This document shows, piece after piece, positions 1 through 39,078 of a stretch of DNA of 39,078 bases. Location of the stretch: positions 1-39,078 of the forward strand of contig VDMG01000267.1 in NCBI GenBank assembly GCA_006514895.1, read 5' to 3'. A program made the translations under genes and the position numbers. The notes beneath the pieces were generated by a model. That model made no database searches. It worked only from the letters and a program-made list of their open reading frames with translations, and was not told where the DNA came from. Source of the DNA: Beijerinckiaceae bacterium (GTDB lineage: Bacteria; Pseudomonadota; Alphaproteobacteria; Rhizobiales; Beijerinckiaceae). Every line of letters begins with the position of its first letter. The first letter of the stretch is position 1.

Positions 1-810
1 CCGCAGGAGCGGATCGTGCGGCGGGCCTTCACTGAGCGCCACGGCGCGCCGCAGCCTCGCCGGATTTGGCGCTAAGCCGATAAGCGGGTGCAGCAGCCCA
101 TCGGCGCAGAATTCCGCGCAGACTTCCACGGCTCTGCGCGCGCGAAGCAACTTCAGAAGCTCGGCGCGGATTCTTTCGCGCGAGAGGCGGGCAAGGCCCT
201 TCCTTTGACGGATAGCCGCCGAACGTCCGGCGGAATCGAGCGGGCCTTCGCCGAAATCGGCCGAAAAGCGAAAGAAGCGCAGGATGCGCAGATAGTCCTC
301 CTTGATGCGCCGCGCGGGCTCGCCGATGAAACGCACTTTTCGCGCCGCGATGTCGGCAAGGCCGCCGGTGTAATCGAAGAGCCGTCCATCGCATGTCATC
401 GAAAGCGCGTTCATTGTAAAATCGCGGCGCAGGGCATCCGCCTTGAAATCACGGCCGAAGCGAACGGTCGCATGACGGCCATCGGCTTCTATGTCCTCAC
501 GCAAGGTTGTCACTTCAAAAGTCTTTTCCCCCGCAAGCAGGGTTACGGTGCCATGTTGAAAGCCGGTCGGAATGGCGCGAATGCCCGCCGCTTTCGCCCG
601 CGCCATGACCGCCTCCGGCAAAAGCGTGGTCGCCAGATCGATCTCGCCGGCTGTCCTGCCGAAGAGAGAATCGCGCAGGGCGCCGCCGACAATGCGGGTT
701 TCCTCGCCTGCATGATCCAGCGCGGCCAAAACGGCGCGCAAGGCTTGATCGCCGAACAGGGCCGAAAGCGCATTGGGCGCCGCGATGCCCCGGTCTTCCG
801 CCGGGCTCAT
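1..810 (-). CDS. cca: CCA tRNA nucleotidyltransferase, 3' end outside window
   Basis: Adds or repairs the 3'-CCA of tRNAs in the cytoplasm from CTP and ATP. The frame reads from the ATG at 810 to the left edge with no stop (about 270 residues; the family is about 400). It begins MSPAEDRGIAAPNALSALFG. The nucleotidyltransferase fold is clear: IVGGALRDSLFGR near residues 40-52, then GEIDLAT, DALRRDFTMNAL near 130-141, and the tRNA-binding region RIKEDYLRILRFFRFSADFG. The metal-binding DxD appears as ExD (GEIDLAT), which I believe also occurs in rhizobial homologues. Its ATG overlaps the upstream DUF6111 stop as ATGA, so the genes are translationally coupled. Other frames over this stretch are shadows. 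The family is certain. Confidence 0.9.
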   Translation of the reverse strand, partial: MSPAEDRGIAAPNALSALFGDQALRAVLAALDHAGEETRIVGGALRDSLFGRTAGEIDLATTLLPEAVMARAKAAGIRAIPTGFQHGTVTLLAGEKTFEVTTLREDIEADGRHATVRFGRDFKADALRRDFTMNALSMTCDGRLFDYTGGLADIAARKVRFIGEPARRIKEDYLRILRFFRFSADFGEGPLDSAGRSAAIRQRKGLARLSRERIRAELLKLLRARRAVEVCAEFCADGLLHPLIGLAPNPARLRRAVALSEGPPHDPLLR

Positions 811-1067
811 TGCAAACGCCCTGGCACCAGCCGGCCATTCTCTATATGGGCCGGTATGTAAGCGCCCTCGTGGCGCGGCGCGAGAATGCCGAAGGCAAGC
901 ATGCCCGTGACGGCGATCGCAAGACCCGCCAAGGTCAGCGTCGAGACGGCGCCCTTGGTCCAATGCTCGATCGTGAAAGGATATTTTTGACGCAAAGCAA
1001 GATAGACCGCGTAGGCGGCGAAGGGGGAGGCAAACAGCAGAACTGGGTCGAGGACGGCACGCCACAT
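807..1067 (-). CDS. DUF6111-like small membrane protein
   Basis: An 86-residue protein starting MWRAVLDPVLLFASPFAAY. It has two hydrophobic helices, roughly residues 5-26 and 40-62, and a short polar tail ending HIENGRLVPGRLQ, so it should sit in the inner membrane. I chose the ATG at 1067 because it overlaps the upstream stop as TGATG and matches the usual family start; an in-frame start at 1121 would overlap that gene by 55 bases. Members of this family typically lie between a NUDIX hydrolase and cca in Hyphomicrobiales, as here. No biochemical role is known to me. Confidence 0.75.
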   Translation of the reverse strand: MWRAVLDPVLLFASPFAAYAVYLALRQKYPFTIEHWTKGAVSTLTLAGLAIAVTGMLAFGILAPRHEGAYIPAHIENGRLVPGRLQ

Positions 1068-1570
1068 CAGCCATAAAGCCTTTCGTAGAGATTGCGCAAA
1101 ATGCCCGCGGTTACGCCCCAAATATTCCGGCCGCCATAGGGCATCGCATGGAAACGGCGGATTTTTCCTTCAACCTCCTTATGGTGCAGCGCGTGATTGG
1201 CGGTGTCCATGAGAAAAGCGAAAGGCACCTCGAAGGCCTCTCCGGCCGAGGCCGCGCAGCTCCACGGCAAGGAAAGGGCGTCCTCGACCTTTACGCCGGC
1301 TTTCTCGACAGGGGTAACGAGAACATAGCCGTCGGGGTCTTTCCGCAAAATGGTCGAAAAGAGCCGCACGAGGGCGGGCCGGGCGATCGGGGTACCGCAG
1401 TAAAACCAAGTCCCGTCGCGGGCAATCCGCATCTCGATATCGCCGCAAAAGGGCGGATTCCATTGCTCCACCGGCGGCATGGCCGTGGCCAAGCTTTCCG
1501 TATCCAACTCCGAGCTCGTCGCGCCAATTCCGGCCTGCTGTTTACATTTGGCGAGAAACTCTTCGGCCAT
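1067..1570 (-). pseudogene. DUF1285 / NUDIX CoA-pyrophosphatase deletion fusion
   Basis: A 167-codon frame starts MAEEFLAKCKQQ with a GGAG site 5 bases upstream. Residues ~35-85 (PPVEQWNPPFCGDIEMRIA, then DGYVLVTPVEKAGVKVEDA) are the N-terminal half of a DUF1285 protein. From ~105 the sequence is the end of a NUDIX CoA pyrophosphatase (AFEVPFAFLMD, then NIWGVTAGILRNLYERLYG). The NUDIX box GX5EX7REUXEEXGU is absent, as is the C-terminal half of DUF1285. At the junction the next frame reads PFLAVELRGLG, the expected DUF1285 continuation, so one base was lost as well as a larger block, and together they restore an open frame. Homologues normally lie side by side as separate genes. NUDIX activity should be lost; any residual function is unknown. 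Confidence 0.8.
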
Positions 1571-1775
1571 AATCTCCGCCCCATTGCCGTGGGATGATTG
1601 AAATGTCGGTTCGGAGGTGCAAAAAGCATTGCTCCGGATCGCCAAGGTGGTTTTGATCGTCACCTCGCCGGCTATACAGCTATCATGGTAATGCAAGCCA
1701 GTTCCGCGCAGGCGGCGTTGAAACTGCGGTTCATTGATGCAAATTGATGCAACAAGCCAAAAGGCCAATAAACCC
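1571..1775. promoter_or_regulatory. Divergent intergenic region
   Basis: About 205 bases separate the DUF1285-type gene (minus) from moxR (plus) and must hold both promoters. The stretch is AT-richer than its neighbours around 1725-1775. I cannot assign -35/-10 boxes with confidence. An open frame crosses it on the minus strand from 1879, but that would overlap moxR and lacks the family start. Confidence 0.4.
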
Positions 1776-2777
1776 ATGCCGGAAATAATCACGGCTTCGC
1801 TCGAAGCCGCCATGGCGCGCACAGCCGAGTCCACGCTGGAACGGATCGCCGCGGCGCGGAGTTCGATCGAGACCGTCATCTTCGGTCAGACGGAAGTCAT
1901 CGAACAGACCCTGGTCACGCTCCTTTCGGGCGGCCACGGCTTGCTCGTCGGCGTGCCGGGTCTCGCCAAAACCAAGCTTGTCGAAACGCTTGGCGCCGTC
2001 CTCGGCTTGGATACGCGCCGCGTCCAGTTCACACCGGATTTGATGCCCGCGGATATTCTGGGCTCCGAAGTCCTCGAGGAAGCCGCCGGCGGGCGCCGAA
2101 GTTTCCGCTTCGTCCGGGGACCCGTATTCGCCCAATTGCTCATGGCCGACGAAATCAACCGGGCAAGTCCCAGGACCCAATCGGCGCTGCTCCAGGCGAT
2201 GCAGGAATACCACGTCTCCGTCGCCGGCGAACGGCACGATCTGCCGCGCCCCTTTCATGTGCTCGCAACGCAAAATCCGCTTGAGCAGGAGGGCACCTAT
2301 CCCCTGCCCGAGGCCCAGCTCGATCGCTTTCTCATGCAAATCGACGTCGCCTATCCCGATCGCGCGGCTGAGCGCCGGATTCTAATCGAGACGACGGGCG
2401 ACACGAGTGTCGAAGCAAAATCCGCGATGAGCGCCGAGGATCTCATGGCGGCACAGCGGCTCGTGCGCCGGCTTCCGGCCGGAGAAAGCGTGGTCGAAGC
2501 CATTCTCGATCTTGTCCGGCAAGCGCGCCCCGGCGAGGGAGACCCAAAGGTCACCCAGCATATCGCCTGGGGTCCAGGACCCCGCGCGGCACAGGCCTTG
2601 ATGCTCGCGACCCGCGCCCGCGCCCTTCTCGGCGGCCGGCTTTCGCCTTCCCTCGACGATGTCGCGGCGCTCGCCGTCCCGGTGCTCAAGCATCGCATGG
2701 CGCTCACTTTCGCCGCGCGCGCCGAGGGCCTCAGCGTGAGCGATCTTGTCGCCCAGCTGGCCGGCCGGGCCGGTTGA
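1776..2777 (+). CDS. MoxR-family AAA+ ATPase
   Basis: A 333-residue AAA+ ATPase of the MoxR type, a chaperone class that works with VWA-domain partners to mature or insert cofactors into complexes. Walker A is GVPGLAKTK (residues ~59-67) and Walker B is LLMADEIN (~121-128). Sensor 1 follows as HVLATQNPLEQEGTYPLPEA, with the AAA lid domain after it. I chose the ATG at 1776 (MPEIITASLEAAMAR) over the in-frame start at 1734 because it matches usual family starts. The gene is followed after 3 bases by a DUF58 gene, then a large membrane gene: the standard MoxR/VWA operon. The client complex cannot be read from the sequence. Intact. Confidence 0.93.
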   Translation: MPEIITASLEAAMARTAESTLERIAAARSSIETVIFGQTEVIEQTLVTLLSGGHGLLVGVPGLAKTKLVETLGAVLGLDTRRVQFTPDLMPADILGSEVLEEAAGGRRSFRFVRGPVFAQLLMADEINRASPRTQSALLQAMQEYHVSVAGERHDLPRPFHVLATQNPLEQEGTYPLPEAQLDRFLMQIDVAYPDRAAERRILIETTGDTSVEAKSAMSAEDLMAAQRLVRRLPAGESVVEAILDLVRQARPGEGDPKVTQHIAWGPGPRAAQALMLATRARALLGGRLSPSLDDVAALAVPVLKHRMALTFAARAEGLSVSDLVAQLAGRAG

Positions 2778-2780
2778 CCG

Positions 2781-3731
2781 ATGCCCACGGTCCGGCTTCT
2801 TGAGAAAAATGAAAGCCGCGCCGGGCGCCGCCACCAGAATCATGCGCTTGAATTGGCGCGGCGTTTCCCCGGCCTCTGCGCGAGCGCGAAAGAGGCCGCC
2901 GCGAGCGTCATGCATGGCGTCCATGGAAGAAGGCGCGCGGGCGCCGGCGAGAACTTCTGGCAATTTCGCCCCTTCGTCGCAGGCGAGGCGGCGAGCCGCA
3001 TCGATTGGCGCCGATCGGCAAAGGACGATCGCCTCTATGTGCGCGAGCGGGAATGGGAGGCGGCGCATACGGTTTACATCTGGATCGACCGCTCCGCCTC
3101 CATGTGGTTTGCCTCCGAGCTCGCGTTGCAGCCAAAAATCGATCGCGCGCTCGTTCTCGGCCTCGCGAGCGCCGATCTTCTCGTGCGCGGCGGCGAACGC
3201 GTTGGACTTCTTGGCCTCACCCCCGCTTTCGCCGTCAGGCATATCGTCGAACGCTTCGCGGAAGTTTTGCTGGCGCAGGAGAGCGCAGCCGGTTACGTGC
3301 CGGAAGAGCTTCCCGCGCGAATAAACCTTCCGCGCGGTGCGAAGGCTATTCTGATCGGCGACTTTCTTTCCGATCCGGCGGAAATTTCGGCCACGATCGC
3401 GGGCATTTCCGCGCGCGGCGCGCGTGGACACCTCGTCATGATCGCCGATCCGGTCGAGGAGACTTTTCCTTTTGCCGGCAATACCGAATTCGCCGATGTC
3501 GATTCGCCGGCGCGGTTACGCGTGGGCAAGGCGGAGACGTTTCGCGAAGAGTACATTCGCCGCCTCGCCTTGCATCGCGATGCCATTGCCGCATCCGTGC
3601 GTGCGCGCGACTGGACTTTGACGGTGCACCGGACCGACCGGCCCGCCACCTTGGCCTTGCTCGCCCTGCGAGTCCAGCTCGACGCCTATCCTGGTTTCAA
3701 CCCGCAGGCAGAGCGAGGCGCCGCCCGCTGA
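2781..3731 (+). CDS. DUF58 (VWA-like) protein
   Basis: A 316-residue DUF58 protein, the usual partner of MoxR ATPases. The family motif FRPFVAGEAASRIDWRRSA lies at ~62-80, followed by the beta strand and metal-ion motif WIDRSASM at ~101-108, a degenerate MIDAS (DxSxS) of a von Willebrand A fold. The C-terminal half continues the VWA-like domain (AILIGDFLSDP). There is no membrane segment, so it is probably cytoplasmic or peripheral. The start lies 3 bases after the moxR stop and the stop overlaps the next start as TGATG, so the operon is tightly coupled. The role is inferred from the family: a substrate adaptor for the ATPase. Confidence 0.9.
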   Translation: MPTVRLLEKNESRAGRRHQNHALELARRFPGLCASAKEAAASVMHGVHGRRRAGAGENFWQFRPFVAGEAASRIDWRRSAKDDRLYVREREWEAAHTVYIWIDRSASMWFASELALQPKIDRALVLGLASADLLVRGGERVGLLGLTPAFAVRHIVERFAEVLLAQESAAGYVPEELPARINLPRGAKAILIGDFLSDPAEISATIAGISARGARGHLVMIADPVEETFPFAGNTEFADVDSPARLRVGKAETFREEYIRRLALHRDAIAASVRARDWTLTVHRTDRPATLALLALRVQLDAYPGFNPQAERGAAR

Positions 3732-6532
3732 TGTCCGGCATTCCGCTCGCTTTCACTTATCCTTTTGTCCTCGCCGCGCTCGCGGGCCTGCCGCTCTTGT
3801 ATTTTCTGTTGCGGATCACGCCGCCGCGCCCGGCGCTCGTGCCGTTTCCGCCGCTGCGGCTCATCTTAAATCTTCGCCCGAGGGACGAGACCGCGTCGCG
3901 CACGCCTTGGTGGCTACTCCTTTTGCGCCTCACCATCGCGGCCTGCCTCATTTTCGCGATGGCGGGACCGGTCTTAAACCCGCTGGCCGCGGGGACACAA
4001 GCGGGGCCCTTGCTCATCGTGTTGGACAATGGCTGGCCTTCGGCGCCAAGCTGGGAGCGCCGAATCGCCGCCGCGGCACGCCGAATCGAAGCGGCCAGGC
4101 AAAGTTCGCAGCTCGCCGCCGTTGTTGCGACATCGGAGGGCTCCCGCGACATCGGGCCTCTCGATGCGGCCAAGGCGCAAGATCGCCTGCGGGTGCTGAA
4201 ACCCGTACCGTTTGTCCCCGGCCGGCTGCCGGTTCTCGCCGCGATCGAAAAATATGCCGCGACGCATCCAAAGCCTGCCATTGTCTGGATCGCCGATGGA
4301 GTTGATCGCGGCGACGCGCGGGAGTTCGCGGGCAAGCTTGCGGATGTTTCCAGTAAACTTACTCTCGTGACGGATAGAACCTCCGTGCGCGCGCTCGCGG
4401 GCGCACAAAACCAAACCGGCAGTCTCGATGTGCGCGTGCTCCGCGCGGGCACTTTCAGTCCCGAACAGGGAGTTGTCCGCGCGCTCGACCGCAAGGGGCT
4501 CGCGCTTGGCGACGCTTCTTTCGATTTCGCCGGGGCAAACGAGGCGCAAGCCAAATTCGAGATGCCGGTCGAATTGCGCAACGAAATCGCCCGTCTCGAA
4601 ATCGCCGGCGAACATTCGGCAGCGGCGGTTTACCTTCTCGACGAGCGCTGGCGCCGCCGTCGCGCCGGCCTTGTCAGCGGCGAAACCTCGGACGTCGCGC
4701 AGCCGCTGCTCGCGCCGACCTATTATCTCACCAAGGCTCTCGCCCCTTTCGCCGACGTGCGCGAGGCAAGCCCTTCCGCCACCGATCCGGTGCGATCGCT
4801 CCTCGACGATCATGTCGCAATCATGATCCTGGCCGATGTCGGCATGGTTCCCGGGGAGGCGCATGACGCTCTCGCCCGTTTTGTCGAGGACGGCGGCATC
4901 CTCGTGCGGTTTGCCGGAACCCATCTCGCAGCGGCCTCCGGCGATCTCGTCCCGGTGAGGCTGCGCCGGGGCGGCCGCGTGCTGGGCGGGGCGATGTCGT
5001 GGGATACGCCAAAACAACTTGCGCCTTTCAACAGGGAGAGTCCATTCTACGGCTTGGCGGTCCCCGCCGAGGTCACCGTGACGCGTCAGGTTCTGGCCGA
5101 GCCGGACCCCGGCCTCTCGGCCAAGACCTGGGCGCGGCTTTCGGATGGAACCCCGCTCGTGACCGCCACGCGGCAAGGCAAGGGAATGATCATTTTGTTC
5201 CATGTCACGGCGGACACGACCTGGTCGAACCTGCCGCTCTCGGGATTGTTCGTCGATATGCTACGCAAAATCATTGCCCTGTCGGGGGAAACAGCAAAGG
5301 AAACGGACGCGCAAGCTCCTGCCGGAACGAAAGACCAGCAAGCGGCCGTCCTCGCACCGGAGCGGACCCTCGACGGTTTCGGCGTTCTCGGGGCGCCGCC
5401 GCCGGACGCGACCGCCATCCCCGCCGGGTTCGAAGGCACTGCCTTGCCCGAACATCCGCCGGGCTTTTATGGTCCGGCTGATGGGCTTGTCGCCGTCAAT
5501 GCCTTGGGACCGCAGGACACGCTCAAGGAGGCGGATTATTCCGGCTTTGGTTTTGTCAACGAGCCTTTGGGCGAAAAAGGCCCGGCCGATCTGAAACCCT
5601 GGCTCATCGCCGCCGCGTTTCTTCTATTCGCCGCCGATGGTCTGGCCTCGCTGTGGCTCTCTGGCGGTTTGCGCAAAGCCGCGCGGAGTGCCCCCGCCTG
5701 TCTCGCTCTCTTTGCCCTTGGCACCTTGCTGGTGCTGGCCACGCCAACGCGGCTTGCGGCCGAGCCCGCCGCAGCAAACGCCCCGCCGGTGGATTTGGCC
5801 TCCGTGCTCAGGACACGGCTCGCTTATGTGGCGAGCGGCGATGCAAGGGTCGACGAGGTGAGCCGGCAGGGCTTGGCCAGCCTATCGCGGGTGCTGGCGC
5901 GGCGGACGTCATTGTCGCCCGGCGAGCCGGCCGCGATCGATCCCGCCCGCGACGAATTAAGTTTTTATCCGCTTCTCTATTGGCCGGTCGTCGCGACAAG
6001 ACCGCAGCCGCCGCGCGAGGCCGTCGCCAAGGCCGCCGCTTTCATGAAGCAAGGCGGCACGATTATTTTCGATACGCGCGACGCGCTCACCGCCCGCCCC
6101 GGCGGGCCGCCGACGCCGGAAGGAAAATGGCTGCGCACCCTGCTCGATGGCGTCGATGTGCCGGAGCTCGAAGCCGTTCCGGCCGATCATGTGGTGACGA
6201 AAACCTTCTATCTCCTCGATGGTTTTGTCGGCCGCTACACGAGCGGCACGACCTGGATCGAGGCGCTGCCGCCGCCGCCCGCTGATGGCAGCCCGCGCCC
6301 GGCCAGAGCCGGCGACAGCGTCTCGCCGATCATCATCACATCCAACGATCTCGCGGCAGGCTGGGCGAGCGACCCTGACGGCGACAGCCTCTATTCGCTG
6401 GTGCCGGGCGGCGAGCGCCAGCACGAACTCGCGCTGCGCGGCGGCGTCAATTTCGTGATGTACACGCTCACCGGCAATTACAAATCCGACCAGGTCCATG
6501 TGCGGGATCTTTTGGAGCGGCTGGCGCATTGA
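3731..6532 (+). CDS. BatA-like membrane protein with C-terminal DUF4159
   Basis: A 933-residue inner-membrane protein. The N-terminus (MSGIPLAFTYPFVLAALAGL) gives one helix, PWWLLLLRLTIAACLIFAMA a second near residues 60-80, and two more follow near 620-680. This is the arrangement of aerotolerance/BatA-type proteins with a degenerate VWA region (LLIVLDNGWPSA). Residues ~692-933 form a DUF4159 domain (GGTIIFDTRDAL, then a C-terminus GNYKSDQVHVRDLLERL). The ATG overlaps the DUF58 stop, which fixes the start; a much longer upstream extension of the frame is an artefact of overlap with DUF58. Intact. The operon normally continues with a ~690-aa membrane protein, but here the next sequence is unrelated. 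Confidence 0.9.
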   Translation: MSGIPLAFTYPFVLAALAGLPLLYFLLRITPPRPALVPFPPLRLILNLRPRDETASRTPWWLLLLRLTIAACLIFAMAGPVLNPLAAGTQAGPLLIVLDNGWPSAPSWERRIAAAARRIEAARQSSQLAAVVATSEGSRDIGPLDAAKAQDRLRVLKPVPFVPGRLPVLAAIEKYAATHPKPAIVWIADGVDRGDAREFAGKLADVSSKLTLVTDRTSVRALAGAQNQTGSLDVRVLRAGTFSPEQGVVRALDRKGLALGDASFDFAGANEAQAKFEMPVELRNEIARLEIAGEHSAAAVYLLDERWRRRRAGLVSGETSDVAQPLLAPTYYLTKALAPFADVREASPSATDPVRSLLDDHVAIMILADVGMVPGEAHDALARFVEDGGILVRFAGTHLAAASGDLVPVRLRRGGRVLGGAMSWDTPKQLAPFNRESPFYGLAVPAEVTVTRQVLAEPDPGLSAKTWARLSDGTPLVTATRQGKGMIILFHVTADTTWSNLPLSGLFVDMLRKIIALSGETAKETDAQAPAGTKDQQAAVLAPERTLDGFGVLGAPPPDATAIPAGFEGTALPEHPPGFYGPADGLVAVNALGPQDTLKEADYSGFGFVNEPLGEKGPADLKPWLIAAAFLLFAADGLASLWLSGGLRKAARSAPACLALFALGTLLVLATPTRLAAEPAAANAPPVDLASVLRTRLAYVASGDARVDEVSRQGLASLSRVLARRTSLSPGEPAAIDPARDELSFYPLLYWPVVATRPQPPREAVAKAAAFMKQGGTIIFDTRDALTARPGGPPTPEGKWLRTLLDGVDVPELEAVPADHVVTKTFYLLDGFVGRYTSGTTWIEALPPPPADGSPRPARAGDSVSPIIITSNDLAAGWASDPDGDSLYSLVPGGERQHELALRGGVNFVMYTLTGNYKSDQVHVRDLLERLAH

Positions 6533-6598
6533 ATAGGAGGTTCTGCAAATTTGGTAGGTTAGTTTGAAATTACCGCAGAGTTACGCCAGACGCTGCCA

Positions 6599-7177
6599 TC
6601 ATGTCGCTATTGGTCCTTTCAATTCAATTCCCTTAGTTGGTGGCTCGCGCAGAAGCCCCCCTGAAAGATACTTACGCAATTCCAGTATCTTTGCGGGATC
6701 AACCACGTACCCTTTTTTCTTAAGCCCTTCAATGACGCTATTCGAAAATGCCTCAGCGAGCGCGTCACTGGTTTGGGGCAAATCGAGATCGAAGCGGTGG
6801 CCAGAAAATCGAATTCCCTTCAGAACAAAATCGATTGCACTCCTCCCAATATTCGTCCCCTTACGCTGACTTTTATCGCGCACCGCCTTGGAGATAATAT
6901 TGGGATCAACCACGGAGTCTTGAACTTCATCAGAGATTTTCTCCAGGATGACCCAAAAAGTTCGGTAGAAAGCATCGGGAGCCCCAAAACATCGTGCGCC
7001 GACTGTATTATACCAGAAACTGCGGGCGGCTTCTTGCAACTGTGTCCGAGCCATCATCTCCGCGACCGCAGTTACGAAGCCGATCTCGATTCTACGCTTG
7101 TCCCGCTCGCCTATGGGCCCGACTCTATCGGTGCGCGCGCCTCGTGCTACGACGTTGCGTGCTTCCGCGCAAACCAC
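6599..7177 (-). CDS. Unrecognised protein, low-GC gene
   Basis: I do not recognise this 192-codon frame. The start is uncertain: GTG at 7177, or the paired ATGs near 7060 (MMARTQLQEAARSFWYNTVG). The product looks soluble, with a helical middle (FWVILEKISDEVQDSVVDP) and a charged C-terminal half (SNSVIEGLKKKGYVVDPAKI). No signal peptide or membrane helix is visible. Codon use is clearly AT-richer than that of flanking genes, suggesting transfer. It lies directly after the broken MoxR operon and convergent to it, next to a degraded caspase-like gene on the same strand, so it may itself be a remnant. Confidence 0.55.
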   Translation of the reverse strand: MVCAEARNVVARGARTDRVGPIGERDKRRIEIGFVTAVAEMMARTQLQEAARSFWYNTVGARCFGAPDAFYRTFWVILEKISDEVQDSVVDPNIISKAVRDKSQRKGTNIGRSAIDFVLKGIRFSGHRFDLDLPQTSDALAEAFSNSVIEGLKKKGYVVDPAKILELRKYLSGGLLREPPTKGIELKGPIAT

Positions 7178-7204
7178 CTCGTCTCAAGCCGCCGGACGTA
7201 TGAG

Positions 7205-8950
7205 GCCTTGTAAGGTTTTCGGCCCCAATCGGACAAAAATGTTTCAAGTGAACCTGCTGCGGCAATCGCGGCTGCTGAACCTGCTGCGGCAATCGCTGCT
7301 GCTGGGGGTGGGATGGTTTCGGCATCATGGCGGGGCCAGCCCCGCGTCACAGGCCTGCCGTTGACATTTGATGGCGCGAGACGGTTGTGTGGCGGCACCT
7401 GTCCCGTGGGCGGTTTTTCAATGATTGCTGCCCCGCCGGTGAAAGCGTTCCGGACGGCGTGACCCGGCCCGTCTTTGCACCTTTTGTGGCGCCCGTCCCA
7501 CCAGTCACTGGGGAAAGCCCCTGGCCGCCGGGTAAGGCATGACCCGCGGGTGTTTTGTTCTGCGATGCTGCGCCCCCCGGCAATGGCTTGCCGTTCGCGC
7601 CAGGGGCCTGGCCACGGGCGGCGCCACCACATAGGCGGGTGGATTGATCCAAACCGGGACCGGCACGAACACCGGAACCGGCAACAGAAAGAGTCCATCC
7701 GGCGGCGGTGGCGGAATGACGAGATAGGCCGGCGGCGGCGCCAGGAAGACGATCGGCGGCGGCGGCACGAAACCGAACACCGGATCACTGAAGACAAGCA
7801 GCGGACGATCGACGTAAACGATCTCCGCCGGCGGCGGTGGCGGAACGTCGTAGACGATTGGAACAAAAGACGGCGGCGGCTCCACGGCGGCTGCCAGAGC
7901 GTCGAGCTGCCAGCGCGCCTCATCCCCATGCGGGCCGCGCGGATAGCGGCTCAGATAGGACCAATAGGCGTCCGGCGTACCGATGCGGCAGGTGTGCCGC
8001 CAAGTGAGAGCTTCGCGGCGGGCGGCCAGCAGGGCACGGACGCGATTTGCCAAGGGATCGTCTGAGTAAGCGGCGAGAAAGTCCTCATAGCCTTGCAGCG
8101 TATCCCGCTCGATCGCGGCGGCGTATGCGTCCTGCGCGCTGAGTTCGCGGAGAGGCTGCGACCGCATCGCGGTGACTCGGTCCGCCGCAAGGGCCGGGGG
8201 TTGCGCGTCCGGCGCCCGCTCGAAGTAGACGAGCGGCACTGCGATTCTTGACGTGTCCCAGGGCACCTGCGCGCCCTTTGTCTCTTCGTTGACGCGCAGA
8301 CGCACGCCGTCGAAAACGTCCGAAGGCGGCAGGCCGCCTTCCCCGGATCATTTCGGTACGCGCCCGTGCATAGGCGCCATAGGGCCCGCTTTCGGGGGCG
8401 CGACCGTGCCTGGCGTCGCATTGAAAGCCAGGAGCATGTTCGGCTCGGCGTCAGTGAGCGCCAGTCCGCCGGCCAGGGGCGGACCCGACTTCGCGAAAGG
8501 CGAAACTCTCGCTAGTGGAAGCCCGGCGAGCCGCTTTGTATAATCGGAGACGCGTAGCGCTTCGACCCCCACGTCCTGGGCCGACACGATCTTCGCGTCC
8601 ACCGGCACGAAATAGTTTTCGCCTTCGAACTGCAGGCCGTAACCGGCGAGATACACGAACGCCACAGTATCCGGTCCCGATGCCTGCGCCTTATCAAGAA
8701 AATCCCGGAATGCCGCGCGCAAGGATTCGCCATCGAGGTCGCGCGCGCCGGTGACGTCGAATCCCGCCGCTTGCAAGGTCTGGGCGATGACGCCTGCGTC
8801 ATTGGCCGGCGTGGCGAGCGGCCCCGCCTGATAGGCTGCGTTGCCAACCACGAAGGCGATACGTTTTTCGGTTTCCGCCCGCGAAGGCGATGCGAAAGCC
8901 AGCAACACGAGCGCAAAGCAAGCAGGCAACAGTTTGGATTTGATTTTCAT
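7205..8950 (-). pseudogene. Caspase-like (peptidase C14 fold) secreted protein, broken
   Basis: Starts at 8950 with a signal peptide (MKIKSKLLPACFALVLLAF, cleavage near SRA-ET) and a caspase-type domain: RIAFVVGNAAYQ, LATPANDAGVIAQTLQAAGF, then FVYLAGYGLQFEGENYFVPV. The catalytic His position of AGHG is Tyr here. The block that should carry the LDA(C/A)R-type motif is missing (text jumps from LAGLPLARV to SPFAKSG). Translation then shifts frame near 8365 and again near 8345, continues as GGLPPSDVFDGVRLRVNE, a region LQGYEDFLAAYSDDP, and a Pro-rich tail (VFGFVPPPPIVFLAPPP), and shifts again near 7600 and 7420. At least four lesions make it a pseudogene. Tyr instead of His suggests the ancestor was already a pseudo-enzyme. 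The left limit is approximate. Confidence 0.8.
7251..7304. repeat. 27-bp tandem repeat, two units
   Basis: Units 7251-7277 and 7278-7304 both begin AACCTGCTGCGGCAATCGC and differ at one or two bases near the end. On the minus strand they read as an Ala-rich duplicated peptide (AAAIAAAGS type) at the end of the decayed caspase-like gene. Replication slippage explains it. Confidence 0.85.
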
Positions 8951-9184
8951 GATGATCTCGTACTGGAAGAGCCAATTTCGAGCGCCATGCTACGGTTTGG
9001 CGCTGAACGAGACTTGAATGAAACAAGGCGGACCGAAGGCGAATCTAAAAAGACCAAAGAGCCTATCGCAGAGGATCTTGGCGTGATTCTGGCCTAAACG
9101 GATATCTCAATATAAGTTGCCCTTGCTATTGCTGCGTTGCAGCTATAAATTGTTGCATAGCAGTAACGCTTTATGGAGGTTGAC
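8951..9184. promoter_or_regulatory. Divergent region, caspase-like remnant / patatin
   Basis: 234 bases between the two divergent broken genes. The last 90 bases before the patatin start are AT-rich (9095-9170), as expected for a promoter. I see no operator or riboswitch that I can defend. Confidence 0.35.
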
Positions 9185-10172
9185 ATGCCGCATCTGGCCC
9201 GCACGGCATTGGTCCTGCAAGGCGGTGGTGCTCTTGGCGCCTACGAGCTGGGCGCGGCGCGTCGGCTCTATAAGGACGAAGCTTGCGCACCCGATGTGAT
9301 CGCCGGGGTCTCGATCGGCGCGATTACCGCGGTACTTCTGGCGCGGCCAGCCCCAGGACTAAAGCCGCTCGAAGCTCTGGAAGCGTTTTGGCAAAAGATC
9401 ACCGTGTCAGGACTTTTTCTGCCGCCGCCTTTGCGGCCCTACGCGTCGGCTCTCGGCAACCCGAATTTCTTCGTGCCGCGAATTGACTACTACGCCCTTG
9501 CGAGCTGGACCAATTTCTATGACACGGAGCCGCTCCGTGGTCGACCTCAAGGCTCTGGCCGATCCGAAAGCGAACCAGGATTGCTGGTGAGTGCGACCGA
9601 TGTGGAAGCTGGCCAGATCGAATATTTCTACAGCGGTGATAAGGGACTGTCCCTGGACCACATCGTCGCGAGCGGCAGCTTGCCGCCGTCGTTTCCGATG
9701 ACGGTAATCAACGATAAATTCTACTGGGACGGAGGCATATTCGACAATACGCCGCTCGGCGCCGTGCTCGACGGGCTCGATACCTCGGTGGGCGCGGACC
9801 GGACCATCTATGTCGTCAATCTATTTCCGAATAAGGCACCAGTCCCCCACAATATGCAGGAAGTCACGGCGAGGACCCAAAATTTCCAAATCGCCAACAA
9901 GAAATTGGAAGATGTGAATATGTTGGGCCGGATCAACGAGGTCGCCGTATTGATGGAGGCGCTCGAAAGTCTCCCCGAATGCAATCCGCTCAAGGACAAC
10001 CCAGCCTATCAGGCGGTGGCGAAGCGCCCATTACGATCGTGTCCCGAAAATCGTTTCAATTACGCGTCCGGAGGAGGTTTTGGGCTTTGGCGGCAGCGAT
10101 TTCTCGCCCGAGACAATCGAGCAGCGTGCGAACGAAGGCTACAAACAGACCGAGCAGGCGCTGCACGCGTAG
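9185..10172 (+). pseudogene. Patatin-like phospholipase, frameshifted
   Basis: Patatin-family lipid acyl hydrolase. The start at 9185 (MPHLARTALVLQGGGALGAY) has GGAGG five bases upstream. It keeps the oxyanion loop GGGALGAYELG, the nucleophile elbow GVSIGAI (Ser) and the DGGIFDNTPL Asp. Around 9536-9590 the frame reads GRPQGSGRSESE, while the adjacent frame reads VVDLKALADPKA, the expected sequence, so two compensating indels have scrambled about 15 residues. Near 10028 a further shift occurs: the true C-terminus reads HYDRVPKIVSITRPEEVLGF in another frame and stops at 10170-10172. The uncorrected frame runs on to 10348, antisense to the DUF177 gene. Three indels with an intact catalytic dyad suggest recent decay or sequence errors. 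Confidence 0.82.
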
Positions 10173-10187
10173 CAAGCCGGATATTTA

Positions 10188-10763
10188 TCAACGATGCCGC
10201 AAAACCGCGAAGAGCGAATTTGCTCCCGGTGGTTCGCCGCGCACATCCGTCGCGTCGAACGACACGCCCGGCTTGCGCGGGTAAACATCGAGGTTCAGAA
10301 CCAGGAATTCCGCGGCCAAGGCGCCAAGATCGATCTTGCCGCCGATAATCGGATCGGGGGGGTCTTCTCCCCCACGAAAAGCGGCCGCCGGGCCGCGGCC
10401 GGACACGCCGGAAGGCGCGAAATCCACATCAATATCGGCGTGGACGAGGGTCTCAAAGGGCTCAAGACTGACGACGCAGGTTTGCGTTACGCGGGCGCAC
10501 AAACTCCCCGTAACCTTGAATCTTGTCCGGTCCAGTTTCCGAACCTGAAAACCGGCCTCGAATTCGTGAACGGCGACTAGGCCGCAGGCTTGCGCGAGCA
10601 TGGCGCGTTCCGCCTGGCTGGCGGCCACTTCCACGTCAAGACCGGTATCCGGCACGCTATCGACGACAAGCTCGCGTGAGAAACTTTCAGATTCGGGCTC
10701 GGATCCCTTGGTGCCTAAGCCGGACTTGCGGGATTTCGGAAGGGGAACGGTTCTCGTTGCCAT
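10188..10763 (-). CDS. DUF177 (YceD-like) protein
   Basis: A 191-residue DUF177 protein, the family of YceD, implicated in 23S rRNA processing and usually found next to rpmF/plsX. The core of the family is visible: ERAMLAQACGLVAVHEFEA, VTGSLCARVTQTCVVSLEP (with the two Cys) and the GGKIDLGALAAEFLVLNLD block. The ATG at 10763 has AGGTGG upstream and is preferred to a GTG at 10772. It lies about 120 bases downstream of the cytochrome bc1 chaperone gene on the same strand, the normal alphaproteobacterial order. plsX, the usual next gene, is absent: the patatin remnant ends 15 bases away, converging. Confidence 0.85.
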   Translation of the reverse strand: MATRTVPLPKSRKSGLGTKGSEPESESFSRELVVDSVPDTGLDVEVAASQAERAMLAQACGLVAVHEFEAGFQVRKLDRTRFKVTGSLCARVTQTCVVSLEPFETLVHADIDVDFAPSGVSGRGPAAAFRGGEDPPDPIIGGKIDLGALAAEFLVLNLDVYPRKPGVSFDATDVRGEPPGANSLFAVLRHR

Positions 10764-10840
10764 CGCTGCCACCTATCGCGGATGATTAGAACAGGATCGC
10801 CGGCAGTTTGAAATATTTCGCGGACCATGATTGTTCTCAA

Positions 10841-10890
10841 GCATGATCTTACCCAAAAGATCGCGCAACTTTTTTAAGGATGTGCTCTAG
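10841..10890. repeat. Dispersed palindromic element, family B
   Basis: Begins AGCATGATCTT, contains the inverted repeat GATCTT (10845-10850)/AAGATC (10857-10862), and ends CTTTTTTAAGGATGTGCTCT. The end is shared with 27636-27660 and 11580-11602. The stop codon of the bc1-chaperone gene (10887-10889) lies inside the element. Confidence 0.6.
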
Positions 10891-11414
10891 CGAATAGCGG
10901 AAGGGCGTGGAAATGGAACCGGACCCGTCATAAATGCCGCGAGCGAGGCATTGGCCAAGGCTTGGCTGGCGGCTTCCACATAGCGCGCAAGCCTCTCCGG
11001 GTTTCCGTGGCCATCATAGACATTTCGGGCAAGCGCGGCGGTGAGTTGCGGCGTGCCGCCGCTGAGGGCAAGGTCATAGGCCGTGGCGCGGCCCCGAAAA
11101 GCCTCGGCGATGGTTCGCATGCGCGTGCGCAAGCCGGTGTCGCCAACTCCCATTTCCTGCAAGGCGGTGTCGAAGGAGAGGAAAATGGCGTCCGTGAGAT
11201 CCTGCGCCATTTCGGGCGCCGGCGGCTTGCTGCGATTGAGCTGGCGCAGAATAAGCGCCGCGTGCAAAGCAAGTGCCTCGAAACGGCCTTGCAAACTGTC
11301 CTCGATGCCATACTCCGTGAAAAGCACGGGATCGCGGGCCGCCGCCACGATCTCGCCACGAAGCCGGTCGATCAGGTCCCGATTGGCCGACCGCCGGAAG
11401 AGCCGGAAAACCAT
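10887..11414 (-). CDS. Ubiquinol-cytochrome c chaperone family protein
   Basis: A 175-residue protein of the Cbp3/UQCC family that assists assembly of the cytochrome bc1 complex. It begins MVFRLFRRSANRDLIDRLRG. The family signature is visible: DPVLFTEYGIEDSLQGRFEA, LALHAALILRQL, LTDAIFLSFDTALQEMGVGD and MRTIAEAFRGRATAYDLAL. It is helical and cytoplasmic or membrane-associated. It lies directly upstream of DUF177 on the same strand and divergent from bamE. Its stop falls inside a dispersed repeat, so the last residues may vary between relatives. Intact. Confidence 0.9.
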   Translation of the reverse strand: MVFRLFRRSANRDLIDRLRGEIVAAARDPVLFTEYGIEDSLQGRFEALALHAALILRQLNRSKPPAPEMAQDLTDAIFLSFDTALQEMGVGDTGLRTRMRTIAEAFRGRATAYDLALSGGTPQLTAALARNVYDGHGNPERLARYVEAASQALANASLAAFMTGPVPFPRPSAIR

Positions 11415-11803
11415 GTTGTTTCCATCGGAAGGCTGCCGCCCTGCCCGACACCGGGCGAACGGCGAACCTTGCTTTTCACTGACGCGAAGGCTAGAGCGCT
11501 TGCCTGCGCGTAAAATTGCGTGATCGAAAAGGAAGCGCTCAAATTCAAAGGCTCGGAGCGTGTCCTACTCAAAAGGGCGATCAATTTTTTCGGGACATGC
11601 TCTACGCATCGCGCGGCCAAGCGCAAGGGCTTTATGTCGCCGGGATCATACCACGATGCTGGCCCATGACCCGTTTGGGCATCTCGCCAATATCCATCCG
11701 AAAAGCAATCGTTCATTGTTTTATGGAAATTTCATGCTTCGTAAAATTGTCCGGCCCGGTGAGGGTCTCTTTTTCCAATTTGCTCAACCCGGAGGCTTGT
11801 AGA
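11415..11803. other. Intergenic region with palindromic elements
   Basis: 389 bases between the divergent bc1-chaperone and bamE genes, which must contain both promoters. It holds an inverted repeat GAGCGCTT (11494-11501)/AAGCGCTC (11533-11540), and directly after it a second element with near-complementary ends, GAGCGTGTCC near 11556 and GGGACATGCTCT near 11591-11602, related to family B. An open frame crosses the region into bamE, but its product shows no family features and the bamE start is fixed by its signal peptide. Confidence 0.5.
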
Positions 11804-12277
11804 ATGGCGTTTGTAAGAGCGCGGAGAGGGCATGGAAACCGCCGGGCAACGGGCGGCGCTAGATTAGCTTTCCTAGCGGCGCTTGCGCTGGGGCTCGGTG
11901 GCTGCCTCGGCTACGACGGCCAGGTCGTCCATGGGTATCAGCTCAACCCCAAAACGGCGGAAGATGTCAAGGTTGGGTCTTCCGCGGAGCAGATCCTGGT
12001 TCTTTTGGGATCTCCAACGACGACATCCACCGTCGGCGGCGACGCCTGGTATTACATCTCCCAAACCACCGATCGCGGCCTTGGGTTCATGGTGCCCAAG
12101 GTCACCGATCAGCGGGTCTTTGCGGTCTATTTCACCAAGGACAAGAAGGTCGAGCGCGTCGCCAATTACGGCATGGAGGACGGCAAGCTCATCGATTTTG
12201 TGTCACGCACAACACCGACGGCCGGCGCCGAATCGACCTTCCTCAAGGGCATGTTCATCAACCTTCTGCATTTCTAA
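11804..12277 (+). CDS. bamE: Outer-membrane assembly lipoprotein BamE (SmpA/OmlA)
   Basis: A 157-residue lipoprotein subunit of the Bam complex that folds beta-barrel proteins into the outer membrane. The ATG at 11804 follows a GGAGG at 11791. A basic N-terminus, a hydrophobic stretch (LAFLAALALGL) and the lipobox LGGC with Cys near residue 33 mark lipidation. The SmpA/OmlA core is clear: GYQLNPKTAEDVKVGSSAEQ, ILVLLGSPTTTSTVGGDAWY and GFMVPKVTDQRVFAVYF. Slightly longer than E. coli BamE, as is usual in alphaproteobacteria. Intact. Confidence 0.92.
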   Translation: MAFVRARRGHGNRRATGGARLAFLAALALGLGGCLGYDGQVVHGYQLNPKTAEDVKVGSSAEQILVLLGSPTTTSTVGGDAWYYISQTTDRGLGFMVPKVTDQRVFAVYFTKDKKVERVANYGMEDGKLIDFVSRTTPTAGAESTFLKGMFINLLHF

Positions 12278-12288
12278 GCCGCATAATC

Positions 12289-12311
12289 CCAAAAAGCCGC
12301 AGACTTTTTGG
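12289..12311. terminator. Hairpin after bamE
   Basis: CCAAAAAG (12289-12296) pairs with CTTTTTGG (12304-12311) around a 7-base loop, 12 bases after the bamE stop. The right arm supplies a T run, so it could be a weak intrinsic terminator. Confidence 0.5.
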
Positions 12312-12344
12312 ATCGATCATGCGCCACAATAAAGAGTTAGAGAG

Positions 12345-12373
12345 CACGGGCGCCGCAACCTGAAGCGCCCGTG
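12345..12373. terminator. GC-rich hairpin between convergent bamE and hppA
   Basis: CACGGGCGC (12345-12353) pairs perfectly with GCGCCCGTG (12365-12373) around an 11-base loop. It lies between two converging genes. No T run follows on either strand, so termination is plausible but not proven. Confidence 0.45.
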
Positions 12374-12386
12374 ATCTCGACTCGAA

Positions 12387-12411
12387 AGCATTTTCAAGCG
12401 AAGTGGATACC
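12387..12411. repeat. Dispersed repeat family A, truncated copy
   Basis: AGCATTTTCAAGCGAAGTGG then ATACC. The same words occur at 17445-17470 and, reversed, at 36363-36383. Only the left part of the element is present. Confidence 0.65.
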
Positions 12412-12430
12412 GCGCGCGCTCCATGCCATC

Positions 12431-14572
<2,142 letters not shown>

Positions 14573-14709
14573 GTGTTGCCACCTTGAAGGTTAGTTTAAA
14601 GGAAATTGACGAAGCCTCGAGCTCGCGTTCTTTGCATGACCTATACAGAATCCATTGCACCGCGCAATTACGCTTTGCGCAGCCTTGGTAATCATCTCGC
14701 GCCTAACCG

Positions 14710-15705
14710 TTAAAAATGCCGGAAGGAGGGCTGCGCGAAAACCAAATTCCGCCCTTCCGTATCCTTGAGCACAGGCGGCGCGTTGCCTGGCTTGGCCGTG
14801 CCGATCGGGCTCACCGTGATCCCCGCGGCAATAGCGCGCGCCTCGAACGCGGCGCTTTGGGAGGGTGGCACGGCACAAAGCAGTTCATAGTCGTCGCCCC
14901 CGGTCAAAAGCGTTTCGAGGAGGGATGGCGCATGACGCACAACTTTCCGCGCCGCCTTGGAAAGCGGAACATCGGCGGCCGTAATCTCGGCTGTCATTCC
15001 AGTTAGGTGCAATATTTTCGCAAGATCGCCCGCAAGTCCATCCGAAATGTCCATGGCCGCATGTGCATGGGCACGAAGCGCCTCGCGCAAACAAAGACGT
15101 GGCTGCGGCAGAAGGTAGCGGCCGGCGAGATAGGCGGCGTCCGCTTGGGCAAGCCATTTCGTCCATTCGGCGTCTCGTGCCGCATCGACGCGGTATCGCA
15201 AGCCCAACGCCGCGTCCCCGATCGTCCCGGTCACATAAAGGAGGTCGCCCGCCGCGACGCCTTCGCGCAAAACCATTTTTCCCGCCGGAACAGCGCCGAG
15301 CGCGGTGATCGATATGGCGAGCGGACCAAGGTTCTTCACGGTGTCGCCGCCCAGAAGCGGACAATTGTAAGCCAGAGCATCCTCGCCGAGCCCTTGCGCG
15401 AAGCCCGCGAGCCACTCGGCCGTCCAATCCCCGGGCAAGGCAAGGCCCAGGAGAAACCCGCGCGGCTCGGCACCCTTGGCCGCAAGATCGGAGAGATTGA
15501 CCCGCAAGGCCTTTCGCGCGACCGCGCCCGCCGGATCAGCTTCGAAAAAATGCACGCCAGCGGTCAGCAAATCCTTGGTCGCGACGATATCCTGGCCTGG
15601 CGTTTGGGCGACAATCGCGGCATCGTCGCGCAGGCCAAATGCGCCCGGCCCCGCGAGCGGCGCGAAATAGGTGGCGATCAATTTGTCTTCCGAAGGACGC
15701 GGCAT
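14710..15705 (-). CDS. thiL: Thiamine-monophosphate kinase
   Basis: Phosphorylates thiamine monophosphate to thiamine diphosphate with ATP in the cytoplasm, the last step of TPP synthesis; the product is the cofactor of the PDH E1 encoded nearby. 331 residues, the family length. Visible motifs of the PurM-like fold: GLRDDAAIV, KALRVNLSDLAAKGAEPRGF, YNCPLLGGDTV and MDISDGLAGDLAKI, then LTGGDDYELLCAVP. It starts 12 bases after the nusB stop, so it is co-transcribed with ribH-nusB. Intact. Confidence 0.95.
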   Translation of the reverse strand: MPRPSEDKLIATYFAPLAGPGAFGLRDDAAIVAQTPGQDIVATKDLLTAGVHFFEADPAGAVARKALRVNLSDLAAKGAEPRGFLLGLALPGDWTAEWLAGFAQGLGEDALAYNCPLLGGDTVKNLGPLAISITALGAVPAGKMVLREGVAAGDLLYVTGTIGDAALGLRYRVDAARDAEWTKWLAQADAAYLAGRYLLPQPRLCLREALRAHAHAAMDISDGLAGDLAKILHLTGMTAEITAADVPLSKAARKVVRHAPSLLETLLTGGDDYELLCAVPPSQSAAFEARAIAAGITVSPIGTAKPGNAPPVLKDTEGRNLVFAQPSFRHF

Positions 15706-15717
15706 CGATGTCCAATC

Positions 15718-16182
15718 TTAACCGCGCGGTTCGAATTCCGCCGCGCGGCACTGGCGAGCCACGGCGTCCAACACCGCATTGATCATTCCGGCTTCTTCGG
15801 CGCCAAAAAACGCGCCGGCGACATCGACATACTCCTTGATGGAGACACGCGCGGGAATATCGCCGCGCTGCTTTAATTCATAAGCGCCCGCGCGCAGAAT
15901 TGCCCGCATGACGGAATCGATCCGCGCCAAGGGCCAGTCCGCCGCTAAGGTTTTGTCGATAATTCTGTCGATTGGACCCTGGGCGGAGACAACGCCGGAC
16001 AGAATATCGTCGAAGAACGCGATTTCCGCGTCCTTGTAACTCGCGCCTTCAATTTCATGACCGATCCAGAACAATTCGAACTCGTTGCGAGTCTCCTTCA
16101 GGCCGTTCCCGGTAACCTCCATTTTATAGAGAGCCTGAACGGCGGCGAGGCGGGCGGCGGAACGCCGGCCGGCACTGGCCAT
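15718..16182 (-). CDS. nusB: Transcription antitermination factor NusB
   Basis: 154 residues. RNA-binding factor of the ribosomal antitermination complex, acting with NusE on boxA. The all-helical family pattern is clear: RRSAARLAAVQALYKME at the N-terminus, then IDRIIDKTLAADWPLARIDS, VMRAILRAGAYELKQRGDIP and SIKEYVDVAGAFFGAEEAGM with a C-terminal NAVLDAVAR. Its ATG overlaps the ribH stop (TGATG), so the pair is translationally coupled. The ribH-nusB-thiL order is conserved in the class. Confidence 0.96.
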   Translation of the reverse strand: MASAGRRSAARLAAVQALYKMEVTGNGLKETRNEFELFWIGHEIEGASYKDAEIAFFDDILSGVVSAQGPIDRIIDKTLAADWPLARIDSVMRAILRAGAYELKQRGDIPARVSIKEYVDVAGAFFGAEEAGMINAVLDAVARQCRAAEFEPRG

Positions 16183-16700
16183 CAGGGTGCCCCTGTGTCA
16201 AGATTCAGGCCAAGCGTCAGGCCAAGCTTTAGGCGATGAATCGAAAGAGCCGCCCGCGCCGCGTCGCCGCCCTTGTCGCCTTGCCGGGGATCGGCGCGCA
16301 CCAAAGCCTGCGCCTCGTCCTCGACGGTCAAAACGCCATTGCCAAACGCAAGTTTGCGGTCAAGCGCGAGTTGCATCAACGCGCGCGCGCTTTCGTTTGC
16401 GACGATCTCGAAATGATGGGTCTCACCGCGAATGACGCAACCAAGCGCGACCGCCCCGTCGAAAGGGCATTGCGCGGCATCGGCATGATCGAGAGCGATC
16501 GCCATGGCGAGCGGGATTTCGAGCGCGCCGGGCACTTCGACGAGATCGAAAGAGGCCGCCGCCTTGGCGAAGGCAAGTTTCGCGCCTTCCAGCAGCATCG
16601 CGGCAATATCCTGGTAAAAGCGCGCCTCGACAATGAGGAAGCGTCCACCCTTATGATCCGAATCAAGAAATGCCGGAGACTGGCGTGGCAAGGCCATCAT
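16182..16700 (-). CDS. ribH: 6,7-dimethyl-8-ribityllumazine synthase
   Basis: Condenses 5-amino-6-ribitylaminouracil with dihydroxybutanone phosphate, the penultimate step of riboflavin synthesis. 172 residues from the paired ATGs at 16700/16697 (MMALPRQSPAFLDSDHKGGR). Motifs: RFLIVEARFYQDIAAMLLEG, VPGALEIPLAMA and the catalytic-His region CVIRGETHHFEIVANESA. The C-terminus ends HRLKLGLTLGLNL. The frame stays open to 16934, but the extension is low-complexity and matches no family. The leader directly upstream carries 17-base tandem repeats that overlap the likely ribosome site (GAGAAAG). The other rib genes are not adjacent. Confidence 0.94.
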   Translation of the reverse strand: MMALPRQSPAFLDSDHKGGRFLIVEARFYQDIAAMLLEGAKLAFAKAAASFDLVEVPGALEIPLAMAIALDHADAAQCPFDGAVALGCVIRGETHHFEIVANESARALMQLALDRKLAFGNGVLTVEDEAQALVRADPRQGDKGGDAARAALSIHRLKLGLTLGLNLDTGAP

Positions 16701-16760
16701 GCTTTCTCGAACAGTTTTCTTGCTCGAACAGATTTCTTGTTCGGACAAATTTCTCGAAGC
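16701..16760. repeat. 17-bp imperfect tandem repeats in the ribH leader
   Basis: Reading the plus strand: GCTTTCTCGAACAG (16701-16714), TTTTCTTGCTCGAACAG (16715-16731), ATTTCTTGTTCGGACAA (16732-16748), ATTTCTCGAAGC (16749-16760). Two full and two partial units abut the ribH start codon and include its ribosome-binding region. Confidence 0.75.
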
Positions 16761-16955
16761 GGCGAAAAGCGGGAGCAAAACGGCTTCGGGAAGAGAGCGA
16801 AACCCGCTGGCGCCAAATTGAGGCCGCGGGTTTGCCGGGATTGCCGTGTCCCCGAAGCCCGGCCTTCCTCCAGCCGGATCTTGGGCCTTCACGATTAGAC
16901 TTTTGCGACGGCCACCGGGATCGGCCGGCATCACGCATTGGCGTGGACTGCGCGA

Positions 16956-17327
16956 TCAAGCGTGATAACCGTGCTTCAATTTTGCCGACCGGATCATGGC
17001 ACGCGCTTCGCTGTCCTTGCCAGCCGCGCACGCATCCGCGGCGGGAACCAGTTCGGTCTCGATCTCATCATAGATCGATCGGTTGACATTTCCAGTGCCG
17101 ACGTCGGCGTCAAGAACGGTTTGATAATGGGTGAGCTCATTGGTGCAGGCGGCGCCGTCGGGCAATTTTGGCCAGTTCGGCGGAGCCGGGGCTTGAGGCG
17201 CCGCCGTCGCGACCGGCGCGGAAGAGCCAGCGGTTTGATTGCAGCCGCCAAGCGCTAGCGCGGCGAGCAGAACAGAGGCCGAAAGGCACGGGGCACTGAA
17301 CATTGATCCAACGGAAATTATTCGCAT
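16956..17327 (-). CDS. Small predicted lipoprotein, unknown function
   Basis: 123 residues. The ATG at 17327 has GGAG about 6 bases upstream. Signal sequence ...LSASVLLAALALGGC with the lipobox Cys near residue 29, then a Pro/Ala linker (SSAPVATAAPQAPAPPNWP) and a globular C-terminal part with two further Cys (GAACTNELTHYQTVLDADVG, ADACAAGKDSEARAMI). It should be anchored in the periplasmic or outer-membrane leaflet. Proteins of this shape occur in Hyphomicrobiales as uncharacterised lipoproteins. It is divergent from the chaB remnant and 256 bases upstream of ribH on the same strand. Confidence 0.75.
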   Translation of the reverse strand: MRIISVGSMFSAPCLSASVLLAALALGGCNQTAGSSAPVATAAPQAPAPPNWPKLPDGAACTNELTHYQTVLDADVGTGNVNRSIYDEIETELVPAADACAAGKDSEARAMIRSAKLKHGYHA

Positions 17328-17444
17328 CGCAAACTCCGCGAGAGGCGCCGAGCTTTAATTTCATCGGCTGATTTGCCTTTTGTCAGTACACATGCGGGCC
17401 AGGATAATCAATGGGAATGGTTTGCCGCCGGCCGTGCGGCCTAC

Positions 17445-17543
17445 AGCATTTTCAAGCAAAGTGGATACCGGTTCGCGTCAAGAAAATGCGATAAAACAAA
17501 GATCTAGAGTGCTTTCTGATTCTACGGAATCTGAAAGCACTCT
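17445..17543. repeat. Dispersed repeat family A, full copy with long hairpin
   Basis: Module 1 (17445-17490) begins AGCATTTTCAAGC, contains GTGGATACCGGTTCGCGTC, and has the inverted ends GCATTTTC (17446-17453)/GAAAATGC (17482-17489). Module 2 (17506-17543) is a near-perfect hairpin: AGAGTGCTTTC with GAAAGCACTCT (11 bp), one mismatch, then GATTC/GAATC around TACG. A reverse copy of module 1 lies at 36339-36385. Confidence 0.8.
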
Positions 17544-17595
17544 AATGGAACGAAAGCCGGGTCCATCTCATTACATTCAGAAGCCGGGCTTGACA

Positions 17596-17800
17596 ATGCC
17601 TTACGCAAGCAACGAAGACCTTCCGCCATCCGTGCGCGCCCATCTGCCGCCGCATGCGCAGGATATTTTCCGGGCGGCTTTTAACAGCGCTTATGACGAA
17701 CGTCGCGGCAATCCGCGCCGAAATCGCCTTCCGTATCGCTTGGGCGGCGGTCAAGAGGAGTTATCATAAGGTTGGCGAGCGTTGGCTGCCAAGCGAGTGA
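17596..17800 (+). pseudogene. chaB: ChaB-like protein, single frameshift
   Basis: Starts MPYASNEDLPPSVRAHLPPH, the usual ChaB opening, followed by AQDIFRAAFNSAYDERRGNP. The frame then goes wrong near 17717. The adjacent frame continues AEIAFRIAWAAVKRSYHKVG, exactly the ChaB C-terminus, and stops at 17798-17800. One missing base explains the break; the corrected protein would be about 68 residues, normal for ChaB. The uncorrected frame ends at 17769. ChaB is a small regulator tentatively linked to cation transport. A family A repeat lies just upstream. Either recent inactivation or a sequencing error. Confidence 0.8.
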
Positions 17801-17818
17801 TGCGGATATCGCCATGCC

Positions 17819-19261
17819 TTACATATGGATCACCCTTCCATAGGCATCGAGAACGCTCTCATGCATCGTTTCCGATAACGTCGGATGCGGGAAGATCGAA
17901 TTGATCAGTTCCGCCTCGGTCGTCTCGCAATTCATGGCGATGACGAAGCCCTGGATCAGCTCGGTCACCTCGGCCCCAACCATATGGGCGCCGAGAAGTT
18001 TTCCGGTTTTGGCGTCGAAAATGGTTTTCATGAGCCCATCCGGTTCGCCCAGCGCGATTGCCTTGCCATTGCCGATGAAAGGAAAGCGGCCAATCCTGGC
18101 TTCAAAACCCAGCTCCTTGGCTTTCGTCTCCGTGAGGCCAACGGAAGCCACTTGTGGATTGCAATACGTGCAACCGGGAATCATTGTCTTGTCCAGGGGA
18201 TGCGGGTCAAGTCCCTTGATCGCCTCGACGCAGATCACCCCTTCGTGCTCGGCCTTATGGGCGAGCATGGGAGGGCCAGCGACATCGCCAATCGCAAAGA
18301 GCCCGGAGACATTGGTGCGCCCCCTTCCATCCGTGGCAATCATTCCATGTTCGACTTTAACGCCAAGCGCCTCAAGCCCAAGATTTTCCACATTGCCGGT
18401 AACGCCGACGGCAGAAATCATGCGCTCAGCCTCAATAATTCGTGCCACGCCATTGGCGTCTTCGAGCGTGGCGGCAACGCTATTCTGCTTTTTCGCGACC
18501 TTTGTCACTTTGGCCGAGGTCAAAATTTCGATGCCTTGTTTTTCAAAACGTTTGCGGGCATGCGCCGCGATCTCCGCATCCTCTGCGGGAAGGATTTGGG
18601 GCAGGATTTCGACGACGGTCACTTGCGTGCCCATGCTGCGATAGAAAGAGGCGAATTCGATCCCGATCGCGCCCGAGCCCATGACGATGAGCGAGCTTGG
18701 AAATTTCTCCGGCACCATGGCCTCGAAATAGGTCCAGATGAGCTTTCCATCCGGCTCGATGCCCGGCAGGACGCGCGGCCGGGCACCCGTCGCAACAATG
18801 ATGTTTTTGGCGAGATAGGTGCCCGTGCCCAGAATGCCTTTGGGAATCGGGTTCGGCGGTTGCATCGCCGGCTTTTTGGACGAGGCGGCCAACACCTCAC
18901 CGGGTTTCGCGATCAAAGCCTCGCCCCAGATCACATCGACATTGTTCTTTTTAAGCAAAAAGCCGACGCCATTGTTTAATTGCGCCGAGACGGCCCTTGA
19001 TCGTTTTACGACGGCGGCGGGGTCGAAACCGATCTTGCCGTCAATCTTAAGGCCATAATCCTTGGCGTGGTTAAGATAGTGAAAGATTTCCGCCGAGCGC
19101 AACAAGGCCTTGGTTGGAATGCAGCCCCAGTTGAGGCAGATGCCACCGAGATGCTCGCGCTCGACGACGGCCGTTTTGAAGCCAAGCTGCGCCGCGCGGA
19201 TCGCCGCGACATAGCCGCCGGGGCCGCCACCGATGACCAGAATATCGTAAGCGTCAGCCAT
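17819..19261 (-). CDS. lpdA: Dihydrolipoamide dehydrogenase (E3)
   Basis: 480-residue FAD flavoprotein that reoxidises dihydrolipoyl groups of the PDH complex with NAD+. FAD-binding GGGPGGYVAAIRAAQLG at ~11-27, redox-active disulphide in GGICLNWGCIPTK (Cys42, Cys47), NAD-binding VMGSGAIGIEFASFYRSMG near 190, second FAD motif GLFAIGDVAGPPMLAHKAE, and the active-site His-Glu region FPHPTLSETMHE near the C-terminus. Trp between the two Cys (Val in many) is a rhizobial-type feature. Last gene of the pdh operon, 63 bases after aceF, so it is most likely dedicated to PDH. Confidence 0.96.
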   Translation of the reverse strand: MADAYDILVIGGGPGGYVAAIRAAQLGFKTAVVEREHLGGICLNWGCIPTKALLRSAEIFHYLNHAKDYGLKIDGKIGFDPAAVVKRSRAVSAQLNNGVGFLLKKNNVDVIWGEALIAKPGEVLAASSKKPAMQPPNPIPKGILGTGTYLAKNIIVATGARPRVLPGIEPDGKLIWTYFEAMVPEKFPSSLIVMGSGAIGIEFASFYRSMGTQVTVVEILPQILPAEDAEIAAHARKRFEKQGIEILTSAKVTKVAKKQNSVAATLEDANGVARIIEAERMISAVGVTGNVENLGLEALGVKVEHGMIATDGRGRTNVSGLFAIGDVAGPPMLAHKAEHEGVICVEAIKGLDPHPLDKTMIPGCTYCNPQVASVGLTETKAKELGFEARIGRFPFIGNGKAIALGEPDGLMKTIFDAKTGKLLGAHMVGAEVTELIQGFVIAMNCETTEAELINSIFPHPTLSETMHESVLDAYGRVIHM

Positions 19262-19324
19262 GGTTGCCTCGGGCTGCCCCTCCCCTTTGCGGGGAGAGGA
19301 AATAACGCCTGCCAGACGCCACCG

Positions 19325-20632
19325 TCATGCGAGCATCCCCGCCGGTTGTTCGATCAGAGTTTTGAACGCCGCGAGAAGCTCCGCGCCCAAAACGCCGTCG
19401 ACTGCGCGGTGATCGCAGGACAGCGTCACGCTCATCACACTCGCGACAGCTGGCGCGCCATTCTTGACAATGACGCGTTGCGCGCCAGCGCCCACCGCGA
19501 GGATCGTTGCTTGCGGCGGATTGATGATGGCGGAAAAACTCTTGATGCCGAACATGCCGAGATTGGACACCGCCGTCGAGCCGCCCTGATATTCCTCCGG
19601 CTTAAGTTTTCGCGCGCGGGCGCGGGCGGAAAAATCCTTCATTTCGCGCGAGATCACGGACAGAGTTTTCGTTTCAGCGGCGCGGACAATGGGCGTGATC
19701 AGACCGCCAGGGATCGCCACGGCGACGCCGACATCGGCATGTTTGTGTTTCAGCATGGCGCTCTCGGTCCAGGTCACATTGGCGTCCGGGACGCGGATCA
19801 GCGCGATTGCGAGCGCCTTGACGATGAAATCATTGACCGAGATTTTGTAGGCAAGCTTGCCCTCCTTATCCTTGGGCGCGGCTTCATTCATCGCCTCTCG
19901 CAAACTCATGAGCGCGTCGAGGTTGCAATCGGCGGTCAGATAAAAATGTGGAATTGTCCGGCATGCCTCGACGAGCCTCCGCGCGATCGTCTTCCGCATC
20001 AAATCATGCGGCACTTCTTCGAACGAGCCGGCTACATAAGTTTGCCGGATAAGCTCGTCCGACGGCGCGGGCGCGGGCAATGGCGCTTTAGTGTTGCGTG
20101 GCGCGGCCGGGGCGTGCGCGAGCGCCGCCTTCACGTCCTGCTCGATGATCCGGCCATGCGGACCCGAGCCCGTGATGGCGGCAAGGTCGAGCCCCGACTC
20201 CTTTGCGATCCGCCGCGCGAGCGGCGAGGCAAAGATACGCGGGCCCGGTTGGCCATTGACAGAAGGAGGGGGGCGCGGCGCGGAGTTTTGGTGAGATGGC
20301 GCTTGCTCTTTTTCCTCCTCGGGGGTCTTTGGAGGTGCAGCGACCGAAGGCTGCGGTGCGTTTCCCTCGGCGACGGACTTTGCGTCCTCTCCCTCACCCG
20401 CGATCAACCCAATGACATTGTTGACCGGCACGTCGGCGGTACCTGCTGGCACGACGATCTTCGCCAGCACGCCTTCATCGATGGCTTCGACTTCCATGGT
20501 CGCCTTGTCGGTCTCGATCTCGGCGAGCACATCACCCGGCTTGATTGTGTCGCCCTCCTTCTTCAGCCAGCGGGAAAGATTGCCTTTTTCCATGGTCGGC
20601 GAAAGGGCAGGCATGAGAATGTCAATCGGCAT
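19325..20632 (-). CDS. aceF: Dihydrolipoamide acetyltransferase (PDH E2)
   Basis: 435-residue core of the pyruvate dehydrogenase complex; transfers acetyl from lipoate to CoA. One N-terminal lipoyl domain (1-80) with lipoyl-Lys in [13 protein letters not shown], a Pro/Ala linker, a peripheral-subunit-binding domain (FASPLARRIAKESGLDLAAI, GSGPHGRIIEQDV) near 130-170, a second linker, then the catalytic domain with LSCDHRAVDG (His/Asp) near the C-terminus. The start ([17 protein letters not shown]) is 24 bases after the pdhB stop. Often named pdhC in rhizobia. Confidence 0.95.
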   Translation of the reverse strand: MPIDILMPALSPTMEKGNLSRWLKKEGDTIKPGDVLAEIETDKATMEVEAIDEGVLAKIVVPAGTADVPVNNVIGLIAGEGEDAKSVAEGNAPQPSVAAPPKTPEEEKEQAPSHQNSAPRPPPSVNGQPGPRIFASPLARRIAKESGLDLAAITGSGPHGRIIEQDVKAALAHAPAAPRNTKAPLPAPAPSDELIRQTYVAGSFEEVPHDLMRKTIARRLVEACRTIPHFYLTADCNLDALMSLREAMNEAAPKDKEGKLAYKISVNDFIVKALAIALIRVPDANVTWTESAMLKHKHADVGVAVAIPGGLITPIVRAAETKTLSVISREMKDFSARARARKLKPEEYQGGSTAVSNLGMFGIKSFSAIINPPQATILAVGAGAQRVIVKNGAPAVASVMSVTLSCDHRAVDGVLGAELLAAFKTLIEQPAGMLA

Positions 20633-20656
20633 GAACGGCTCATATCCTCTTGCGGC

Positions 20657-22072
20657 TCAACGATAGAGCACCGCTTTCGCCGCCGCGACAACCTCTTCCG
20701 CATTCGGCAAAGCAAGCTTCTCGAGATTTGCCGCATAAGGCATCGGCACATCCTTGCCGCAAATCCGCACAACCGGCGCGTCGAGATAATCGAAGGCCTC
20801 TTCCATGATTTTCGCGATGATCTCGGCGGAAACGCCGCTTTGCGGCCAGCCTTCCTCGACGGTGACGCAGTGGCCGGTTTTCTTGACCGATTGGATGATC
20901 GTTGCACTGTCCATCGGGCGGATCGTACGCAGATCGACGACTTCGGCACTGACGCCTTCGTGCTCCAGCTCCTCCGCCGCTTTCAGCGCGTAGACCATGC
21001 CGATGCCGAAAGAAACGATGGTTACATCCTTGCCGGCGCGGGCGATTCGCGCCTTGCCGATCGGAACGAGAAAATCTTCGAGCTTTGGCACTTCAAATTT
21101 GTGCCCATAGAGAATTTCATTTTCAAGAAAGATGACCGGGTTCGGGTCGCGGATCGCGCTCTTCAAAAGCCCTTTGGCGTCGGCCGCGGTATAGGGCACG
21201 ACGACCTTGAGCCCCGGAATATGCGAATACCAAGCGGCATAATCCTGGCTGTGTTGGGCGGCCACCCGCGCCGCCGCGCCATTGGGGCCGCGAAACACGA
21301 TCGGACACTCCATCTGGCCGCCGGACATATAGCGGGTCTTGGCGGCGGAATTGATGATCTGGTCCATCGCCTGCATCGCGAAGTTGAAGGTCATGAATTC
21401 GACAATAGGGCGAAGGCCCGCGAAGGCCGCCCCAATGCCGAGTCCCGCAAAACCATGTTCGGTGATCGGCGTATCCACAACCCTGTGAGGGCCGAATTCC
21501 TGAAGTAATCCTTGCGTGACTTTATAAGCGCCTTCATATTCCGCCACCTCCTCGCCGATGACGAAAACGCTTCCGTCGCGGCGCATCTCCTCGGCCATCG
21601 CGTCGCGCAAGGCTTCGCGCACGCTCTGCGTCACCATGGCCGTGCCCTCGGGAATTTCGGGCGGCAAATCTTTCGCGCGCAAATCTTTCGCGGGTTCGTT
21701 TATCACGGCGGTGGACACTGGGGGCGGAGTAGGCGCCGTTTCGGCGCGCGCCACGGGCGCCTCGCCGCCATTCGCACCGCCTCTTGCGGGTGTGGCTGCG
21801 GCAGGCGCCTTTACCGATCCGGCATCCTCGCCCTCCGCCGCGATCACCGCGATGGGCGTATTGACAGCGACATTGTCCGTTCCATCCGGCACCAAAATCT
21901 TGGCAAGCGTGCCATCGTCGATCGCCTCGACCTCCATGGTCGCCTTGTCGGTTTCGATCTCCGCGATGACATCGCCGGAGCGCACCGCGTCACCTTCCTT
22001 TTTCAGCCATTTCGCGAGCCTGCCTTGTTCCATCGTCGGCGAAAGCGCGGGCATGAGGATATTCGTCGCCAT
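20657..22072 (-). CDS. pdhB: Pyruvate dehydrogenase E1 beta with N-terminal lipoyl domain
   Basis: 471-residue E1 beta subunit that forms the TPP-dependent decarboxylase with PdhA. An extra lipoyl domain (1-80, [15 protein letters not shown]) precedes an Ala/Pro linker and the transketolase-like domain beginning [19 protein letters not shown] near 150, with [20 protein letters not shown] and the C-terminal [14 protein letters not shown]. The lipoyl-E1beta fusion is normal for alphaproteobacteria. The ATG at 22072 ([17 protein letters not shown]) sits after GGACAGG; an in-frame start at 22159 would overlap pdhA and is rejected. Intact. Confidence 0.95.
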
Positions 22073-22137
22073 CACCTGTCCTTGTCTTGCCTGGCTTTTT
22101 GCCTGACTCTTGCATTCCCGATTATGCACAACACCAA

Positions 22138-23172
22138 TTATGCCAAGACGTCCGTCCACAGTTCGGCAGGCTCCGGCTCCGGCTCATGCGGGGCAAATTC
22201 CGCGGCCTCGGCGACGATGGCGCGGACCTCCGCATCGATTTTCTTGAGATCGTCTTCGCTGGCTTGCTTGTTCGCCAAAAGACGCGCGCGGACCTGTTCG
22301 ATCGGATCGTGCTCCTCGCGCATTTTTTGCACCTCGTCCTTCGAGCGGTATTTCGCCGGGTCCGACATCGAATGGCCGCGATAGCGGTAGGTTTGCATTT
22401 CGAGGATGATCGGACCCTTGCCTCCCCGGCACCATTCGGCGGCGCGGCCGGCGGCAGCTTTCACTGCGCGCACATCCATGCCATCGACCTGCTCGCCCGG
22501 AATGTTGAACGACTGGCCGCGCTTGGAAAAATCGGTCAACGCCGATGACCGGCTGACGGATGTGCCCATCGCGTAGCGGTTGTTTTCGATAATATAGACA
22601 ACAGGCAGTTTCCAAAGTTCCGCCATGTTGAAACTCTCATAGACTTGGCCCTGGTTGGCGGCGCCGTCGCCCAAATAAGTGAAGCAAATTTTGCCATTGC
22701 CGCGATAAAGATTGGCGAAAGCCAAGCCGCTGCCGAGTGGCACTTGTGCGCCCACGATGCCATGACCGCCATAAAAATTGGCGGCCTTCGAAAACATATG
22801 CATGGAGCCGCCCTTGCCTTTCGATGCGCCGCTCTTGCGCCCGGTCAATTCCGCCATGACGGATTTGGGGTCCATGCCGCAAGCGAGCATATGGCCATGA
22901 TCGCGGTAGCTGGCGATGGTCTGATCGCCTTCCACTGCTGCCATCCGGACGCCAGTCACGACTGCTTCCTGGCCGATGTAGAGATGGCAAAAGCCGCCGA
23001 TGAGACCCATGCCGTACATCTGCCCCGCTTTTTCCTCGAAACGGCGGATAAGCAGCATGGTGCGAAGAGCGGCGAGTTCCTCTTCCGTGCTGAAAGAGGC
23101 GCCATTCGAGGGCGCGTTTTGCGCTTTCCCGGGCGCGGTTTTGCCACGGACGGGGGAAGATGCGGCGGCCAT
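22138..23172 (-). CDS. pdhA: Pyruvate dehydrogenase E1 alpha
   Basis: 344-residue E1 alpha subunit, first gene of the pdh operon. The TPP motif runs from [20 protein letters not shown] to [27 protein letters not shown] is the phosphorylation-loop region of the family. Start at 23172 ([18 protein letters not shown]) with AAGGGC upstream; the frame is open to 23334, but the extension overlaps the neighbouring remnant and has no family match. In relatives ftsB lies directly upstream. Here about 1.2 kb of transporter debris separates the two. Confidence 0.95.
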
Positions 23173-23296
23173 GGGAAGCCCTTTTGGAACGGCGGAGCCA
23201 ACGAAGACACAAAATAGCGCGGCGCCAGGCGGAAAGCGAGCCCTTGGTGATTGTTCCCGAGGGCGCGGCGAAGTGCCGCCTTGCCATGATCCCCAA

Positions 23297-24302
23297 TTAC
23301 GCGAGCCACCAAGTGCCAAAGGCGAGGCTCGCAAGCGTCAACGGCAGGCCGATCCGCAAATAAGCGAGAAAAGAGATTGTCACCCCCTCCTTTTTGGCGC
23401 GTTCCGCGACAATCAGATTTGCGACGGATCCTATCAAGGTGAGGTTTCCGGCGAAGGTGGAACTCATCGCCACGATCCGCCAAGCCCTGCCTGGGTCCGG
23501 CAAGTTCATGATGAACGGTTTTAAGATCAAGACCGCCGGCACATTGCTAACGAGGTTTGAGAGAGCGGCCGTCACGCCAGCCAAAATCCAAGCATTTTCG
23601 AGTGAAGCCGGTTGACCGCCGCCGTGAGATTTGTCGTCAAAAGCACCTTTTCGGCACCCGCCACGACAATAAAAAGCCCAGCGAACATCAACAAAAACCC
23701 GCCATCTATTCCGGCATACAGTTTGTGCGGGCTCACGGCGCGTGACAGAAGAAGCAGCGAGCCGCCGATGAGCGCTGCTTCAGCGATTGGAACGCCGGCA
23801 AAAAAACCAGCGATGACTCCCAAGGTCACGAGCATCCATGGCGAGCTGCCGTGAATGCTGGCGCGGGCGCGGCTCCTTCGCGCTCAAACCAAAAGCGGTT
23901 GAGAATTCCTCACGATAAAATAGAAGGATGAATCCCGCCGTCAGCGCGAGGGCAACTGCCGCCGCCGGCGCGAGCTTGCCGGCGAAATCCGCGTAATCCA
24001 GATGCGACGAGACGCCGATGATCATGTTTTGCGGATTGCCGGTGAAGGTCGCGGTTGCTCATGAGCACGCTGAGACCAGACGGCTTTTCGTGCGACGTGG
24101 AAGGGCCGTCGTGAAGGCCACGGGCGCGGTCGTAATCTATGGCGTCTGCTCTAATCGTGAGGACGCTCACGATCGACAGTAAAGCCATGCCAGACAGGAT
24201 ATAGAAGACGGCGATCGGTCCTAGCCCCTGGCGCACATCCGCAAGGAAGAAATTCAAGGCATCAAGCGAATACTCGGGCGCATCAATCAGTCCGCGAGAC
24301 AA
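23297..24302 (-). pseudogene. Fossil: MFS transporter fragment fused to SLC13/ArsB-type permease fragment
   Basis: Reading 5' to 3' on the minus strand, LIDAPEYSLDALNFFLADVR is a typical MFS N-terminus. It jumps without the middle helices to LSIVSVLTIRADAIDYDRAR and EKPSGLSVLMSN, a mid-protein MFS loop. At about 24045 it joins, out of frame, the permease sequence TATFTGNPQNMIIGVSSHLD, which continues LAPAAAVALALTAGFILLF. This shifts frame near 23840 (VTLGVIAGFFAGVPIAEAA) and again near 23590 (GVTAALSNLVSNVPAVLILK), ending YLRIGLPLTLASLAFGTWWL at 23297. No piece encodes a complete transporter. The SLC13 part resembles Na+/anion or arsenite permeases; substrate unknown. Confidence 0.8.
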
Positions 24303-24421
24303 AAGCGTCGCTCGCTTAAAGTCTCGCGATGCACCGAAAGTTCCCGGCTTGGCTGTAATGTGGAGTTCCGGCGATCCGCAACGCTCTCAAGGCGCGAGCC
24401 GGGCGTGCCCTCTCGCGCGAT

Positions 24422-24745
24422 TCACTTTTGCGCTCGCGGCAAGAATACGACAAGATCGTTCCGGTTCACGCGGTCAAGCAGCACGCGCGCCTCTTCGTCG
24501 AGAAGATCGCGGTCGATCTCGCGGCCAGACAGCAAGGCGATCCGGTGATCCCACGAGGCATGCTCTAATTTGAGTTCTTCCAGCTCGCCGCGCAACGACG
24601 CGATCTTATGTTCGTATTCATCCTTGGTCTTGAGACCACGCTCGCCATTCACTGCATGCCAGACGAAATAGCCGCCGATCGCGCCGGAGACGCAATAAAG
24701 AGCCAAGGGATAGAGAGTCGCGCGCAGGCGCTTATAAATAACCAT
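24422..24745 (-). CDS. ftsB: Septum formation initiator FtsB/DivIC family
   Basis: A 107-residue bitopic membrane protein of the divisome; FtsB with FtsL and FtsQ recruits septal peptidoglycan synthesis. One helix (LYPLALYCVSGAIGGYFVWH, residues ~10-30), then the conserved NGERGLKTKDEY and a coiled coil (KIASLRGELEELKLEHASWD), followed by a short C-terminal part (DLLDEEARVLLDRVNRND). I chose ATG 24745 (MVIYKRLRATLYPLAL), giving the usual ~105 residues; the frame is open to 24847. It follows ptsP by 108 bases instead of the usual eno neighbourhood. Confidence 0.85.
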   Translation of the reverse strand: MVIYKRLRATLYPLALYCVSGAIGGYFVWHAVNGERGLKTKDEYEHKIASLRGELEELKLEHASWDHRIALLSGREIDRDLLDEEARVLLDRVNRNDLVVFLPRAQK

Positions 24746-24853
24746 GCCGCTAGCTTGGTTGATCGCGGTAAGCGATTCGTTAATAGCGTATCCGAGTTTT
24801 CCCAAGTCGTCCTTCCGCAACTGTACCAAGGCGCGGTCGAGCAACAATGACCC

Positions 24854-27118
24854 CTAAACCGGAATGCTCTGGGCTTTCGCGAACTTGCGCAATTTGTCGC
24901 GCAACGATTGTCCCCCTCTCGTCTCTTCCATGAGGGCCGCGACAAAAGCTTCCGCCTCGCTAAGATTGGTCGCGAGCACCATGGACTTGACGGGACCGAT
25001 CGCCGCGGCCGACATCGAGAGGCCGCGATAACCCAAAGCAAGCAAGACCATGGCTTCGAGCGGTTTGCCGCCCATTTCGCCGCAAAGTGTCAATGGCATG
25101 GTGGACGCGCGCGCCTTGTCGGCGATAAGCTTCAAAACATGCAGGACCGGCGCCGAGAGGGGATCGAACCGGGTCGCGACCCGCTTGTTGTCCCGATCGA
25201 CGGCGTAAACATATTGGAAGAGGTCGTTCGAGCCGACCGAAAGGAAATCGACGCGCTTGCAGGCTTCGTCGAGTTGCCAGAGCATGGAAGGCACCTCGAC
25301 CATGATGCCAAGCTTGAGACCGGAGGGCGGCGCCCGGCCATGCAGGCGCAAATGGGCGAGTTCGTTCTCGACAAAGGATTTCGCGGTTTCGAATTCCTCG
25401 AGCGTGGCGATCATCGGAAACATAATCCGCATTTCGCGTCCCGAGCCGGCCCGCAACAAGGCGCGCAACTGCGAACGCAAAAGCCCGGGCCGGTCGAGAC
25501 CAATGCGGATGGCGCGCCAGCCAAGCGCCGGATTTTCCTCCTCGACCTTCGTCATGTAAGGCAGAACCTTGTCCGAGCCTATATCGAGGGTGCGGAAGGT
25601 GATGGATTTTCCATCAACCGAATCGAGGACGGTCCGGTAAAGAGCCTCCTGTTCGCTCATCTTTGGCAATCGCGAGGCGAGCATGAACTGGATTTCGGTC
25701 CGGAACAGCCCGACCGATACGGCACCCGTCTCCGCGACATGCTGGAGATCGACCACCATGCCGGCGTTCATATGCAGATCGATCGCAACCCCATCCTTGG
25801 TGACGGCGGGCACGTCGCGCAATTTGTGATATTGCGCCTGCTTGCGCGCGCGCAGCCGCGCCTTCTCGGCATAGGAATTCTCGACGTCCGGCGACGGGCG
25901 CAGATGAATGTCGCCAGAGAGGCCATCAACGATCAAGGCATCGCCGGGTTCAACCAAATCGACGATATTGGCGACGTCTCCAACGGCCGCGATGCCAAGC
26001 GCGCGAGCGACGATCGCGACATGGCTCAATGCGCCGGATTCCTCGAGGACCAGGCCGCGAATCTTGGCGCGATCATATTCCAGCAGCGCGGCCGGCCCCA
26101 TGGAGCGCGCGACAATGACAGAATTATACGGCAATACCTCGTGCGCCCCCACGAAATCCTGACCGGTCAGCTGATGCAGCAAGCGGTTGGCGAGGTCGTC
26201 GAGATCGTGCAAACGCTCGCGTATATAAGGCTCGGTTTGGCGCTGCAATTTGGCGCGCGTGTCATTTTGCACCCGTTCGACCGCGGCTTCGGCGGTCAGA
26301 CCCGTCGCCACAGCCTCGCGCAGGCGGCGCAGCCAGCCGCGGTCATGCGCGAAGAGCCTGAACGTTTCAAGCACATCGCGATGTTCGCCCGGTCCCATAT
26401 TGCCGCTTTCGATCAGAAGATCGAGCGACTGGCGCATTGCGCCGATCGCGGTGTCGAGCCGCTCCATCTCCCGCTTGATATCTTCGGCGACGATCTGTTT
26501 GATGACGATGCGCGGTTCGTGCAGGACAACATGACCAAGTCCGACACCGTCGGCGATCGGAGTTCCCTTCAAGGCGAGCGGCCGCCGCAGCGCGATATCC
26601 CGGCCAGGCGGGGCCAGCGATTGCAGGTCGCCCGAAGCGATCATTTCGGCGAGCAGCATGGCCGTCGTCTGGAGTGCCTCGATCTCCTCTTCGGGATAGG
26701 TGCGGCGCGCCTTGTTTTGGACCACCAAAACGCCAAGCGTGTTGCCGCCGCGCAGGATTGGCACGCCGAGGAAGGAGGAATAGATTTCCTCGCCGGTCTC
26801 CGGCCGGTACATGAACGAGGGATGCAACTGCGCGTCGGCAAGCGCGAGCGGCTCGGCGGTCTCGGCAATCAGGCCGACCAGGCCTTCGCCCGTGCGCAGC
26901 GTGGTCAGGTGAACCGCTTCGCGGTTCAAACCTTCGGTCGCATAAAGTTCGAGCCGACCGTCGGCGCGCAGCACATAGACCGAACAGACTTCCGCGACCA
27001 TGTTCGCCGCAATATGGACGACGATTTTGTCGAGCCGTGCTTGCGGGCTGACCGGCTCCGCCATGACTTCGCGAAGGCGGCGCAGCAGCAGACGGGGACC
27101 GCCGAGCGAGCCAAACAT
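24854..27118 (-). CDS. ptsP: Nitrogen-PTS enzyme I (PEP-protein phosphotransferase)
   Basis: 754 residues. EI-Ntr starts the regulatory nitrogen PTS by phosphorylating NPr from PEP. Domains: N-terminal GAF (~1-165, including LRTGEGLVGLIAETAEPLAL and FLGVPILRGGNTLGVLVVQN), PEP-utiliser N-domain, phospho-His domain with SGALSHVAIVARALGIAAVG (His near 368), and the C-terminal PEP-binding barrel (GLFRTEIQFM, FRTLDIGSDKVLPY, DFLSVGSNDLFQYVYAVDRD, LCGEMGG). The GAF domain can sense glutamine in relatives. lysC lies upstream on the same strand, the conserved order; prfA, usually next, is replaced by ftsB. Confidence 0.96.
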   Translation of the reverse strand: MFGSLGGPRLLLRRLREVMAEPVSPQARLDKIVVHIAANMVAEVCSVYVLRADGRLELYATEGLNREAVHLTTLRTGEGLVGLIAETAEPLALADAQLHPSFMYRPETGEEIYSSFLGVPILRGGNTLGVLVVQNKARRTYPEEEIEALQTTAMLLAEMIASGDLQSLAPPGRDIALRRPLALKGTPIADGVGLGHVVLHEPRIVIKQIVAEDIKREMERLDTAIGAMRQSLDLLIESGNMGPGEHRDVLETFRLFAHDRGWLRRLREAVATGLTAEAAVERVQNDTRAKLQRQTEPYIRERLHDLDDLANRLLHQLTGQDFVGAHEVLPYNSVIVARSMGPAALLEYDRAKIRGLVLEESGALSHVAIVARALGIAAVGDVANIVDLVEPGDALIVDGLSGDIHLRPSPDVENSYAEKARLRARKQAQYHKLRDVPAVTKDGVAIDLHMNAGMVVDLQHVAETGAVSVGLFRTEIQFMLASRLPKMSEQEALYRTVLDSVDGKSITFRTLDIGSDKVLPYMTKVEEENPALGWRAIRIGLDRPGLLRSQLRALLRAGSGREMRIMFPMIATLEEFETAKSFVENELAHLRLHGRAPPSGLKLGIMVEVPSMLWQLDEACKRVDFLSVGSNDLFQYVYAVDRDNKRVATRFDPLSAPVLHVLKLIADKARASTMPLTLCGEMGGKPLEAMVLLALGYRGLSMSAAAIGPVKSMVLATNLSEAEAFVAALMEETRGGQSLRDKLRKFAKAQSIPV

Positions 27119-27701
27119 GGACGTTTCCTGTTCAGACTTCAGGTTTCACCAATCCGGCCCGGCAAGCCGGATCATCAGCCAAGGAGCAGGCCAGCCAATC
27201 CGGCAACGGTTCCGTCGACTCCATAGTTCCAGCGGCCGCGTCATGAACAAAAGCCAGCAAGCAGCCTGTCCCTACCTGGCGCGATCCGCCGGGCCGACCC
27301 GTGCGCCTAGCTCCCCGCGTTTCCTACGCTCTTCATCGCAAAACCGGCTTATGCTCGCGCGGATCGCCTCATCGAGCGCATTTTCATGTGTCGTTGAAGC
27401 ATAGAAAGCTATATGCCATAATTGGCCGCTTATGGGCTTTATCTATTTTTTCTTCCCCGATCGCATCCAAAAAGTCTAAAACTTCTTTTCAGAGCCCGCT
27501 CCTTGCTATTGACTTAACGAATTCTGGCGATGCGAACCATCGCGTTGCACAAATATCCGTTTACGTGCCAATCCGTCTTCTGATTTGTCTCCAGCCCATT
27601 TATTAAGCAATCTCCAGACCACCAAGAGCGCTCGCCAACTTTTTTAAGGACACGCTCTAGATAACCGGAACATTTTGGCCGAGAAGACGGGCGGCGTCCG
27701 C
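27119..27701. other. Long intergenic region lysC-ptsP
   Basis: 583 bases. A hairpin ATCCGGC (27152-27158)/GCCGGAT (27166-27172) lies in the ptsP leader. On the minus strand, about 27272-27420, a frame reads TTHENALDEAIRASISRFCD then EERRKRGELGARVGPADRAR to a TAG at 27272-27274; it looks coding-like but I recognise no family, so it may be a gene remnant. 27400-27600 is AT-rich without a convincing gene. A family B repeat end (ACTTTTTTAAGGACACGCTC) lies at 27638-27657. Confidence 0.45.
27636..27660. repeat. Dispersed palindromic element, family B
   Basis: AACTTTTTTAAGGACACGCT then CTAG, nearly identical to 10868-10890 (TTTTTTAAGGATGTGCTCTAG). As there, it lies just beyond the 3' end of a minus-strand gene (here lysC). 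Confidence 0.55.
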
Positions 27702-28940
27702 TCAAGCTTTGTCCAAGCCATAGAGACTATGCAAGGTTCTCACCGCCAATTCCGTATAGGCGGCTTCGATCAGAACGGAGAATTTAATCTCGGAGGTCGT
27801 AATCGCCCTGATGTTGATCCCTTTTTCCGCCAGGGCCTTGAATGCCAGCGCGGCGACGCCGGCATGACTGCGCATGCCGACCCCGATCGCTGAAACTTTC
27901 ACCACGTCGCTCGCACCGTGTAGACTAGAAAAACCAATTTGCGGCTGCAAATCGAACAATATCGTTCGAGTCCGCTCGAAATCGGCGGCGGAAACCGTAA
28001 AGGTGATATCCGTCACGCCCGAATCCTCGGACGCCACCTGAATGATCATGTCCACATTGATATTGGCTTCGGCGAGGGGCATGAAAATGGCGGCGGCGAT
28101 GCCGGGGCTGTCGGCGACGCGACGCAGCGTAATCTGCGCCTCGTCCCGCGAGAAAGCGATGCCGGTAACCACTTGGTTTTCCACAATATCCTCCTCGCCG
28201 CAAATCAAGGTGCCTTGATTGCATTGGCCGGGATCGTCGAACGACGACCGGACGAATGACTTCACCTTTTGCGCCATGGCAAGTTCCACCGAGCGCACAT
28301 GAAGAACCTTGGCGCCGAGCGAGGCCATTTCCAGCATTTCCTCGAAGGCGACGCGATCGAGCCGCCTGGCTTTCGGGACGATCCCGGGATCGGTGGTATA
28401 GACTCCATCGACATCGGTATAGATGTCGCAGCGGTCTGCTCCAATCGCCGCGGCGACCGCCACCGCGCTTGTATCGGACCCGCCCCGCCCAAGCGTGACA
28501 ATGCGGCCGGTCTCCTTATGAAGGCCTTGGAAGCCGGTGATCACTGCCACCTCCCCCCGGCCGGCGAAACCATCGAGGATTGCCGCGGCGCCAATATGCT
28601 GAATGCGCCCCGAACCATGCTCGTTCGAGGTCAGGATCGGTATTTGCCAGCCTTGCCACGAGCGCGCCGGGATTCCTTGTTCCTGCAGAACGATGGCGAG
28701 GAGACCTGCGGTCACCTGCTCGCCCGAGGCGACGACGGCGTCATATTCGCGCCGGTCGCAAAGTTTTGAAGCCTCCTCGCACCAGCCGACGAGCTCATTG
28801 GTCTTCCCGGCCATCGCGGAGACCACCACGGCAATGTCATGGCCAGCCTGCCGCTCACGCGCGATGTGCCTTGCAACATTGCGAATGCGCCCTATGTTTG
28901 CGACCGACGTGCCGCCGAATTTCATCACAAGACGGGACAT
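27702..28940 (-). CDS. lysC: Aspartate kinase
   Basis: 412 residues. Phosphorylates aspartate, the first step to lysine, threonine, methionine and diaminopimelate. N-terminal kinase motif MKFGGTSVANIGRIRNVARH, LGRGGSDTSAVAVAAAIGAD and the YTDVDGVYTTDPGIVPKARR segment; C-terminal tandem ACT domains (ITLRRVADSPGIAAAIFMPL, KVSAIGVGMRSHAGVAALAF) for feedback control by lysine/threonine. Divergent from ubiG across 77 bases and upstream of ptsP, the standard order in Hyphomicrobiales. Start MSRLVMKFGGTS. Intact. Confidence 0.96.
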   Translation of the reverse strand: MSRLVMKFGGTSVANIGRIRNVARHIARERQAGHDIAVVVSAMAGKTNELVGWCEEASKLCDRREYDAVVASGEQVTAGLLAIVLQEQGIPARSWQGWQIPILTSNEHGSGRIQHIGAAAILDGFAGRGEVAVITGFQGLHKETGRIVTLGRGGSDTSAVAVAAAIGADRCDIYTDVDGVYTTDPGIVPKARRLDRVAFEEMLEMASLGAKVLHVRSVELAMAQKVKSFVRSSFDDPGQCNQGTLICGEEDIVENQVVTGIAFSRDEAQITLRRVADSPGIAAAIFMPLAEANINVDMIIQVASEDSGVTDITFTVSAADFERTRTILFDLQPQIGFSSLHGASDVVKVSAIGVGMRSHAGVAALAFKALAEKGINIRAITTSEIKFSVLIEAAYTELAVRTLHSLYGLDKA

Positions 28941-29017
28941 CCGGTCGAAAACGCCTCCTCCGGCACAGATTTTCGTTTACGAACTCAACAGCGCGATCGC
29001 GCCGCCGCCGCGCAACA

Positions 29018-29830
29018 ATGCAAATGCCGGCACAGCAAGTCAATGGGATTCCGGCCGTGGAAAGCCAGCAAAAGCGCCGCCGCGATACGACGATAGACCC
29101 GGAGGAGGTCGCCCGTTTCGACCAGCTCGGTGCGCAATGGTGGGATTTCAATGGCCCCATGCAGGCCCTGCACAAATTCAACCCTGTCCGTGTCGCCTAT
29201 TTGCGCGAGCTCCTGGGCCGGCATTTTTTGAGCGAAGTGCAACCGCGCGACTGGCGCTCGGAGACGGCGCTTCAAGGCCTGACGATCCTCGACATCGGCT
29301 GCGGCGCCGGCATTCTCGCAGAACCCCTGGCGCGGCTCGGCGCCCGCATGACCGCGATCGATCCCGCCCGCCGCAATATCGAGGTGGCGCGAGACCACGC
29401 CATCAAGGCCGGACTTGCCATTGATTACCGCTGCACGAGCGCGGAGGCGCTTGTCGCTGAGGGCGCCATCTTCGATGTTGTCTTGGCGATGGAAGTCATC
29501 GAGCATGTGAGCGATGTGGGAAAATTCCTTCGCCAGGCGAGTGTGATGGTGCGGCCTGGCGGAATGCTTGTCGCCGCGACGCTCAACCGGACCCTGAAGA
29601 GCTTCGCTTTCGCGATCGTCGGCGCCGAATATGTGTTGCGGTGGGTTCCCCCTGGAACCCATAAATGGAGCCAATTCGTCACGCCGCTCGAACTCACCAA
29701 GGCGTTGCGGGGCGCTGGCCTTCATATAAAGGACGAAACCGGAGTCGTCTATGATCCGATAGCCGCGAAATGGCGGCTTTCGCATGACATGGACGTCAAT
29801 TACATCATGGCCGCCTATCGCCCGTCTTGA
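29018..29830 (+). CDS. ubiG: Ubiquinone biosynthesis O-methyltransferase
   Basis: SAM-dependent methyltransferase for both O-methylation steps of ubiquinone synthesis. About 270 residues from ATG 29018 (MQMPAQQVNG); an ATG two codons later is also possible. Motifs: DPEEVARFDQLGAQWWDFNG, PMQALHKFNPVRVAYLRELL, SAM-binding LDIGCGAGILAEPLARLGA, then DVVLAMEVIEHVSDVGKFLR and TLNRTLKSFAFAIVGAEYVL. The frame is open much further upstream only because it runs antisense to lysC. Divergent from lysC. The UbiH-like gene at 35058 may act in the same pathway. Confidence 0.95.
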   Translation: MQMPAQQVNGIPAVESQQKRRRDTTIDPEEVARFDQLGAQWWDFNGPMQALHKFNPVRVAYLRELLGRHFLSEVQPRDWRSETALQGLTILDIGCGAGILAEPLARLGARMTAIDPARRNIEVARDHAIKAGLAIDYRCTSAEALVAEGAIFDVVLAMEVIEHVSDVGKFLRQASVMVRPGGMLVAATLNRTLKSFAFAIVGAEYVLRWVPPGTHKWSQFVTPLELTKALRGAGLHIKDETGVVYDPIAAKWRLSHDMDVNYIMAAYRPS

Positions 29831-29857
29831 CGCCAACCGAATGATAAGGAGCGACGG

Positions 29858-30268
29858 TTGCGTTATCATCCTCGCGAGTATCTGTTCGCTTACGGGACTC
29901 TCCGCCGGGAAAGCAACAGCGAAATGTTCCGCCTTTTGGCGCGTTACGGTCAGTTTGTGGATGATGCTACCTGCCAAGGTAAACTTTATATGGTGGACGA
30001 CTATCCTGGTCTCGTCCCTTCAAATAACCCGCATGATTTTGTGTACGGCGAAGTTTACAAACTCAGTTGCCCAGATATCGTCTTATCCTGTCTTGATGAC
30101 TATGAAGAATGTAGCCCTAAGTTTACCAAGCCGACTGCATATGTACGGCGCAAGGAAAATGTGCAAACCAAGAGTGGCGAAGTCGTTACCGCATGGGTCT
30201 ACATTTACGATCGTCCTACCGAAGGGTTGCAACTTATTCAATCTGGAGACTTTTTGGAAAAAACCTGA
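29858..30268 (+). CDS. Gamma-glutamylcyclotransferase-like (AIG2/GGCT) protein
   Basis: 136 residues with the GGCT/AIG2 fold: N-terminal LFAYGTLRRESNSEMFRLLA (substrate loop YGTLR), YPGLVPSNN, VYGEVYKLS, then LDDYEECSP with the candidate catalytic Glu, and VTAWVYIYDRP. Related enzymes form 5-oxoproline from gamma-glutamyl amines, but many bacterial members are uncharacterised, so the substrate is unknown. I take the TTG at 29858 as start because AAGGAG lies 7 bases upstream. The gene is markedly AT-richer than ubiG just before it, suggesting acquisition. Intact. Confidence 0.85.
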   Translation: MRYHPREYLFAYGTLRRESNSEMFRLLARYGQFVDDATCQGKLYMVDDYPGLVPSNNPHDFVYGEVYKLSCPDIVLSCLDDYEECSPKFTKPTAYVRRKENVQTKSGEVVTAWVYIYDRPTEGLQLIQSGDFLEKT

Positions 30269-30326
30269 ATCCGCCTAAATATGGTGGAGGGGCAGCATAT
30301 GGGTCGGCAAAGGCACGTTTGATACG

Positions 30327-31905
30327 TCACAGATTAAAGAAGTTTTGCAACGCCTGCGCGACGCGGTCAAAAACCTCCGCCCAATCACCGCGGTGCTTCT
30401 GCCGGAACAGCCGCATCGTCGGGTACCAGGGGCTATCCTCGCGGTCGAGAAGCCAACGCCAATCCGGTACTTGTTTTAGGAGGACAAAAACAGGCTGGCC
30501 GAGCGCGCCCGCGAGATGCGCGATCGACGTATCGCAGGTGATAATCAAATCCAAATTTTGCATGACCGCCGCGGTATCGATGAAAGCATCGGTGCCGGCA
30601 TCGAAATCCTCGCCAAGCAGGATCAATCCGGGCAAGGTCTCCCCAGCCGCGCAAACCTCTATTTTCTGGATGCTGATGAGACGCACACCATCGATTTTGG
30701 GTAAGCTTCGTGAAACAAGCAAGAGGGATCGAGCGGGCCGGGTCCGCCTTGATGTTTGGATTCCCTCGCCAGCAAATGCCGATCGTGAAACCATGTGAGC
30801 CGATCGGCGCCGCCCATTTTTGCACCAAGAGCGCCTCGGCGCTTAAATAGGACAAAGTTGCAGGAATGGTCGCAAGCCGTGTCTTAAACGCGCGGGGAAG
30901 GCTCGAAAGCGCAGTCTGATAATCGAAGCGCTCGTTCGCATCGGCATCATTGGCGATCTTGATCTGCCCATCGAGCCCCTTGAAGAGCCGCCGCAAGCTT
31001 TTGCGGCAGAAGAAAGTGACATTGGCGCCCTGTCCGGCAAGGATAAGAAGATAGCGCGCGAATTGGATCGCGTCGCCGTGTCCCTGCTCGTCAAAAACGG
31101 CGATACTGCAACCGTCCGGATCGTCCCCTTGCCACTCCGGGACCGGATGATTGAGCGCATACTTCGGCATCCCGGAAAGGATCCAGCGATATTCGTAGAG
31201 TTCGAGGCCTCGCTCGAAATCCCCGCGAAGTAGCAGAAGTGCCGCTTTGTTGTTGTTGGCGTGAGCCGAGGCGGGATCGCACGCCAAGGCCGAGTCGAAA
31301 CCCTCGAGAGCCGCCTCGAACCGGCCCAAATATTTGAGCGCGACGGCGCGCCCGCTGAGCGCCTCGACACAACCAGGCCGAAGCGCCATGGCTTTCTCAA
31401 CAGCATCAAGGGCTGCTTCCGGCTGTTGAAGTTTTAGAAAAAGCTTGCCACGATTCGACCAAGCTTGCGGGAGTCGAGGTTCAATCCGCAAGGCCTTGGC
31501 GAGGTCGTGCCGGCCTCTGGCAGGCGCCCCAGCATAAGCAAGACGGCGCCGCGATTGTTCAGAATATCGGCCCCGGCCGTTGGAGGAGATTGCCACGATC
31601 GATCAAAGCTTCGATGAAAGAAGGCCGCAGCCGCAGCGCCTCATCGATAAATTTGAGGGCGCTCTCATACCGTCCGAGGTCGCTTAGAACAACGCCGCCG
31701 ACGCGCAAGGCTTCCGGATAAGCAGGATCGAGCCGCAACGCGATACGAGCGTGTCCACTGTCCGTCCGAGTTCTTGCAAAGCGAGGCCACGGTTCGACAA
31801 AGCCTCTAAATTGGCGGGATCGAGCGCCAAGGCGCGATCGAACCATTCGAGTGCCGGCAGATTTTTATCGCGCTTCCGCGAGAGGTGCCGCTGATTTTCG
31901 TCGCG
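30327..31905 (-). pseudogene. TPR protein with glycosyltransferase-like C-terminus, broken
   Basis: N-terminal tetratricopeptide repeats are readable in several frames: LEWFDRALALDPANLEALSN, then (frame change near 31757) IALRLDPAYPEALRVGGVVL and RYESALKFIDEALRLRPSFI, then (near 31580) ILNNRGAVLLMLGRLPEA, then (near 31510) DLAKALRIEPRLPQAWSNRG and RFEAALEGFDSALACDPASA. The C-terminal domain (GLELYEYRWILSG, IAVFDEQGHGDAIQFARYLL, FTIGICWRGNPNIKADPARS) is the GT41/ADP-heptose-transferase-like part of bacterial TPR glycosyltransferase proteins. It shifts frame near 30703 and ends CDTSIAHLAGALGQPVFVLL to 30327. At least four frame changes and no start codon that fits: a clear pseudogene. Confidence 0.82.
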
Positions 31906-32109
31906 AATATCAAGAGCCGCAGGGCCTTGCCCGGGGCTGGACGTTACGAGCGCCTCAGAAATATTGCTGCCTAATGACAACGCGGCGTCACTTGGCCTAT
32001 AAGCTCCCGAACCAGAGGCTCGAATCCGCGAACCCTCAACGTGGGGCGAGATTCGCTTCGTGGCGTTGGATTGAGCCTGCGGCCATATAACTACAAATTT
32101 AACAAGCCG
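31906..32109. other. Intergenic region TPR remnant / GNAT
   Basis: About 200 bases with no gene I can support. It presumably holds the lost start of the TPR gene and the GNAT promoter. A stretch near 32005-32035 resembles a tRNA T-loop but has no partner arms. Confidence 0.35.
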
Positions 32110-32613
32110 ATGGCGGATCTTTCCCTTACACTCAGCCCGCAAACGCCGGCCGATTTCGCGGCCATCGAAAAGCTCGACGAGCGCGCGTTTGGGCCGGGCC
32201 GGTTCGCCCGTTCGGCCTACCGGCTGCGCGAAGGGGTCGAGCCGGACTACAGCCTGTCGTTCGTCGCGCGGGTCGGCACCTTGCTGGTCGGCGCCAACCG
32301 GGTAACGCCAATTTTCTGCGGCGAGCGGCCGGCGCTGCTGTTTGGGCCGCTGACGGTCGATCCGCCGTTTCGCTCCGGCGGAATCGGCGAGGAACTGGTC
32401 ATGAAGTCGCTCGACGCCGCGCGGGCCGCAGGTCACCGGCTGGTGCTGCTTGTCGGCGACATGTCTTATTATGGCAAAATGGGTTTTTTGCCGGTGCCGC
32501 CGGACAGGCTCGTTTTCGCCGGGCCCGTCGATCCGGAGAGGCTGCTCTATTGCGAACTCGCCGAAGGGGCGTTTGAAGGCGTCAAGGGCAAGTTGCGGCG
32601 GGCTTTGCGATAG
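32110..32613 (+). CDS. GNAT family N-acetyltransferase
   Basis: 167 residues. Acetyl-CoA-dependent acetyltransferase fold: N-terminal SLTLSPQTPADFAAIEKLDE, ALLFGPLTVDPPFRSGGIGE with the CoA-binding R-x-x-G-x-G/A variant, then LVMKSLDAARAAGHRLVLLV and GDMSYYGKMGFLPVPPDRLV. This is the YhbS-like subgroup; substrate unknown. ATG 32110 has no strong ribosome site; the frame is open to 32041. It converges on the 700-aa membrane gene, and I recall the two as neighbours in related genomes. Intact. Confidence 0.85.
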   Translation: MADLSLTLSPQTPADFAAIEKLDERAFGPGRFARSAYRLREGVEPDYSLSFVARVGTLLVGANRVTPIFCGERPALLFGPLTVDPPFRSGGIGEELVMKSLDAARAAGHRLVLLVGDMSYYGKMGFLPVPPDRLVFAGPVDPERLLYCELAEGAFEGVKGKLRRALR

Positions 32614-32651
32614 GCTCGCGTGAGTGCTCGCTCGCTTGGGGCGCCGCACTT

Positions 32652-32670
32652 CGATGCGAGATTCGCATCG
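32652..32670. terminator. Hairpin between convergent genes
   Basis: CGATGCGA (32652-32659) pairs with TCGCATCG (32663-32670) around a 3-base loop, between the GNAT stop and the stop of the 700-aa membrane gene. No T run, so its use as a bidirectional terminator is a guess. Confidence 0.45.
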
Positions 32671-32697
32671 CCAAATCATTCGAGCGCCAAAGATCGA

Positions 32698-34800
32698 TCA
32701 GGAGCGCTCCCGCCTCGCGCTACGCCCCCGTCCCTCGAAAACCCAAGCCGCCGTAATGCTCCCCAATAGTGCGGCGAGGCCCAGGAAGCCGATCGCGAGC
32801 GGCATCACGCTTACGCCCTTGACTTCGCTGGCGCCGATCCGCTTGATCGCCGCATAACCGGCGCCGCCATAGACGGGGCTCTCCCCAAGCGCAACGAGAC
32901 GCGGCAAGGAGACGTCACTATTGTCCGCATTGCCGATTCGGCGCACGGTGCCCCCCGTCGCCTCCGCAAGGGGCTTGAGCTTCTTTTCCGTCGAGACGAC
33001 TTCCTGGAATTCGCGTGGATTTTCCGGACCGGCGTTGGCGAGAACTGACAGATATCCGTCGCTCAAGCGATAGAGGCCGAACTCGGCAGCGGTCACGACT
33101 GCCCGCGAAATGCCGGGCTCAGCCGGCGTCAAACTCACGCTTTGCTCGGCGCCGGAAGGCGAGGTGACAACGACGGGCGGGATATCGGGCTTGAGGCTTT
33201 GCCGCTCGATTTCGATTGTCTGCCCGCGCACATTGGCGCGCAGCGCTTCCTCTTCCAATTCCGGCTCCTTCATCAGCCAGTGCGCGAGCCTGCGCAAAAG
33301 GTCGAGGTGCGGGCCGCCGCCTTCAAAACCGCGCGCCCAGAGCCACATCTGATCGGTGAGGAGCAGCGCTACCCGGCCCTTGCCCTCGCGCGAGAGAACA
33401 AGCAGCGGCTTTCCGGCGGCGCCGGACAAAATACTCGTGCCGTTCGTAACCTCGGCATTGACCTGACGGAACCATTCGCTCCATGCTGGCGGGCTTTGAT
33501 CGGCACCCGGCAAGCCGCGAGTCACCGGATGTTTGGCGCCATCCTCCGTGACCGCGGCACGGAAGGCGTATTCGGTCAGAGTCCCATCCGGGCGCGCCGG
33601 CGCGATCCGCCCCAAGGGCGAATAATAGAGCCCTTCGGGCCGGGCGAAATCGGGGCCGGCTGCGAGCAGCAGTGCGCCGCCCTCGCGGACATAGCGGACG
33701 ATGTTGTCGAAATAAATCAGCGGCAAAACGCTCTGATTCGAATAGCGGTCGAAGACGATGAGGTCGAATTCCTTGATCTTCCGGCCGAAAAGATCGCTGG
33801 TCGGAAAGGCGATCAGCGACAATTCGTTGATCGGCGTCCCATCCTGCTTTTCGGGCGGCCGTAAAATCGTGAAATGCACAAGATCCACGTTGGCGTCGGA
33901 CTTTAAAAGATTGCGCCACATGCGCTCGCCCGCGTGCGGTTCCCCCGAAACGAGAAGAACCTTCAATTTGTCGCGCACGCCATCGATCGTCAGCACCGCC
34001 TTGTTGTTGATCGCGGTCAACTCGTCCGGCAAGGCGTCAACCTCGATCTCGATGACATTTGGGCCGCCGTGTTCAATTTTTACGGGGACGCGAATGCGTT
34101 CTCCCGGCGTCGCGGCGATGGTCGCGATTGGGTTGCCGTCGCGGCGAACCCTGAGCGCAACGGGATCGCCTTTGTCCGCTGTATCGAGCACCCGCAATTC
34201 GATCGTTTGATCCTTGCCGACGATGCCGAAACGCGGCGCCTCCAAAAGCTCAATTCGCCGGTCGCGCTCGCCTTCGTGGCCGGTGATGAGCGCATGCAGC
34301 GGCGCCTTGAAGCCGAGCGCGCCGGCGTCCGTCGGAATATCATCGACGACCCCGTCGGTAATCATTAAGACGCCGCCGACCCGGTCCGGAGGCACGTCGG
34401 CGAGCCCGGCATTCAACGCCGCGAAAAGCCGCGTGCCATCAGCCTCGCTCTCCGCGCGGCCGCTCTCGATCACGCGGACTTCGACATTGCCGAGCACGTT
34501 GAGGTTTTTCTCAAGCTCAGTGCGGGCCTTTTCGGTCTGCGCGGGGCGTTCGCCGATCGTCTGACTGCCGCTTTGGTCGACGACAACCGCGACAACTTCC
34601 TTCAATGGGTTGCGTTCCTCGCGCACCAGGGAGGGGCCAGTCATGGCCAATAAAAGCAAGCCAAGGCCAAGCGCGCGGAGAAAAATCCCGCTTTTGCGCG
34701 CATAAAAGCCCAAACCAACAAGCCCAAGCGCGATCACCCCCAGCCCGAGCAAAACGGGCCAGGGCAGGAGCGGGGCAAAAGAGAGATTAAAGTCGCTCAT
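32698..34800 (-). CDS. VWA/glutamine-amidotransferase-like membrane protein of the MoxR operon
   Basis: A 700-residue inner-membrane protein starting MSDFNLSFAPLLPWPVLLGL. Two N-terminal helices (~12-30 and ~37-56), then a VWA-like region (VVAVVVDQSGSQTIGERPAQ, GGVLMITDGVVDDIP), Ig-like strands, and an amidotransferase-type segment (ELSLIAFPTSDLFGRKIKEF, IVFDRYSNQSVLPLIYFDNI, GGALLLAAGPDFARPEGLYY). One helix near the C-terminus (MPLAIGFLGLAALLGSITAA) precedes a basic tail. This family normally follows the DUF4159 gene as the fourth member of the MoxR operon; here it is 26 kb away, inverted. It now depends on a promoter in 34801-35057. Intact. Confidence 0.85.
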   Translation of the reverse strand: MSDFNLSFAPLLPWPVLLGLGVIALGLVGLGFYARKSGIFLRALGLGLLLLAMTGPSLVREERNPLKEVVAVVVDQSGSQTIGERPAQTEKARTELEKNLNVLGNVEVRVIESGRAESEADGTRLFAALNAGLADVPPDRVGGVLMITDGVVDDIPTDAGALGFKAPLHALITGHEGERDRRIELLEAPRFGIVGKDQTIELRVLDTADKGDPVALRVRRDGNPIATIAATPGERIRVPVKIEHGGPNVIEIEVDALPDELTAINNKAVLTIDGVRDKLKVLLVSGEPHAGERMWRNLLKSDANVDLVHFTILRPPEKQDGTPINELSLIAFPTSDLFGRKIKEFDLIVFDRYSNQSVLPLIYFDNIVRYVREGGALLLAAGPDFARPEGLYYSPLGRIAPARPDGTLTEYAFRAAVTEDGAKHPVTRGLPGADQSPPAWSEWFRQVNAEVTNGTSILSGAAGKPLLVLSREGKGRVALLLTDQMWLWARGFEGGGPHLDLLRRLAHWLMKEPELEEEALRANVRGQTIEIERQSLKPDIPPVVVTSPSGAEQSVSLTPAEPGISRAVVTAAEFGLYRLSDGYLSVLANAGPENPREFQEVVSTEKKLKPLAEATGGTVRRIGNADNSDVSLPRLVALGESPVYGGAGYAAIKRIGASEVKGVSVMPLAIGFLGLAALLGSITAAWVFEGRGRSARRERS

Positions 34801-34896
34801 TCAGCCTCGACTGCTGGCGGGCACGCTTTAATGTGGACCTTTGCCAATATTCCACGGATAATCGGGACCGACTCGCCAGGGCTCACCCTTCAGGAA

Positions 34897-34924
34897 AAAG
34901 AGCTATCTTTAAAGAGCTATCTTT
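34897..34924. repeat. 14-bp perfect tandem duplication
   Basis: AAAGAGCTATCTTT occurs at 34897-34910 and again at 34911-34924. It lies in the gap between the divergent 700-aa membrane gene and the flavin monooxygenase, close to the inferred inversion end. Confidence 0.8.
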
Positions 34925-35057
34925 ATGGCGTCGGACTTTTACACTTCGCACCAATTTCGGCAATGTCCGGCTTATGGCGGCGCTCACGATTACTTTTCGC
35001 GCGGAAAACTCGCCAAATACGCCCCGCTGGTCTAAATTGGCATACAAAGGCGGCCCA

Positions 35058-36314
35058 ATGTCTCTCAAAACTCCCGAAACGGAAACCGGCATTCTGGTGG
35101 CCGGCGCCGGCGCCGCCGGTCTCTCCGCCGCGATCGCTCTCGCGCAAGCGGGATTTTCCGTAGTCTGCGTTGGCCATGTCGAGGGCCGCGCCAACGGGCG
35201 GACCGTTGCGCTTTTCGAGGCCTCGCTGCGCTTTTATAAAGCGCTTGGCGTATGGCCGCGTTTTCGCGGCAAGACCGCGCCGCTGGCCAGGATCACGATG
35301 ATCGATGCCACGGGGGCGCGGCTTCCGGTGCCCTCGGTGTCCTTCGGGGCGAGCGAGATCGGCCTTGCCGCCTTCGGCGAAAATATCGAGAACAATGTCT
35401 TGGTCGAAGGCCTTGCGGACATCGCCTCGGCGACCGAAAACCTCATTCTTCACGAGGGGATGATCGGCGATATCCATTTCGGGCCGGATGCCATCCACGC
35501 CACGCTCGCCGATGGGCATCGCGTCACGGCAAAGCTCGCCGCCGCCGCCGACGGGCGCAAGTCCCTCCTCCGGACGAAGGCGGGGATCGGCACACGTAGC
35601 TGGACCTATCCGCAGATCGCCTTCACGTCTCTTCTTTCGCATGCCAAGCCGCACCGGAATATCTCAACGGAGTTCCACACGCGCTCGGGCCCCTGCACGC
35701 TGGTTCCGCTTTGCGCGGCGCCCGATAGGCCAAACCGGTCGAGCCTCGTATGGCTCATGTCCGCCGAGGAGGCCCAGCGCCGGCGCGAGTTGCCGCAGGC
35801 TTCGCTCAGCCAAGAGATCGAGACCCAAGTCGATTCTCTTTTGGGCAAGATCGAGGTCGAGGGTCCGGGCGGCTTTTTCCCCATGGCGGGGATGAGCGCC
35901 AACCGTCTCTTTGGCCATCGCGTCGTGCTCATTGGCGAGGCCGCGCATATCTTTCCGCCGCTGGCGGCGCAAGGCCTCAACCTCAGTCTGCGCGACAGCG
36001 CCGCCCTCGTCGAGGTTTTGGAGGACGCGCGGGCGCTTGGCCAGGACATCGGTTCCGCGCGGACGTTGAAAGCCTATGAGAACGCCCGGCGGAGCGACAT
36101 TTTCTTACGCACGAATGGCGTCGACATCCTCAATCGCTCTCTGCTTTCAGATTTTTTCCCTGTCGATTTTTTGCGCGGCGCCGGCTTGCTTGCTTTCTCG
36201 GCGATCGGCCCTTTGCGTCGCGCGCTCATGCGGGAAGGCGTTCTCACGCATGGGACCTTGCCGCGTCTCATGCAAGAGCGGCCACTCAAGCGTTTGGCAT
36301 ACCGGCGCGCCTAG
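35058..36314 (+). CDS. FAD-dependent monooxygenase, UbiH/UbiF family
   Basis: 418 residues. Class A flavin monooxygenase related to the ubiquinone-ring hydroxylases. FAD-binding GAGAAGLSAAIALAQAGFSV near residues 16-35, the mid-protein AAAADGRKSLLRTKAGI (DG motif) and the second FAD motif VVLIGEAAHIFPPLAAQGLN followed by LSLRDSAALVEVL. The family usually has GDAAH; here Glu replaces Asp (GEAAH), as in some rhizobial members. ATG 35058 (MSLKTPETETGILVAGAG) fits; the open frame to 34833 adds unmatched sequence. Which hydroxylation it performs cannot be read. A family A repeat follows its stop directly. Confidence 0.88.
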   Translation: MSLKTPETETGILVAGAGAAGLSAAIALAQAGFSVVCVGHVEGRANGRTVALFEASLRFYKALGVWPRFRGKTAPLARITMIDATGARLPVPSVSFGASEIGLAAFGENIENNVLVEGLADIASATENLILHEGMIGDIHFGPDAIHATLADGHRVTAKLAAAADGRKSLLRTKAGIGTRSWTYPQIAFTSLLSHAKPHRNISTEFHTRSGPCTLVPLCAAPDRPNRSSLVWLMSAEEAQRRRELPQASLSQEIETQVDSLLGKIEVEGPGGFFPMAGMSANRLFGHRVVLIGEAAHIFPPLAAQGLNLSLRDSAALVEVLEDARALGQDIGSARTLKAYENARRSDIFLRTNGVDILNRSLLSDFFPVDFLRGAGLLAFSAIGPLRRALMREGVLTHGTLPRLMQERPLKRLAYRRA

Positions 36315-36385
36315 TGCGCTTTCAGAGTCAGCGGAATCGCATTTTCTCGACGCGAACCGGTATCCACTCGCTTGAAAATGCTCTA
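36313..36385. repeat. Dispersed repeat family A, reverse copy
   Basis: Reverse of the 17445 copy: GCATTTTC (36339-36346), GACGCGAACCGGTATCCACT, GAAAATGC (36374-36381), ending CTCTA. The right-hand module is only half present (GCGCTTTCAGAGTC at 36317-36330). It begins at the stop codon of the flavin monooxygenase and marks the edge before the integrated element. Confidence 0.75.
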
Positions 36386-36487
36386 AGCACGCGAGTCGAG
36401 GAATATTTGCTGTGAAAATCGTCACCTGAAATCTTAATTGCCGTTTCAGGAAGTCTCACGCTGCTACACAAACCAAGAGAATTCCCA

Positions 36488-36550
36488 GAAAATACTGGTA
36501 TTTTCGCATCAATTAACTTCACAACGCCTCACAACGTCCCATATGTTGTG
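36488..36550. promoter_or_regulatory. Palindromes at the integrase gene start
   Basis: GAAAATAC (36488-36495)/GTATTTTC (36498-36505) form an almost perfect 18-base palindrome with a 2-base centre. CACAAC at 36520-36525 and 36530-36535 is followed by the inverted GTTGTG at 36545-36550. They lie where an integrase promoter/operator or attachment-site arm would be. No tRNA gene flanks them. Confidence 0.4.
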
Positions 36551-37590
36551 GCCCGTGAGAAACAGAAAGCCAGCACCGAGCGGGCGGCGGGAAAGAGCCT
36601 CCGCCAGTTGGCGACCGACTACATGGAAAGGGCTTTCCCAGCCCTCGCCGCGAACACGATCAAGCAACGCCGCCATCATATCGAGGACATCATCATTCCG
36701 AAGCTGGGCGGTCTGGCGGCTCGCGACGTGACGACCGCCGATGTGGTGGCGCTGATCGAGGCCGTAGGGCAACGCTCCCAGAGCGTCGCGGCGCTTGTCT
36801 TTACTGCCATATCGGAAATCTTCAAGCATGGCGTGGCGCGTCATGCGGTGACGGCGAACCCCTGCGCCGGGATTTCCGTCGCAATCTGTGGCAAGCCGGA
36901 ACCCAAGCGGCAACGCTTGAAGCTGACCGCTAACGAACTGCGGGCAATTCTTCCAGCACTGCCTTCCATCGGCGAGCAAACGCTCTGAGCGTGAAAATCC
37001 TGCTAGCGACCTGCACGCGCATAGGCGAACTGACGCGGGCGGAAGGGGCGCATGTAAATTTCGACCGCGCGGAAAGGTTCATCCCTGACGCCAACAGCAA
37101 GACCGGCCGGGGTTTTACTGTGCCGCGGTCTTCGGCGGCGGTCGGCTGGTTCAAGGAATTGCACGCCTTTTCATGCGGCTCGCCCTTCGTGCTACCGGCG
37201 AGGCAAATGCGGCGCAGGCGGAATCACGGCGGGGAAATACATTTCGAGCAACGCACCCTGAATTCCATGCTGCACAAGCTGTGTGGCAAGCTGGAACAGG
37301 CCCATGAGGAAGACAAAACCGCAACCAAGGTGCGCCGCTTCACTCCCCACGATCTGCGCTCTACGGCGCGCAGCCACCTAGCCGCGCTAGGAGTGCATGT
37401 GATCGTGGCGGAACGCTGCCTAAATCACACGCTGGGCGGCTTGATCGCCCTCTATGACCAGCACGACTACATGACCGAACGGTGGGCGGCGCTGGAACTG
37501 TGGGCGGATTTCATCCGAGCTTGCGAGGCTGGCCGAGAATGGATGCCAAAGGCGGAGAACGTGGTTCCGCTACGATCCACAGCGGCTTGA
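36548..37590 (+). pseudogene. P4-type tyrosine integrase, truncated and frameshifted
   Basis: Phage/island site-specific recombinase. The first frame (36548-36988, GTG start) has the core-binding domain (KSLRQLATDYMERAFPALAA, TIKQRRHHIEDIIIPKLGG) and ends GEQTL-stop. One base over, the protein continues ALSVKILLATCTRIGELTRA with the first catalytic Arg, then FTPHDLRSTARSHLAALGV (His-x-x-Arg), ERCLNH (His) and the candidate Tyr in ALYDQHDYMTERW, to 37590. One indel near 36983 therefore splits it. The N-terminal arm-binding (DUF4102) domain of P4 integrases, about 90 residues, is also missing. Both defects predict no recombinase activity. Confidence 0.85.
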
Positions 37591-37623
37591 ACGGTTGCCG
37601 CGCCTAGCCCGACGGGGCGACAA

Positions 37624-37644
37624 CCGGGGGTTCCCCTCCCCCGG
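37624..37644. terminator. GC-rich hairpin after the integrase
   Basis: CCGGGGG (37624-37630) pairs with CCCCCGG (37638-37644) around TTCCCCT, 34 bases after the integrase stop. There is no T run; it may be a terminator or simply a stable stem. Confidence 0.4.
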
Positions 37645-37689
37645 CTGGCGCGGCTCCAGAAACAAGGGAAGGCGTGAAGGGACGCAAGT

Positions 37690-38109
37690 ATGGAGAATGG
37701 TCAAGATAGGACAGCAGTAGTCAGCAATTTGCAAGCCAGAATCGAGAATACTCCTGACAATGGAGACCTCGTACGCATTCCCCATTTTGGTATCTCGAAT
37801 CCGAACATCAAGGAAGCCGCCGAACTTGTGGTGGTGGACATGTGGTTTTCCGGTGAGATTGAGGGCGTCAACGAGCCTGAAGATTTCGACGGAAGCGCTT
37901 GCGCACCATGGCTGAAACCAGCTCTGGCGGACGCCATCACGGCGTTCGAGGCGCGGCTGTCGTCGGCGATCGATAGCGGCAGGCTGAAAGCATCAGCAAT
38001 ACGGCGAGACCTCGATGATCGGCTGATCCCCGAAAAAACCCATGTCTCTTACGACCACCTAGTCGAATGGATGGACGAATGGGGCCTCGCCCGGGCGATC
38101 ACATGGTAG
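37690..38109 (+). CDS. Unknown protein of the integrated element
   Basis: I do not recognise this 139-residue protein (MENGQDRTAVVSNLQARIEN). It is acidic and soluble-looking, with GISNPNIKEAAELVVVDMWF, PWLKPALADAITAFEARLSS and a C-terminal helix. AAGGGACG lies 8 bases before the ATG. Its stop overlaps the ATG of the next gene (38103), so the two are co-translated. Position between integrase and an AlpA-type regulator suggests a cargo or replication-control gene of the element. No signal peptide or membrane helix. Confidence 0.65.
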   Translation: MENGQDRTAVVSNLQARIENTPDNGDLVRIPHFGISNPNIKEAAELVVVDMWFSGEIEGVNEPEDFDGSACAPWLKPALADAITAFEARLSSAIDSGRLKASAIRRDLDDRLIPEKTHVSYDHLVEWMDEWGLARAITW

Positions 38110-38567
38110 ATTGGGAGGACACCGAAGCAACGATTTCCAATCTGATCTGCGACGAAGTGGCCTTCCTTCGCAACGCGTGTATGAGCGGCAACGCGGAACT
38201 TAGGCTTATCGAAGTGCAAAGATCCAGGGCGAAGTATGGAATGCTGAATGAGGCCCAAGAACTCGTCGAGGTACAGGCGTCACTGAAGGCAAAGATTGCT
38301 GAAATCCACCGACTGGAAGGCCAGTTGGCGCTATTACGATCTGGGCAACCGGCAAAAGTAGATAGGCCCCTCCACACAAGGCAACGGCGGACGTTGTTGA
38401 CAATCATCGCGGCGCTTTGCGCCCATGCCGGTATCGACTACAAAGCGCGAGGTGCGGCGCAGCGCATTAGGAGCGCAGCTGAACTTGTCGGTGCACCGAT
38501 TGATGACGACACCATCGACAAGGTGCTCAAGGAAATCCCCGATGCGTTGGAAACCCGCATGAAATAG
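38103..38567 (+). CDS. Unknown coiled-coil protein of the integrated element
   Basis: 154 residues from ATG 38103 (MVDWEDTEATISNLICDEVA). A coiled-coil stretch (LNEAQELVEVQASLKAKIAE then IHRLEGQLALLRSGQ) precedes a basic linker (RPLHTRQRRT) and a C-terminal helical part, RTLLTIIAALCAHAGIDYKA, AAELVGAPIDDDTIDKVLKE. That last segment resembles the C-terminal modules found in many proteins next to integrases, where it is tied to choosing or regulating DNA sites, but I cannot name a family. It overlaps the upstream gene by 7 bases. A strong hairpin follows its stop. Confidence 0.65.
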   Translation: MVDWEDTEATISNLICDEVAFLRNACMSGNAELRLIEVQRSRAKYGMLNEAQELVEVQASLKAKIAEIHRLEGQLALLRSGQPAKVDRPLHTRQRRTLLTIIAALCAHAGIDYKARGAAQRIRSAAELVGAPIDDDTIDKVLKEIPDALETRMK

Positions 38568-38576
38568 GAATGTTGC

Positions 38577-38609
38577 GCCGAATTCGGAAACAGCGATTCC
38601 GAATTCGGC
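38577..38609. terminator. 13-bp perfect inverted repeat
   Basis: GCCGAATTCGGAA (38577-38589) pairs perfectly with TTCCGAATTCGGC (38597-38609) around a 7-base loop, 10 bases after the preceding stop. Each arm contains the palindrome CCGAATTCGG, so it could instead be a double operator for the regulator gene just downstream. No T run follows. Confidence 0.5.
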
Positions 38610-38673
38610 CAACTGCTACGCCGCCTCATATTCGATCCATGTCGCTTCAACCCACTTCACAAGGTGCCGCGAC

Positions 38674-38933
38674 ATGGCAAAAACTACGTTCCCCGTCGGC
38701 GACCTCCCGGTAAACGGCTACGTTCGCCAATCCCGTTCTCGTCGGCAACGCTCTGGCGCAAGGTGAAGGCCAAGACGTTCCCTGCGCCCGTCAAGTTGTC
38801 GGATCGAGTGACCGCGTGGCGCGTGGAGGATATTCGCGCATGGATGCGGTCCCGTTCGGCTAATGCCTGGAGGGACGCACAATGGAACGCGCATACGTAT
38901 CCACGGCACTCGTGCGCCGAGACAAGACCTTGA
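38674..38933 (+). pseudogene. AlpA-family excisionase/regulator, frameshifted
   Basis: AlpA-type MerR-like helix-turn-helix proteins control excision and integrase expression in P4-like islands. The ATG at 38674 gives MAKTTFPVGDLPVNGYVRQS, a normal AlpA start, then runs out of frame to a stop. The recognition part continues in the adjacent frame as PFSSATLWRKVKAKTFPAPV, KLSDRVTAWRVEDIRAWM. About 10-15 residues expected between GYVR and PFSSATLW are missing, so a deletion plus frame change near 38735 is likely. The second frame is open to 38933. Probably inactive. Confidence 0.7.
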
Positions 38934-39078
38934 TCGGCCGGGTCAGCACGGAAATCACGCGCAAGCGCCCCAAGGCGACGTGGCCATATTCGGTGCAGGA
39001 GATCGCCGAGTTGTTGTATTCACAAAAACGCCGTGCTGCGGTGGCTCCAGGACGCCTTGATCCGGCGTATGTTGTAGG
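38881..39078 (+). CDS. Unknown protein of the integrated element, partial
   Basis: Open from ATG 38881 to the right edge (66 codons, no stop): MERAYVSTALVRRDKTLIGR, then TEITRKRPKATWPYSVQEIA. GGAGG lies 7 bases upstream, the best ribosome site in this part. It overlaps the end of the disrupted AlpA frame. The product is basic; no family recognised. Its 3' end and function lie outside the window. Confidence 0.6.

Follow-up and report, generated by a model that had tools for sequence, protein, structure and literature searches.

Pseudogenes can form by deletion across neighbouring genes, and the locus described here, on a contig of 39,078 bases that we analysed whole (the window), bears on one such pair of neighbours. 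The parts of the description of the DUF1285 family on which we draw (PMC2954208) present its members as two-domain proteins, a ligand site being proposed to lie between the domains, and place Nudix genes near the majority of DUF1285 genes. The source genome, from a Beijerinckiaceae bacterium, is a draft of 3.03 Mb in 312 contigs.

Close to the start of the window a single open frame merges the front of a DUF1285 gene with the tail of a CoA-pyrophosphatase-like gene, and its presence in the assembly is confirmed (Table 1). Residues 32-98 of the chimera cover all 67 positions of the Pfam model DUF1285_N (PF06938, E 1.2e-34), whereas residues 108-166 correspond to the C-terminal ends of the neighbouring Nudix genes of relatives, with 86% identity to G006 and 82% to G001; a sequence-only reading of this DNA, which had the frame start as DUF1285 and end as a NUDIX CoA pyrophosphatase, thus named both parents correctly. 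It was also right that the NUDIX box and half of DUF1285 are gone: a Pfam scan of the chimera gives no match to PF00293 (NUDIX) and no Nudix box, and DUF1285_C (PF21028), found whole in the DUF1285 protein of the same-genus genome G001, is missing. The NCBIfam model PRK10707 covers the chimera only over model positions 130-185 of 192, at 17.6 bits against a cut-off of 134. The Nudix gene of G001 matches Pfam NUDIX and has CoA pyrophosphatase (PRK10707, E 3.8e-37) as its best NCBIfam match, although its 127.7 bits lie slightly below the same curated cut-off. Upstream of the start at 1570 the frame stays open as far as an ATG at 1879, yet 1570 is the position matched by the G006 start (MAEAF..). 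A hairpin noticed by eye at the junction (GGCCTC..GAGGCC) was set aside, as it folds no better than shuffled sequences (z 0.26).

Table 1. Features of the chimeric locus and of the genes next to it (window coordinates).
Feature	Position	Strand	Basis
Cca-type gene (PolyA_pol head domain, E 3e-26), truncated by contig end	1..810	-	Pfam
DUF6111 gene (PF19606, E 9.7e-15)	807..1067	-	Pfam
GAAAGG ribosome-site-like motif within the tail; Nudix stop and DUF6111 start overlapping as TGATG	1065..1084	-	
Chimeric open frame, 167 codons and stop	1067..1570	-	Translation of ORF
Nudix tail, last 57 residues (EAFEVP.. to end), CoA-pyrophosphatase-like, without Nudix box	1070..1240	-	
Junction zone: DUF1285 continues briefly out of frame, followed by about 20 bases clearly assignable to neither gene; expected place of the missing block (DUF1285_C and first ~150 Nudix residues)	1241..1276	-	
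Place of one-base loss, C run directly 3' of codon 97	1271..1282	-	Comparison with relatives
Complete DUF1285_N domain (PF06938 1-67/67)	1277..1477	-	Pfam match

Two lesions separate the window from its relatives. Among relatives, the 11 with no assembly gap have 757-832 bases between codon 98 and the EAFEVP-like motif, against 36 bases in the window, a net loss of 721-796 bases, or of 740 when measured against G001 (776 bases), which agrees with the several hundred bases estimated beforehand from the letters alone; in G006 the same distance is 696 bases, with an NN assembly gap within that stretch. Directly 3' of codon 97 the peptide PFLAVEL has to be read from the next frame in the window, whereas relatives carry VEDAPFLAVEM or a similar stretch without any shift of frame, indicating that one base is missing in the C run; the out-of-frame peptide had been taken as the mark of such a loss, and its in-frame counterpart in relatives confirms this. 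Some 20 bases at the junction have no clear match on either side, and the breakpoint therefore cannot be placed with single-base precision. One earlier claim fails: the deletion was said to be in frame, but alone it shifts the frame, which is opened only by the added one-base loss. Without the latter the DUF1285 frame would stop at 1179-1181, about 110 bases before the DUF6111 start, so that neither lesion alone suffices; with both, reading continues in the correct frame of the Nudix tail as far as the stop codon native to the Nudix gene. By simple reasoning an in-frame outcome would arise by chance in about one case in three.

The arrangement is confined to the source genome among the genomes that we compared, one per species. 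DUF1285 and Nudix are two separate adjoining genes in 12 of 14 same-genus (Methylocapsa-like) genomes, which is the alignment that the sequence-only reading had proposed as a check; within this set DUF1285 is interrupted by an NN gap in G006, G012 retains the Nudix end only, its DUF1285 side lying off its contig, and G004 has DUF1285 intact and the Nudix gene not beside it. A search of 60 genomes including the source genome (G000) gave a match to the chimera in 57, and a match to the whole of it in G000 only. G022 shows a single alignment over 29-151, which we read as an overrun of the DUF1285 alignment because a separate tail match is also there. Extending the search to 248 genomes of the family, G000 included, gave matches in 208, and genomes with two matches were judged by match count. 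Among the matches listed, six genomes had a single match by eye, namely G000, G004, G017, G082, G020 and G153; the match is to the DUF1285 side only in G004, G017 and G082 and to the tail only in G020, G153 being assigned its one match by match count, and overruns like that of G022 were seen in a few genomes. Homologues of the same architecture, which would have spoken against a deletion, were seen in neither set, and a recurrent fusion was therefore dropped, a second case being absent from the 60 as well as the 248. A literature search for a precedent of such a DUF1285-Nudix fusion returned nothing usable.

The source genome itself offers no replacement that we could find. A genome search found no other DUF1285_N, a search run without a positive control found no DUF1285_C anywhere, and no other full-length relative of the neighbouring Nudix enzyme was found; six other Nudix places are present, all above the Pfam cut-off. 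The missing block was also looked for elsewhere in the source genome and was not found.

We consider it probable that the frame arose by recent, lineage-specific gene decay through deletion, that it is open by accident and that it represents no new kind of protein. The ancestor would have had DUF1285 followed in order by a CoA-pyrophosphatase-like Nudix gene, DUF6111 and cca. A deletion of some 740 bases would have taken DUF1285_C together with the first ~150 Nudix residues including the catalytic box, and a nearby one-base loss would have brought what remained of the Nudix tail into the reading frame of the remaining DUF1285_N. We infer that both activities would thereby be gone and that the open frame would be a by-product, the Nudix 3' end being perhaps spared for carrying the start signals of DUF6111.

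Substitution counts on the retained pieces show no relaxation, which counts against decay. With G001 as the outgroup there are 5 nonsynonymous and 15 synonymous changes on the source branch against 6 and 14 on the branch of its sister G006, and with G010 as the outgroup 5 and 16 against 4 and 11. Had selection been lacking for 20% of the branch, a count of nonsynonymous changes this low would be met with P ~0.04, a value that depends on an assumed transition bias and on small counts; Fisher tests on the source branch, with the chimera pieces set against their neighbours, gave no significant difference (P 0.08 and 0.22). The retained pieces thus look constrained, implying that the event is recent, or that the product is under selection, or that the lesion is not real; if the event is recent, relaxed selection would go unseen on such a remnant. 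The second of these would mean that selection maintains the frame for a functional protein, a DUF1285_N standing alone with a Nudix tail that it has borrowed. Its N-terminal domain is complete, the ratio of changes is that of a constrained sequence, and the solved DUF1285 protein Sbal_2486 has a shortened second domain too, according to the part of its description considered here (PMC2954208). However, the ligand site proposed in that same part (PMC2954208) sits between two domains, one of which is gone here, the fold predicted from an alignment of only 12 rows is poor (mean pLDDT 44.4, with residues 87-167 below 50), and recency explains the constraint equally well, so that we regard such a protein as very improbable.

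The window contains other broken genes, which favours plain decay. Compared base by base with G006 only, a TPR-repeat gene (30429-31854, minus strand) has lost 58 bases at one point and 1 base at another and has gained 1 base; its deletion and 1-base loss lie close together and do not restore the frame. A transporter-like gene (23300-24058, minus strand), its type assigned by eye, is reduced to a C-terminal half with two frame breaks, the N-terminal half being no longer recognisable, whereas its counterpart in G001 is an open frame of 464 codons. Compared with three relatives it has lost 2 bases and 1 base, and beyond an intervening stop codon the two losses bring the frame back; because these lesions cancel, the row itself (60% identity, 0.55 coverage) shows no switch of frame. 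Near the 3' end of a patatin-like phospholipase gene (10027-10031, plus strand) there is one C more than in six loci from four distinct places. Frame breaks were judged against three relatives in a final survey of 26 rows, and 12 rows hand-picked as strong likely genes, with rows on the likely non-coding strand left out, span 19.4 kb with no frame break. Several further signals of frame breaks were left out of account: that at 14713-15961 is a gene boundary with an AIR-synthase-like gene beside NusB, that at 20.6-21.1 kb shows no gap against G001 or G010 and is where the G006 match ends, that at 28957 falls between two genes by position, that at 31.6-31.9 kb shows no gap on comparison, and those at 7239-9103, 10887-12274, 12145-12518 and 17239-17444 were set aside for low identity or short length. 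The source genome has its 3.03 Mb at 99.74% completeness, as against 3.3-5.2 Mb for same-genus genomes at least 90% complete. Short dispersed repeats also occur in the window, at ~7163-7252, ~11521-11604, ~17441-17545 and ~36337-36385, and the ~85-base repeat at 11521 has dozens of matches in G010 and many in G006.

The same survey bears on the third implication of the constrained pieces, namely that the chimera is an artefact of assembly or base calling in which a block was dropped and a base of the C run miscalled. The lesions are known from the assembly alone, a draft in 312 contigs; the one-base loss lies in a C run and the patatin gene has an extra C, and the NN gap that G006 shows in the same gene suggests that the region may be hard to assemble. 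The junction, moreover, is only ~1.25 kb from the contig end, for which reason we rated an artefact somewhat higher and decay slightly lower. Against this, the window has no N and, unlike random error, the damage is concentrated in a few genes while the 19.4 kb of strong rows is unbroken; this distribution, grouped after the data had been seen and with several weak signals left aside, favours decay over random sequencing error, and we hold an artefact to be unlikely.

The sequence-only reading had the chimera joined to DUF6111 and then to cca, and the stop/start overlap and the PolyA_pol head domain uphold that order. The Nudix stop overlaps the DUF6111 ATG (TGATG or TAATG) in the window and in 12 of 13 same-genus genomes, G013 being the exception, and GAAAGG or GAGAGG lies upstream of the DUF6111 start in all 13; the motif uses the Arg codon AGG, which makes up 27 of the 450 Arg codons in 12 ORFs of the window treated as genes. 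Beyond the genus, no more than 7 of the 28 loci that match the tail have the motif. Judging from these conserved letters, within the genus the tail DNA probably doubles as the start region of DUF6111. As the tail holds the ribosome-site-like motif and the overlap, its loss might harm DUF6111 and cca, and a longer deletion would for the same reason be harmful; this role of the DNA says nothing on whether the fused peptide matters.

Translational coupling of the chimera to DUF6111 and cca is plausible. The sequence-only reading went on to suggest that translation through the chimera is maintained for the benefit of these genes; this may be so, but the other damaged genes of the window speak for plain decay. 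A stronger proposal is that selection for continuous translation favoured the one-base loss after the deletion, since the restored coupling would spare DUF6111 and cca polar effects. In its favour are the overlap and the motif, with its AGG codon, and the stop that the deletion alone would impose on translation short of the DUF6111 start. It is nonetheless a single event, an in-frame result would be met in about a third of cases, and the broken transporter gene has cancelling losses of its own, while in the TPR gene lesions cluster and leave the frame broken. Since cancelling lesions also occur in a dead gene and conservation of the motif is narrow, we rated this selection lower and think it quite improbable; we give as little credence to its corollary, a dead gene kept open for its neighbours, in which the fused peptide has no meaning of its own and is made solely so that ribosomes reach DUF6111 and cca. 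As a separate observation, the cca frame is open and has 32 nonsynonymous and 28 synonymous changes on the source branch against 15 and 35 on the sister branch with G001 as the outgroup, and 27 and 32 against 16 and 25 with G010.

Recent decay by deletion, the reading that we prefer, carries a caution for annotation: the frame should not be entered as a new domain architecture, being the collapsed gene pair of one genome. If real, it would mean that a CoA-pyrophosphatase-like enzyme and DUF1285 were lost together in a small-genome relative of soil methane-oxidisers, and would provide a modest natural experiment on whether the deletions able to persist in a gene cluster are restricted by translational coupling.

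Compared with the known systems, the chimera resembles the DUF1285 family (PF06938 and PF21028; SPO0140, PDB 2re3) in its complete N-terminal domain and in the Nudix neighbour found in relatives, and differs from it in having no C-terminal domain and hence no interdomain cleft. To the CoA pyrophosphatases (NCBIfam NF007980/PRK10707) it is linked by its last ~57 residues, so close to the proteins of G006 and G001, whereas the Nudix box and about 150 N-terminal residues are missing. With deletion pseudogenes it shares two joined remnants, a small second lesion nearby and decayed genes around, and the difference is that the joined frame here happens to run on as far as the stop codon native to the second gene.
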